Below are positions 1 through 64,000 of a stretch of 64,000 bases of DNA, in pieces. This DNA is from Sistotremastrum niveocremeum HHB9708. Its lineage: Eukaryota; Basidiomycota; Agaricomycetes; Sistotremastrales; Sistotremastraceae. The translations under genes were made by a program, and so were the position numbers. Below the pieces are notes generated by a model that made no database searches, was not told the origin of the DNA, and saw only the letters and a list, made by a program, of their open reading frames with translations. How positions within the stretch are numbered: position 1 is the stretch's first letter; every line of letters begins with the position of its first letter. The DNA lies in assembly GCA_001630475.1 (NCBI GenBank), contig KV419444.1:9515-73514 (forward strand). Reading direction: 5' to 3'.

Positions 1-259
1 AACTGGACCTTAGAACACTAACTGGACTTTTGAACTCTGGTTATGGCAGGACTTTGAAACCCTGATACTATTTGTGTTCATCCTTGCAAATTGGGTTTTG
101 GAGCCCTATGAATGTCCAACAGACTGGCAAGTTGGCAACAGTTGATTCAATTTTTTCCAACACAGGTTAACACTTTTACTGTACTGGTTGTGACTTGAGT
201 TCAGGTGGTCAGTGGTCACCACACTGACAGTAGTCAAAGTCCATTGCAATAAATCATCT
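1..259. other. CpG-free left-edge segment without a gene
   Basis: No coding sequence was recognised here. The stretch contains no CpG dinucleotide at all, and the CpG-free tract continues to position 330 inside the 3' end of the neighbouring carrier gene. Three loosely similar units of about 20 nt, each containing a version of 'ggac..t.gaac', lie in the first 65 bases, but the similarity is weak. The segment could be the flank of a methylated repeat lying to the left of the window, which is an inference. Confidence 0.5.
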
Positions 260-1494
260 TTACTCTGAATAACTATTCTCCTGATCTGTCTCCTTGAAAT
301 TCTCAAGTATTAATCTAACCTTCTCATATACCGCAAACACGATAGCCTGTCCTGGAGCAACTCTCAACACCCTTGGTGTGATGCCTTTATAAAAAGACCG
401 GAAGCCCTCTTGTTGCCACATATCACGAGCAATTGAGGATATTCGGTGCCATGCAGATTGTCCTTGAAGTGCTGTGGATTTCTGGAGACCTAATTCACGT
501 AGCTTAGAAAGGTTGGAATATGATACTAGTACATAAGAACAACGCACGAGTCTTGATGGTGTCAATGGGTGCATTAGAGAAGGGACCCATGGCCCCAGAA
601 ATAAGCCCAATTGCCATGTGTTGATAGGAAGGTAAATCAGAGAGCTCAGGCTGCCACCGATGTGCAGCCTTCTTGAGTTCCTGGTATGCGGTGAAGTTCA
701 CGCCTAGCACGTGCCTTTAATTGGATGAATTCATCAGTGAAAAGATTTCATGTGCAAACCTTGGTTAGTCGCTTGACGGAGAGCAGTCAAAGAGACACCA
801 CGATATAATGCTCCGAATCCTTCTTCGCGGACGATAGCATAAACGGCGTGGCCGGCGTTTCTATACCGAGGCGTTTCTAAAGGATCTGCTAAAGAATGCA
901 TCTGCGCTTGCAGCCGTATCTTGACAACTTCCATAGGAGTGACGACGGCAATCGCTTCAGTTGTCCCAGCGCCCAACCCGGCTTTTCATTTGTGGGTCAA
1001 TATATCAAAGCCATGCGTGGGTTCAAGGAGACACACCTAGGAATATAGCACCCATGCTTGCTTTACCCGTATTCTTGTCAGTGAGCCATCGCTTATAACT
1101 TTCGAAGCTGGCGAAACGGATAGCCATTTTAGGGACAATGCCTGACAGAACAGCTCCAAGTCCTTTGTATAGGGCGAGGGGGGTTTCTCTCCTGACTATT
1201 GACAGCCCGGTCGCGATAAATCCTCGCGGTTTGGTCTTCAAAGAACCGTCAACTAGATTGCACGGAACGGACAGACAAACAAGAACACGAACACCTGGAA
1301 GTCTGCCGGATCGCGAAAGCTGCATTCGCACCTTGATGGTGTCGAGGGGCTGACAGCATAACTAGAAGGGAGTAACGAGATCAAAGAGATGTGAGATCAC
1401 TGAGCATAAATCGACCAACCGCCTCCATGGCGCCAGCGATGCCGCCGCCAATGATATGGGTAGCAAAAGTGACAGGTTTCTTTTGGGTAGACAT
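260..1494 (-). CDS. SFC1: Mitochondrial succinate/fumarate antiporter (SFC1/ACR1 type)
   Basis: This is a six-helix mitochondrial carrier. The family exchanges cytosolic succinate, made by the glyoxylate cycle, for mitochondrial fumarate and is needed for growth on C2 compounds and fatty acids. All three carrier repeats show the Px[DE]xx[KR] signature: CCQPLDTIKVRMQ near residue 30, TPMEVVKIRLQAQ mid-protein and APIDTIKTR in the third repeat. The block HSLADPLETPRYR followed by YRGVSLTALRQ is typical of Sfc1 rather than of other carriers. The start is MSTQKKPV at 1494 and the stop is at 260-262 after NSYSE. About six exons are needed, for example introns between GAMEA and LCCQP and after GAIFLG. 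Total length is near 320 aa, normal for the family. It is divergently arranged with the hydroxyacyl-CoA dehydrogenase gene. Its last 70 bases fall in the CpG-free left-edge tract. Confidence 0.9.
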
Positions 1495-1672
1495 CAGAGA
1501 AGAACGGAACGGGACAAGAATGAGAGCTCGTCGAACTGCATTTTATTGGGATTGGGTCTGAGGGACGACATATCACATGCAGGTTGAAGGAAAGTCGGTC
1601 ACTCCGCTCAAGCTCCGTGCTCGGGACTCCCAAGTCGAGGGGTAGCGCGTATTTACGACGAGCGTGCTTGCA
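1495..1672. promoter_or_regulatory. Shared divergent promoter of SFC1 and the hydroxyacyl-CoA dehydrogenase gene
   Basis: Only 178 bp separate the two start codons on opposite strands, so both promoters and 5' leaders must lie here or overlap the genes. No clear TATA box was seen. Co-regulation, for example by fatty acids or acetate, is an inference from the related metabolic roles. Confidence 0.5.
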
Positions 1673-3076
1673 ATGGTCTTCTCGCATGGCATTCGTACAC
1701 TTGGCGTCTTGGGTTAGTCGCTGTTTCCTATCCGGATCAGAGATGAACGACGATCGATTTCATTCAAGGCGCTGGCCAGATGGGTCTTGGAATCGCGTAT
1801 GTCGCTGCTGTGAAAGCTAAAGTCCCGGTTCTGCTATACGATCGATCGGAAGTACAGCTCAAGAAAGGGATGGCCTTCATGGACAAGCTGCTCACCAAGG
1901 ATGTATCCAAAGGCAAGCTTAGCGAAGTTGACGCGAAAGACGCAAAGGACCGAGTTACCGTCATTGCAACTGAGCGAGGGATCAAAGGTTTCGGAGAAGT
2001 AGACATGGTTGTAGAGGTGCGTCCATGGTATTCGCTAAGCTCGCCTCGATGTAACATCATGCTAGGCAGCCTCAGAAAACGTCGATATCAAGACGTCGCT
2101 TTTCCGCACATTAGCAGCGGAACTCCGTCGAGATGTCATTCTTGCGACGAATACATCGTCTATCAGTATTACGAAAATAGCCGCCGCCGCCATTCCAGAC
2201 GGCATTGCTCCTACTTCTGCAGAGGGAAAGGCTTCTGCATCTCGTGTCGTTGGTCCGATTGCGATGTTCTCGTGTTCCTTGCGAGTCTAAGGTGGTCGTC
2301 ATTCAGGATTGCATTTTTTCAATCCAGTACCAGTTATGGTACGTCCATTGATTCGAGAAGCACTCTTCGATAACTAAGCATATGATAGAAATTGGTGGAA
2401 TTGATTCCGTCCCTTCAAACGTCCCAGAACACTTTGGACAAAGCACGAGCCTTTGCACTCGCATGTGAAAAAGGTATTCCGTTCTTGCTTGGCTTCTATT
2501 CATGCCCCTCATGATTGTTCAAGAGGTGACTGTCTCACAGGATGTCCCGGGATTTGTCTCGAACGCCTTGTTGATGCCTTTCATTAACGAAGTAAGTACT
2601 GCCTGTACTTCGCCAATGTACTCATCACGAACCTTATATATAGGCGATTATGTGCCTCGAGAAAGTCTGTCCCATTGTCATTCTCCGTCTATATCCCCAC
2701 TCATCTGAGAGCAGGGAACTGCGACTCGAGACGACATAGATAAAACGCTCAGATTAGGAATGAACCATCCCATGGGTCCATTACAGCTCGGTAAGGGATT
2801 ATTAACCTTGCGGTCAATGTGCAGTCAACTGATTAGGACATTATATTGCGACAAAGCTGACTTGTAGGTTAAATTCAACGATTTTCTTTTCAATTTAATA
2901 AATGCGGCCCATGTAGCATTGGGCTTGACACCTGCCTCGCCATTCAGCAAACACTATTCCAAGGCACCGGTGACTCAAAATACCGTCCGAGCGTACTACT
3001 GGAAAGAATGGTGGACGCACAGTGGCTAGGGAAGAAAAACGGTAAAGGCTTCTATGAATATGATACTACTTCGTGA
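1673..3076 (+). CDS. 3-hydroxyacyl-CoA dehydrogenase (HADH family)
   Basis: This is an NAD-dependent L-3-hydroxyacyl-CoA (or 3-hydroxybutyryl-CoA) dehydrogenase, the third step of beta-oxidation. The Rossmann nucleotide-binding loop [11 protein letters not shown] is assembled by splicing at about 1712/1770. The catalytic-region motif [13 protein letters not shown], the substrate-loop motif [18 protein letters not shown] and the C-terminal domain motif [16 protein letters not shown] are all present. The start is [14 protein letters not shown] at 1673 and the stop is at 3074-3076 after FYEYDTTS. Length is near 310 aa, usual for the monofunctional enzyme. The gene is cut into many small exons: a 21-nt exon at 2644-2664 (AIMCLEK) and a 7-nt microexon at 2857-2863 that restores the frame through LADFIG. 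No mitochondrial presequence or clear peroxisomal SKL-type tail is seen, so its compartment is uncertain. A short upstream exon could exist. Confidence 0.88.
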
Positions 3077-3246
3077 GGTACATGTCAAAATAGGCGTATA
3101 TATGCGTACATGAACTGCTGCGAGGATTCCTGTTCAGGCCCGGTCAGGAGTCACCTGCGGATCGGAGGAGTATCGGGTGCCGGAATCCACTACCTAATAA
3201 GGGACTGCGCTTGCGTCAACCAGCTTGTCCTCAACCACCATAGTCG

Positions 3247-4941
3247 ATGATGGCTTGCGCTGTCGTCTTCCTGTCTCTCGCTCTTTCAACTTTGGCTTCT
3301 CCGCTAGCCACTTCCTCTAATGTCCCTCACAACTCCCCTCCTTTCGTTCTCGCTCCCGTGATCACGCCTCAGACGGAACACCACAATCTTATCAATGACT
3401 CCTATATCGTCATGTTGAAGCCCGGCGTACTTCAAGGAGAGATGCTGGCGCATCTTGACTTCATGCGCAACGCCAACGACGAGCATCCGCTTATTGGTGA
3501 CGATGCTGGTCTCCAACGCGTCTACAATGGCATCGGCATCCAGGGATACGCTGGCACATTCTCTGAGGCCACTGTTGAGAAACTCAGGACCCGCTACGAG
3601 GTCGACTACATCGAGAAGGATCAGATCGTCCGCACAATGGATGTTCAGAAGGGTGCGCCATGGGTGAGTCGTGTTATGACGCGCGTTGTTCAATGGTCGT
3701 GTGAACAATCTTCCTCAGGGTCTTGCTCGTGTCTCTCACCGCAAGAAGCTTGGATTCGGAACATTCACCCGTTATGAGTATGACCCTCGCGGCGGAGAGG
3801 GTGTTACAGCGTATGTTCATATGGTCATTCTCAGAGCAAATTACTGACTATAACGTTAGATATGTGGTCGACACCGGTGTAAATATTCGTCATGTCGAAT
3901 TTGAAGGACGTGCATCTTGGGGCAAGACCATTCCCAAGAACGACGTCGACGAGGACGGAAACGGTCACGGTACACACTGCGCTGGAACCATTGCTTCTCG
4001 CCGTTACGGCGTGGCCAAGGCAGCCGAGATTGTTGCCGTCAAAGTCCTCGGTTCCAATGGTTCTGGTTCCATGAGTGACGTCGTTGACGGAGTTATTTGG
4101 GCTGCTGAAGACGCTCTTAAGAAGAAGAAGGCAGCTGAGGCTGAGTTGGCTGCGACGGGCAAGACTAAGCATAAGGGCTCCGTCGCTAACATGAGTCTCG
4201 GTGGAGGCGCCTCCCCCTCTTTGGATCGCGCCGTGAACGCCGCGGTCGATACTGGACTGCATTTCGCTGTTGCAGCGGGCAACGACAACAAGGATGCCTG
4301 TAATTACTCTCCCGCTGCGGCACAGAAGGCCGTCACTGTTGGAGCCTCTACCATTACGGATGAGAGAGCATATTTCTCCAACCATGGATCTTGTGTGGAT
4401 GTCTTTGCTCCTGGTCTGTGTTCTCGCCTTAATTGCTGAGTTTTGCTTACTATCCCCACTAGGCTTGAACATTTTATCCACTTGGACCGGCTCGTCGACT
4501 GCAGTCAACAGAATCTCGGGGACCTCGATGGCTTCACCTCACGTACGTATTGTCTGTCGTAGTTTGGTGGCGGTCACAGCTGAATTTGCCGCATAGACTG
4601 CTGGCCTTCTTGCCTACCTCTTGTCCATTTATCCCGACGCAACTTTTGATCCCGTGGTCACGGACGACTATGTCGCTGCTCATACCGGATTCTTGACTGA
4701 GTCCGCCCTTTCTACCATCTACCGTTTCGCTCATTCGTCCTTCCCGGCGTGGTTCTCAACCCTTCTCCCCCTTCCCCATGTCGCGTTGGCGCCTCTCGCG
4801 CCGACACCCAAGCGCCCCGAGATTCTGAGCCCTCCACAGCTCAAGAAAGCATTGTTGTCACTTGCCACGAAGGACAGGCTCTCCGACCTCCCACCCGAGA
4901 CAGTCAACCTGTTGATCTTCAACAACGCTACTTCCGCTTAA
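3247..4941 (+). CDS. Subtilisin-like serine protease with I9 propeptide (S8A, proteinase K/cerevisin-like)
   Basis: This is a secretory serine endopeptidase. An N-terminal signal peptide (MMACAVVFLSLALSTLAS) is followed by an inhibitor I9 propeptide beginning SYIVMLKPGV and ending near DYIEKDQIV. The mature enzyme starts around APWGLARVSHR, as in cerevisin-type proteases. The catalytic triad is Asp in YVVDTGVN, His in GHGTHCAGT and Ser in GTSMASPH. The oxyanion Asn is in AAGNDN. A lysine/alanine-rich insertion (KKKKAAEAELAATGK) before ANMSLGGG resembles vacuolar protease B homologues, so a vacuolar role is more likely than a digestive one, but secretion cannot be excluded. Introns lie after APW (about 3664-3718), near 3810-3860, about 4413-4463 and about 4540-4595. 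Two ATGs are adjacent at 3247 and 3250. The C-terminal tail ends LLIFNNATSA. Confidence 0.9.
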
Positions 4942-5174
4942 TCGTGTCTTGTTCTTGCCCCTCGCACTTGTATATGTTACTATTACTTAGGCAATACACA
5001 TGTTTTGTACCGTTACATATGCATTGTATACATACATACCCTTGGATGATTTAATGGCTTGTGCATGATCATAATGATCTCGAGGAGTGTTGGTATGTTT
5101 GAACGATGGCCCGTTCGATGCTAATGCCATCATCAGCAAGGCTTTGGGGAAGTACCAGTGGTGCCGTCAGGTGC

Positions 5175-6318
5175 TCACCGCTGCTTGACCATCATGGTCA
5201 ATCCCTGACTCAAAAACCCCTGAGATTGCTTAGTTTAAGTGCACTTGAATCACTGTCGATTGGACAAACTTTAGATACTTGAGTTTGCCAGCCTTGAAAA
5301 AGTCCGTGAATACCGTCTCGTTGCAGCGCGTCGCGCCATATCTGGAGTGAGTCAACACTTCCTGAGCTCGCTTGCAACCGAGTCTTCGCCAGAATGATCG
5401 GGAAGAGCAAAGTCGTCGCTGTACAGGTTTACAAATGAGATTTCTTCCGCGTTTCTGAACGATATGGTAAGAACCGAATGCATTTGATAGAGCTGCCACA
5501 ATGAAAGCTTGCAGAGCACCAGGATTTTTACGACATTTGTCTCTGAGAATAATTCGGCTTAGAAGTTGATAGAAGCAAAGGGTGACCGATGGATTGAGAC
5601 ACAGCACAAGGGTTGTTCTGAAACCTGGATGTGCGACGCTCAGTTGACCAGATTTTTTTATCAAACATCAGACTACCCTTCCAGAATCCAGTGAGTCCCT
5701 GCTCAGTATATATTGCGCGAGCGACGCCGATGACAGTAGCCTCCGTTACCTCGCCTTTACCGCTGCTTTCCGAAACTTCGGCATCCTTCTCTTTCTCGCT
5801 TTGCAGTCGTACTGTAATTAAACTGAGTGGCGATGAGACCGCACGGGAACCTGCGCCGGCAAAGAAGCCAACAGCTAACTCTTCAGGCACGGAAAGCGAC
5901 GAGAGTCTTTTTGTCCTTTGTTTTCGACGCAGGAGAAGAAATCGCAAGGCGGAGTAGACATAAAAATAGCAAAAGCTGACGAGTTTTAGCACCAAAGCGG
6001 CTTGTGTCCAGAGAGATTGTCACTTAGAGAGAAAAGTCGATCCTGTATCGCTTACAAGGCCATCATATAGACCAGACCACCCGCGTTTCCGAAATACCAC
6101 GGAGAGGATATGGATGGCACCCCGCAAGCCTGATAAACTGGTATAGGTTATCAGTAATTTGAGCGAGCCTCTCTGCACTGACCTTGTGGCCTGTCTTTTG
6201 CCCGAACAATTTGCAATCGAGTGCTGGCAAGATCAAGTGGGTAGGACGTAGCATTCGCAGTGGCAGATCCAATTGCGCCAGAGAACGCCTGGATCAGAGG
6301 CGGCAAAGTCGACGTCAT
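5175..6318 (-). CDS. Mitochondrial carrier family protein, probable peroxisomal adenine nucleotide transporter (ANT1/PMP34-like)
   Basis: This is a member of the six-helix carrier family. The first repeat has SYPLDLASTRLQIV, the second SSPLSLITVRLQSEK and the third PIILAKTRLQASSG. The segment LVLCLNPSVTLCFYQL resembles the NP-containing helix of peroxisomal PMP34/Ant1 proteins, which import ATP into peroxisomes for fatty-acid activation. The first and second signatures lack the usual mitochondrial balance of charged residues, which also fits the peroxisomal branch. The start is MTSTLPPLIQAFSG at 6318. The last exon begins GFLSQGLTMMVKQR and stops at 5175-5177. At least five exons are required. 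The exact substrate is an inference. The gene is convergent with the protease gene, with a 233-bp spacer. Confidence 0.75.
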
Positions 6319-6673
6319 AGAGAGGAATTGAAGCACGCCAACCTTGAGGCTTCACCAACTTTATAGATTGAGCTCGATCGAGGAGCTCAGCTGTCCATGC
6401 TCCTCCGATGACGTCAATCATCATTCATACGTGCGTAACTGTGATACTAGAGATAAAAAGGATGCATACAGGACCATAGTAGTATAGACGTCGACATTGA
6501 TATCGATGTGATACTTCATCCGCTCAGTCAACGAGGCACTGACCCTGTGAACATTTCTATCCCGTTCGTTGATATCCCGTGCTATACATATACACGTTGA
6601 GATGAATTTGAATATCCACAGGCTGCTCAACCACTCTCAAAGGTCATGTGCTTGCTCGAAAGATCCGGCTTTC
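6319..6673. other. Intergenic spacer with the promoter of the peroxisomal-type carrier
   Basis: This region lies between the 3' end of the WW/FF-domain gene and the start of the carrier gene, both on the minus strand. Only short open frames occur in it and none resembles a known protein. It is expected to hold the terminator of one gene and the promoter of the other. Confidence 0.5.
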
Positions 6674-9218
6674 TCAAGCAACATGAACCGAGAGTTTTGG
6701 CGCACTGAGCTGAGCCATATATTCCTAGGTATCAGCGACACTCAGTGTATATACAACATAATTCGGGACTTGAGAAACGTACGCGAACCCATTGTTCTCT
6801 TTCGTCCGGGATGTGATCAAACATAATATACCTTTTGTCATTCTGTCCCAAGATATAACGCTGCTGAACGTCGCAAAGTCCGCCACACTCACCTGTAACA
6901 CCCGCTGCACTTCTCTCACGTCGATGGCCTTAGCCAAACTTTTAATATCCGCCTTTCCTCCTCCGCCCTCGCCTTCTTCTTCATCCCCGCCTTCTTCGTC
7001 TGCCGGAACGCCGCCGTCAATGCCTTCGCCGCCCATTTTATTCGCACGACCCCAGAATTCTAGAAAAGAGTTTTCGGCAAGCATGGTGTTGAATTCTTGG
7101 CGCGCTGCAAGCGTTCGTTCACGTTGCCAGCTTTCAAATTCGTCTTCCAATGCCTTTCGACGAGCAGCTCGCTGGAAGTCCAATTTGATAGCCGGCAGGG
7201 ACGCTTGGATTGACGATAACGGCAAAGCTGTGAAAGGCGTCGAAAGCGAGGGAGCGTGTGAAGAGAATATAGCATGTAGGTTCTTCAAGTGCTTTTCACG
7301 AAGCCGAGAAATATGCTGATGGAAAAGATGTAAGCGATGATTCATCGGCAATCTCGAAGTAGTGAAACGAGGATCAGCATTCAAGTGTGAAAGCTCTGAT
7401 TCCCACGTAGCCTGCAGAACGCATGTCAGAAGGCTGTTCACAAAGGAGAAAATCCCGTACCAGAGGTTCTCTGACTGCGTCCACGAGAAGCGACCTTGAC
7501 CACGTTTGCGGATAAGCACAGAAAGCCGGAAAGGATATGTAAATCCACACGCACAGGAACTCGCGCTCGTTTTCTTCTCGGTTCAATCCAGTTCTCGATC
7601 GATCGATCTGATTATCCAAGAGTTGCTTTTCTGCCAGGACCTGACTCTCCCGCTCTTTGACTGCACGCTCTCTCCGCTCTTTCTTTTCCCGCGCTGATAC
7701 CTTGGGGTCCATAACTTCGTCATCGCGTTGAGTGGGCGCAGTTGAGTTTGAAAGCGTCTTCAGATATGTGCTAAATAGCTCCTCACGGAGAGTCGAAGAG
7801 CCAACGGCTTCGTATCGAGGGTCGTCTGCGATGGAGCGCTTTATCTACTGCACCGTTAATGGAGACGCGTACAAGAAACGAGAGTCGCACCTCTCTCCAT
7901 TCTGAATCTGGTCTGACGGAGGTATTTTCCTTCAGCAGTGCGAAGAAATTGGCCTCAGCCTTTTGGGCATTTGCTCTTTTGACTTAGTAGTGGGTTCAGT
8001 ATTCGGGTCAGGTGATGCAGGTGAATAGGCTTACTTTCCCCGAGTTCTCTGATATATTCGCGAAATCGCTTCTCGCGTTCACGATCATCGCGTCCCCAGT
8101 TTTGGAACCGTCGATCTTTCTTCCAGGTTTTTCGCCATTCTGACCAGGTTAAGCGAGTGCTCTTGACTTCCTCTCGAAGCAACCGCTCAAATGCGGCTTT
8201 GGGTTCTTCTTCTTTTGCTTGAGCCACTTTGGCCGCCCGCAGCTCGCGCGAGCGTTCACGACAGTATTCGTCGAAGACGTCACGACGCGCCGACACAGAG
8301 GGCACTAAGGCATAACGAGGATCGGCTATGAAGAGAGGCAACGAAGTATCCCATGGGTGGAGAGGATTGATATCCTTTTCGCGTAATAATGCCTTATACA
8401 AGATGGTGTTAGAGTGAGGGTCTAGAAATAGACGTTTCCTCACTCACCATAAATAACGCCTTCGCTTCATCGAGGGAGAGGTCTACCCTGTCAGGAATAG
8501 TGAATGAGGCCTTGCTCGGTGAAGAATCCTGCTCTTTCGATTCAGCCGCGGGAGAAAGTGGTGCAACCGTCTGTTGTGTTCCTTCCAATTCTGTGTGTGA
8601 ATCTTCGTCCTCCTCCTCGGTATCAGGAGCACTGCGCTGCTCTACCCTGTCCTCGAGCTTTGCCTTTTTAGAGGGCTTGTCCAGTTCTTCTTCCGCTTTT
8701 CGCTTGACATCTGCCTCCACTTCAGCCTTCACCCGTTCGATCTCCCTCTCAGCAGGATCGGAAGACTGTTCTCGTTCAATCGCATTAGCCCGCTCTTGTC
8801 TCTCGAGTGCATCCACGGCATCCTTGATATCTTCTGGAACAGTCCACACACTCTGTTTCTGTACAGTGTTAGTGTAGAAGGTGTTTCCTTCCGTGGTCTG
8901 CACTCGAAGCCAATCGGTACCCGGTATAGGTGTTTTCTTCAGAGGCTTTTCCTTCTTTTTCTGAGTTGGTGCATTTTGTGTCTGAAGGTTGGCGAAATTT
9001 GGGAGAGGACGTTCGTATGTAGATTGTTTGGTTGCAGCGTGATAATAATAGAGTTGGCCATTCGGAGCTGATTCATACACACTCTGAAATTTCAGTTCGT
9101 TTGAGGTTAATAGGGATTCCTCACCTCTATGCTCCGTCCATCCAGGTGGCAGAGGAGGGGCAACCATGCCCGGAATTGGTGCCATGGTCATGATGTTCGC
9201 GCCGGGAGGTATGTTCAT
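6674..9218 (-). CDS. WW and FF domain protein, TCERG1/Urn1-like transcription-splicing factor
   Basis: The product is a nuclear adaptor that links RNA polymerase II elongation and pre-mRNA splicing. The N-terminus holds two WW domains. The first runs PPGWTEHR then APNGQLYYYHAATKQ..YERP after removing a 57-nt intron. The second runs GTDWLRVQTTEGNTFYTN..SVWTVP. A charged coiled region (DPAEREIERVKAE, about residues 150-220) follows. FF domains are recognisable as SLDEAKALFM..LLREKDINPLHPW with DPRYALVPS, as FERLLREEVKS..WSEWRKTWKKD, and in a C-terminal set. The last exons spell KRYIMFDHIPDEREQWVREYM and end LSAPKLSVHV at 6674, a typical TCERG1 ending. The DPRY and HPW motifs separate it from Prp40. 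An acidic insert (EEGGDEEEGEGGGG) lies near the end. A second in-frame Met at about 9188 is an alternative start. It is divergent from the transporter gene with a 36-bp gap. Confidence 0.82.
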
Positions 9219-9254
9219 AGTGATCGAGCCTTTGGGCCGTCATGATGACTAAGC
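9219..9254. promoter_or_regulatory. 36-bp spacer between two divergent start codons
   Basis: The start codon of the WW/FF gene (9218, minus) and that of the permease gene (9255, plus) are separated by 36 bp. Transcription start sites must therefore lie within the opposite gene's first exon, or one leader must be extremely short. Confidence 0.5.
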
Positions 9255-11205
9255 ATGGACTCTCGTCTGCAAGGCTGGAGAAGTATCTTCATACTCATTA
9301 TCTTTCTGTTAACTAGTAAGCCTGTCCATTTTGCCTGCTGAAAGCATCTTATCATTTTTCCCACTGATCTACAGACATAATCGTTATCTTCCCAATTCGC
9401 ATCGCAATCCCTCACCGTTGGTTGCATAGTACCCTTCCCCAAGTATTAACCTCTCGGTTCAATTTCTTCGCCACACCGAGAAGAACAGAGCCGCTACGTT
9501 TTATTATTGGTCATAAAACTGCTCCTGTCATCGCTGTTCTGCTACTGCTGGTTTCAACTTCAATCGACGGTTCAGTAGTCCGCGATGGCATCCTGGGCGT
9601 CGATGGCGTGAATCCACTGGACATCATGGCGCTGTTCATTTCCTTGGTGCAGTCCTGAACAGTCCACAGCCCTTTAATGGTGCCATTGATGCTACAGTAG
9701 GCCTATTTGGCCATTTCTCTGGACGCCACCGGCCTGCTTCGCTTTTTGGCGTTTTGGGTCGCGAACCGAGGAGGGCCCTCGGGACGTCGACTTTATATAC
9801 TGCTTTATCTCTTCTTCTTGAGTGCAGGAATTCTAATTGGAAATGTGAGTGTTGTTATCTGTAGCATGTGCTCTTTGACGAAGAATTCACTCCCCCTGTC
9901 TTAGGACCCGGTGATTTTATCTGGGACTGCATTTCTGGTTTATTTCACCAAAGTTTCGGGGTGAGCCCTTCGTCCAGCCCGACTGAACGCTGTTTTAACG
10001 TTTCCTCGTAAGTATCATACCACCTACAGCCTGGATTTTTGCTCAGTTCTCGGCAGCAAACATTGGTTCGACATCTTATCCGAAGGCTTTGTCCATCATC
10101 ACTCACTACACTGGTGCTTATTGCAGCGTCTGCAGTATTGGTTTCCTCTAACCCGACGAATCTCGTCCTCTCGGAAGTGTTCTCGCTATCTTTCGCCTCG
10201 TACACTGCGAACCTTATTCTCCCTGTACTCGCTGCCGCTGCCGTCAGCCTACCGGTTGTTTTGTATCAGTTCCGGAACCCTGCGTATATTCCTTCGACGA
10301 TTCCTTCCGTCACGGTCGACACCAAGTCCATTCTGATTGACAGACCTGGAGCCATCATTGGTAGCATCTTGACACTTTGCACTTTAGTGACTCTGGTTGG
10401 CACGAGCCCCCTGAAGATTCCGGTTTGGGAAGTTACCGTCCCTCCGGCTCTAATTATGCTCTCTAGAGATATTCTACATGATCTGAAAACCGCACACTAC
10501 GTTCGACAATCCAACGCGAATCCTACGCAGGGAGATTTTGAGATTGATAACACAGAGATTTCTCCCGCAGGATACCACCACCGTCCTCCGCCCTCGTGGG
10601 TCGAACATCCTCTGAAATGGCTTTCCCTAATTCGACAACGTTTCCCGACGACCGTCACCATTTTGACAAGGCTCCCCCTTTCGTTACTCCCTTTTGCGTT
10701 TTCAATGTTTATCCTCGTTCAGGGCCTCACAAACGCAGGTTGGACAGCGATTTTCGCAGAATGGTGGGCTGCTTGGGTCAAGAGGACCGGGACCGTAGGT
10801 TCGATCGGAGGGATGGCTTTTTTGTCTTCCGTCCTCAGCAACGTATGTTTTGTTGTGACCGTGGGCGTTCAGAAACATTAAATGGACCTTTAGGTTTGTG
10901 GTACCAACATCGGGACTACCGTGGTCTTAGCCCGTACTCTGCGTTTATGGAATGAGCTTCATGCTCCGAGCATCCGAGAACGAAATGGAGCCGTTTACGC
11001 GTTAGCTCTGGGGACAAATTTTGGAGCTTTCACTTTTTCTTTTTCTGCCTCACTCGCTGGGCTTCTGTGGCGCGATATACTGAGACAAAAAGGAATAGAG
11101 GTGACGCCCTGGCAATTCGCAAAACTCAACATAAGTCTGTCTGTGGCAGCGATGCTGCCAGCGACGGCCGTCTTATTAGGTCAACAGTACGTAATATATA
11201 AATGA
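9255..11205 (+). CDS. ArsB/NhaD superfamily (citrate-transporter-like) membrane permease
   Basis: This is a polytopic membrane transporter of the ion-transporter superfamily. The first exon (9255-9315, MDSRLQGWRSIFIL) joins at 9375 to give VIFPIRIAIP. Family-typical blocks follow: GVNPLDIMALFISL joined to AYLAISLDATGLLRF, then GILIGNDPVILSGTAFL, then WIFAQFSAANI joined to ASAVLVSSNPTNLVLSE, and near the C-terminus NVCGTNIGTTVVLAR-like residues. The paired NDPVILSGT and SSNPTN loops are the re-entrant signatures of this superfamily. About 10-12 hydrophobic helices are expected. A central loop with many charges lies around NPTQGDFEID. The substrate (arsenite, sodium, or a dicarboxylate) cannot be told from sequence. 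The frame at 9422 has no ATG of its own, so the upstream exon is needed. The stop follows GQQYVIYK at 11205. Confidence 0.78.
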
Positions 11206-11438
11206 TCTGCGAGCTGCTTTGTACCCTTGTTCGAGCACTCAGCGTCCGGGGACTATGTATTTTCTCTCGAATGACAAGACCAAAACCCAGGAGTTGAGAT
11301 GAAGATAGACTGAAGTGCGGGGGTGATGACGACCATATCGGGGATTAGGTTCGATCAGGAGGACGTAGACGGCGGGACAGCGAGAACAGAGCGGTACACT
11401 GAATCGAAGGATCCAGAGACTCAAGTCCAATGAGCAAG
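11206..11438. other. Convergent 3' spacer
   Basis: This is the tail-to-tail region between the permease gene and the small COX14-like gene. No coding feature is seen. Confidence 0.5.
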
Positions 11439-11830
11439 TCAAGCAGGTCGCTTGAAGGCGCTTTGTGCAGCGGTGGCTAACGCAAGCTCCTCCTGCGCAA
11501 CTACTCAGTGATTGAAAGCAGAGAAGGGGATACTACTAACATCTTTCTGCTTCTGTATTTCAAGCTGTCGTTGAGCGAGAACCTGAGATAACTCTTAATA
11601 TTGCTTCGTGGACAGTGTATCTATAGTCACCTCTGGAAGGCAACGCTGACTTTAGCTTTCATTGCTACGTAAGACATTGGATCTCGAATTGGCGACGCAC
11701 CTTTGCCTCGTTCTATAGTCGCCTTATGAGCGAGTCCGCTCAGGACAAATCCATACACGCATAAGCCTACACATCCCCAGACAAGGCCTCGATGAGCAAG
11801 ATCTGCCAGGGGAACCCGGCGTAGAGCCAT
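11439..11830 (-). CDS. Small single-pass membrane protein, COX14-like cytochrome oxidase assembly candidate
   Basis: The product is about 85 aa. It begins MALRRVPLADLAHRG, followed by one hydrophobic helix (LVWGCVGLCVYGFVLSGLA) and a positively charged, then coiled C-terminus (VLAQRQLEIQKQKD..AQEELALATAAQ). The layout of a short N-terminus with a D-x-x-H-R motif just before the single helix matches the fungal COX14 family, small inner-membrane proteins that help assemble cytochrome c oxidase. Three introns are needed: donor after ERGK at about 11705, donor after MKAK, and one before VAQEEL. The stop is at 11439-11441. The family call rests on weak short-range similarity and could be wrong. 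The presence of a small spliced membrane protein is better supported. It is divergent from SWR1. Confidence 0.5.
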
Positions 11831-12090
11831 ATGTTAGCGCGACAAGCATGACCAAACACCTATGCCCGCCCGCGAAAAAATGGCTCGCTCAACTCACGCA
11901 ACGACCTTGACTGGAGAAATTGAACTTGCCGCTCCCCCGACTGACTGAACCTTACTCTCCTGGCTCAGTCCCAAGCACAAACGTTGAAACAGGCTCGACG
12001 TCTCATGCCGATTTCGCGGAGAAATTCGCGAACTGGCTGTGTTAGCGACTCGCGTCTCATCTGAAACGCACTCGTTCTGATTCAACAGCA
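11831..12090. promoter_or_regulatory. Divergent promoter of the COX14-like gene and SWR1
   Basis: This 260-bp spacer lies between two start codons on opposite strands. No TATA box or other recognisable element was identified. Confidence 0.45.
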
Positions 12091-15000
12091 ATGGCCAAGG
12101 GCAAAAGTAAAAACAAGGTTGCAGATCTTCACCCTGAATTTGAGCAAGGGTCTTCGACTGGAGCTACCAATTTTGAGGAGTCAGCAGCTATCGAACGAGC
12201 TCGGGCAGATCTGTTGCAGGATAAGCAGCGTCAATTAGAACATATACTGGATAAACATGATGACTTGGTGAGTGCTATTGGCTTTCTAACCGTGGATAGG
12301 TATGGATTCTGATCATACTGTGAAGCTGCGCGAATCATTCCACCTCGAGAAGTTCGTAACCCTCGTATCTTATGATCCTAAAGTAAATGAGCGAGGTTTT
12401 ACGGTTATGAATTGCTATTAACTGAATTTATAGGTAGCCAAAGAAGACAATTCAAGTGTTTTCCTTCAGGTGAACATATTCGATCGGTGTTTCCACCTTC
12501 TCATATGTTTTTTCCCAGTACAAGGAGCCTCATGATCTCTTAGCTATAACCCCTACAAATGGGTCAAATTCGGCTCGGAAAACTCGGAAAGGGATCAGCG
12601 AACGGCGAGAATCACTGAAAGCTCCTGTCAGTCCTCAAACTCCACTTTACGGGAAAAGTACTTCGAAACCAGGCGGGAGAGCTGTCGGTGTGGCCTCAGG
12701 ATCTCCGAAGGGGAAAGGAAAGGCCCGAGATGAAAGCAAATCACTCCTTCCCGAGCCATCATTGGCAACCGACCGTTCTCGCGAAACGGCTCGAACACCT
12801 CCCACCTCTTCGAAAACGCTCCGTCGATCTCGCCCAAACCAAAACAAAACCGATGCCAAATCAGCAGTTGTTGCTTCTGCAAAAATGCGCAGTTCAACTC
12901 GCTCTAAATCGGTCGCGCCGTTGTCCCGTTCCGAAGACACGTTAGATACTGCTGTTGAGAGGTCGACCACGTCAAGTGGCTATCGTAAAAGAAGATCCTC
13001 TCGAAGTCCGGAACCGATTCCTTCGAAGCGAAGGTCTACTCGTGATAATCGTCAGAATCAGAATCGTGCCACACCACCAGATTGGGAGAGGGCTCTCAAG
13101 GTCACTCCTCCGCGTGCTCAGCCGGTGACCCCGCTCACCATTAAACGGATCAAACTGTTTCAACGACCTCGTCCAATCAACTGCACACATCCCTCCCAAG
13201 TTCCTCGTCGCCCTCCACATAATTGGTCGCTGCCCTCATACCTCAACTCATATACCATGCTTCTTACACCTGAAGAAGAAGGAAACCTTCAGATAGCGGA
13301 ACTGGAGTCACGAGCGTTACAGGACGCTTCCATTCAGAATCGGCTGGCATCACTGCAAAGATCAGGTCGTATTCTCTCAGCGTACTCCACGAGAGAACCG
13401 CAACCGGAACACATTCGAGAAATAGACCATCACGATCATCTGGTTAGCGCTGCATGTCAACAAGCGGCTGTCATATCCAACCTCAAGTCGAGTCATTTGC
13501 AAGGTTCCAAACGGATTGCCAAAATGATATCCACATATTGGCTTGGTACGAAAGGCATTCAAGAGAAGTCTACAAAGGAGGAAAATAAGCGAATGCGTGC
13601 TCTTGCAAAGACTACCGGAAAATTAGTTGTAGAAGAATGGAAAAAGGCCGTATTCGTGAGTTCACACAATTCGTACCCCCCACTGTCTCCTGCGCGATTT
13701 AACTCCGGCTTAGCATGTCCGAGAACAAAGGAAGCAGCTCAGGCAAGAAGAAGAAACACGACTAGGTCGAATCCATCTTGACAAGATACTTGACAAATCT
13801 GGGCGTATCCTAGACGCACAACAGCAGGAAATGACTCGTGCGACGCGGTCCAGCAGCCGTGATTCTAGTGCTTCAGTGACCATGAATGAACCAGACGGGG
13901 AGACATCTGCAGAGGAATCTGATGACGAAGAGGAGCCATCCAATGGATCCGACTCACCAGCTCTCTTGCAGCAAGATAGCAGTGGACTGAGCCAGGACCA
14001 TGGCATTCCTGAGGACATGGGAGCACAGTCGCAGAACGGCCTCGCCATCGACGAAGAACTAATTCAAGCCGAAAGTCACCAAGCCGATCTTCCATCTCCA
14101 GCATCGCAATCCCCTCTGGTACATGGAGAGAACGACGACGACGATTCCGACGCAGAGCTGCCAGGGGACTTGCCGTTCGATTTAGTGATCCCGAGGCATT
14201 CAACATCTCGCGAATCGTCAGGACCTTCAGAAAACGTCGCGACGCCGTCTTCTTACACCGAACCAATGGCTCCTTTCGATGACATCGTTCTCCACGAGAG
14301 TGCAACGGAAGCAGAGGGCTTACCAGTAGACGCCGGTGCCGATGTCGGTTCAAAAAATATAGTCATCGCTACCGCCCTCGAAGACAATACTGAGGAGCAT
14401 ATGGGAATAGATTCCAAGCCATCGCCTGTAATATCGAGCTTACCAGGAGCCGAAATTGACCACGCAGGCGGCCGTGTGGACGACGTGAGGCCGACCGCGG
14501 ATCACGTAGAGGGTGAAACTAGTCAACACGAAGATTCGGATGCGGAGGACCTATATGAATTGCTTCCCAAGCACTTACGTGATTTCGCTGCTACGTACGT
14601 TGAGAGAGATCCCGAGGCAAAAATCAATCCACCAGTTCTGCTTCGGGGCACCTTACGTCCGTACCAACAATCTGGCATGGAATGGCTGGCAAGCTTGCAT
14701 TCCAACTCGCTCAATGGTATCCTTGCAGACGAAATGGGCTTGGGGTGAGAGACCTTCCGGACTTTGGTGACGCTCTACGATTAAACTCATCCCTGTCCGC
14801 AGGAAGACAATCCAGACTATATCGTTGTTAGCGCATCTTGCCTGTGATCATGGAATCTGGGGACCCCATCTAATCATTGTTCCGACCAGTGTTCTGTTGA
14901 ACTGGGAAATGGAATTCAAGAAATTTCTTCCTGGCTTCAGGATCCTGACATACCATGGCAGCACAAAGCGACGTAAAGAGCTCCGAGTAGGATGGAACAA

Positions 15001-17278
15001 CCGTCACGCGTTTAACGTCTGCGTCACGTCTTACACGTTAGCCAGCCGGGATGCACACATTTTCAAACGCAAACCTTGGTATTATATGATACTCGACGAG
15101 GCACATATGATCAAGAATTTCAAATCGCAACGTTGGAACACTTTGCTCATGTTTCGCTCTTTTCGTCGACTTCTTCTAACTGGAACACCTCTGCAAAATA
15201 ATTTGACCGAACTATGGTCTCTCCTACAATTCCTGATGTCGGGGGCCTCTTTTGTTAATCTAAAGGAGTTCGGAGATTGGTTCGCCAGTGAGTGCCTTTT
15301 CCAATGTCAAGATCTAAATCGAACATTGATCATCCGTGTAAGATCCATTGGAAAAAGCTATTGAGATGGGTACATCTCTTGATGAGGAAACCAAAGAACG
15401 TGTGGCTAAGCTGCATACCGTCCTGAGACCATATTTACTTCGGCGACTCAAAGCCGACGTTGAAAAGGAACTGCCTAGCAAATACGAACACATCGTGATG
15501 TGTCGCCTTTCTAAGCGACAACGGCTATTGTATGATGAATTTATGTCTCGGGCCCAGACCAAGGAAGCTCTAGCCTCCGGGATGTATCAAAAAATCGCCA
15601 ACATTCTTATGCAGCTCCGGAAAGTTTGCAACCATCCGGACCTATTCGAAGTTCGTCCCATTGTCACGTCGTTTGCCATGTCTCGATCTGCCATCGCAGA
15701 CTACGAGATCCAGGAACTGCTGATCCGTCGTCGCATGGTCGAATCATCAGACCGGAGTTCCACAGTCAACATGGATTTCCTCGGCCTTCAGTTCAGTCAA
15801 TTACATGACACATCCCTGATTGCAGCTCTCTCCAGACAACACCTTGATGCGAGCTCTCTTCTCATCACCGCAGCTCCCCTCGTCGGCGTCGAACCTCCAT
15901 CCGAATCGCGGAGTATCTCCGGGTTTCGGAAACGCCAATCCTATCTTTCCCACTTGGCTGTCATTCAAAGACAAAAACATACTGCATATATCAATGCTCT
16001 TCGATGTCGTACTATTCCCATGGTGTCGTCCGAAGTGCTGCGATTGGTCGAGAAAGCCGCCTCTCCAATTGTGCCTATGTCCACGTTGAAGCAGGGGATC
16101 GTCAATCACCTTGAACAATTCACAGTCACATCCAGACTCGTGAAGTCGTATGAGCAGCGCCTTGATAGCATTCAGGATGTAGTGCGGACATTTGCAGTCA
16201 TCACCCCGAATGTTGTTGCGAATGACCTACCTCAACTCGCCATTCCCATCAACGCAGATATAATTGGTCACACAATGTCAGAAAATCCAAATTTCGACTC
16301 CTTGATGCATCTTCCTGCAAACCGCCTTCAGATTGCCTTCCCTGATCCCAGTCTTTTGGAGTATGACTGTGGAAAGTTGCAGGAACTCGCTCGTTTGTTG
16401 CGGGAAAGAAGGGTGGGAGGTCACCGCGTGCTGATTTTTACACAAATGACTAAGATTCTCGACATCCTCGAAATGTTTCTCAATTTTCATGGATGGCTTT
16501 ATCTTCGACTCGATGGCGCGACCAAAATTGAAGACCGGCAGTACGTCACGGAGCGTTTCAACGCTGACCCACGGATTTTTGCCTTCATAGCCTCGTCTCG
16601 CTCTGGCGGAGTCGGTATCAAGTAAGTGGTGTGCGATTCCCTGCAACCTAAACTCAAGAAACCTAGTTTGACTGGCGCGGACACCGTCGTCTTTTATGAC
16701 AGTGACTTCAATCCTCAGATGGATCGGCAATGCGAAGATCGGTAGGTTCGCAAGCATTGATCGCGATCGCATGAATTAAAGGCGTTCCTTCCAGCGCTCA
16801 TCGAATTGGTCAAATTCGGGACGTTCACATTTACAGGTTTATATCCCAACACACTGTTGAAGAAAGCATTTTCCATAAAGCCAATCAAAAGCGTTCGCTG
16901 GACGATCTCGTGATCCAGCAAGGCGAATTCGACTGGCGTACCATCTTCTCTGAAGAGAACGTTTTGACCAAAGCTCTCGAGGAGTTTGAAGATCAAGAAG
17001 ACGTGCGTGCAGCACGCGTCGCGGCCCGCGAAGAAGCTTGGATCGCCGGTGAAGAACAAGCCGAATTTGGCGACAACGAAGTGCCGACAACGCCCACTGC
17101 CACCCAGCCTGGGGATGCCCTCGTTGAGAATCAGGGTGAAGATCGAGTAGCTGCGATCAATGGGTTCTCAGAGGTTCCTGGAGAGGCCGCAGAGGCGGAA
17201 GAGGAGGGAAGCACGGCCGATTATATGCTGGCGTTCGTGAACCGGCATTGGGAATTCTTTGAATCTTGGAAAATATAA
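12091..17278 (+). CDS. SWR1: SWR1 helicase, catalytic subunit of the H2A.Z-exchanging chromatin remodeller
   Basis: This is the Snf2-family ATPase that replaces H2A-H2B with H2A.Z-H2B in nucleosomes. A long basic, Ser/Arg-rich N-terminus starting [14 protein letters not shown] is followed by an HSA domain ([28 protein letters not shown]) that binds actin-related proteins. A conserved linker follows ([16 protein letters not shown]) and then an acidic histone-binding region. The ATPase has motif I ADEMGLG joined by splicing to KTIQT, motif [12 protein letters not shown], motif [13 protein letters not shown], and after the long Swr1/Ino80-type insert [23 protein letters not shown] plus NLTGADTV, and MDRQCEDR plus AHRIGQ. 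A downstream Swr1 block reads [16 protein letters not shown]. Length is near 1,600 aa, normal for Swr1. Introns lie at about 12270, 12380-12430, 13655, 14747, 15290, 16622 and 16743. It is convergent with the kinesin gene, with 74 bp between stops. Confidence 0.93.
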
Positions 17279-17352
17279 GAAAGCCCGCTCTGCGCTCAGC
17301 TGCTACGTTTCGGCGTCACATATAGTTTACATATTATAGTACAGTGATTATA

Positions 17353-19990
17353 TTAATGTCTATCCTTTATCGCAGCTTCGCTGTCATTCTTGCCACTGAG
17401 CAAAAGATCCATCAGCTTATCGACTGCGCTCTGCGCAGCTTCATTGGCTTCCTTCTGGTCAGCACCCTTCCTGATTGTGGCTTCATATTCTGTCGCTCTT
17501 ACAGATTCTATCTCTTCACTATGGACTTGTTTCACCTAATGATGGAGCGAAAATGAGAATTCTGTTCCCCAGGGACAAACATGTTCTCACCTGACGAAGC
17601 CACGCGTCGTACATACCTTTCTGAGTTCTTTGTTTTGCATCATCGACGCTCAGCCCGTGTGTTTTAGCTCTCTGAATTTCGTCTTCCAGAACCTCCGTAT
17701 ATGTGCTTCCCATAGCAGTCTCGAAGGCTAGCCAGTGTTCTCTAGGGATCGTCTTGAGGTCAAGCGAGTCGCCCAGTCTATCTTTGGGAACATGGTAAGG
17801 AGATGCACCTAGAGGTGAAAGAATAGAGGATACAATTAACGAGCGACATGGCTCTCGGTCTGGCGGACGTACCATAAATTTCGTCTGCTGCTGCCTTCTT
17901 TCGAGTTTTCATCACGCTATTCCGCGTCTTTGTCCGAGCAGTCAATAGGAGATAATTGAAGGCCCCATATGATTCCATGGCAGCCGTCTTGACGACATCG
18001 TGCGCCGACGTTCTCTCCAAGTTCTCCGGGATCTGAGCTTTGAAACAAGCTTCGATCCATTCTGCAGTATACATCCTAGCAAGATGTTTGCCAGTTTTGG
18101 GAGGCGGACATAATTTGACAGGGTCGATAGCCATTGGGTACTTGATGGTATCATCGAACGGCCGTATCTTTTTGCCTTTGAGAGCAGCTTGTTTGGCTTG
18201 AGCTTGATGGCCGGCTTTGGCGCGCGCCAGAGAACGCTTTTCGAATTCCTTGGTAAGAAATTCGATTGTATAAACGTGATCCCAAGTTCTCGGATCGTCC
18301 TTGTTCATGACGGGAGTTCCACGGCTTTTGGGCACGTCGACTCGGAATGGTGAGGCATAGGAAAGCGTATTGACAGAGTGAGGAGTATCTTCCAAAAACA
18401 CAGTGAATCAGCGATATGAACTGATAGTGGCCGGAATACAAACCTTGCAAATGGGGAGACATATGAGCAATGACAATAGTCTTGCTCAGTCTTGTGCTCT
18501 CTAAGTCAAATATAGACTGGGAGAATGAGATATGAGGACCATCTCACAAGTACATAAGCAAGCACCGAATCAACTGACCTTGAGTAAGAGCGTGAGCTTG
18601 TTTGTACGAAATGGTATATGGACGAATGTTGTTGCTTCCAGGCCAGACTTGGCTCTAGTTCTGACGCATTCCTTCAAGTTAGCGAGACTCTTGTTGTTCT
18701 CGCGGCTCTGGTCCATGAGCAACTTGGAGTGTGCTTTGGAGTCATCGTATCTTTCGCTTCCCGCCAAACTTCATTCAAGATGAGTGACATGATAGAGAAG
18801 GATGATTCGAATACTCACTCGACGAGGATAAGCTCTCCATCGTCAGCATGAGGTAGCAAAGTGTTGTGAGCGCGTATAGTCAAAACCGCGTGACTGCGGC
18901 TACTCTGAGCGTTCCGGGCTGTGGCACTGACACGACGATGGGCCAAGGCGTTGGTGATGAGTGAGTTCAGCTCTTCAGAGCTGGTAACGTTGGTTTCGAC
19001 AAGCCTCGGTCTGACAAAACCAGCCTAAAAACCAGACCAGTCAGTTGTAGTGCAGATAAAGTAATAGTGACGTTCGAGCTCACCTTGTCTTCATGAATGT
19101 CCACAGGCTTTCTCGGGGAAGTCTCGTCGTCTGGGTTGTACCCTTGCTCCAAGAGGTCGTACGCTGTTTTACCAAGCAGTTCTAAGAAGGTCACGGAAAA
19201 CTCGAAGATATTGGTCGCGCCGTCTTCATTTTTCCGAGCATCTTGGGTGGAGTCTAGGAGTCTGGCAGATGTTTTCTCGGCCGCAGGAAAAAGATCTCGA
19301 GCAATAAGGTGCTCAAGTGACTCCATAGTGTATCTATGCCGCGTGAGTTGGAATACGGCATTCAAGGAAACAAGCATACGTCTTTCCCGCCCCTGTCTGT
19401 CCATAAGCCATGATACACGATACGCCTCCCTCAAGAGCGAGATTGATCATCTGATCTCATTGTGTCAGATTGCGAGGTTCGCGCAGGAAAGTGAACAGTA
19501 TACATCATGGGCTTGAACAGTTCTTTGGTAGATTTCGTCATTCGATATCTGAGGACCAAAAGCCAAGTCTGCTTCAAAGGTCTTCTGAGTCAAGGTAGGA
19601 CCGTTCCACTAGACAGGTCCAAAGTAAGTGGCATATATGAACATGCATGCGCAGTATATGCACCTTCATGCCTGGCACGTGCGCGACCATAACGCCTGGC
19701 TCCGCACTAATGACGCTAATGCCAGCCTTGAAGTTTTCGACGGTGACGGGTTCAGAGACGTCTGATTCTGCATCCGAAGCCGGCGTTTTTTCGCTTTCAA
19801 AGCGAATGAGCTCTCGCTCGAGCGGCGGACGCGTCCGAAACGCGACAATGACATCCTTGTCTTCACGACGACTCGCAGTATCGACAGATGACTCAAAGCC
19901 ACGCGCTGGGGGTTGAGTGCTCTCCCATTGCGTGAGGAGGGCGCGATAGAGGTGTTGATTGGCAGTGATGTTCTGTGAGGAAAGGGACAT
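17353..19990 (-). CDS. Kinesin motor protein, kinesin-13/KIF24-like
   Basis: This is a microtubule motor ATPase with an internal or N-terminal motor. A 40-aa leader (MSLSSQNITANQHLYR) precedes the motor core, which starts DKDVIVAFRTRPPLERE. The P-loop AYGQTGAGKT is completed at about 19382, switch I is AQSSRSHAVLT, and switch II is LVDLAGSERYD. The segment NKSLANLKECVR followed by VHIPFRTNKLTLLL resembles kinesin-13 and KIF24 (usually NKSLLALKECIR..HIPFR) more than the N-terminal cargo kinesins. The motor ends near NTLSYASPFRV, and the remaining 300 or so residues are mostly charged with a helical C-terminus (KEANEAAQSAVDKL). The start is at 19990 and the stop at 17353-17355. About nine exons are needed. 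Assignment to kinesin-13, and so to microtubule depolymerisation, is an inference from two motifs. Confidence 0.82.
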
Positions 19991-20198
19991 TTCGTAGGAG
20001 AAGGAGTTGCAAGCGGTACAAAGGGCTGTAGGAGACGATGGAAAGACAGTCGCGTCGAATGACGAGCTTAAGTAGATAGGACGGTAGCATGTGGGACATG
20101 AAGTTGAAGTTGACTTTCGGAGCCGGCATCGAGATCTGATAGCATCCAGTCACTTTCGGACTTTCCTTTTTTGTGCAAGTCAAACGACCAAAGCAGCC
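19991..20198. promoter_or_regulatory. Divergent promoter of the kinesin and VIP36-like lectin genes
   Basis: This 208-bp region lies between oppositely oriented start codons. No specific element was identified. Confidence 0.45.
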
Positions 20199-21660
20199 AT
20201 GGCCACCAGCGTTCTGGCCTTCCTCCTGCTCCTATTTATCGAACCTATTCTAGCCAAGCAGCAAGTTGACGAAGAGTTCCTTCGCAACAACAGAACTATA
20301 GAGCGTGTATGTCCAATGTCGTCCTTGATTCTGCTGCATTTTTCATCGTTCCTGACCAGTTCGTGAACATCCGGACTCATTCCCTTCATGCGCCCTATAT
20401 CGACCAGGACTTGCAAAACCGGTCAGGCCATCGCTGACAGAAACTCTTCTTTGCAACTGAACTCTTTGATTCTAGATGGTGGGATTTTGGAGCCGACGCC
20501 TATGTCGTGAGTAGCATGCGAATCTCTCAGTCTTCTTGTCTCAAATTTGATTTCTCTAGAATACGAATAAGCACATCCGTCTAACACGCGCCGTGTCCTC
20601 ACAAATGGTCATTCATCTTTTCCCTCCTACGCCCTCTCGACACTGAAATTCAGGCAACCCACAGGGATGGTTGTGGTCCCGCCTTCCATTGACGGCCATC
20701 CACTATGAGATAGATGTCGAATTCAAGGTACGTACTTGCTGTATCAATTTATTCTCATCGCTCATGGTTGTTTACCAGGTCTCAGGAGACTCATCGCATC
20801 TTTACGGAGACGGTTTCGCGATGTGGCTTACACGAAAACGCGCAGAGCCAGGTCCACTCTTTGGCGCTCCTGATTATTTTGAAGGTTTGGGTGTCATTGT
20901 CGATACGTGAGCATACTACTTTGTCTCGATATTCGTCTCTGACGACTGACTACAGCTATGCTAACTCTCGACATTCATATGGTTTCCCACGGATAATGGC
21001 AGTATTGGGAGACGGGAAAACCCATTTCGACAAAGATAATGACTTCGATGGGCAAACACTGGACGCCTGTAGCGTGCGTAATTCTTTCAATCTCTCGGTC
21101 GCTTTACGACCTTCTTTCCATAGGCCAATATCCGTCGCGCCAGCGTGGCAACCAAGCTGAAGGTGACGTACGTCAAGGATGAACTCCTTGAGGTCAAAGT
21201 ACAATATAAAGGCTGTTTGTCACTTTTCCACTTTCCACCTTTCCATTCGCTTATGATGTTTCAGGGGATGAGTGGACCCCATGCATCAAAGTCCGAGATG
21301 TATCTCTCCCAACATCACCCTTCCTCGGGTTCACTGCACTCACTGGCGAAGTCTATGACGCACACGAGTACGACCCATCATTATATCTACCCAGACTGAA
21401 CTGACTGTCATTACAGTATCGTCTCCGTCTCATCAAACTCCGCCTATCTCTCCCTTCCAGGCCGATCACGAACTGAACTTCAAGGCGCATACTCTCCAAA
21501 AGGATCAAGCTGGTTTTGGACTTTACTCAAATGGACTACCTTCTTAGCAATAGCTTTCGTTGCATTCACTGCATACACGACATGGGCAAAGCGTAATGGT
21601 CGCGTGCATGGCGGCTTTGGCAACATTGTAAACAGATATGACCCCAACAAACGCTTCTAG
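20199..21660 (+). CDS. L-type lectin cargo receptor (VIP36/ERGIC-53/Emp46-47 family)
   Basis: This is a type I membrane lectin that cycles in the early secretory pathway and carries glycoproteins. A signal peptide (MATSVLAFLLLLFIEPILA) is followed by a legume-lectin-like domain: NIRTHSLHAPYID, RWWDFGADAYVN, the core DGFAMWLT, the metal-site region GVIVDTYANSRHSYGFPR, and LGFTALTGEVYDAHD near its end. A transmembrane helix (LKWTTFLAIAFVAFTAYTTW) precedes a short cytosolic tail ending DPNKRF, close to the KRFY tail of VIP36, which acts in coat and ER-exit recognition. Length is near 330 aa. Several introns interrupt it, at about 20308-20365, 20505-20560, 20600-20660, 20727-20780, 20907-20955, 21075-21123, 21211-21265 and 21367-21417. 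The stop is at 21658-21660. Confidence 0.87.
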
Positions 21661-22023
21661 GCCCTTGCTGGCTGTCCATCTGACTTCGAGGTCGATGTAT
21701 ATACGCCCTTGACGACCTGTGCATTTGAGTAGCCTGCTTAAGGAGGGTATGAGGTGTTTGAGGTCGAACAAGACGGCCCCGTCATTGACTTGTACTACTA
21801 TGCGCTACTGCTACTTGCTAATGCTAATGCTAATGCTACGCTAACTAACTACCTACTACTATGCTACCTACTGCTACCTATGAAAGAGGGAACGGAACAC
21901 AAGAATGATGAATGGATGGATGGAGACACATTGTGAGATGAGATCGCTAACTACTAAGAACAGGGACTGCAAATACAAAAAGTCGGGCATTGGACGAAAG
22001 CAAAGAAGGGCAGAGTACATGTC
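21661..22023. other. Convergent spacer with CTA/CTAATG-rich simple repeat
   Basis: This is the tail-to-tail spacer between the lectin and transportin genes. From about 21796 to 21880 it contains a degenerate simple repeat built from 'gctaat' and 'ctac' units, including three consecutive 'gctaat' copies. No gene was recognised. Confidence 0.6.
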
Positions 22024-25000
22024 TCAGACGTGGTATAGCTCGGTTAGCCGCTCTTGTATCGGCAGTGGCATTAATTGGAACTGCTGGTCCCACGCTGGCG
22101 GATTCAAGTCTTTGAAACCGTGCAGAATCTGCGAGTAATTGTCAGTCATACTCAAATATGTGAAAGGTGCATGCGGAATGCGTACCTTGTGGAACATATC
22201 GCGCAGTTCATTAGACGGTGTTGACCATCTGACAATAGAATTACAGAACCAAAGGAACGACTACAGGGGTGGATCAACCAATGAGCCGGACTGAGTCACC
22301 AAACCGAGTCAGAGTGACTCACCTTCGCGATGCCGGCCGGGTTTGCTTGCACGAGGGTACAGAATCCCCGGAAAGCGGAATCTTTTTCTTCGTTATCTTT
22401 GATCTCAAACAGTGCCTGACACCATGCTTGTGCGAAAACCTCTAGGTGAGGGGCCACGATGGTTGGATGCATGAGGCCTATTCGACCGATTGAGACTGCT
22501 GCGTTCTCGTGCAAACTTCGGGGAGCTTTTGGATGCAGAAGAATCGGGATTAGTCTCTGAATCAGAACGAGAACCCATTGTTGGAACTCAGGGTCGTCTA
22601 ATGTCACGGACGTCATTAAAAGGCAGCATACGCGTGTCCAAAGGAACTCACTATAACCGTATCGTAATGCAACTTCGCCTACTGACCATGCAGCGTTATT
22701 GCAGGCACTGACGAACTCCATTTTTGGCTCAGGATCCAGTTGTGTCATAAGTTCTTCCATGATTGGCGGAACGTAGGGTCTCAATATCGGGAAGCATGCA
22801 ACAGCCATGTCGCCGACCAGAGCATAACCAGATTGTCGAACCGGCGCGTTTGGGTTCTGGATACGAATTAACATTTGTCAGGCAAGTATTCCACTTTGCT
22901 CAGGCTCACCTTCAGACAGTACACAAGGAGGTTCAAGACATGGGGTTGAGTGGACTCGATATGAGGTTGTAAAGCCATGCCAAGGCCCTGAACTAAGCCG
23001 CTCAACATGTCTAATGCAACTACTAAAAATGCCTTATCCGGCTCTTCCAGATTCTCCGGGTCTTGCTGCCACGTCTGGAATTGCATCAGAGATTGGTGGG
23101 TGATGTTGATACAACGAGCATAGACAGGTCCGCAGTATGGAAGGAAAGCCGGTCCCATGGCTATAGTGACAGATGCGAGGCACTGTATTGAATTATTAAT
23201 TCAGGGAGTCAAAGCCAATGGAGTAGAAGTAGACGGGCCTCTAATAGTGGAACGAGATCCTCATCATTGTCTTGCAATTTCTCCCATCGTTTGATCAGCG
23301 GTGGCATGAGTATTTCGACATACGCCTCGTTTTGTAAAGCGTTTCCCACGGCGTCCGCGAGTGTACCGACAGCATCATAGAGAATCAGCATATTTTTGTG
23401 CTGATACTTTTCGAACGCAAAAACGAGGTTCCGAAGAACAGGCTCCAAGAATGGAACAAGTTCTGCACCTGCGTCTTCTTCCAAAGTAGCAAATGCACTG
23501 CAGCCAGCCTCTTGAACTCGCTTGTTGTTATCCAAAACCATGCGAAGAAGCTGATCAAGAAGTCAGACCCGAACCCTGAGACAGGCAAAGGATACATACC
23601 CCTTCAATGGTCGGGACAAAGAAGTCATTCATTTGTCCGTCCGAAACAGGCTGGGTACACCAGCTCGCATAACGTCCCAAAGTCCAACAAGTTATTGATC
23701 GAACAAGAGGCTGGGGGCGTTCTCGTCAGCGCGAAGCGTATAGGAGTAGAATATTTCAGAATATACCTTGCCATCATTGAGCATGCTGATTAAGTAGGGG
23801 ACGAGTGTGGGCAAGTGCGGTTCGACAGCCTCAATGCAGCCTTCAGCCATAGCGCCCAAGGCTAAGATACCGCATTCTCTTTGTAACCAGTCATCGCTCC
23901 ACAGTTTATCCTTCAAGGCGGGTAAAAGGACGTTGAGCAAATCACCCCCAAAGCGGACGGCCAGTACGTCAAGTGCAGCTGCCGAACACTTGCGCAGGTT
24001 CCATTCTGTTGACATATCGTCATCAAAATCCCCGTCGTCGTAGTCCTCGTCCTCGTCATCATCTTCATCTTCACGAGTATACGCGCCAGGTCGACTCGAG
24101 CTGTCTCCTGATTCGCTCTCATGTTCAAGCCCATGAGATTTCTGACCATAGTGGCGGGGCTTGATATCAGTATCCTTATCAGGCACTAATGCGTCTTCCT
24201 CGTCACCATCCAGCCATAACAGGTCGTCTTCGCCGTAAACCATGCATTGCAGAAGCACAGGAGCTACTTTGGGAAGCAAAGGGAGGAGGGAAGGGGCGAG
24301 ATCTGGATCCTCAGCAAACGTCAACCAGAACTCGCAAGACTCCAGCGCAACGGACTCGTTTTTATCTTGCGTCGAGTAAAGCATGTATTCCGCCACGCTG
24401 TTCATCTCGGGCATCAACTTGTCTGGTCTCGTTGCAAGGAGGAGCACGAGAGCTTGACAGACATGTCTTCGAACTGCAGGATCTTCGTCCGACGCACGTT
24501 TGAATAGACAGGAGATGAAGAGGTCTAAGTGAGCGAAGAGGGATTGCGAGTGAATGGGGATGAAATGAGAGAGACAAGCGATAGCGTGTGCTCGCATTTT
24601 AGCCTCGGGGTGATCAATGAGTTGAATGAACTTGGGGATCATATGATCGAGCGGCCTGGTCCCGTTAATCTCGACATCAAATTTCCGAGGGAAGTCTTCA
24701 CAAGTCTTCTCAAGGATATTGAAAGCAGCCTGCTCTGGATCAGATACATATTCTGGGTAAATGTATGGATGCACACACCTCCTGTATCTCGAAGTTTGAT
24801 GACTCCAAATTTTGCATCAGAAGCATCAAAGCTTCTGGCCAATTTCGAGGTTGAAGTGTACCCAAAAACGCCACAACATCTTGTCCCGCGGCGCCCCGAA
24901 TCATAGGGGAAGGGTCATTGAACGCTCTCAGTATCGAATCTTTGACATAGTGCAGCACGTCGGGAGTGCTGTTCGCGACCAACTTGGCGTTATTCTTGAG

Positions 25001-25293
25001 CAAATACCCAGCGATCGTTCTGATTCTGTCATCCTCTGTCGTAAGAGATGCGAGGATATGTGCGAGATATCCGATATAGTCTGGAACACGGGTGAATGAG
25101 TTGAGTTTCTGTCAATGGATAAAGGATTGGTATCAGCATGCCACTCTTGCGGCGTTTTGAGACTTTTATTGGAGGACCAAAAGCGCACCAAAGTGATTGC
25201 TTTTTGCACGTTCTTATTTTGCGTATCTGTCGATTCGTGGAACGTTTGTAGGATTTCTTGTAAACCAGCTGGCTGAGGTGCCCAAGTGGCCAT
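22024..25293 (-). CDS. KAP104: Karyopherin beta, transportin/Kap104 nuclear import receptor
   Basis: This importin-beta family receptor imports PY-NLS cargoes such as hnRNP proteins. The protein starts [16 protein letters not shown] and is built of about 20 HEAT repeats. Landmarks are [11 protein letters not shown] in the N-terminal importin-N region, [12 protein letters not shown] and [20 protein letters not shown], then a very acidic loop (about residues 350-380) flanked by [18 protein letters not shown]. Next come [43 protein letters not shown] and the C-terminal [15 protein letters not shown]. The acidic loop before the [12 protein letters not shown] helix is the transportin H8 loop used to release cargo with RanGTP, and it separates this protein from importin-beta 1. 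The stop is at 22024-22026. Total length is near 900 aa. At least seven introns are required. Confidence 0.92.
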
Positions 25294-25654
25294 GGCTATG
25301 GGGTATTAAACGGTGCAAGAGCTGACGGTGGAAGAACGCGTCAAGGAACGTGACGGGAGCGGAGCAAAGCAGGACGATAGAGTGGCTTACATGACTGGAA
25401 CGCGTCTCCACTGTCTTGGAGGATGTCGAGAGGAGAGTGCAGAGGTGCAGTGGGTTGGTTAAGATTTGCGCACTCGAGGGGTTCGCTTTCATGAAAACAA
25501 TTCTTACGTCAGCAAAATGCACCAATGCTTCCGACGGTTCGGCTCATATCATTCCATTGACACATAATTAAGAATGAAGACCACGTATTATCGTATCTAC
25601 AGCGAGTACTAGTACGATATCGTCTCCCCGAGGTTCCAGTCCTGGAGAATACTT
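25294..25654. other. Spacer between tandem genes KAP104 and ERD2
   Basis: Both flanking genes are on the minus strand, so this holds the ERD2 3' end and the KAP104 promoter and leader. A 40-codon open stretch exists on the minus strand near 25360-25490 but has no recognisable homology and no convincing start. Confidence 0.45.
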
Positions 25655-26577
25655 TTATGCAGGTAGCTCGAATTTCTGACCTTGCAGGACCCTGTCACAG
25701 TGATGCGCGCCGATCAGAAGAGTAGAGATGGCATGATTTCGAACGGCTTACTTGGTAACGTAGATATAGAAGAAATCAAGGTAGAGACCCGTTTGCACAA
25801 GGCCGGCGAGAACGGCTATAGGATCCCAACTTCCTTCTGTGTAGTATCTGATGACGAGACACGGCAATCAGCGACATTGCTATTTACGAGGATGCCGAGA
25901 AGTTCACCTGTAAATCCAATTTGGAATATACAGCGCTCGGTATGCTCCAAGGGCAGCGAGGTAGTGGGTCGTGATGGCTTCAGCTTCACCCGTCCGTTGT
26001 AGCATGAAGAGTTGGGGAAGGATGGCGACGGCTTCGAGGAAAATGGAGAATGACCACAGAATCTCGACGGGGGTAAATGAGAAGTTGAATATCAGAGCAA
26101 GGACAGAGCAAGGGCCCAGGAGGTATTCGAGGCGGAAGGTGTCGATGGAAGGGTCATTCGTTGGTCTGGCACTACGTCATTTTGGGGGGTGGAAAAGGGA
26201 AGAAAGCGACTCACATGTACTTCATTTTCATGAGATATAAGATATAGCAGCTACTTCCCAAGAAGAACAGCTTCATGATAACGTTATACACGGAGACGAA
26301 TTCTCCAAATATTAGGTCCAGGTATCGTGTTGCGAAGACCGTGACATAGAGTGCTTGGGTTTTGAAGGAGATGCCTACAATATGTTTCGTTATGTAGCCT
26401 TGAGTCATGCAGGGTCCTCATGACATATTGCTAACCTCTACATGATCGCGTCGTCTGGATTTTGTGAAGAAGAATGAAGATGCTAGCCAAATGGCTCAAG
26501 TCGCCTTCCGCAAGATCAGCAGCTGCAGAACTGGGTGAAACCGCGGTTAACGCACCTATCAATCTGAAAATATTCAT
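25655..26577 (-). CDS. ERD2: ER lumen protein retaining receptor (KDEL/HDEL receptor)
   Basis: This seven-helix Golgi membrane receptor retrieves HDEL/KDEL-tagged proteins to the ER through COPI vesicles. Spliced exons give [23 protein letters not shown], then [100 protein letters not shown] and [20 protein letters not shown]. These blocks are nearly invariant in Erd2 proteins, including the ligand-binding Arg in FATRYLD. The start is at 26577 and the stop at 25655-25657. Length is close to the usual 210-215 aa. Introns lie after RLI-G, after SCR, after MKMKY, after IYR and after YVTK. Confidence 0.93.
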
Positions 26578-27493
26578 TATAGGTTAAACAACCAGGGCGT
26601 GAAGTGGCTACAGTGGAGGGTAACAAAGGAAAAGTGTGAAAACGTTCAAGAGACGTGGACACGGCAGCAGAGAATGTTTTGGTCTGTTGGCTGAAATATC
26701 GCGCGTATCGGTCCGTAAATCCGAGAAGGGTGTGAAAGGTTTGAAATCTGGGCAATGCCATTTGGATGCAAGGAAATAAAGTCTACAGATGATAGGTATA
26801 TATGAGAAGGTCTACGAAACGATGCCCTCGCCTCTCGTCCAACGTTGGAAACCCAAAGCAATCCATGGGTAAAATTGCTGAATACACCCGAGGCTTCTGG
26901 CCCAAGTTTATTATGGGAAGAACGTTCCTTACGGCCAGGGAACGCCTGCTGTAGTTCGTGGGATATGCAGGTGGTTCAAGCAAGATCATGTGCGAGAATT
27001 CTGCAATGAATGAAGGCAAGATATAGAAGGTGAGGCTATATAGTCTGCAGCCGCGAGTCGATCGTAGATGGCTAGATTGCAATGGCAGAAGTGAGTGGGC
27101 GTATTGAGGCTGGAATGGACCAGATAGGAGTGACAGCGAGCGTCGAAGGCAAATTCGAATTTGGTCAAGTGAGGCGGCAAATCCGATATTCGCTTCACTT
27201 TGAGCTCATTTATCGCTTTTGGGACCCGAAGATCTCCGATCGATTTTGTCCCGCTGGCTGCTGTGACCTTGCTCGAGCTGGCCAACGACGAAATAAAATG
27301 AGGAGAAAAGTGCCGAGAATATTGATAGCGATGGTTACGCGAGGAAAGGGAAAGTGTCTTGTTCTCTTCGTGACGGTCTTGTAGTAGAAATTGGCGCCGA
27401 CGACGGAACCAAACAAAAGGGTGGCATCCGAGGTCCGACAGGAGATGAGGAAAAGCGAGAAAGAATGGCAGCCCATCATCGACTCCTCCTCTC
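26578..27493. promoter_or_regulatory. Long divergent intergenic region between ERD2 and the PKA gene
   Basis: These 916 bp separate divergent start codons. Open frames of 90-186 codons occur on both strands (for example minus 26986-27546) but overlap one another in different frames, lack family similarity and are low in plausible splice support. The region is probably the extended promoter and leader of the PKA gene. No specific element was identified. Confidence 0.5.
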
Positions 27494-28888
27494 ATGTCCG
27501 TCGCTCGCCTCGCAGACAAACTCGCTCTCAGCCACCTCTCATCCAAAGACCAGTTCGCCCAGCTCTACCCGCCCTCTCCTGCCTACTCCCACATCACCAA
27601 TGGCTCATACCACCGCTCGTCCCTAGGCAGCATAGAAGAAAGGAGCGACTCGACTGAAGAGCATAGCATGCTCGACCAACAACCTCTTGACGATGTACTC
27701 CCTCAGATGGACATCATCCCCTCATCAATGTCGCGACGGCCAATGGGCAGCTACTGCCTCATGGACTTCCACATCCACCGTACTCTAGGCACCGGCACCT
27801 TTGGTCGGGTCCATCTAGGTGAGCCCAGGCGCCACCTCATACGTGGTCTCTTTCTGACGGATCGTTAGTGAGAAGTAAACACAACCAACGTTTCTATGCC
27901 ATGAAAGTCCTCGGGAAGGACAAAGTCATCGCAATGAAGCAAGTAGAGCACACAAAATCGGAGCGCGCCGTTCTCGATGCCGTCCACCATCCCTTCATCG
28001 TAAATCTCTGGGGCACATTTCAAGACAGTTCAAATTTATACATGGTCATGGATTTTGTGGCAGGGGGCGAGTTGTTCTCACTTCTCCGAAAGTCTAGAGT
28101 GAGCGCATATACCGCCTACAAACGCCGATACTCATCACCCCGAAGCGATTTCCCGACCCAGTAGCAAAGTTCTATGCCGCTGAGGTCGCTCTTGCCCTAC
28201 ACTACCTCCATACCCTCAACATCATCTACCGCGATCTTAAACCTGAGAACATCTTGCTTGCATCAGACGGTCATATCAAAATCACAGATTTTGGCTTCGC
28301 CAAGCGCGTAGAAGACGTGACATGGACCCTATGTGGCACTCCAGATTATCTCGCGCCTGAAATCATCACATCATCTCCATACAACAAAAGCGTCGATTGG
28401 TACGCCCTCGGCGTCCTCATCTTTGAAATGTTAGCTGGATACCCCCCTTTCTACACCGAAGATACCAATCCTGTCAAACTGTACCAAAAAATAGCACTGG
28501 GCGTCGACACTGTTCCCTTTCCCACCGCTTTAAATCCCTTAGCGGTGGATCTCATTAAACGATTCATGACCAGCGACGTCAGTGAGCGGTATGGGAACCT
28601 GAAACATGGCGTGAATGATATATTCGCACATGGATGGTTCGCGGAGGTGCGCTGGGAGAAACTCTTCCGTAAGGAAATTACCGCTCCTTATGTTCCAAAA
28701 ATTGCCGGAGAAGGAGACGCGAGCCAGTAAGTTATCTTTGATCTACAAACATTTCGGTGATTCTCACAACCATCAGATTCGAGGCGTACCACGAGACGCC
28801 TGCGGAGTATGGCGCTCTTGCACCCGATCCGTATGGACATCTCTTCCCCGATTTTGAATATACATGGCCTGCTGTGCCCACACTATAG
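27494..28888 (+). CDS. cAMP-dependent protein kinase catalytic subunit (PKA)
   Basis: This is an AGC-family Ser/Thr kinase controlling growth, nutrient response and morphogenesis. A 90-residue N-terminal extension (from [14 protein letters not shown]) precedes the kinase domain. The glycine loop is [11 protein letters not shown], the catalytic lysine is in [11 protein letters not shown], and the hinge is [16 protein letters not shown]. The catalytic loop is IYRDLKPEN (the YRD form typical of AGC kinases), followed by DFG in [10 protein letters not shown]. The activation loop [14 protein letters not shown] carries the PDK1-site threonine. The PKA-type region DPVKLYQKI and the C-tail [17 protein letters not shown], a hydrophobic motif, complete it. 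The stop is at 28886-28888. Introns lie at about 27818-27866, 28099-28150 and 28729-28776. Full AGC C-tail and motif conservation indicate an active kinase. Confidence 0.92.
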
Positions 28889-29347
28889 CGATTCTCAAGC
28901 TCCCCACAACCATCCTGTTCCCTATCCACACCATAATTTCCGATTCTTGCACACCCCATCATCCTCATTTTTCTCAACCTTCGCAATTTAAAGAACTCAA
29001 TCAAACGCACGTTCAGGATCCTCTTCATGCAGTAGCTGGTCTTCCTTCGATCCGTCTCGTTGCAGCACAATTAAATTATAATCCAAGTCTTGTTGTATTC
29101 TCTTTCCAATCTGATGATCCAAATGATCACACGTAAAACATCCGACCTGCGGCAGCATGTCGCTTCTGATATTAAGGTATTATGATAGGATAAGGGCGGC
29201 GCAATGAGGGATTATAGGTTACACACAACAGTATCAAGAAAGTAAGTTACGAGAGCGACAAAGCTGACTCTGCAAATCAATAACAGCAATATGAATGAAA
29301 GGAAAGTGCAGGAAAGAATGTGGTAGTCAATCGCCTCATCTCGAGTA
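28889..29347. other. Convergent 3' spacer between the PKA gene and the Ser/Pro-rich gene
   Basis: Tail-to-tail spacer of 459 bp. Nothing coding or repeated was recognised. Confidence 0.45.
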
Positions 29348-32300
29348 TCACGATGGTTTCGTAAACATCGCTCGCATCTCGACGTCAATCGCCTCATCAG
29401 AAGGAGCCGTTCTCATGCCAATATGAGATAATTCTCCCCTTCTCAAGGCGGCCAGTAAATCCCGCGCCTCCTGTAATCCAGTCTGAGTGACAGGAGATAA
29501 TGAGAACACTCCAAGATTTTCAGGCTTCGGGATCTCCACTACGTCGTCGTCCTCCATGTCCTGATCCTCATCATGTCCCCCGTGATTGTCTACTCGTAGT
29601 TTTTCTGGATCAGGGAGACATTTCGAGACGTCAGATCTCCAAAGTTGATCGGGCCTTTGAAGCCGTTGTAGTCGATCATCGTCCGTTTTCAAGTATGCGA
29701 GCATTACTGTTTCTTGGAATGCCTGGAAAGGAGATTTGACATAATGTATTGACGAGGACATCGGAGGCAGAGGTGGCTGGCCACTCTGCGGAGAGGAAAC
29801 GTTATATGAAGATCGACGGCTCGGTGGTCGACCGCGTTCAAAGTTTATTTGATCTTGGACCATTGATGCGGGTGTAGGGATTGTGTGTGTGTCTGGGGAG
29901 ACTGGTGTTAGTGGACCAGAGGCAGACTGCATCATTGTCCATGGCGATGGATTGCGAGGTCGCGAGTCCAAAGACGGCGGAGCTGGATGAGTTAAGTTGG
30001 ACTCCACCAACGCCGGAGCAGGTGGGATTGAAGTCAAGTAGGACTCCTCCAATGCTGGAGCAGGTGGGATTGGACTCGAGCCTCGATTTTCTTCGATCGG
30101 TGAATCAGGAGGAGATGACCCCGGGATAGTTCTCCAGGATACCGCGCTAGTGAGCTTGGATATGGTTGGTGGTCGTGAAGATGTAGTTGGAGAAACCAGA
30201 GGAGGATTGGAGGCGGCGTCGCTTGAGTGAATGCCGTACGCGGGTCGAAATCTCGATTCGTGCATATGCTTGCTACATGACGAAGACCCAGTTGACAAAG
30301 CGGGTGAATGGAGTGGTAAGTTTTCCGTCGATAGCCTGGGCAGCGACGCTGGGGCAGTTGAAGATGAAGACCTTTGCAAACTAAGATCTAGCGCGGGCGG
30401 TCGATGACCAGTGGACGCCGATGACCCTTCGACTGAAGTCTGTGTTGCTGCTGCAGCTGACTCTCCGGCTGTTTCCAGAGTCTGCGGTGCAGATCGAACT
30501 TCAGTAATTTGGCCTTCTTCGACACTTGAAGAAATATCTAATATTTCGCCCTCTTCGGGCGTGCGCTGTACGCCAGGTCTGTCAAGCTCCATATGCTGCC
30601 CATCTCCAGTCTGCCTCTCCTCGCTCTCTGTAACAATCGGATTGTTTTCCGATGCTTTGTCAGCCTGACGCCGAGGTTCCGTCGCAATAACTGGCGAATC
30701 TTTCCTATGAGGATCCGGCATTTCGTTTCCTTCCTGCCGGGAAGGACCTACATCCTCAAGTTGGGATGTGCTACTCGGAGGAGATGTCAGATCGATCGGC
30801 GTCATCGCCCTCTGCAACACCGGCCATGGTCGCAAATCGCTCAAGCCGAGTGTGTCGGTCTCCTGGTGTGATGGCAAGGTTTGTGAGTCCAGAACTTGGG
30901 ACTGAGTTCTCGAAGTGTTCAGAGGAGGCGGAGCTGGAGGTAAAGTAGTCGGTTGTGTCGAAGGCTCATCGTCGTCGATCATCATCGGCGAGTCTGGTCG
31001 AGGATGTATGTTTGGCTCTTCTGGTGGAGGGGTATCCTCAATGACAATAGGTTCATTGGATCTAGGAAGACGAGCAGATATTTCCATTTCGATAATGTCA
31101 GGCTCAACCTTCCCAGGCTGTGATGGATCGGTGATCTCAATATCCTGCACCTGCTTCTCAGGCGAGCTAGGCGGAGTTTCGACGCATATAGGGTCGTCCT
31201 TAGAGCCAGCTTGCATATAATTACGCCGGGTCGTCGAAGACGAAGGTGTGAGTGGAGGACTCCATAGATTGTGGGCGGCTTCTTCGAGCTTAATCGTCTG
31301 GATGTGATGTGCACGCTTTGTACGGGGCGTGTTCATATCACCAGAGTCGGTAGAGAGAGTAGGTAAAACGGGAGCCGATGCATGTGATGGAAGTAATGCA
31401 GGCCGAACGACATGCCGTGACGAAGGATCGATAGTTGAGGCAACAAGACGAGGAGAGGACGGTGCGCTTGGTCCCGACGGAGCCGGGGAAGATGCGAAGG
31501 ATGGGGTGAGTTCCATCCGCTGTGAACCTAGCTCATCGTGCTGTGCGTCGGGCTTGTCTGTTGCTTCTGGGAGGAAAGCGATTGGCGGTGCTTCATTGGA
31601 TGACGGAGGAAGGCGGGAGGTAGATGCAGCACGAGGCGGGACAGAGGGAAGTGGAATATTCTTGGGAACCAAAGGAGAGACCGCTTCCTGTTTTAATGTT
31701 GTGGTGTCGGACAAAGCTGGACTGTCATGGGTTTCAGCAGGGTGCTGCCAGTCCAGTCTGCTGAACAGTAGCGGTTTCGGGGGAGGAGAGAACTCTGATG
31801 GTGTTGGAGTAGGAAGATGATGCGATACTTCGTTGAACGCTACGCGCTCCGGGGCAGCAGATGAAGAGGCAGGTGGATCGATCTGACCGGCACTTATCTG
31901 GTCGATCACTTGTGTATAGCGGTACCACTTCGCGACATCTTCTTTAGTCCGCTTTATGTGATCCGCCCATATTTCAATGAGTCCGTCGGTGACTACTGGT
32001 TCGCATGACTTGAGCATGTAAAGTTGTTGGAAGTCATAATCAGTGAAATGTGGAAGCACTAAACCATGACGAGGTTCAATGAATGCCAATTTGGAGAGTA
32101 AATATGGCCGTACTGATTTTTTCGGTCGCGCTAACTTTAGGCGTACCATTGTCCGCCAGCCGAAAACCACCACCTTGAATACCGCTAGCTTTCCGGCGCT
32201 GGGTGTGGTAACGATGAAACCACTGGGTCATCCGCTCCATATTGTAGCCCTGAGCTTCATGGCCAACTACTCTGTTGAAGATTTCCGCCTTCTCGTTTTT

Positions 32301-32538
32301 TCGAGGGACTCTCTGGCCAATGCTATCATAATATTCTGGTCGAGAGGCGCGATGAGTATGGACATGGCGAAGGGCTTAGATTAATATGCTTACCTCGTAG
32401 TATCTGTTTGGTCAAAGTGGAATGGGCCTTCCATTGATCAATAACAGGAGTGTATGATCTTGGAGGCTGAGAGACATGGGTTCGCTGAGATGATTGCTGA
32501 GATGAGGTGAGAGTGGTGTCATCTGTATTTTGGCTCAT
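29348..32538 (-). CDS. Large Ser/Pro-rich protein with a homeodomain-like N-terminus (function unknown)
   Basis: I do not recognise a described family. The first exon begins MSQNTDDTTLTSSQQ (32538). After a short intron, the second gives EYYDSIGQRVPRKNEKAEIFNRVVG..MERMTQWFHRYHTQRRKA. The spacing of a helical segment followed by W-F-x6-R-R resembles the third helix of a divergent homeodomain (WFQNRR in classical members), so DNA binding is possible. Another intron at about 32120-32170 joins to PKKSVRPYLLSKLAFIEP and a conserved-looking block VLPHFTDYDFQQLYML..GLIEIWADHIKRTKEDVAKWYRYTQVID. The remaining 800 or so residues are low-complexity, rich in Ser, Pro, Thr and Glu, with acidic patches, as in activation domains. 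A 14-residue tandem duplication (IPPAPALEESYLTS type) is at 29997-30080. The C-terminus ends DVEMRAMFTKPS. A transcriptional regulator is plausible but unproven. Confidence 0.7.
29997..30080 (-). repeat. 42-bp tandem duplication inside the Ser/Pro-rich gene
   Basis: Two adjacent copies of a 42-nt unit start at 29997 and 30039 and share the core 'ggagcaggtgggattg'. They encode two copies of a 14-residue unit containing IPPAPAL followed by ES.LT. The copies differ at several bases, so the duplication is not very recent. Confidence 0.7.
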
Positions 32539-32944
32539 GGATCGCGCAATGGGAGACAGGCAAACAGCAGGTCAAATTAAAAGACTCTTGGTGCTGAAAG
32601 AGGGCGAGGGTCGTAGCACGAGGTGTGCGACGGTCGCGGCGGCGGGCAGGATTAGATTGCTCGCCGTTTAGAATTCCAAAATCCATCGCTTGACGGCGCT
32701 TACGGATGTTTCGCCCGACTTTGACTTTACCGGGACAACCGTCAATTTTACAGAGTTCAAGTACGCTCGAAAGTCAGACGCAGAGTCAGAGCTGAAAGCT
32801 GATAAGATAACGTGCTATGAAGAATTCCCGTGATATCAATGTTACCTTTCGTGCCTGCCGTCAGTTCAGCCACCATCGGACTCCGGATACGAAGCTTTGT
32901 CCGGCCTTCACATCAGTTACCGTGATCGACCACCTATCCCTGCC
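32539..32944. promoter_or_regulatory. Divergent promoter of the Ser/Pro-rich gene and the FSH1-type hydrolase
   Basis: This 406-bp region lies between divergent start codons. A doubled GATA-factor core (TGATAAGATAA, 32800-32810) is visible. Whether it is used is unknown. Confidence 0.4.
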
Positions 32945-34051
32945 ATGGCATCAAGCGTCAAAAGAATACTAATGTTGCATGGGTGCAGATCTATTCCGAA
33001 ATCCAGGTGTAATTGCTCAACCTTCGCGTAGCTACGCCCAAAATGCAAGCATCTTTTATAAGAAAGTGAGAGCCTTTGAACCCCAGTGTAACCACACCGT
33101 CCCCATCGTACCTCACAGATGAGTGCTATCAGAAAGGCAGGCTCGAAATCCTGCGAATTCGGTCAATATATTGATCATAAGCATGGATCTGAATGCTGAC
33201 GCCCACCAGTATTCCTCGACGCTCCAATCATACTCGAAGCTGGCGACTTCCCATCGGACCCCCGAACCCTTGATTCGACTGCAGTCCCATCCCAAGCTGA
33301 TCCCGAACTAACTCCCCGGGCTTGGTGGCGAGCTAATGAGAATAGAACAACCTACTATGGAATAGAGGATACCCTTGCTTATGTCAAGGACTACATGGCG
33401 AAACAGGAAACTCCCTTCCACGTGAGCAAAACCATATATTCGACATTAGCCAAGTGTTCAGTCCTTGAATGCAGGCTGTTATGGGATTCAGTCAGGGTGC
33501 TTGTATGGCCGCTCTTTTGACCGTTCTTGTGAGCAGCAGTGGCGGACAATTCAGCGGTGACCACGAATACTAAACAATTTTTCAGCTTGAACGGCCGCTT
33601 GAATTTTACCCTTTCCCCTTCACCAAGACTTCCTCGAATGAGCCTGTTCACCCTCCTTTCAAAACATCTATATTTGTTTCCGGCTTTGCAGTTGTCCCAG
33701 AACCCTACTCGTCACTTTTTAGCCCAAATTGCGTTGGAACCATAACCAAATGCCTGCATGTCATCGGCACTAATGACGTGATTGTATCAAATGCTAGGAG
33801 TCAGTCACTAGTGGCTGCATGTGTCCCCGAGAACTCACGAGTCCAGAAACATGATGGAGGTAGAGTTCTCCATTATCTTGAGTGAACTTGTGACCCTCTT
33901 ACGCAACCTTCCAGGACACTTCGTACCTTCGAAGCTATCGTGGCGCAATTTCTTTGCTCATTTTTTAGAGGCAGATGATCCTTTCAGCATATCTGCCCCT
34001 CCAGCCCCGCCTGACGCTGCCCACGAAGATATGGCTAGAGGTGTTTTATAA
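32945..34051 (+). CDS. FSH1-type serine hydrolase (alpha/beta hydrolase)
   Basis: This is a small alpha/beta hydrolase of the fungal FSH/OVCA2 family, whose physiological substrates are mostly unknown esters. The first exon MASSVKRILMLHG joins by a 50-nt intron to YAQNASIFYKKVRAFE, giving the oxyanion-side motif LHGYAQNA. Later exons give FLDAP-like residues then EAGDFPSDPRTLDST, TPRAWWRANENRTTYYGIEDTLAYV, the nucleophile elbow GFSQGACMAALL (catalytic Ser), FVSGFAVVPEPY, the acid-loop HVIGTNDVIVS (Asp) and QKHDGGHFVPS (His). The triad is therefore complete. The C-terminal tail is short and Pro-rich, ending MARGVL at 34051. Introns lie at about 32987, 33066-33190, 33420-33475, 33530-33580, 33790 and 33862-33915. 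Length is near 270 aa. Confidence 0.85.
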
Positions 34052-34473
34052 TCAAGTTTGTTTGATCGACTATCATTGCCTTAGATGATGCTACGACAGA
34101 CTATATAGATATTGTCTTTGATTTAGAAGTCGGAGAGTTGAAATTACTGATATATTTTCTATACAAATCAACCCGATCAACGCGTGCGACCGCCGTGCTG
34201 GGGCGCCATGAACTTAGTCCTCTGCCATATAGCCCAAATTTTCAACGAACGAATGACATGACTTGTGGCTTTCAAACTTAGCTAGAAGCAAAGCAAAGAA
34301 CTGTGCAAAGCTGTTCAGAATCAGAATTGTTTCCGATGAACGTCCACTACGTCATGCCTGTCGGCGCTTAGACATGCCGGTGAAGCAGTCGCCGTCCTGA
34401 CCGCACGCTGGCTCTCGCATTCCTCTCCTCACCTTCACTCCCCTCTTAGGCCCGCCCAGACTATGCCGTGTTA
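34052..34473. promoter_or_regulatory. Promoter and leader of the CSC1-type channel gene
   Basis: This 422-bp spacer lies downstream of the FSH1-type gene and upstream of the channel gene on the same strand. It includes a minimal upstream ORF at 34463-34474, listed separately. No other gene was recognised. Confidence 0.5.
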
Positions 34474-34474
34474 A
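34463..34474 (+). promoter_or_regulatory. Three-codon upstream ORF overlapping the channel start codon
   Basis: The sequence ATGCCGTGTTAATGG encodes Met-Pro-Cys-stop, and the last A of its TAA is the first A of the main ATG at 34474. The upstream ATG has an A at -3 while the main ATG has a T at -3, so the upstream start could be favoured. Control of translation by termination and re-initiation is an inference and requires that the mRNA begins upstream of 34463. Confidence 0.45.
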
Positions 34475-37400
34475 TGGCAACCATTCAAGACCGTCCTTTC
34501 GCCAAGAGTTACTCAGGCCTCGTTAACCAAAGTGTTATCGCTGGCGCGGTCATTACGATATGTATCACGGCATTTGAAATTATGAAGAGAGTGCGAAGGG
34601 GTCGAGGGAAAGGGAAAGACGCAACTAAAGATGGTATAGAGAGTGTAGAGACGTGGCAGTTTGGATAGTGAGTGTTGCTTCGTATTTTCCTAGACTTTAA
34701 CTAAATCAGAATAGCCTCTATCAGGGGCGTTCCTGGGCAAAGTACTGGCTTCAATTAAGTTACCGGATCCTGAGAACTAATCTTATCGTGACAGGAATCC
34801 ATCACCTCCCTCTGATTCTAGATGGCCAGTATATTCATGGGTCAGACAAACGCTGTCTATCAGCGAGGTTCAATTTCTTGCATATCGTGGTTTGGACGCC
34901 ACGATATACATCCGATTTCTCAAGGGATGCGGTACGTGGTCGTCTCGTCGCTCAACCAACTGTTATATCTGATGATTTCTGTAGTGCTATGGTTGATGCT
35001 CCAGACAGCAACGACCATGCCCATTCTCCTTCCAATCCACATCCTGTTCTCCCAGCCAGGCGTGGCTAGAACATCCCTCCTTCGAGCCTCCATTTCCTCG
35101 CTCTCCTCGACCAACGGGCAAAGATTCTTAGCCTTTCATGTCATCCTCTCATACTGGATATTCATCTCATGGACCGGAATGCTCGTGTGGCTTGCGAAGG
35201 GGCTGTTTAAATACCGAGCAGACTTGATCAATTCTCTCCGCGTTCCCCGATCTCAGAATGACAACTCTGGACAAGAACCTCCCGAAAACAGAGGTCTCAA
35301 GTTTCGAACAGTGATGATAACCAATCTCCCTCCCGGTCTACGTGACGAAACAGAACTGCGGAAGTATTTCGAGCACTACATGTCTGTAGCTCTGCCAGAC
35401 CCCGTTGGTCACGGAGTTTTGCCAGATATTCTGACCTTCGCCCTCAATCTTGTCAGACGAAAAGGCGTGGAAGCTGGCAATCGAGAGGCCGACGAGGAAC
35501 AAATACGAAATCTACCCCAGATCGAACGAGTTTATATCGTCCGTAAGATGACGGAACTCCAGAGCCTCCTTCATCGGCGTGAAGAGGTGCTGAAGAAGCT
35601 GGAGCTGGCCCATATATCCCTCGCCAAAGAGACACTTGTCGCTGTCAAGGCAGAAATGGATAGGATAGACAGATGCGAAGAAGTCGCTCAAAGGGCCGTG
35701 AGCGACGACGACAAGAAGCAGACTGAGACGGAGAGAAACGCTCATATCCCAGAGATGATTGAAGTTTTGGGACCTTTCGTCAGGGAATTCGGGGTGAAGC
35801 CCCCACTGTCGCTCCGTCGCCTGAAACGTCGCCTCACAAGTTTGTTCACACGTTCTGAAAAGAACGTCCAACCCACCTCGTTAAAAGAGAAGGCTCCTGA
35901 CGGAACTATTTGGGAGGCACTCCATTCTCTCCCTCGAGAAGCTCTGGACCTATACCAACCTCAAGTTAGCCTGTCCTCAATATTCTCCCGTAGAAAAGTC
36001 CCTGCCATCACGTACTACACCCTCAAGTTGGGCTTGTTGACGAAGCTGGTCGAAGAGCATCGGTCACAAGAACCGACCAGCTTTCCTGCCGCCTCTACAG
36101 GATTCGTCACATTCGCAAATCCATATGATGCGGCCAAAGCTGTGAGCCATTATTTGACTAAAAGTTACCTCTCACGATGACTCATATCGTTCTAGTGCAG
36201 ATCCCTCGCAAAACATCCCAATAATCCGTTGGCATGTATAACCATACCAGCTCCAGAATACGAAGACCTGGATTGGTCCAGATTGATGAAGTCTACGTAC
36301 ACTACAGAGGTATGTGATATGCTACCAATCCTTGAATATCTAGCTCATCGAAAAGCAGTTCGTCAGAGACTGGGTTGTCAGTTTCGGTGTATGGGTTTTC
36401 ACTTGTCTTTGGATTATCCCTGTGAGCCGCTTCATGTGAATTCGTTATCGTCTGCTCAGTTTCCGGCAGGTTTCACTTTTCGTATCCCTTGTATCAATAC
36501 AAAATATTGCAGCATTCATACCCGCATTGGTAATTCCGCGAAATATCACACTCAGCATACTTTAACTCTGCATTGTAGAAAACATACCTAGATCGACATC
36601 CGTTTGTCGAAAACTTAATCTCTTCATTCCTCCCAACTCTTCTTGTATCAATATTAGCCATTCTCATCCCCCTTCTCCTGCTTTTCATCGCCAAAAAGGC
36701 GAACACCATTCTCACATTTTCTGGCCTTCACGACAGAATCATGATTCGTTATCATAAATTTCTCGTATGCAATCTTCTTGTGTTCTTCTGCGTCGGAACG
36801 GCCGCAGTCGAATCCATACTGCTCGCATTCAAAAATAAAGTAGATGTCGTCCAGCTCATTGCCCAGTCTTATCCTGTTGCTGGACCGTTCTACATTGGGT
36901 ACGTACAAATGCCTTCACTTTGACACGAATTGTTAGTTATCTCATCTTCAATCACAGGTGGCGTGAGTGCAAGTCTTTCAGCCTTAGGCGTGCCTAACAA
37001 TAATCAGTAATATTTACGATGGGAATCCATGCCGGTCTGGAGATCGGTCTTGGTGAGTAATAAGATCTTTCCACACAATGTCACTGACTTTACCTTAGTC
37101 GGTGTAAGTGTGCAAAATGGCTTCTGAAATAGTAGTTAACGCTCCTCCAGCTCCCCTTGATCGTCTACCCCGCGACCAATCGTACTCCATTGCCTCGCAA
37201 GCGTTCAGCAGGTATCCGACCGCGAACGCTCAATTTCTATTGTGAGTCTTCATGAGAGTCTCCAATGCCAGGTGCTAATCGGTGTCCTCAGACTGGCTTC
37301 CAAATCATGTCTTCGTTGTCTTCATATCATTGGTATTCGCTGTCTTAAATCCCCTGATAACGCCATTCGCATTGATATACTTCGCAATCGAAGCAGGTCT

Positions 37401-39198
37401 GTCGTCGTTCTTTGTGCCCTGTCAAGCGCCCTAAATTTGCGATGTAGTTGTGATAAAGAATCAGCTTATACATGTCTATGCGAAACCTTATGAACAGAAT
37501 GGGCAGAAGATATTGATACGTATATCACGATATACTATGGACGGATTGGTGTTGGCCCAGGTATGCTCATCCATGTGCCAGATATGTCATGCCTGATCAT
37601 GTCCTTATAGGTCGTGCTATTGGCTTTTATGGTCCTGAACAAGAAAGTGGCACCCGCTGTATTCATCGGACTTTTGATAGTAATTACGGCCGTCACGAAG
37701 CTTTAGTACGTATTTCACTTGCCGGTTTGAATATTTGATCCTGATTGAATACAGCCTCACTCGGTATTTCCGAACCAAATTTGCCGAAGATGACATGCTT
37801 GAAGCGGAAGTTGTGTGTGGTCTTGTCGATGTGGTTGAAGTCCAACAAGTGGAAGGCTTCACCGAAGAGAGTCAAGACTCCAGCGTGGATAGTACTTCGC
37901 GGCTCCGACAACTGATGCATCGGTTTGCATCGCATCGCTTGCACTTCTGGAACTGGAAGGTGCCTAGCGGTGCGAGTTATCTTCAGAGCAGTGTTCGTGG
38001 GAACGGATCTGAGCAAGACCAACGTCCGCCTGTTCCATTCGGCAATCAGAGAAGCTCGACGGCGAGTTTCAGGAGATTAGAATCGACATCCGGCGCTGAT
38101 TCACCTGAGAAACCGCAAACTCTTCCACCAACGCCCGCTCGTAAAGACTCCGCTGTGCCACCTTTGGCAAGTACCGGGAAAGATTGGACGGGAGTTGGGG
38201 GGCCTGCAGCACCGCCTGTCAATGCTGAATTCGAACAGCGCGACGTAGATCGGCTGGTATCCCCGCACGGTCCTCATCCTACCTGGGATGATAGCCTTCG
38301 CGTTGACATCCCATATGACAACCCTTACTATTCCAGGACGTTCGAGAATTTCCTGTGGTTGCCTAGGGATCCATTCGGTCTCCTTGACTTGGACGATACA
38401 GTAGATCTCCACCTATCGCTAACCTCGGATCCCGCTACTGGTCAGCTAGGGAAGTGGGCAGGTCAGGAGAGTACTATGCAGGAACAGCAGCAAGTGATTG
38501 TGGCGGAGAGTTTCCTTCAGGATTCACCTCGAACAGACGCGGCTAGTGCCCACTTCCCGAGCAGTATCCATGAAAGCATCGTCCCACCAACTGATCATTC
38601 CCCAGGAGTTGAAGTGGAAAGTGCGCCGGAAGATACTGAGGCTACAGAGTACGGATTCTCGCAACAGTCTAGGAAATCAAGTAGTACCGGGGGACGACGC
38701 AGAAGCAGCGTTGGGCTGCGACCAACCCCGAGCCGCCTGAACAGCCACATCAGCCTCCGCTTGCCAAGTACGCATGCTTCGTCAGACCATCGACTACCTG
38801 TGCGCTCTGCGACCGCCCCTGTACCGAGCCACGAGACAGCCATTGACATAACGTCCGGAACTTCTGAGTCCGGGCTGGGGAATTCTGTAAGTCAGCCGAC
38901 AGGACTCGACCCGCGCCCGGCGATGGCACCTTCGGCCTTCTCATTGTCGCGCTCACTCCTCGCACCGTCCCTGAATCGGACCCGAAGTAGAGGGTTGGAC
39001 ATGATACAAGAGGCATCACGAGGCTCGTCTCGACCTCCTAGCGTCAATTTGCATGAAGCAGTGATGACGGATGTTTGGGCGGAAGAGCAACGGGCGGCAC
39101 AGGAACGTATGAGGAGGGAGGAACAGGAAGAGAGTCAACGACTGACAAAATCTCCTTTGACGTCGTGGATATGGCGAAAGGAAGACAAGCCTTCATGA
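34474..39198 (+). CDS. Calcium-permeable stress-gated cation channel (CSC1/TMEM63/RSN1 family)
   Basis: This is an OSCA/TMEM63-type mechanosensitive or osmosensitive membrane channel. The start MATIQDRPFAKSYSG is followed by the first helix (VIAGAVITICITAFEIM). The N-terminal TM domain contains GRSWAKVP, FLAYRGLDATIYIRFL and later helices, FHVILSYWIFISWTGMLVWL among them. The cytosolic RNA-recognition-like domain contains RTVMITNLPPGLRDETELRKYFEHYM, ERVYIVRKMTELQSLLHRREEVL and FVTFANPYDAAKA. The 7TM pore domain (DUF221) is spread over many small exons from about 36190 to 37770, with VNPPAPEYEDLDWS-like residues at its entry and LNKKVAPAVFIGLLIVITAVTKL near its end. A C-terminal tail of about 470 residues (from YFRTKFAEDDMLEAE) is low-complexity and Ser-rich, with many basic/Ser motifs suited to kinase regulation. 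The stop is at 39196-39198. Total length is near 1,250 aa. Confidence 0.85.
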
Positions 39199-39452
39199 CC
39201 TATAATGTTCATTACGATCGAGTTTTTATTCAGGAATCTCTGGTTCCATCGATCATAGCATAATACAGATACTACAGACTCAAGTCTGTTCACCTTGGAA
39301 TATTGAAGGTCAAGCAGATCTGCAAGTCTCACATTGGGCAAGCAAGGGAATGACGATCGATCGCGAAGAAGATGTGAGTCGGAAGTCCACGCGGAATTCG
39401 GAAACCTCTTTTTTTATTTTCCTCTTCTGGTCGTCCCTCTTCAGTTTGCAAG

Positions 39453-41930
39453 ATGTCCTCACGAGGATTGTTGGATGATTCGGACGATGAACTTGTTGTA
39501 CAAGACCTCACAATAAACGAGCATTTTGAGAAAGCGTATCTTGCGAAGAAAGAAAGAGAGGAGCTGTCCAAACGTGCGCCGAGCTTGAAATAGCCTTGAA
39601 CTACTCTCTCTGATCATGCACATGTCGAATAGTGAAAGACAAATATGGCTCTGATGCCGAAGATATGGATGACGATGAAGACAGCGAGGATGAAGAATCT
39701 GAGGATGAAGATGGAGAAGAGCTGACACCTGCTACTGAGGTCGCGATTCTTCGAACTCTGGCGAGAATACGGAAACGAGATCCTCGCATATACGAAAGTG
39801 GGGTGAATATCTTCCAAGGTACGTGTCTATTTATGTCAAATACAGCGTCTTTCTGACGTCCACGGTAGAGGAACAAACTCGAGTGCAGGCCAAAGCACCG
39901 CAGGCTCAGAAGAAGTCCAAAGATCCAAACATCGTAATTACGTCGCTCCTAGATGCACGTTCCTCACTGATGCCGTGCGTGACAGTCGAAGCCTATCACC
40001 CTCAAACAACAAAGACTTCAGGCGATCCTCGGAGACCAGACCACTTCTCGCTCACCCTCCCCTGAGCCTCGCGTATCTGTTCCCACATACGCAGAGGAGC
40101 AACAAAAACTCCGAAATGAAACAATCAACGTCTTTCATGAGGCTGTTGGAGCCGAGGGGGATGATAATCGTGAGGAGGAAGATGACTTCCTGATTCCAAG
40201 GGAAAAGACGCGTGATGAGATTGAGCGCGAAGAGGAAGAGTACCGTGAATTTTTGGAGCGAGAAGTGGGGGAGGACATCCGAGAAATTGTGGTATTGGAT
40301 GATGCCACTGAGACGCAGGGTCCACAGGAGCGTTTGGAAGGCGCTGAACCTAACGGAGAGCACGACGACTCTCAATCTCCCAAGAAAAAGAAGAAGAAGA
40401 AAAAGCAACCTTCAACCTCTAAGCCTGCGAAAAGTAAAGAAGAGGCTGATCAAGAATTTCTAGTCAAGTATGTTTGCAGTCTTACTTCATTGGAGAAGTC
40501 TGATTTCGTGTTCACAGCTATATTCTCAATCGAGGTTGGGTAGATCAAACCACTAAACGCGTCCCCACCTACCACGAGGTCACGGCCAAACAGAATGACG
40601 ACAGGCCAGCCCCAAATTCCCAGGATCAACCCGTTCATGAAAATACATTGTACGAAGATGACGAAGACTTCGAGCAAGTAGCAGAGGATTTCGAGACATC
40701 ATACAACTTCCGATTCGAGGAACCGTACGCCTTCATTTCCGCTCTGTGTCTGAGATCCCTGATCTGATAGTTTTCTGGATTCAAGTGGAGCGGCAGCAAT
40801 CGCGACGTATCCCCGCAACCTGGACGACGTCGTTCGTCGACCTGATACTTCACGAAAGGAGGCTAGAGAGAAGAAAAAGGAGCGGAAGGCACAGGAGAAA
40901 GAACTCAAGAAGGAAGAAATTCGGCGGCTCAAAGGTCTCAAAGTTAAGGAATTGCGTGAAAAACTGGAGCGCATTGGTAAAGAGGGAGGGATCGCACTGG
41001 AAGAATCAGGTGAGTCCGGATCATAATCACAACGCAATTCAGTCCATGACGTATTCCAGCGCTCGAAATCCTGGATATTGACGGCGACTGGGATCCTGAG
41101 AATTTCGACAAACAAATGAAAGAAATCTACAACGAGGGTTATGATGCACAGGTGCGTGTATTCTTCGCGTTTTGTCTACCTCCAAACTTAGACCTGCTTA
41201 GGATGATGATAAACCACACTGGGACGATGACATCAGTATTGATGATATCGTGGCGGAGGCTTCTTCATCACAAGCGTTGTCGAAATCTCAGAAGAAGAAA
41301 GTAAAGAAACGACAACGAGGCAAAGACAACGAGGATGGTGACGAAGCTGCCGGGGTTTTAACGGACGAGATGGACGCAGAAGCCGAACACGAGCCAGACT
41401 TCGATGCCGACGACTGGGATGGGACGGAAGAAATGCGCAAGAAGAAGCTTGATGAGTATATGGAAAAACTTTATGCACTCGAATTCAACGACCTGGTGTG
41501 TATCGCTGCCCTGTTCTTCACACAGAACCTAACCCCCAATATCAAGGTCGGCGATCTTCCGACACGCTTCAAGTATACACAGGCTCCTGCCGAGTCCTTC
41601 TCGCTCTCTGCCGAAGACATTTTACTTGCCTCCGACAAGGATCTTAACGAATATATGGGGTTGAAGAAATACGCGCCTTACCGGAAGGCTGGCTCGAAGG
41701 TTTGGGACAAGAATAGGCCTGCCAAGCTGCGGGACTTCAAAGCCAAATTAAATGGACGGAGCTGGGGCGGTCAATCTAGCGAGACTCAAAACGATGGAGT
41801 TGACGAGACGAAGAAGAGGCGGAAAGGCAAAAAAGAGCGCGAGCGAGCCAAACTCGCCGCTGGTGCCAGTGTGCCCTCGGAGTCAGCTTCGGAGCCCCCC
41901 CGTAAAAAGCAGAAGCAATCTGCCGCATAA
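39453..41930 (+). CDS. KRI1: KRI1 ribosome biogenesis factor
   Basis: This nucleolar protein is needed for 40S subunit maturation and works with snR30 and Krr1. It begins MSSRGLLDDSDDELVVQDLTINEHFEKAYLAKK, the standard Kri1 opening. It then shows YGSDAEDMDDDEDSEDE, IRKRDPRIYESGVNIF, KPITLKQQRLQA-like residues, FLIPREKTRDEIEREEEEYREFLE, and the Kri1 core FLVNYILNRGWVD joined by splicing. Next come YEDDEDFEQVAEDFETSYNFRFEEP, SGAAAIATYPRN, RRLKGLKVKELREKLERI, LDIDGDWDPENFDKQM, PHWDDDISIDDI and LPTRFKYTQ. The C-terminal Kri1_C block EDILLASDKDLNEYMGLKKYAPYR is followed by a basic tail ending KQKQSAA at 41930. A polylysine run lies near 40385-40410. Length is near 680 aa. Confidence 0.92.
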
Positions 41931-42213
41931 ACTTACAGAGGATAATGTGATCGATCGGCAAGATCTCAGATTCACACAACCTTGGCTTGTCAACCGTTTG
42001 CGCGTGTTACTCAATTCGGCAATTTCGCTCCTGGGACCCTGGACCACCATAGATCGGTGATCCGCTTACGGCCACCCTTTCGCCACTCATTGTGTCACAC
42101 GATACGACTTCATAATTCTCTGAGTTGATATAAAGTCAGCGAGCTGGACAGCATCTCTCCTCTTCTCCAAGAGAGTTCCTCACCTCTTCGAAGCTTCTCA
42201 TTTCTCATCGCTC
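41931..42213 (+). promoter_or_regulatory. Spacer with TATA box and CT-rich leader
   Basis: A TATAAA box is at 42129-42134. It is followed by a pyrimidine-rich leader (42150-42212) and then an ATG at 42214. In fungi this layout is typical of a strong RNA polymerase II core promoter. The region up to about 42100 also serves as the KRI1 3' flank. Confidence 0.5.
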
Positions 42214-42366
42214 ATGAACATATCTCTCACACCCCACGTCTCCCTGACATCGGATATCTTTATTTTCCTTGCGGTATGGTATATATTCGCCAGGATTTTC
42301 CCGTACTCAATCCCATCGATCGTTGGACATAGGCCGCCACCCCCCAACTTTTGTTGCATGATGTAG
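42214..42366 (+). CDS. Candidate 50-aa small membrane or lipidated peptide
   Basis: This is a short open frame that begins MNISLTPHVSLTSD, has one hydrophobic stretch (IFIFLAVWYIFARIF), a Pro-rich segment (HRPPPPN) and ends FCCMM. The last four residues, Cys-Cys-Met-Met, fit the loose form of a CaaX prenylation box. It starts 80 bp downstream of a TATAAA box with a CT-rich leader, which is the main reason to list it. I do not recognise a family. It is unlike classical basidiomycete mating pheromone precursors in having a central hydrophobic segment. It could also be a non-coding transcript or a spurious frame. Confidence 0.3.
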   Translation: MNISLTPHVSLTSDIFIFLAVWYIFARIFPYSIPSIVGHRPPPPNFCCMM

Positions 42367-43391
42367 GAAGTTGTTGAAGCTGTTCCAAGGTCCTTATTGC
42401 TATAACATACGCGCTCACTCCGCGCTCACTCCGACTAGAGCTCAAGTATGTGGTTGAGCGAAGGATGCTACTGTGGAGAGTTGCCTCGCCTGTTCGAGAA
42501 AAAGCAGTATGATTTTAGTCTGCGTCATGTTGATCTGATTTTTGTACTTCTGTCTTTCCTCGTGGCGAGGGCCTGACACTTTTGTACCAGTTGCTGACAT
42601 CCGTGTTGCTTGAGAATAACCCTCGGTAAACCGTTTCGATCATAATTCAAACAGTATATTTCTTTGTTGTCTCATTCTCCGCAAACATCCAGTAGCAACG
42701 AGGCAAGGGAAAATCATGAGAGCACTCAACATAAACACAGGGTATCAGACCCACTATACTTGTACCGAGAAACGTAGAGAAGCGTAGCGACATGCGGAGC
42801 AGTATCCCAGACAGCGTGGTATAGTCTGTCACGCCATAGCTCTAAAAACCGCCGGAGTGGAATTACTTGCCTTTGCTGGCGGCAGTTTTCCAGAGAAAAT
42901 CGATGCTCAAGGGCCATTTCTGAAGGCGCCGAATTTCGGAATGCTATTTTGGTGGTGCATACGCCGAACCTGAGCGTAAATCATGAACGTCGGCCAAAAT
43001 CACCCGAAACCTTTTTTGGCTCTAGAGGCAGTGAGGGCTGTTAGCGCCTTTATCCCTATGATATCATGATGATCACATCAGATAAAATGCGTCTGCGGCC
43101 TCTTTAATGTGAGCGTGGGTTGAGAGGGGATGCGGTCCGCATCGCGATATGTGGTCGTTTCTGCGGGTGGCCATGGCTGCCCCCTCTTAGTATGGACATT
43201 CTTCTGGACCCCAGGTTCGGTTCGAGGTTCCGATAATGTTCTCCCCATTCCCTCGGTAATTAGTTGGAAGAAGGCCGAGGGATTTGCTGATCGATCAAGA
43301 AATAAGGAAGATGTATATTATATTTTGCTGCAAGAAAACAAGGAACAGTGATTACTCGTAAATGTCATCATACTCATAAATCATAAATGCG
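42367..43391. other. Gene-poor spacer
   Basis: About 1 kb without a recognisable gene. Short frames on the minus strand (42647-42917) have no family similarity. An 11-bp direct repeat ('gcgctcactcc' twice, about 42410-42432) is present. A 'ggttcgag' run near 43211 recalls a tRNA B-box but there is no tRNA fold around it. Confidence 0.5.
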
Positions 43392-46227
43392 TCACCGTAT
43401 TGTATCGATGAAGCCCATAGCGGCTGCGACATTCTCATGGAAGGCTTTGGGCCCCAGCAACTCGAATATGCCACTCTTCTCGAAATATTCTCTGGGTTGT
43501 GGCCGAAGATGAGTTACAAAGAGGCCCACACCACGTGCCTGAGTTTTGTTTCAAATTAGTATTACGACGGACAGGAAAGGTGATCGCCTACCTTGTATGT
43601 CTCCAACAATTCATAGAAGATCTGGGTTGCCCTTGAAGTTCAAATTGTGTGAGAGTTCAAATCATTCTCGACGCTTCACACTCACGAGGCATCAATAGAT
43701 TCCACGTCCAACATGTGGAAGACAAGCTTCGTTGCTTGAGATCTTCTCGGCTCTTCAGAAGGATGGGCCTGACAGGCCAGGAAGCTCGTTCAGGATTGCG
43801 CTCAAGCTACGTAAAAGCACCGTACCTTATCGAGGCCATACAATTCGATTCGACGAAGACGTTCTATTCGGTGATGCTCAACAGAAGTCGGACGTGTAAA
43901 CTCCACGAACCGAGCTTACCTTTCAATTGCGCAGTATTGGCTAAGAGAACCTGAAGTCAGCTTACGTACAAGAAGAACTATGGGAGACCGACCAAAGTCC
44001 AGACTCTCCCTAATTCTAATGATCAGAACGCCTTCCTGTGCCTCTTCGGCGTCCGGATTCTCGTTGACAGGTTTCCATCGGTCCGTCCCAGGTATGTGGC
44101 CCTGAACATCATTATCTCCGGATTGGAGGGCTGACGTAATCAGATCAGGTGTACTCACGAGGATCGATATCCGAGTTTTCGATGAACGACGGACGACCAA
44201 GAGAAGAGAAATAATCACGCTGCATGTGACACCGACCTCCACATTCCACGCTAAGGTGAGGATGAAAGTCAACGACATGAGAGCCAGATCGATCCAAGCG
44301 CCCATCCTGCACCATGTTCATGAGTATTGTACGTTAGAATTCAGAGAGTATTCACGCACTTGAAGTAGAAAGCCAGGTCGTGCGGTGCTTCCGCAAGCAA
44401 CGACCAAACAACCAGGCTGATCCTAAATCGAGATCATTTGAGATGGTGCAAAGACGGATGAAAGTTCACGAACACGGAACCCAGGACACATTTGGGAAGA
44501 TATTCCAGGGCAGGTAAAAGGAAGAACGTGGCGAGGATTACGAGTGTAGAGCAAACCAACGATGCCATCTGAGTTCGGCCTCCGAAATCAGCATTGAGTC
44601 GCGACCTGTTTAACGAGTTTCAATGAGCGGGTTGAAAGTCCATTTGAAGTTGCACACACCTTGTGATGGATCCAAAGGCAGGAAGGAGACCAGGAACGAA
44701 GGAACCAACGAGGTTGCCCGCACCTTGTGGACATAAACGATTAGAAGGACGTCCCGCAACAACATCAACTACACCAACCCAAGGCCACCAATTCGCGGTT
44801 TGGACTGATAGAATAGCCGAAACGTGCGCCATTCTGCTTTGCAGCTACAATAGAATCTAAAAAGCCCACGACAGCAATCAAACTGAGAACTTGTTAGCCA
44901 CTTTGTGATGCCCGGAAATGCTGAACTCACACTGAAAGAGAAGTAGTTGACTTCATGAACCTCAAATTGGTCGGTTTCAGAGGGAATCCAATCCAAGCGT
45001 GCTCGGCCAGCGGTATTGTCCCAAGGATAGCGACTCCGTCTTCGTTCCACTTGAACATCTCCGAAAGTGCTGAACACTCTGTGAGTGATAGCAAGAAAAG
45101 CAGAACGAGAAAATACCTGTGGATGCGACGACAACAATTAGTACCTCTGGGATGAAGTAGACCCAGTTCCATTTGAAACGGGCTCTCAGTTCCGCTTTCG
45201 TTAAGCGGATGACGATGAGGATGGCCAAGGCGGTAAATGCAATGGAAGCAGTTTTTTCGTGCCCATTAGGAATGGCATATTCAAGCAAGAACACCATCTT
45301 GTCAATGGTGGTATCGAGATGATGTTGTTTCGCCAATTCAACCAATCCTAACATCGGTATCAGTTGCTCTCTATACACCGCCTTCAGTGACCCAGGTTGC
45401 AGCTCGAACATAGACTTACACCATGATGACTACCGCCTAAGGATCAGAGATCGACATTGATTAGGTAAAGCATTTGTAGTGACGAGTATGAACTCACGAT
45501 AGCAGTGACAAAACCTCTAAGAAGCGCTCTGCTCAACACCACATCAATGAAACCCAGACGAAAAATGCCAAGAAGAAACGAGAAGACGCCGACTTGAAAG
45601 GTGATGATCGTTGCGACAGCCACGCTTAATACAGCCGGATCATTAGGATAAGAATGAGGTTGTTCGTTTAACTCGGCCGCGACTGCTTGTCCGACTAGAA
45701 GACTCAAGGCCGCCTCAGGCGCCACATTCAGCTGACGCGAAGAACCAAGGAGTGCGTATATGATACCAGGAACGGCAGCTGAAGCCTGATCGAGTCAGCA
45801 ACGATCTCAGTAAAAGTTACAAAAGTCGTGAATGACGTACTAGGCCAGCAACTGGACTCAGTTTCGCCAGTGAAGTGGCATAACTAATGCTCTGGGGTAT
45901 CAAGACGCAAGCTACGGTAGCTCCTGCCAGGAAATCGCCGCCAAACCTGTGAAAGCGTGAGGAACGCGTTTGTAATGACCGGACGCCTTACGAGGAGAAG
46001 GAGTAATTTGGTAACCAATAAGTAGATGGTACATAATATGCAAATCTTTGTTTGATTTTCTTTCGAGTGCTTTCGTTCTTGGGTTGGCGGGTGCTTGTTG
46101 CTGCGGCACTGGCGCTATAACCACCAGTCTCTAAGATATTTGGAGTAAGGAGAGGCACGCGTTCGTTGGCTTCTAAGGAGGGCGTAGACCTGCCAGTGGA
46201 GAGGGCAGGCGTATCTGTGCCAGTCAT
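43392..46227 (-). CDS. SulP family sulfate/anion transporter with STAS domain
   Basis: This is a polytopic anion transporter of the SLC26/SulP family. The N-terminal tail is Ser/Thr-rich (MTGTDTPALSTGRSTPSLEAN). The transporter core begins TYWLPNYSFSSFGGDFLAGATVACVLIPQSISYATSLAKLSPVAGL, followed by YALLGSSRQLNVAPEAALSLLVGQAV, the latter being the substrate-site helix. Later come GFIDVVLSRALLRGFV, ELRARFKWNWVYFIPEVLIVV, VAAKQNG-type residues, GAGNLVGSFVPGLLPAFGSITR, and DLAFYFKMGAWIDLALMSLTF. A C-terminal STAS domain follows, including EEAQEGVLIIRIRESLDFANTAQLKERLRRIELYG and DVESIDASA-like residues, ending GFIDTIR at 43392. The sequence resembles the YPR003C/SLC26A11 branch more than plasma-membrane SUL1/2, so localisation in an internal membrane is possible. 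An upstream Met at 46269 is an alternative start. At least twelve exons are needed. Confidence 0.87.
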
Positions 46228-46629
46228 TTCAACGAGAATGAAGGAGGGCAAGTAATGGATTGCTGACAAGAGCCACGAGCATCAACGAACGGCGCGTCTC
46301 AAGCATGGTCCGGTTACATATTTCGTGTATTTTAGCTCATGCCGACACTCGGCAGAACGGAAGTAAGCCGGATCTTTGGCAAATCTCCAAGCTCGACAAA
46401 TTGGTCTACTTGAAGGAATACCACTGCAAATAGCTAACTTCAGAGTCCTTCGGACTACATCTGTGTATGACACCAAAACATTTTACTCTTGAAATTATAT
46501 TAATATTTCTATGCCATTCTTGGGAGCCTTAGGCTCAGTTTACCTAACTACAAAATATTACAGGCTTTGCTGATTCACTTGTTCAATCCTTGCTTCAAAC
46601 CCAGTACATCCTGTGAGCCATCTTTGGGT
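46228..46629. other. Spacer between the SulP and Argonaute genes, entering the CpG-depleted block
   Basis: Both neighbours are on the minus strand, so this holds the SulP promoter and the Argonaute 3' end. CpG is frequent up to 46451 and absent from 46452 onward. A small perfect hairpin (agtcc-ttc-ggact) lies at 46444-46456, just at that boundary. No other coding feature is seen. Confidence 0.55.
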
Positions 46630-49207
46630 TTATTTGTTTCCAATCATCTTGATTTCCTTGAACTTGTCCTTCTCCTTGGGACAGATGATATCTGGCTCTT
46701 GCACAGACAAGCTAAGAACTTGTTAGACACAATCTTTCTTGTGATGAGAAAGCCACTGCATACATCTGCATCTGAAACAGGGGTTAGTGATAGATGGCAG
46801 AAGAGAATGTGTAAAACTCACAAAAAACTGGGGTGGGAATAGAGACTGCAGAAGTTGCCCTAGCATAGTTATAGCAAAGACCATTACAGAAGCTTTGGAG
46901 AGAGTCAGATGTAAAAGCATTTTCATCATGCAAAACTGTGTAGTGGGAAGGCCTGCTGGCTGTCAAAAAATTGTCATTATTATTTTCCCAAAAGAATTAA
47001 CCCCAAACTCACTCCCCAACCTTCCATTATGAGACAGCAGGTACCAGTCTTTGATCTTGGTATTGGGAGTGGAGATCACATTGTCCACAATGAACCCAGC
47101 TGGTGCATTCTTCTGTCCCTGCTGGCCATTTTGTGGGAAAAACCTAACATGGTGCCTTTTGCCTACAACAACATAAGTGAATGTGGGCTTGGGCCCTGTA
47201 AGGTTGTTCTTGGCCATGAAGGTCTCAATCCCCACTGCAACATTATATTATTCTGGGCAGTGATATCAGAAAAGCAGTACTTCTGACCTTTGATATCTGC
47301 AATCTCTGCAATACCAGTGGTCAAAAATTCTCCTTCACTGATTCCATCTCTGAAGAAATAGATCTTTTGGGGACATTTTATATCCAGTTTTTGTACAGCC
47401 TGAAGAAGAAAATATCCTTGCTCAGTAATTGAACAATATACAACCAATCAACAGACCTGAAATTTCTTGAACATCTCAAGAAGATACTAACAGCAAAATG
47501 CAATCAGTTGCTCAGTTTACAGTGAAACTTATGATCACAGACCTCAATACTGGAAGCCAAGTCCACAATCTGCTCCACTCTAGCTTGTTGAATATTTGAA
47601 GATGCCACAAATTTAGTGCCATTTGCATCAACTGAACCCACAACAGCACTCATAGATGGAAGAGTAGACCCAGGACCAGGGTGACTAACATCAGCACCTT
47701 GAAATCAGGTGCATCAATAAAAAGCAGAGGTACAGAGTCTAGGTAATTGACAGACCTATAACCATGGATGGTGCCTTCTTCATTATTTTACCAACTTCAG
47801 AAGAAGTAAAATTTGTCCCATCTTGTTTGACATTGATCCTTATTGTGGCAGGGTATCATCAGCATTGCATTCATTTTTTTTACTAACAGTACACACTTTA
47901 ATCTTCACACCTTAGTCAGATTATCATTGCTTACAGATGAAGAATATTCAACTTACAACACATTTTTGCAGTATTGTGCATTTCTGTTCACCAATCCTTT
48001 CTTACACTTCTCACCAATCTGAGCAAAGAATCAATGAGAGTAATGCAGAGCTGAGATGACATACAAGGCATTGAGTGGGAAATCCATGCACCACATCTCC
48101 ATAGTGTTTCACAGCAGCATAAAGATCATCTGCAGCTGGAGGAAGAATGACAATAATGAGGGCACTTCTTGCTCCAGGTGCACCTTCATTCAGTGCCATC
48201 TGGTTTGCAGCTTGCAGTTGCTGTAATTGATCAGTCACAGATTGTTTGGAATTATATCTAAGGTCCATCACTCACCTGACTAATATTTCCTTGACCATTT
48301 TGGTGCATAACAGGAGGAGTTGATTTGTAAAATCCTGCAGTGAAGACATAATTGGAAATCTGAATCAAGATTTATATGAACTCACTCAATGCTGGAAGAG
48401 GGCATGGATGAGCATCAAACTGTATTGTACACAAAAGAATTGCTCACAAAATTGCTTGGCTGTTTCAGTCAATTGTTGACAGAATCCAGCAGCATCATTA
48501 TCTGTGAATCTTGCGTCATATATGACCACTACCCATGCACCAATCTGTGCTGGTTGATACAATGCAAAGTTTCTGATATTCCATTGTCCATCATTTGGAG
48601 TCTGTTGTTGCAAGTTAAATGAGTTGAGTACTGCAAAAACTGAACAGAATGAAGACAAATTTTACCATTGTTTGATTTGCAGCAAGATGTATGGTTGGAG
48701 GTTTCAAAAGGTGACCATCTACTTGCAATGGAATTTTTGCTACCTGTATCCCTGCTTCACGAACAAAAGGTGAGGTGTCATACTTGAAAATATTGCCAGC
48801 TTCCATGATTGAGCAGAGACAGCGTTCAGGTCCATCACTGGAAAATGCAAGCATTTTTGGTCTGCTCTCCTGTGGAAGTTGTCCTCTGAACATCTGTCCA
48901 GGAACAACAACACAAAGCTCTATAGGCACAACAGCACCACTTTGGAGGTGCACAGCAATGATGTTTGGATGCTGAATTTGAATATCATACACAGCATGAT
49001 AATAGTTCTGTATAACTGTCAGTATGTTGTGTTCAGCACTCTCAGAATTGAGATGAAGCACCTGCACTGTCATCTCATTTCCATCCTTTTCAAAAACAAA
49101 CTGAGATCCTTCAGGCACAATGTCCTGAATAGTTCCCATTTTATTGGCAGGATTAGTTCCCAAGTGGGTGAATTGAATCTTCACCCCCTGCAGAAATTTT
49201 GACAGTG
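46452..49207. other. CpG-depleted block (three CpG in 2,756 bp)
   Basis: Counting by eye, CpG occurs only at 48514, 48760 and 48823 between 46451 and 49208. Neighbouring DNA has several CpG per 60-base line (for example five in 50041-50100). GC content falls only moderately. The block covers half of PAZ, L2, MID, PIWI and the 3' flank of the Argonaute gene, introns included. TpG and CpA are abundant. The pattern fits long-term deamination of methylated CpG. Confidence 0.9.
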
Positions 49208-50370
49208 CGGATTGACAGCGTGGGGACAAATGAGCAAGATCTCGAGGATTTCTGATACCTTCAAAGTCTCGGACAAACGACATGATGAGATAAAACAGTG
49301 GTCCCGATTGATACCTAACACGGAAGTGAGCTCCGATACTGCTTCGAGTTGCATAGCAAATCGGAATCTTACATTGCTGTAGCTGTTACATCGAGATTGA
49401 CAAGCAACGTCTTGGCAACCGGTCTGACACTTCTTTTGGGGAATCAGTCACTGAGTAAACACATCTCAATGTGTTACGTACTGAGCATATCCCCTCCATA
49501 ACTCGAGGCCGCCACCTAGCTCCTGGCGCCCATGCTCGACGAAGATGGCGCGGGGTGTGTGTGGGTGTATCCTGTCAGAGCCGTGTATTCAAGTCAGATC
49601 CGTCACGGTCTCCTTCATGAGAAACCAAACATACATGACGGGAGCCTGGCGCAAAACAACATTGCAGTAGAGGATCGTTAACAGCGCTTGATTATACTCA
49701 TTCTCGGTAAGATTAGGGTCGGATTGCAGAAATCTTCCGAGAAACCTGCCATCGACGACGAACGTTAAGAGGGGTGTGTCGATAAATGACATGCTCACTT
49801 GGTGTCAATATCATTGACTTGTCTAATTATGATTTCCGTTTGTTTCGGAGGGGGGCGCCCCTGTACCCCATCAGAGAATCCGATTTGGAACTGTGTGGTG
49901 TATCGTAAAACCCTCGAAGACAACAGATCAAAGAACTCACTGTAGCAATGGCTCCCAAAGAGAGTCGTTTGAGAGAGAATAGACTGGACATCCCGTCGAA
50001 GGGACAGATAGGCTCAAAGACGTTTGCATGTTTGATTTGCCTGGAGCAGGAACACGTCGAATTGAATGCGATTTCGGATGCAAGTGATGCGTCAGAAACG
50101 TACAGACGATTGATGAGCTTCTGTCGACCGAAATGCCTCCCAGAAGGCGGCGGGTCGAATGCTGCGACGGTTTTAGGCGTGGATATGGGATAGATAGGGC
50201 GCATATACTTACCCACTAAAAACCGACCGGAGTGAGACCAACGATATTGTTCCGGAGAAATCCTTTCACGCACCATCATAATGATATATTATCCCCTTTG
50301 GCAGTCCTTCAATCTTGAACATGTTTGTGAGAGCTTTGTAAGGCGTGCCGTCTGGTCCACGATAAGCCAT
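46630..50370 (-). CDS. Argonaute protein (N, PAZ, MID and PIWI domains)
   Basis: This is the effector of RNA silencing that binds small RNAs. Spliced exons give [20 protein letters not shown] and GIIYHYD (N domain), FEPICPFDG and [11 protein letters not shown], and NVVLRQAP. L1 reads [37 protein letters not shown] reads [25 protein letters not shown] with [27 protein letters not shown]2 contains [17 protein letters not shown] reads [36 protein letters not shown] reads [46 protein letters not shown] and PTPVFYADV. Asp-Glu-Asp-Asp positions of the slicer site are all occupied. The C-terminus after YADV is unclear and lacks the usual aromatic end. Many 45-65 nt introns interrupt the gene. From 49207 leftward the gene is nearly CpG-free, while its 5' third is not. 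The frame is open throughout, which argues for function. Confidence 0.85.
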
Positions 50371-51109
50371 GGTTGGTATCAATAAAGTTGAATAAACGGC
50401 TAATCAAGACACGCAATCAGAACTTGAGAAGAAAGGAACATTTGTATAGAGACTTACTTGTTGTGATTCGATTTTTGGACGCGTCAAACTGAACAGTAAG
50501 AGATGCAACAAAGAGGAATTGAAATGGAGGACAGAGACCGCGCCTCGTTATTTGTACCAAGATTGAGGAGCGGTCACTCCGTGTCACAATAAACAAAGCG
50601 TCACCTTCACTCTTTTCCTCCTTCCTTGGATCCGTCTGGGAGCCCTGGACACGTTTGCTACTATACTCAAGACTAGCCGAGTCGACGTCGCGAATGCTCC
50701 AATGAGATGGACCCGAATTCAATCGCGTATTTCATCTCACCAATCGAATGATCTGATTTAGCGTCGTTTCCCCCTGCTCACCTGCGCAATTTTCAAAAAG
50801 ATGGTGAAAGAATGGCCGAGTTCTCATCTCGCCACACGTGAATCAAAAACTTCTTTCGATGAATTGAGCGGGGAAAAAATCAATATACTTGTGCCTGGTA
50901 CTCCAGCATCAATCCCGTCATCTCTCGACTCTGAGTCTTGCAACTAAAATTTCTCGGACTGCGCATGCGCAACCGGACGGGGAATCTCTCTCTCAGCCCC
51001 TATTATGTATTCCAGTTTGCATCACGAGATTTGGGTCCACGACCTCTCACATAATGTTATTCAGAATACTCGAGTATATTGGTAAACCCCCGATGCCTAT
51101 TTTATTTCT
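50371..51109. other. Argonaute upstream region
   Basis: This 739-bp spacer has normal CpG frequency. A consensus intron donor (caag/gtaagt-like, about 50448-50460) and a possible acceptor close to the Argonaute start suggest a 5' leader intron. A short upstream coding exon cannot be excluded. No other gene was recognised. Confidence 0.5.
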
Positions 51110-54100
51110 CTATCGCCGGCTCCCTATTTGACCAAATACTCTTCCCACAACAGTGACGACTCTACTCAATCCCACAAGCAACCCGATCGCAACTCCAACA
51201 TCAACCGCTATGACTCCAGCTGCAGCCGCCATAAACCTGGGCGCAAAGACCTTCCAAACCATCAAATGTCTCCTCAAAAACGCCGCTGCCAACGCACTCC
51301 CCAACAACAAGCTCACGAAATACGCTGATACACCCACACCAACTCTCAATGCATTCTTGGATACCGAACGCGATTGGCTAGGATCAGGAAGCGGGACGAC
51401 GTTCCATGATGCGATGAGGGCCGAAGCCATTGCAAAGAATATGTGGGGACCGAACGTATTGAGGATGACGAGGATGGGTGATACAAAAGCTGTCTTTGAG
51501 GATGTCAACAGGAAAGCCGTTTTCCACTGGATGGATGGAAATGTGGATTGATGGCCGGTTGCAAAGAATGTATGAAGAGCGAGTAAGGAAGGAAAAATGA
51601 GCTCCGACGAGAACTGAGGCGTGCTTTCTGAACCGGGTGATGTATTTAACGACTCTATAGCATTGCCAGGCGAAGTGGCTTTCGCAACGGCAGCGTTGAG
51701 CGATTTGATATCCCGTACACTGTCGACGATTTCAAGCCAGGAAAGGAAAGCGATAAGCCCAAGGGAGAGTGTCACTTGACCCGTAAGCTGAGTATCAACA
51801 TATAGGAGTGAAAAGAACAGAAGGATGAAAATGAGGTATGGTGACCCAAAGGTATTCGCAAATCCAATAATTTGGACTTGTGTAGTGCCTCCCGTTTCCG
51901 TCGGTGGCTGCCGTTGAACTTTGAGGCATAAGGGAAATATCCACCATATAGATAGCCCGCCGAAAGATACGGAGACCATTGCCGCCCAGGAAATAGCCGA
52001 TCGACATTGTCGAAAAACCGATGCATACTGTTCGCCGCCGATCAAGGAGGTCTCGGCCCATTCCAGCATCCAACAAATACTTCCCGCGACCCATACCGCT
52101 CGGAAGAAGTATTCTAGGAAGACTGGCGCAAGCTCTTGGTCGCTTTTGCTGATCTGTAAGAATCTTCTCACGGTGTTCGGTAACGTCAAGGTGACGGGAA
52201 GAACAAGAATGAGGATAAGAAGAGGGGGAGCGGCTAGGCTTGATGAAGCATAGAAGGTTACGCGACAATAGGGCTGTTGTTCTTCCCTGCAGACCGTACT
52301 CAGCGCCATCAACCGAACGCAGAGTGCACATAATAACGAAAATCCGATTACTCGATAGCGTAATCGAGGGGTCGGGGCTGATATGCCTGTAAGAAGATTG
52401 GGAGCGATGGCAGAGAGTGCCAAGTAGAGGACGATTCGATCCTCCCAGAAAGTGAAAGAGTTCGAGAAGAAGGATATCGAATGTAAGATCAGGATAAGCG
52501 GGAGGGAAGGAAGTGAGTCGAAAGAAGGACGAGTGAAATCAATGACGGCCAAGGAGACCGCTGCGGCGATAAGCCATACAGTCAGTTCCAGCGCCGAAAT
52601 CCCTATTGGGCCTAGAGTTCCAAGACCAAATCCCAATGAAGCCGCAAAAGACATTGCGATCAAGGCACGTCTTGAGATCACAAATGTCCAAGATTCCCAC
52701 TCTGACTCTTGGAGTTGTTCAAGCTTCTTGAAGAATTGCCATGCCACAACCAAGCTGGCGACGATGACAGAAAGTCCAAGTATCATCAAGATACTGTTGA
52801 ACTGTGCCCAGAGATGCCGGCAAACGATTAACGCATGCCTCACGAAAAGTGCATGACCCGCTCCTGTACTGGCTTCGGCGAATGTTTGCTCCAGGCCTTC
52901 CCAAGCACCATCAAGTTCTGCTCCTGAAGCACTGGCTCGATAAGCCTCGAGGTATCTGTGAACTTGCTCGCCGTTGAGACGAAGAGCTGTGGCGAGCAAG
53001 TCGGGGGCTTCGTCGGTGCGGATGAAAAGCTCGGGAATGACGGTGCCAAGGTTGTTAAAAGGTATGGGTAAACCTAGTAAAAGGGCGAGTGTGGGGACAA
53101 TATCGATTTGCTGAACCGATCGGTGCGGGTTTGGCATCCCAGGGAATGAAGTTTTAGAAAGTAGGGACGAGGGAATAGATGGTGAAGACTCGAGGGTAGG
53201 GATAGAAAGAGCAGAGGATTTAGAGTAAATCCACAATGCACTCGAGGTTTCATGCACCCCGTCTCCTCCATGATCCCCTCGAAGGTCCATCCCGTGATCG
53301 CCCATGACTACGAGGAGAGTATCGTCGTCTGCATATCCACATCAAATAGAGTCAACGCATTGGATGATACTGAACCTACCGATTTTGTCCACAAGAGAGC
53401 GCAGAACGGAGTCCATCTGTTTAAGCTTCGCATGCATCGCCTCATGAGACGGGCCAAGCCTATGACCAACATGGTCTACGCCAAGGAAGTGGCCGACTAT
53501 GAAATCCCACTGATACGCGGCTCGTTGTGTAACCAAGGGAAACAGATGACGTATAACGCCTTCATCCACCGTATGAAGATCCTCGACGTTGAATGAATCG
53601 TACGGGAATGTCATGTTGGGGTGGAATGACGTCGGGAAGACAGACATCCAAGTATCATCGCCCATAAATGCTACCTAGAGACAAGGTCTGTTTGGATGAA
53701 TGTGCGTAGACAACAGACTCGGAATGAAGAAAAATCTACCTTTTTGCCCTGATTTCTTAATTGTCTAATGATTGAATCTTCATCGATTTCGCTTCCCGCG
53801 AAATTCGAGCCCAAGTCCACGAACGTGGGCAATGACCCAGTCGTGATTCCTTTTATGCGCTGCAACGTCGTCGTTGGTGGATCGGAGTACGCGTTGAATA
53901 TGAAGCTCCTATCAGGAAACTTCTCGGTCAGCTCTCCCGGGAGCGTCAGGACACCATGGTGATGGGGTGATTTGGGTGAAGGATAGGTCGGCGAGACGAA
54001 GTCAAATCTTAAGGCATCAATGATGAGCACTATAGCTCTTTTATGTGTCGGTTCCATCGTACACTGGGATAATGGATGGCATCCTGAAATTTCAGATAGT

Positions 54101-54201
54101 GAAAGGCGAGTGAGAAGGAAGCCCCGGGTGAAAAGCCACAACCCAATTCCATGCAATGAGAACAAGATGACGAGGATTATTGTGGTGACATAGCGAGCCA
54201 T
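51110..54201 (-). CDS. GPI13: GPI ethanolamine phosphate transferase 3 (GPI13/PIG-O)
   Basis: This ER membrane enzyme adds the bridging ethanolamine phosphate to the third mannose of the GPI anchor precursor. An N-terminal helix (VTTIILVILFSLHGIGLWLF) anchors a lumenal alkaline-phosphatase-like domain. Its metal and catalytic motifs are LIIDALRFDFV, TTTLQRIKGITTGSLPTF (nucleophile Thr region), AFMGDDTWMSVFP, HFLGVDHVGHRLGP and VVMGDHGMDLRGDHGGDG. A long C-terminal half of about 700 residues carries many hydrophobic helices, including SWAAMVSVSFGGLSIWWIF, and ends GQIGSRR at 51110. The DALRFDF motif and GDHGGD arrangement match PIG-O/Gpi13 rather than Mcd4 or Gpi7. Introns lie at about 53302-53360 and 53665-53740. 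Total length is near 980 aa. Confidence 0.88.
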
Positions 54202-54324
54202 GGAATCAAAGCCTCTATGCCAGCAGCTGGATGGGCGTTTGAATCAGAAGGAAGGAATGTACAGGTTGGAGAGCTTGAGGGGCAGAACACAGCGTATTCG
54301 GAAGCGTGAGAGCGGATATCGGAG
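54202..54324. promoter_or_regulatory. Divergent promoter of GPI13 and RIT1
   Basis: Only 123 bp lie between the two oppositely oriented start codons. No specific element was identified. Confidence 0.45.
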
Positions 54325-56036
54325 ATGACTTCAGTGCAGGAGGCTCTCAAAGAAATACGCTTAGAGTCTTTCGACTTTTCAAATCGCATTCAATCAATCG
54401 ACCAGGACGCCCGGTTCATAACAGAAGTTGGATCCTCGTATAAACTCCCCCTTTTTCGTGCGTGGCATGCATAAACTATCAGGTTACCTCACTGGAACTT
54501 GAATTCACTTGCAGCCAACCTACGATGCGGCGCATGGTATACGGACCCAGAAATCGTCAGTTGTATCTATGTGGCTGGATTCTATATTGACAGAAGAACT
54601 TAGAGCCAAAAAGATGCGGCATACTTCAAATCAACGGATGGACACATCCACAACTGGTCTTTCAACCTTCGCCGACCCAACCTCCACTTACTACTCTACA
54701 TCTTAGAATACGGAGGGTACGATTGCCAGCTAACACCCGTTATTCAAACTTCTCATATTTGCCTCAGGTTGCTAATTGTTGATTCGACGACCCGAGGCAA
54801 ACGTCTCCCAGACGCACTTTCCAAAACCGTTCCAATATGGTGTGCCACCATCAACCGTGCCATCCAGATCCGAGGTTGTCCTTTGAACTGGGATTCAGAT
54901 CTATATACACCCCCGAGTGTGGTCAGTCAAAGTGAACATACCCAGATAGAAACTTTCATCGACGGTTGGGCTCGAGATCTTCTGGTGAGCTTGGTTCTTA
55001 CTTGCAGTTTTGGCAGATCTCTGACTCAACCTCGAGATCTAGGCATCTTTTTATGATCTTCCTCGTTTGCTCAAACCACTGCGTCCAATCTGGATTACTC
55101 CGGAAACCACTAGACTTCCAGTCATAGACTCCGATGGTCCGTTTTACCCCGTCATATGCATTTCTGCATCCCGAGTGATGGAAGCTGGAACGAATCTACG
55201 AGAAGGAGGCTTCACCTACGTCCAAGGAGCCGGGGACGATCACGAAACCTGGTCGAAGGTAGGTCCTCTCTCTCTTGTGAATCCAAGGTCTGAACATTCA
55301 AAAGGGGATTACACCCGATCTATTCTGGAAGCATCGCTCAGAGCTCGTCCAAACAGATCGCGATGGTATAGACCAGCTTATATCGCGTATACTCTCGAGC
55401 AAACCATCGCCGAGTGATTCCTCGCATCAACCTGCCGAGAAGATACCCGTCGAAAGCATTTTATCTAATATCACCCCTGTCAAACATGTCAATTCTTGTC
55501 TCTCGATCGCCAAGCTCTCTTCGTTCGATGTTGAACGATTCTCAGATTTGATCCTGCCTGATAACACCACCGCATTCATCCTCATCTCGCCCACTCCACC
55601 TCCGTCGCTCTTGACGAATCCTGTTACATACCCTAGCACCTCAAACATCCTCCTTCATCATCTTCCCCCTGGAAAGAAAGGCCAACTGTCATTTTTGACT
55701 TCTTTACTTCCCACCTGCCTCCCCTTCATAGGTCGCAACCTCCACGACAAGAACAAGATACTGATTGCGTGCGAGTCTGGGAAGGATGCCAGCGTTGGGC
55801 TCGCTCTGGCCGCTTTGCAGCTCTATTTCAACAATTTAGGAGACCCCATCGAAGGCGATATAGGAGAAGTTGATGTCAGCAAGGCTTCGCTGCAAATGAG
55901 ACTACAATGGATTGTCGCTTCGAGACCAGAGGCGAATCCCTCCAGGACGACATTAAAGAGAGTTAACGAATATCTGATGAGTGATAGATCGTTTCGGTCG
56001 GTCCATGCTACAAGTACTCAGTCGGGGGTCTCGTAA
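54325..56036 (+). CDS. RIT1: tRNA A64-2'-O-ribosylphosphate transferase (RIT1)
   Basis: This enzyme marks initiator methionine tRNA by transferring ribosyl phosphate to A64, keeping it out of elongation. The start MTSVQEALKEIRLESFDFSNRIQSIDQD (54325) matches the family opening, and splicing gives LRCGAWYTDPEIVS, then an AYFKSTDGHIHNWSFNLRRPNLHLLLYI-type block. The catalytic-domain signature is LLIVDSTTRGKRLPDALSKTVPIWCATINRAI, followed by IWITPETTRLP, VICISASRVME and GFTYVQGAGDDHETWSKGLTPDLFW. The C-terminal dual-specificity-phosphatase-like domain contains KILIACESGKDASVGLALAALQLYF, in which the Cys-loop keeps its cysteine. The protein ends near VHATSTQSGVS at 56036. Introns are near 54455-54513, 54557-54610, 54719-54770, 54985-55042 and 55259-55307. 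Length is near 480 aa. Confidence 0.88.
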
Positions 56037-56091
56037 CATTGCTTCTGCGAACGGCTCCATGTAACTGACGATGTATGTACAATACGAATGA

Positions 56092-57611
56092 CTATCTAGG
56101 ATAGCCGTTCCCCATCTGCTTCGGTCGGGATCCAATGCTTTTCCAACCATTATCAGCTCTCCCCGTTCTCCCCGCAGTATTATTATTACCCTTCTTATTA
56201 CCGTCCCCTCGCCCGCCCATATTAAGCATAGGTCCGCCTGTATTTCCATTCCCTTTTATCGCATCAGGGCCAATGGTTAGGCCGAAACCGTCTAGACTAC
56301 GCCTATACTCCTCGTCAAGAACATAGCCATTAGCCACAAATTCATCCCAGGTCGGCGACTTCGGGCGCGGACCAACGGCCGGTCTGACCCACGGAGTCGA
56401 AGTAGGATCTGGTCCCCAACTGGGGGTCGTAGGTCGAACGGCTTTCCACTTGGCGACTTTGTGGTTAAGAAATGCATCATCAGGGAAACACAGTCTAGTT
56501 TCCTCCTGGACATCTTCTTCGTCATCTTCATTCCAATCGCTTGTTGTCTCCCAGGCATTTTCAAATTCGACGTCTTCTAATGCCACGCCGGATATATTAG
56601 AGGAAGTAGAATTATTGAGGGGTTTTGTCGAGGTGGAGGCTGATGTTGAGGCTGAGGTGGAGGGGGCTGATGTAGGGTCGGAGGAGTCTTCTGGAAGAGG
56701 GAGGAAGGAGGCTAGAGTGGGGATCTGGGGTTGTGCTGATGACCGGGGAATGGGCTGTACCCATCGTCGTTCCCGGAGTCGTTTGTGCTGCCACCTGATG
56801 AGCGCCGTGCCACGGCAAGCGAAAGAAACGGGGAACGTACTCGCTCACGATCCTGATCCATGCGTTTCAGGACCTCTGCTTGTGGAAGGACCGCAGATGG
56901 ATCGTCTGATGGCTCTTGTTCCCCTTCATAGACACTAGATATAGAAGACTGGTTAATGTGATAGTACGGCAACGGGCTGAGAATAGACGCACGAGGCTTT
57001 TTGTCGACTTAGGTCGTCTATGACACTGTCGATGAGTGTTGCATCCAGTATTCTCTTTGTTCTCCAGTTCTCGAGAATCTGAACACGTATGTCAGGCCTG
57101 GGATACTGTGGCACGGGATAGAGTCATACCTGCGTCGTACTCATGAGATTTGGCAGCCCCTGCCGTCCTGCAGGTACAACATAGTTGACAATCTTTGGCA
57201 GGTCCCGTCCAACGAATTCAAGATAGTACGGCTTCTTGGATGAAGATGAGGAAGAGGACGGATAATCCGAGAATGTCGAGAGGCATGTTTCGCAGAGGGT
57301 GTCGAGGAGGTACAGGATATTGATACGACTATTGAGTGTTCCCTAAGCCTCATCAGTTCAGATGAATGCTAACGGAATATGTATCATAGCTCACGTTCTG
57401 GCATTCCTCAAGGAGACAGTCCCAAAGATCTTCACCGTGTCTCGAAAAGTATTTCAAGGCGTACCCAACTGTGCCACGAATCGACTGCTGAGACCTGACA
57501 CGACGAAATTAGGACTCTTGGTCAACATTCCACGTATTCGCGGGGAACTAACGCATTCAAGTGTCTCAGATGCGAAACAAATTGCATTCTGACCTCAAAG
57601 CCATCCATCAT
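56092..57611 (-). CDS. CTK3: CTD kinase subunit gamma (CTK3)
   Basis: This is the third subunit of the CTDK-I complex, which phosphorylates Ser2 of the RNA polymerase II C-terminal domain. The N-terminal CID-like domain reads MMDGFEVRMQFVSHLRHLNA, then after an intron ALKYFSRHGEDLWDCLLEECQN, then GTLNSRINILYLLDTLCETCL, PYYLEFVGRDLPKIVNYVVPAGRQGLPNLMSTTQ and LENWRTKRILDATLIDSVIDDL. The C-terminal CTK3_C region reads VEFENAWETTSDWNEDDEED. Beyond it is a Gly/Asn-rich tail containing WDEFVANGYVLDEEYRRSLDGFGLTIGP. The start is at 57611 and the stop at 56092-56094, only 55 bp from the RIT1 stop. At least five introns are needed. The long Gly/Asn tail is an extension compared with the yeast protein. 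Confidence 0.8.
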
Positions 57612-58115
57612 GGCGGGAACAAGCAGGTAATCGCCGTGTCACGCGTGACAAGGAAGAGCGCCGGTCCCTGACGCTGTGATCGGCACGGGGATTGCGGTGC
57701 TTCCTTCCGAGGCTCAGATCTGAGACAATCGACTTGAGCTCGCTCGCTGCTCGTCCGGGGGCGGTTGTTTAAGAACATCGCGATCTGACTGTTTCAGACG
57801 GCCTGGACGACACTGCTGACGGTCTCCTTGGTGAGTATCGCGCACATCAGAAAGGCTGTATTCACACGGATCCTGACGCTCAGCTGATTGGACCAGCACT
57901 GGACCGGAGCGGTTGAATTTCGTTCGGTCGGCACTTTTGCTGATGCCCATTTCTTCTCTCCCGGCTCTCACTCCCAGTTGAAGCATCGACGAACCAACCC
58001 TTACCCTCCTTACTCTCGCTCTCCTATGCTTTTTTGAGGCCTCCTGGCTGCAACGAGGTCCAATTTGTATATACCATAACCGCACGCGACACACCGCAAT
58101 ACCCCATACACACGA
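57612..58115. promoter_or_regulatory. Divergent promoter region of CTK3 and the exo-glucanase gene
   Basis: This 504-bp region lies between divergent start codons. A TATATA element at 58068-58073 lies about 45 bp upstream of the glucanase ATG and may be its TATA box. No other gene is supported, although a 184-codon minus-strand frame overlaps it as a shadow. Confidence 0.45.
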
Positions 58116-60568
58116 ATGTGGAACACGAACGATTACCCTCCTCCGCAGCCACGGGCACGATACTCCACTTCTGTCCCAGAACTCAACGGTTCGAACAACA
58201 ACAGTTACGTCGCTCCTTCTCCCCCCGGCACTCCTGTCCCATCTAGAGGCCTCCTGGATGACCTCCACGATCGTTCAAACGACATCCCAACCATGAACCC
58301 GCCCTACGAAAAGGGCTACTATTCTTCCGTTAATTCACCCTATATCCCAGGTCGCCCCCAACGAGATCGCAAGCGTCGTCGCGTGACAGCCATCTGCATC
58401 CCCCTCATTATCATCGTCGTTATTATTCTCGCAGTCGTTATTCCCATTTATTTTGCTGTTATCCGTCCTCACCAAAAAACCAACACAACCGCGAAAGCGC
58501 CCTCTTCCACCGTAGCACCTGGTTCCCTCCCTCCTGGTAACAATCCCGAATCTCCCTCTGGCGCTATCACAGGCGGCGACGGGTCGACGATCACGCTGGC
58601 TGATGGATCTACCATGACATATCATAATCAGTTTGGAGGCTTTTGGGTAGACGACCCCAACGATCCTTTCAATAACAATGCTCAAGCCCAGAGCTATACA
58701 CCGCCCTTGAACGCCACTTGGAAATGGGGTCAAGATCGCGTGCACGGCGTGAATCTAGGGGGGTGGTTCGTTCTCGAGCCTTTCATCGTCCCTGCTCTTT
58801 TCCAAAAGTACCTAAACGCCACACCCACTCCTATCGATGAATGGACTCTTAGTGAAGCCATGAGAGCGGACACGTCACCTGGCGGGGGCATCGAACAGCT
58901 CGAGGATCACTACAAGACGTTCATTGTACGTTCTGCCAATATGACTGTTTCTTCTCACTCCGTTCGTGCTAATTTTATCGCACTAGACTGAAGCGGACTT
59001 TGCTGAAATGGCAGGAGCGGGAATCAACTGGGTTCGACTTCCCATTCCATTTTGGGCAATCGAGACATGGCCAGGCGAACCCTTCCTGGCGAATGTGTCC
59101 TGGAAATATATTCTGCTTGCCTTTCAATGGGCTCGCAAGTATGGCATCCGAGTGAATCTAGATCTGCATACGACACCGGGCAGTCAAAACGGCTACAATC
59201 ATTCTGGCAAGGACGGACAGATTGATTTCTTGAACGGCGTCATGGGCATCGCGAACGCGCAGAGACTGATGGGCTACATTAGAGTGATTACCGAATTTAT
59301 CAGCCAGGACGAATATAAGGATGTCGTGCCCGTGTTTGGGATCCTGAACGAGCCTCGAGTAGGAGTAATTGGAATGACTCAGATTACGAACTTGTGAGTA
59401 AACTCTGATCCGTGACAGGTATGACGCAGTCGTAGGCTAAACTGTCTGGCGCTAGCTATCTCCAGATCCATGACACGATACGGAATATTACGGGAACAGG
59501 AGAAGGCAACGGGCCCTTCATCTCGATCCATGATGGCTTCCAGGGAACTGCCAAGTGGGCTGGATTCTGTACGTGTCCTCTTGAGCTCGGTGCTCATTTT
59601 TCTCACGCCTGTCCGCAGTGCAAGGGTCCGATCGTATAGCACTTGATACACATCCGTATTTCGCGTTCGATCAGCAGGCGAACAACGAGCCACTGTCGCA
59701 ACAGCCCGCAAAGGCTTGCAATGCATGGGCTGGGGACTTCAACCAGTCTCAGCTCGACTTTGGGGTGACTCTTGCCGGCGAATGGAGTAATGGCATCAAC
59801 GATTGCGGTCTGTTCTTGTTGGGCGTCGGAAACAGCCAGACAAGCTACGAGAGTCATGGCGGAAATTGCACGGACTGGACTGTCTGGGAAGCCTGGGATC
59901 AGGAGACAAAGGATGGGTTGGCGTTGAATGCGCTTGCGAGTATGGACGCGTTGAATGGGAACTGGTTCTGGTGGACGTGGAAGGTTAGTCATTTGATTTC
60001 TGATTTCTCTTCTTTCGTCGCTCAAAGCCGCGAGCGTTGACCTGTCGATCGAGAGCTGATACTCTGCCTGTAGATCGGAAATGATTCAGTCAGCGGCAGT
60101 GTCAGGTCGCCTTTGTGGAGTTACCAACTTGGGTTCGAGAACGGCTGGATGCCAACTGATCCCCGCGACTCTGTGGGCAAGTGCGCCGAAGCCGGCGTGA
60201 CAGCCGTGCAGTTTGACGGTACCTATTCTGCTTGGCAGACGGGCGGGTCGGGCGCAGGCACGATCGCACCCACCTCCGTCTCCCAGTTCGACCAATGGCC
60301 CCCTTTGACGATTTCCAATCTGGTCCCGTCAGGGGCGCCGGTTAGCCTGCTTCCGACATATACCAGCACCGGCCCGGTCCCCACCCTTCCCCCGCCCACC
60401 TTTACGGCTTCCGCAAGTGGAAAGACGGCTGTAATAAGTGCAGGAAATGGCTGGAAGGACGCGCAGGACACTGGTCTCTCGCCGACGACTATCAAAGGGT
60501 GTTCGTACCCTGACGCTTGGGGAGCTATCAGCAGCCCGGTTCCCACAGCAGCATGCACTGGGACGTAA
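58116..60568 (+). CDS. Membrane-anchored exo-beta-1,3-glucanase (GH5 family)
   Basis: This cell-wall glucan-modifying enzyme releases glucose from beta-1,3-glucan. A cytosolic N-terminus of about 85 residues rich in Pro and Ser is followed by a basic stop (RDRKRRR) and one long helix (AICIPLIIIVVIILAVVIP), giving type II topology. A Ser/Pro-rich stalk follows. The GH5 domain begins DRVHGVNLGGWFVLEPFIVP and includes GINWVRLPIPFWAIE, VNLDLHTTPGSQNG, and the acid/base Glu in FGILNEPR. HPYFAF and the nucleophile Glu in LAGEWSNGIND complete the active site. FWWTWKIG lies near the end. A Ser/Thr/Pro C-terminal region ends PTAACTGT at 60568. Introns are at about 58927-58987, 59393-59455, 59569-59618 and 59983-60072. 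It resembles basidiomycete EXG-type enzymes. Length is near 740 aa. Confidence 0.9.
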
Positions 60569-60987
60569 GTTTTTAGATTGGATTCGCGGTGATGGACATT
60601 GGACATTTTCTCGATTTTCGATTTCTGTTGCATTGGACAGTTGTTGTAGTTTTTCTTCAGGGTCCTTCTGGAATAGTGCAGGGTATATATAGTTGTTGTG
60701 AGAATGTGGTAGCGTGACAGGTCGGCGTCACAGGTGAGGCCGAGATCCGGGAACACTGTATCGACGGAGAGGAACCGCAATATGGCTCGGATTAGGTTAG
60801 TGCCGAAATGGAAGAGCAAAAATGCTTCCGTTACGTAAGAGGACTGTCCTTCTCGACTTGGGCAAACAGTTGTGTCTCTAGCGGCGAGCAGATATCATAT
60901 ATATCTCCCCATTTTTTCTGCCAGGACGTCTCCTCCTCATCCACGGCGCTATTCCCAGCCTGCTCATCCTTGTCCCGCCAGCAAGCC
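60569..60987. other. Spacer and promoter upstream of the TEA-domain gene
   Basis: This 419-bp spacer contains an in-frame ATG at 60808 that would extend the TEA-domain protein by 60 residues. The extension has no conserved features. No other gene is recognised. Confidence 0.45.
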
Positions 60988-63900
60988 ATGTCATTCCTCC
61001 GCATCACTTCTCCGTCGTCATATAGGCCTCGCCAAAAAATCACTCGCGTATCACCTCCCGGGAACTCATCTTCTAGTTCCACAACCCTTTCAAGTCCAGC
61101 TGAGTCATCTCTCCCTATCTCCATGGACAATCAGCAACTATACGAGGACCCAACGATGGACGACGATGTGCTCGATGACGAAGATCCCGACGATCCTGCC
61201 TCCCCCGTCGCCAGAGGCGTCATCCAGGACCGTCGGACGTGTAAAAGCTTCAATGGAGAGGTCGTGTGGCCTCCCAAGGTCGAGACCGCTTTGATTGGAG
61301 GTATGTACGCTTTGTCTTTTGTGCCTTTGGCTCTCCACGCTCTGTCTCTCTACGTCGCTTGCTTGCCTCTCTTGTTCAGATGCTGATTGATCCACTTTGT
61401 ATTCAGCACTCGAAGCCCTCCTCCCAACGACCATCGAGAACTGCGTGTCAAAACTGAATCTATTCCCAGACAGAAACAAGTTCTGTTCGAGCTGGATCAA
61501 GGAGAAGACAGGGTACGAGCGCACACCTCGTCAGGTCGGGTCGCGGATCCAGATGTTGCGGCAAAAATGGCGGGGCACTGATTGTAAGTACCAGCCCACC
61601 ACCGCCCACCCCGTTCTTCCCATCTGTGCTCCCTTTGCAATGACGACGACCCACTGATGCGCGTCTTTGCATTCTTCCCCTTGTCTATTGAATTTGCCCT
61701 TTGCCGTCCCTTTCTCCGTCGTGTCTTCTAGCGTTTCGGCTGGTGGCTCTTCCAAAGGAACTGGATGCGTCAGGACAGGTTCACCCGGATCTGCCTGCGA
61801 AAGCCGAAGCCGAAGCTAAGGCGCGGGGTGAACGCAGGCGCCGCAAAGCCGAGATCAAGTCCGAGGAAATCGAAAAAGGAAATGCTCTTCCCGTGTTTGG
61901 ATCGACGTTCGCCCCACTTCAGCCACCGGTTGTATCTGATCTGATGTTCTGGACTGGGATGAGATCTCGCCGGCCGCTTTCGCCTCCCCCGTCGTCCGCC
62001 CGCTCCGTCCAGCAGCAGCAACAATGCTCATCCTCGTCCTCTTCCGCCGCTGATCCTCAACTCGTGCAGGGTTATCCCCAACGATATTCGCAATTTCATT
62101 TACCCTTGCAATACTTCCGCGTCGACGTTGAGCTCCCTTACATCCACGCCACACCCTCGCCGACCTCCTCCTCAGCCACACTTCTTTCCCCATTCTCTCC
62201 TTCGCCATACGACCTCCAATCGACCATCTCTCTCAGCTCTCCTGTACCCCTGCACACGCAGAGCTCTTCACTCGTCTATTGCGACGGGAAGCTCGTCGAT
62301 CAAGAAACAGTGCTCGTGGTCCTCACGAGCGGCCCTGTGCCCACAGGTTCAGGAACAGGCCTGAGTAAAGAAAACGGCGGTGTATGGCATTACGTCACCG
62401 AACTCGTGCCGAAAACTTGGCCCAAGATGCTATCGCTGGGAGAAAGTGAGTTATCCGATCGCTTAGCGTCGCATCAAAAACTAACAAAACACTCCCTGTA
62501 TGTTTCTTTTCATTTCCGCCTCGTCCAAACCACCCTCTTTTCCCTGTCGCAGAAATAGCCAGATACGAAGTCATTCAAGAGATCTTCCAAGTCGGCCAGC
62601 AGATCGACCATGATGCGATACGGAACGATCCTGAACTCTGCAGAATATGTCCCGCGTGTTCTTCGGAAGCATCACAGGCGAGTCTTAATTCACACTGGCA
62701 ACACCGACATCCATCGGACCCACTGCTCGTCGTCGTGTACAATTTCCACGTCGCTCCGCCTCCGCCTCCTGTTCCGGCTCCTCGACCCTTGCCGAGTACT
62801 TCCACAACACGTTCACCGGTAACCGATCTGAAAAATATGCTGCCTCCAGAACGAGATCGAAAGAGACCCCGACAGGACTCTCTTATCTCGTCGTCAAAAC
62901 GGGAAAGAATGAACTCGTTGAACGGCATGATGAAATCCGAGTTACCTTCGCCCTCGGCAAGCGAAGATTTATCTCCTTTATCCTCCTTCTACCCTTCTAA
63001 CAATAACGTTCCGCCGACGTCCCCAGTCCATCCTCATCATCCTCCCACACCCCGACAACACGCCTCCGCCCATGCCCATGTCTCCCATGTACGACACTCT
63101 CAAATGCCTTCTACGGTTACCCCCTTCGCTCCACATGGCCATCAGGGCCATAGCCATGAATTTGGCCCAAGGCAAGGATCATCGGAGCCGTTGCCGGGTC
63201 AACATAATATCGCACACCATTCTGTCGCTCCTGATTCGGGCCGTAGACACGAAGGCGCAGAATTTGGGTTGGGTGAAGCATATGTGCGAATGGTGAGTGT
63301 TAGAACCGCTTGATCCGAACGCTTCTCTTTTTTTGAGCTCCGTCGATCTTCTGGCGGACTTTTGACAAGGAGTCGTTCCTGGTCCCTTTTTCACCCTCTC
63401 TTGCTTGCCCTTGACTTTGTTTGTTGTCTTTCATTCTGGGAAACAAGAACTAATTCACTCTTTGGATTCTTTTGTAGGAGAGGTTTTCAAGGCAACGTTC
63501 CGCGTCAGACGGAAGCGAACGCAATGAGATGATGGACTTGACTTCGAATTCGACATCGATGAATGGAAACTCGGGACCTGTTTATTCTGCAACAATTCCA
63601 CACCAAGGTTCACAATTCCATTCGCACCCTCAAACTCATTACGTAATGTCTTCTCCGCGTCTGGCTACAAACGCGCCCATCTCCAACCTCCCCTTCGGAA
63701 TACCTGCTCCATCACACCCTCACCCTCTTACTCACCAACCCCACCCCCAACATCATCGAATCAATGGGGATGCCGTCTATACATCGGACGTCTCAGGCTC
63801 GAGGATACCGAATAACAACGTACACTCAGGTTCAGGTTCAGGATATCATCTCTCGTCCTCCGCTTCCGCTTCGACCGCGACGATGGGTAGTATGAATGGA

Positions 63901-64000
63901 CATATTCATCATCAAGGACAAGGCCACGGTCATGGTCATGGTGGGTCCGGGCTTTCAGGGTTCACTCCGGCGAATGCAGGGCTGGCGGTAGGCGATCATG
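60988..64000 (+). CDS. TEA/ATTS-domain transcription factor (partial, runs off the right edge)
   Basis: This is a DNA-binding regulator related to AbaA/Tec1/TEAD factors, which control fungal development. After a Ser-rich, acidic N-terminus (MSFLRITSPSSYRP..), the TEA domain is assembled as GEVVWPPKVETALIG, ALEALLPTTIEN, FPDRNKFCSSWIKEKTGYERTPRQVGSRIQMLRQKWRG. A basic helix (AEAEAKARGERRRRKAEIKSEE) follows. A later block with YVTELVPKTWPKM, VIQEIFQVGQQIDHDAI, and VVVYNFHVAPPPPPVP resembles the partner-binding beta-domain of the family in position. The C-terminal part is His-, Ser- and Pro-rich, including HGHGHGHGG near the edge, and the gene continues beyond 64000. Introns are at about 61300-61407, 61584-61730, 62443-62554 and 63291-63477. 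The ATG at 60808 is an alternative start. Confidence 0.82.

What the first reader, a model, noticed from the sequence alone, without database searches (positions are those of the whole stretch)
46452..49207. CpG desert inside an Argonaute gene
Only three CpG dinucleotides occur in 2,756 bp, where roughly a hundred would be expected from base composition by my rough estimate. CpG is common immediately on both sides. Exons and introns are equally affected, so codon choice is not the cause. The natural explanation is sustained CpG methylation with deamination, usually seen on transposons or repeats in Agaricomycetes. Here it lies on an apparently intact gene encoding the silencing effector itself, which raises the possibility that the silencing machinery marks one of its own genes.
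Basis: partly seen in the sequence, partly recalled or inferred. Interest (0 to 1): 0.85.

Follow-up and report, generated by a model that had tools for sequence, protein, structure and literature searches.

The report
CpG-emptied silencing genes in a fungus
In a fungus of the mushroom class, an intact gene for the silencing protein Argonaute has lost almost every CpG over most of its length, and the genes for a DNA methyltransferase and a histone methyltransferase have lost most of theirs, as if the silencing machinery had long been marking its own genes.

Summary
Confirmed to the base: 3 CpG against 111 expected in 46452-49207 (O/E 0.027), flanks 0.97 and 1.04. TpG and CpA are raised alike (1.55, 1.59), GpC normal: the signature of CpG methylation plus deamination. 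The gene is intact: 837 aa, no stop or indel against the Sistotremastrum suecicum protein. No second copy. Host very probably S. niveocremeum HHB9708.

New: the same kind of desert lies on the DNMT1-type gene (O/E 0.12) and on a chromodomain pre-SET/SET (Clr4/SUV39-like) gene (0.06), a weaker one on a second pre-SET/SET gene (0.42). In the three fully modelled genes the 5' end is spared; the four deserts end 99-695 bp past the stop. None of 101 control sites has O/E below 0.5. But four other Agos, five RdRPs, nine RNase III-domain genes, the SRA gene and a DNMT5-like gene are normal.

Best reading: long-lived gene-body CpG methylation of working silencing genes, probably negative feedback of the writers on themselves. 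Methylation itself was not measured, and the class test is partly post hoc.

The parts
46452..49207 (.). CpG desert: 3 CpG in 2756 bp, O/E 0.027, TpG 1.55, CpA 1.59, GpC 1.07
46595..50370 (-). Argonaute gene, ATG at 50370, stop TGA 46595-46597, 24 exons in the homologue-guided model, 837 aa, no internal stop; 7 amino-acid differences from the S. suecicum protein P0001
   Evidence: Pfam ArgoN, ArgoL1, PAZ, ArgoMid, Piwi above cut-off on P0001
49208..50370 (-). CpG-normal 5' part of the gene (exons 40 CpG of 42.3 expected, introns 30 of 24.8)
46452..46594 (-). stretch downstream of the stop codon that still belongs to the desert (143 bp, probably the 3' UTR; transcript end not measured)
46826..47196 (-). 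Piwi-domain exons inside the desert (genome search hits C51:56340-56507 and 56525-56710)
48514..48824 (.). the three surviving CpG: 48514, 48760 (Arg codon CGT), 48823 (Arg codon CGC)

Best explanation
The block is the mutational scar of long-lived CpG methylation over the body of a working Argonaute gene. Deamination of 5-methylcytosine turned CpG into TpG or CpA on both strands, while selection on the protein kept the reading frame and its arginines, now almost all AGA/AGG. The same has happened to the DNMT1-type gene and to a Clr4/SUV39-like H3K9 methyltransferase gene of this genome, with the same layout: 5' end free, gene body and 3' end hit. I infer that the writers of heterochromatin and DNA methylation repeatedly marked their own transcription units, most likely as negative feedback on their own dose (too much silencing activity dampens its own genes). 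Shown: the deserts, their shared layout, open reading frames, no second copy of the Argonaute segment, rarity at control sites. Inferred: that methylation caused it, when in the life cycle it occurs, and that it lowers expression. Because the Argonaute block has only 3 CpG left, it can hardly carry CpG methylation now; any mark still acting there would have to be H3K9 methylation or the like.
For: Signature: TpG and CpA raised equally, GpC normal, introns emptied at least as much as exons in three genes (Ago 0 of 27.9 vs 3 of 79.1; DNMT1-type, counted over L057:2751-6693, 0 of 30.6 vs 13 of 129.8; Clr4-like, over L142:4766-7333, 1 of 23.6 vs 4 of 85.6). Live genes: no stops in any of the three spliced frames; inside the deserts (segmentation limits) Arg is AGR in 82 of 97 codons against 13 of 37 outside (p 6e-8), and surviving exon CpG sit in CGN codons in 15 of 25 cases against 24 of 86 outside (p 0.004), as expected if selection resists the mutation where it would change the protein. 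Class: DNMT1-type and Clr4-like deserts found when testing the hypothesis; 0 of 101 control sites with O/E below 0.5 (38 random, 37 kinase, 20 SNF2, 6 MutS). Layout: 5' margin from the ATG 1163, 507 and 193 bp; overshoot past the stop 143, 695, 99 and, for the weaker second pre-SET gene, 213 bp (from the coordinates). Possible continuing decay: 2 of 6 amino-acid differences from S. suecicum in the Ago desert and 4 of 28 in the DNMT1 desert fit a single CpG deamination in this species, against 0 of 1 and 1 of 8 outside.
Against: No methylation, H3K9me, small-RNA or expression data. Not all silencing genes are affected: 4 other Agos, 5 RdRPs, 9 RNase III-domain genes, SRA and DNMT5-like genes are normal. 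If all 37 silencing-related or SET-domain genes sampled apart from the window Ago are counted, 2 full deserts against 0 of 101 gives p 0.07, or 0.018 with the partial one; the sharper test (2 full deserts of DNMT1-type plus two pre-SET genes, p 0.0006) defines the class after the fact. The DNMT1 desert is less complete (O/E 0.12), less sharply edged on the left, and runs 0.7 kb beyond the gene into the 3' end of a convergent neighbour. A dose effect is not shown.
Confidence: 0.6

Rival explanations
1. Accident: a small fraction of genes (1-3%) are body-methylated for unrelated reasons, such as nearby transposons, and three silencing genes happen to be among them.
For: In two Pleurotus species 163 and 365 genes have methylated bodies, linked to weak expression and, for promoters, to transposon proximity (PMC6627472, passages). 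My 0 of 101 only bounds the rate at 2.9%. I did not search the flanks of the three genes for transposons.
Against: At that upper bound the chance of hitting DNMT1 and at least one of two pre-SET genes is about 0.0017. In Pleurotus only one orthologue pair shares body methylation, so such marks turn over fast, whereas a 97% loss of CpG with the protein kept needs a lasting mark (inference). No direct or inverted repeat of 20 nt or more lies within 45900-50500.
Confidence: 0.22
2. Duplication scar: each gene segment was once duplicated (for example as a 5'-truncated retrocopy ending at the poly(A) site) and hit by a RIP/MIP-like premeiotic process at CpG; the second copy was later lost.
For: Sharp edges of the Ago block, CpG specificity, and a 5'-truncated, 3'-complete extent fit a retrocopy. 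Near-zero-CpG stretches exist at two contig-end reverse-transcriptase loci.
Against: No second copy of the Ago segment in the assembly (only a 61-bp, 84% match in an old paralogue of about 33% amino-acid identity over its best stretch, itself CpG-normal). Introns, absent from retrocopies, are fully emptied. Reading frames are intact with Arg kept as AGR, which suggests many steps rather than one burst. It does not explain why three silencing genes are hit.
Confidence: 0.1
3. Selection rather than mutation: genes of the silencing machinery are selected to lose CpG so that they cannot be shut down by DNA methylation (self-immunity).
For: The result would be the same set of genes, and the Ago desert is now nearly immune to CpG methylation.
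Against: Introns and the stretch past the stop are emptied as fully as exons, and surviving CpG sit more often where deamination would change the protein, which points to mutation pressure opposed by selection. Other Agos, RdRPs and the DNMT5-like gene keep their CpG.
Confidence: 0.06
4. Introgressed or foreign DNA of CpG-poor composition.
For: Sharp edges and lower GC (0.40).
Against: The block is inside a gene whose two parts together match one S. suecicum protein of 837 aa without indel; GpC is normal.
Confidence: 0.02

Closest known systems
Self-heterochromatin at clr4+ in fission yeast mst2 epe1 double mutants (Wang et al. 2015, PMC4395908; passages read)
   Same: The H3K9 methyltransferase gene is itself silenced as negative feedback; another silencing gene (rik1+) can serve instead; the intact 3' UTR seems to be needed.
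   Different: There it is seen in mutants and carries H3K9me (fission yeast has no DNA methylation, recalled); here it would be a standing, evolutionarily old CpG mark on three or four genes, DNMT1-type and Argonaute included, in a wild genome.
Arabidopsis methylstats ROS1 and IBM1 (PMC6186995; passages read)
   Same: A gene of the methylation system carries methylated DNA that links its expression to the genome's methylation level.
   Different: In plants the sensors are antagonists (demethylases) and methylation of a repeat or repeat-flanking sequence promotes their expression; here the writers and an effector would be marked, over gene bodies, without a known repeat.
Methylated gene bodies in mushrooms (Pleurotus, PMC6627472; passages read)
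   Same: CpG methylation on a small minority of genes, linked to low expression.
   Different: Those sets share one orthologue pair between the two species; here CpG loss is nearly complete and found on silencing genes.
RIP and MIP (review PMC13297926; passages read)
   Same: C-to-T change (RIP) or methylation (MIP) of a bounded segment.
   Different: No second copy found, no nonsense mutations, CpG only.

Membership tests
CpG desert from methylation and deamination | CpG depleted, TpG and CpA both enriched, GpC normal | tested here: met
   CpG 0.027, TpG 1.55, CpA 1.59, GpC 1.07
CpG desert from methylation and deamination | non-coding sequence affected as much as coding | tested here: met
   introns 0 of 27.9, exons 3 of 79.1 expected
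CpG desert from methylation and deamination | 5mC present at remaining CpG or in relatives | not testable with these tools
   no bisulfite or nanopore data available
RIP/MIP scar | a second, similar copy in the genome | tested here: not met
   only the segment itself and a 61-bp match; five Ago genes, the others CpG-normal. Tested for the Ago segment by DNA; for the DNMT1-type and Clr4-like genes only through the family searches
RIP/MIP scar | gene inactivated by nonsense changes | tested here: not met
   Ago, DNMT1-type and Clr4-like frames open, no internal stops
Gene-body methylation of the animal/plant type | 5' end of the gene spared, body covered | tested here: met
   5' margins 1163, 507, 193 bp in three genes (by CpG loss; methylation itself not seen)
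Gene-body methylation of the animal/plant type | broad set of housekeeping genes affected | tested here: not met
   0 of 63 kinase, SNF2 and MutS sites and 0 of 38 random sites depleted
Self-silencing of silencing genes (clr4+-like feedback) | writer genes marked more than other genes | tested here: inconclusive
   2 of 3 full deserts vs 0 of 101, p 0.0006, class drawn afterwards; 2 of 37 vs 0 of 101, p 0.07; 3 of 37 with the partial one, p 0.018
Self-silencing of silencing genes (clr4+-like feedback) | mark lowers expression of the gene | not testable with these tools
   no expression data
Argonaute | ArgoN, PAZ, Mid and Piwi domains | tested here: met
   on P0001, 7 of 837 aa different from the window's protein
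DNMT1-RFD | RFD, BAH and C5-methylase domains in one protein | tested here: met
   on P0016 (S. suecicum; 36 of 1148 aa differ from this genome's): methylase 118.1 bits and RFD 27.9 bits above cut-off, BAH 29.9 bits just below its 30.8
Clr4/SUV39-type H3K9 methyltransferase | chromodomain, pre-SET, SET | tested here: inconclusive
   on P0017: SET 71.9 and pre-SET 41.4 bits above cut-off; chromodomain 20 bits, below its cut-off of 25.1; substrate not tested

The most novel reading that the evidence does not exclude
The fungus runs a 'methylstat' by self-marking: its DNMT1-type DNA methyltransferase, pre-SET/SET H3K9 methyltransferases and one Argonaute are the standing targets of their own silencing, over the transcription unit from inside the gene to its 3' end, as dose-limiting feedback kept long enough to erase most or nearly all CpG without breaking the proteins.
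Probability: 0.4. Interest if true: 0.92.

Novelty: new variant of a known kind. Interest (0 to 1): 0.8.

Why it matters
How a cell keeps self-reinforcing silencing from running away is an open question. Feedback on the silencing genes themselves is known from fission yeast mutants and, in the opposite sense, from plants. Here the sequence of a wild fungus seems to record such feedback over evolutionary time, on three kinds of silencing gene, in a kingdom where gene-body methylation is said to be largely lost (PMC13297926, passages). If true, CpG deserts on intact genes would be a cheap way to find self-targeting epigenetic circuits in assembled genomes.

Tried and rejected
Second copy or hairpin trigger: no other copy of the block in the genome, no direct or inverted repeat of 20 nt or more in 45900-50500, no Rfam match at gathering score in 45500-50500, no tRNA in the window. 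Pseudogene: my first hand-made gene model seemed frame-broken; the S. suecicum homologue showed that I had missed introns, and the corrected model is open throughout. Contamination or foreign DNA: rejected. Meiosis-gene explanation: the six MutS-family sites are normal, a partial test only, since which of them are Msh4/Msh5 was not determined. HP1 (chromo shadow) search found nothing here and rang in none of the control genomes, so it says nothing. Literature: searches on Sistotremastrum or niveocremeum with methylation (listings only, no paper on the subject), CpG depletion with Agaricomycetes (0 papers) and self-silencing of Argonaute or DNA methyltransferase genes (0 papers) found no prior report in the open-licence library; this does not cover subscription journals. 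Searches were seen as listings, from which I opened passages of PMC13297926, PMC6627472 and PMC5974365. One search was superseded.

Weak points of the controls: most gene controls are single 301-bp sites, so a desert elsewhere in those genes would be missed; 2 of 40 random sites were all N and were dropped (L074, L082); kinase sites are 37 picked from a list of 148 hits; SNF2 sites are 20 of 22 places by my grouping, one of them on the C10 DNMT5-like gene, which is thus in both groups; RNase III loci cover 9 of 11 places by my grouping; reverse-transcriptase loci are the best 20 of 30 hits. In one search I used 38 silencing-related genes, with the RNase III genes over-counted by one; one search corrects this to 37.

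Full report
Observation. The claim holds exactly. Window 46452-49207 has 3 CpG against 111 expected (O/E 0.027) and a TpG+CpA ratio of 1.57; the 3-kb flanks have O/E 0.97 and 1.04, and outside the block no CpG-to-CpG gap in the 64 kb exceeds 134 bp. Segmentation of 44001-52000 without prior edges returns the same two coordinates, and the Poisson chance at the flanking rate is about 1e-64. TpG (1.55) and CpA (1.59) are raised alike and GpC is normal (1.07), so CpG was lost on both strands by transition.

The gene. The Argonaute gene is on the minus strand, ATG 50370 to stop 46595-46597. A spliced alignment to the homologue P0001 (annotated as from Sistotremastrum suecicum HHB10207) gives 837 aa with no stop or indel; 7 of 837 residues differ. 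P0001 has ArgoN, ArgoL1, PAZ, Mid and Piwi domains above cut-off and ArgoL2 below it. Asp, Asp and His at the usual catalytic places ([24 protein letters not shown]) are present in the translation; that these are the catalytic motifs is recalled, not tested. The desert begins 1163 bp inside the gene and ends 143 bp past the stop. The gene's 5' exons and introns are CpG-normal (O/E 0.95 and 1.21).

The host. The best hit of the Clr4-like protein, P0017, is annotated Sistotremastrum niveocremeum HHB9708 on a contig of 1,209,971 bases, the length of contig C5 here, and my spliced model from this genome equals it letter for letter. The window is therefore very probably from that genome. The genus Sistotremastrum is in the Agaricomycetes (this species is not in that call's list of the genus and may now be filed elsewhere).

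Copies. The genome has five Argonaute genes by Piwi search; the loci of the other four have O/E 0.84-1.16. DNA search with the block finds only itself and 61 bp at 84% in the C14 paralogue, whose protein is about 33% identical over its best-matching stretch.

Other silencing genes. Of two C5-methyltransferase hits, the one on C10 is normal (O/E 1.07) and has an SNF2-domain hit 3 kb downstream, so it is probably DNMT5-like. The one on C15 lies in a desert, L057:2473-6976, 24 CpG against 198 expected. Its protein is DNMT1-type: the S. suecicum counterpart P0016 has DNA_methylase and RFD domains above cut-off and BAH just below it, and this genome's copy is open over all 1148 codons. Sampling the 16 SET-domain hits gave one site with no CpG and one at O/E 0.35, the other 14 normal. 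The first is a pre-SET/SET gene with a weak chromodomain match (P0017) in a desert L142:4766-7456, 7 CpG against 115. The second, on C2, has a pre-SET domain followed by SET and a partial desert L143:1110-2576, 27 CpG against 64.7. I did not look for pre-SET domains in the other 14. Five RdRP genes, nine RNase III-domain genes and the SRA gene are normal.

Controls. 38 readable random sites of 40 (two were all N), 37 kinase, 20 SNF2 and 6 MutS sites: none of 101 has O/E below 0.5; the lowest is 0.61. One SNF2 site (L159) is on the C10 DNMT5-like gene. Of 20 reverse-transcriptase loci (the best 20 of 30 hits), 2 have O/E below 0.2, both at contig ends, 1 lies between 0.2 and 0.5, and 17 are at or above 0.5; one of these loci holds over 1000 unreadable bases (L025). 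Deserts are thus uncommon even there, and among the gene sites sampled I saw them only on the Argonaute, DNMT1-type and two pre-SET/SET genes.

Statistics and their limits. The upper 95% bound for ordinary sites is 2.9%. DNMT1-type plus two pre-SET genes, 2 of 3 with full deserts against 0 of 101: p 0.0006, but that class was drawn after the fact. All 37 silencing-related or SET-domain genes sampled other than the window Ago: 2 of 37 against 0 of 101, p 0.07; counting the partial desert, 3 of 37, p 0.018. The window Ago was the starting point and is left out of these.

Shared layout. The first 1163 (Ago), 507 (DNMT1-type) and 193 bp (Clr4-like) after the ATG are spared. The deserts end 143, 695 and 99 bp past the stop, and 213 bp for the C2 gene, whose start codon was not determined (coordinates). 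In the DNMT1 case the overshoot enters the 3' end of a convergent neighbour and the left edge is fuzzier. A 5'-spared, 3'-complete unit suggests a mark tied to transcription or to the transcript; this is inference.

Selection and decay. Inside the three deserts arginine is AGA/AGG in 82 of 97 codons against 13 of 37 outside (p 6e-8); surviving exon CpG are in CGN codons in 15 of 25 cases against 24 of 86 outside (p 0.004). Introns kept 1 CpG of 82 expected over three genes, exons 20 of 295; for this count slightly narrower limits were used for two genes, L057:2751-6693 and L142:4766-7333. So mutation pressure worked everywhere and selection held the protein: the genes were in use while being marked (inference). 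Two Arg-to-Cys changes among 6 differences in the Ago desert, and R580H, A350V, A987V and V1020I among 28 in the DNMT1 desert, fit a single CpG deamination in this species since it parted from S. suecicum; outside the deserts 0 of 1 and 1 of 8 do. The direction is inferred, because I had only protein from S. suecicum.

Mechanism. I commit to long-term CpG methylation of gene bodies, kept by DNMT1 and probably seeded by H3K9 methylation or transcript-derived RNA, acting as feedback on the writers. The nearest known behaviour is ectopic heterochromatin on clr4+ in fission yeast mst2 epe1 mutants, described there as negative feedback, not needing RNAi and probably needing the clr4+ 3' UTR (PMC4395908, passages). 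Arabidopsis ROS1 and IBM1 are sensors of the opposite sign (PMC6186995, passages). A 2026 review says that gene-body methylation was largely lost in fungi with some exceptions, and that most studied Agaricomycotina carry two to three DNMT1-RFD genes (PMC13297926, passages); here I found one.

What is not shown. No methylation, chromatin, small-RNA or expression data were available, and no DNA of a sister species. Whether the deserts are shared across the genus, and how many other genes have them, remains open.

Noticed in passing
L057:6282-6976 (C15): The DNMT1 desert continues past the gene into the 3' exons of a convergent gene on the other strand, whose protein looks BRCT-like (recalled, not scanned).
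   Followed up: partly
L059 (C1:1-5467) and L015 (C27 end): Contig-end stretches with reverse-transcriptase hits: no CpG before base 5468 of C1, and 7 CpG in 2.3 kb at the end of C27, while 17 of 20 reverse-transcriptase loci are not below O/E 0.5.
   Followed up: partly
L028:1-856 (C22): An 856-bp CpG-free flank beside a CpG-normal reverse-transcriptase frame; origin unknown.
   Followed up: partly
window 46764-50215: The homologue-guided Argonaute model needs micro-exons of 3, 6, 6 and 8 nt, and the Clr4-like model exons of 7 and 9 nt; real micro-exons or annotation artefacts.
   Followed up: no
G000:C15 and C10: Only one DNMT1-type gene was found, plus a C5-methyltransferase with an SNF2-domain hit 3 kb downstream (probably DNMT5-like), where most studied Agaricomycotina are said to have two to three DNMT1-RFD genes.
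   Followed up: partly
window 1-1000: Mild CpG depletion (O/E 0.62, TpG+CpA 1.27) at the left edge of the window.
   Followed up: no
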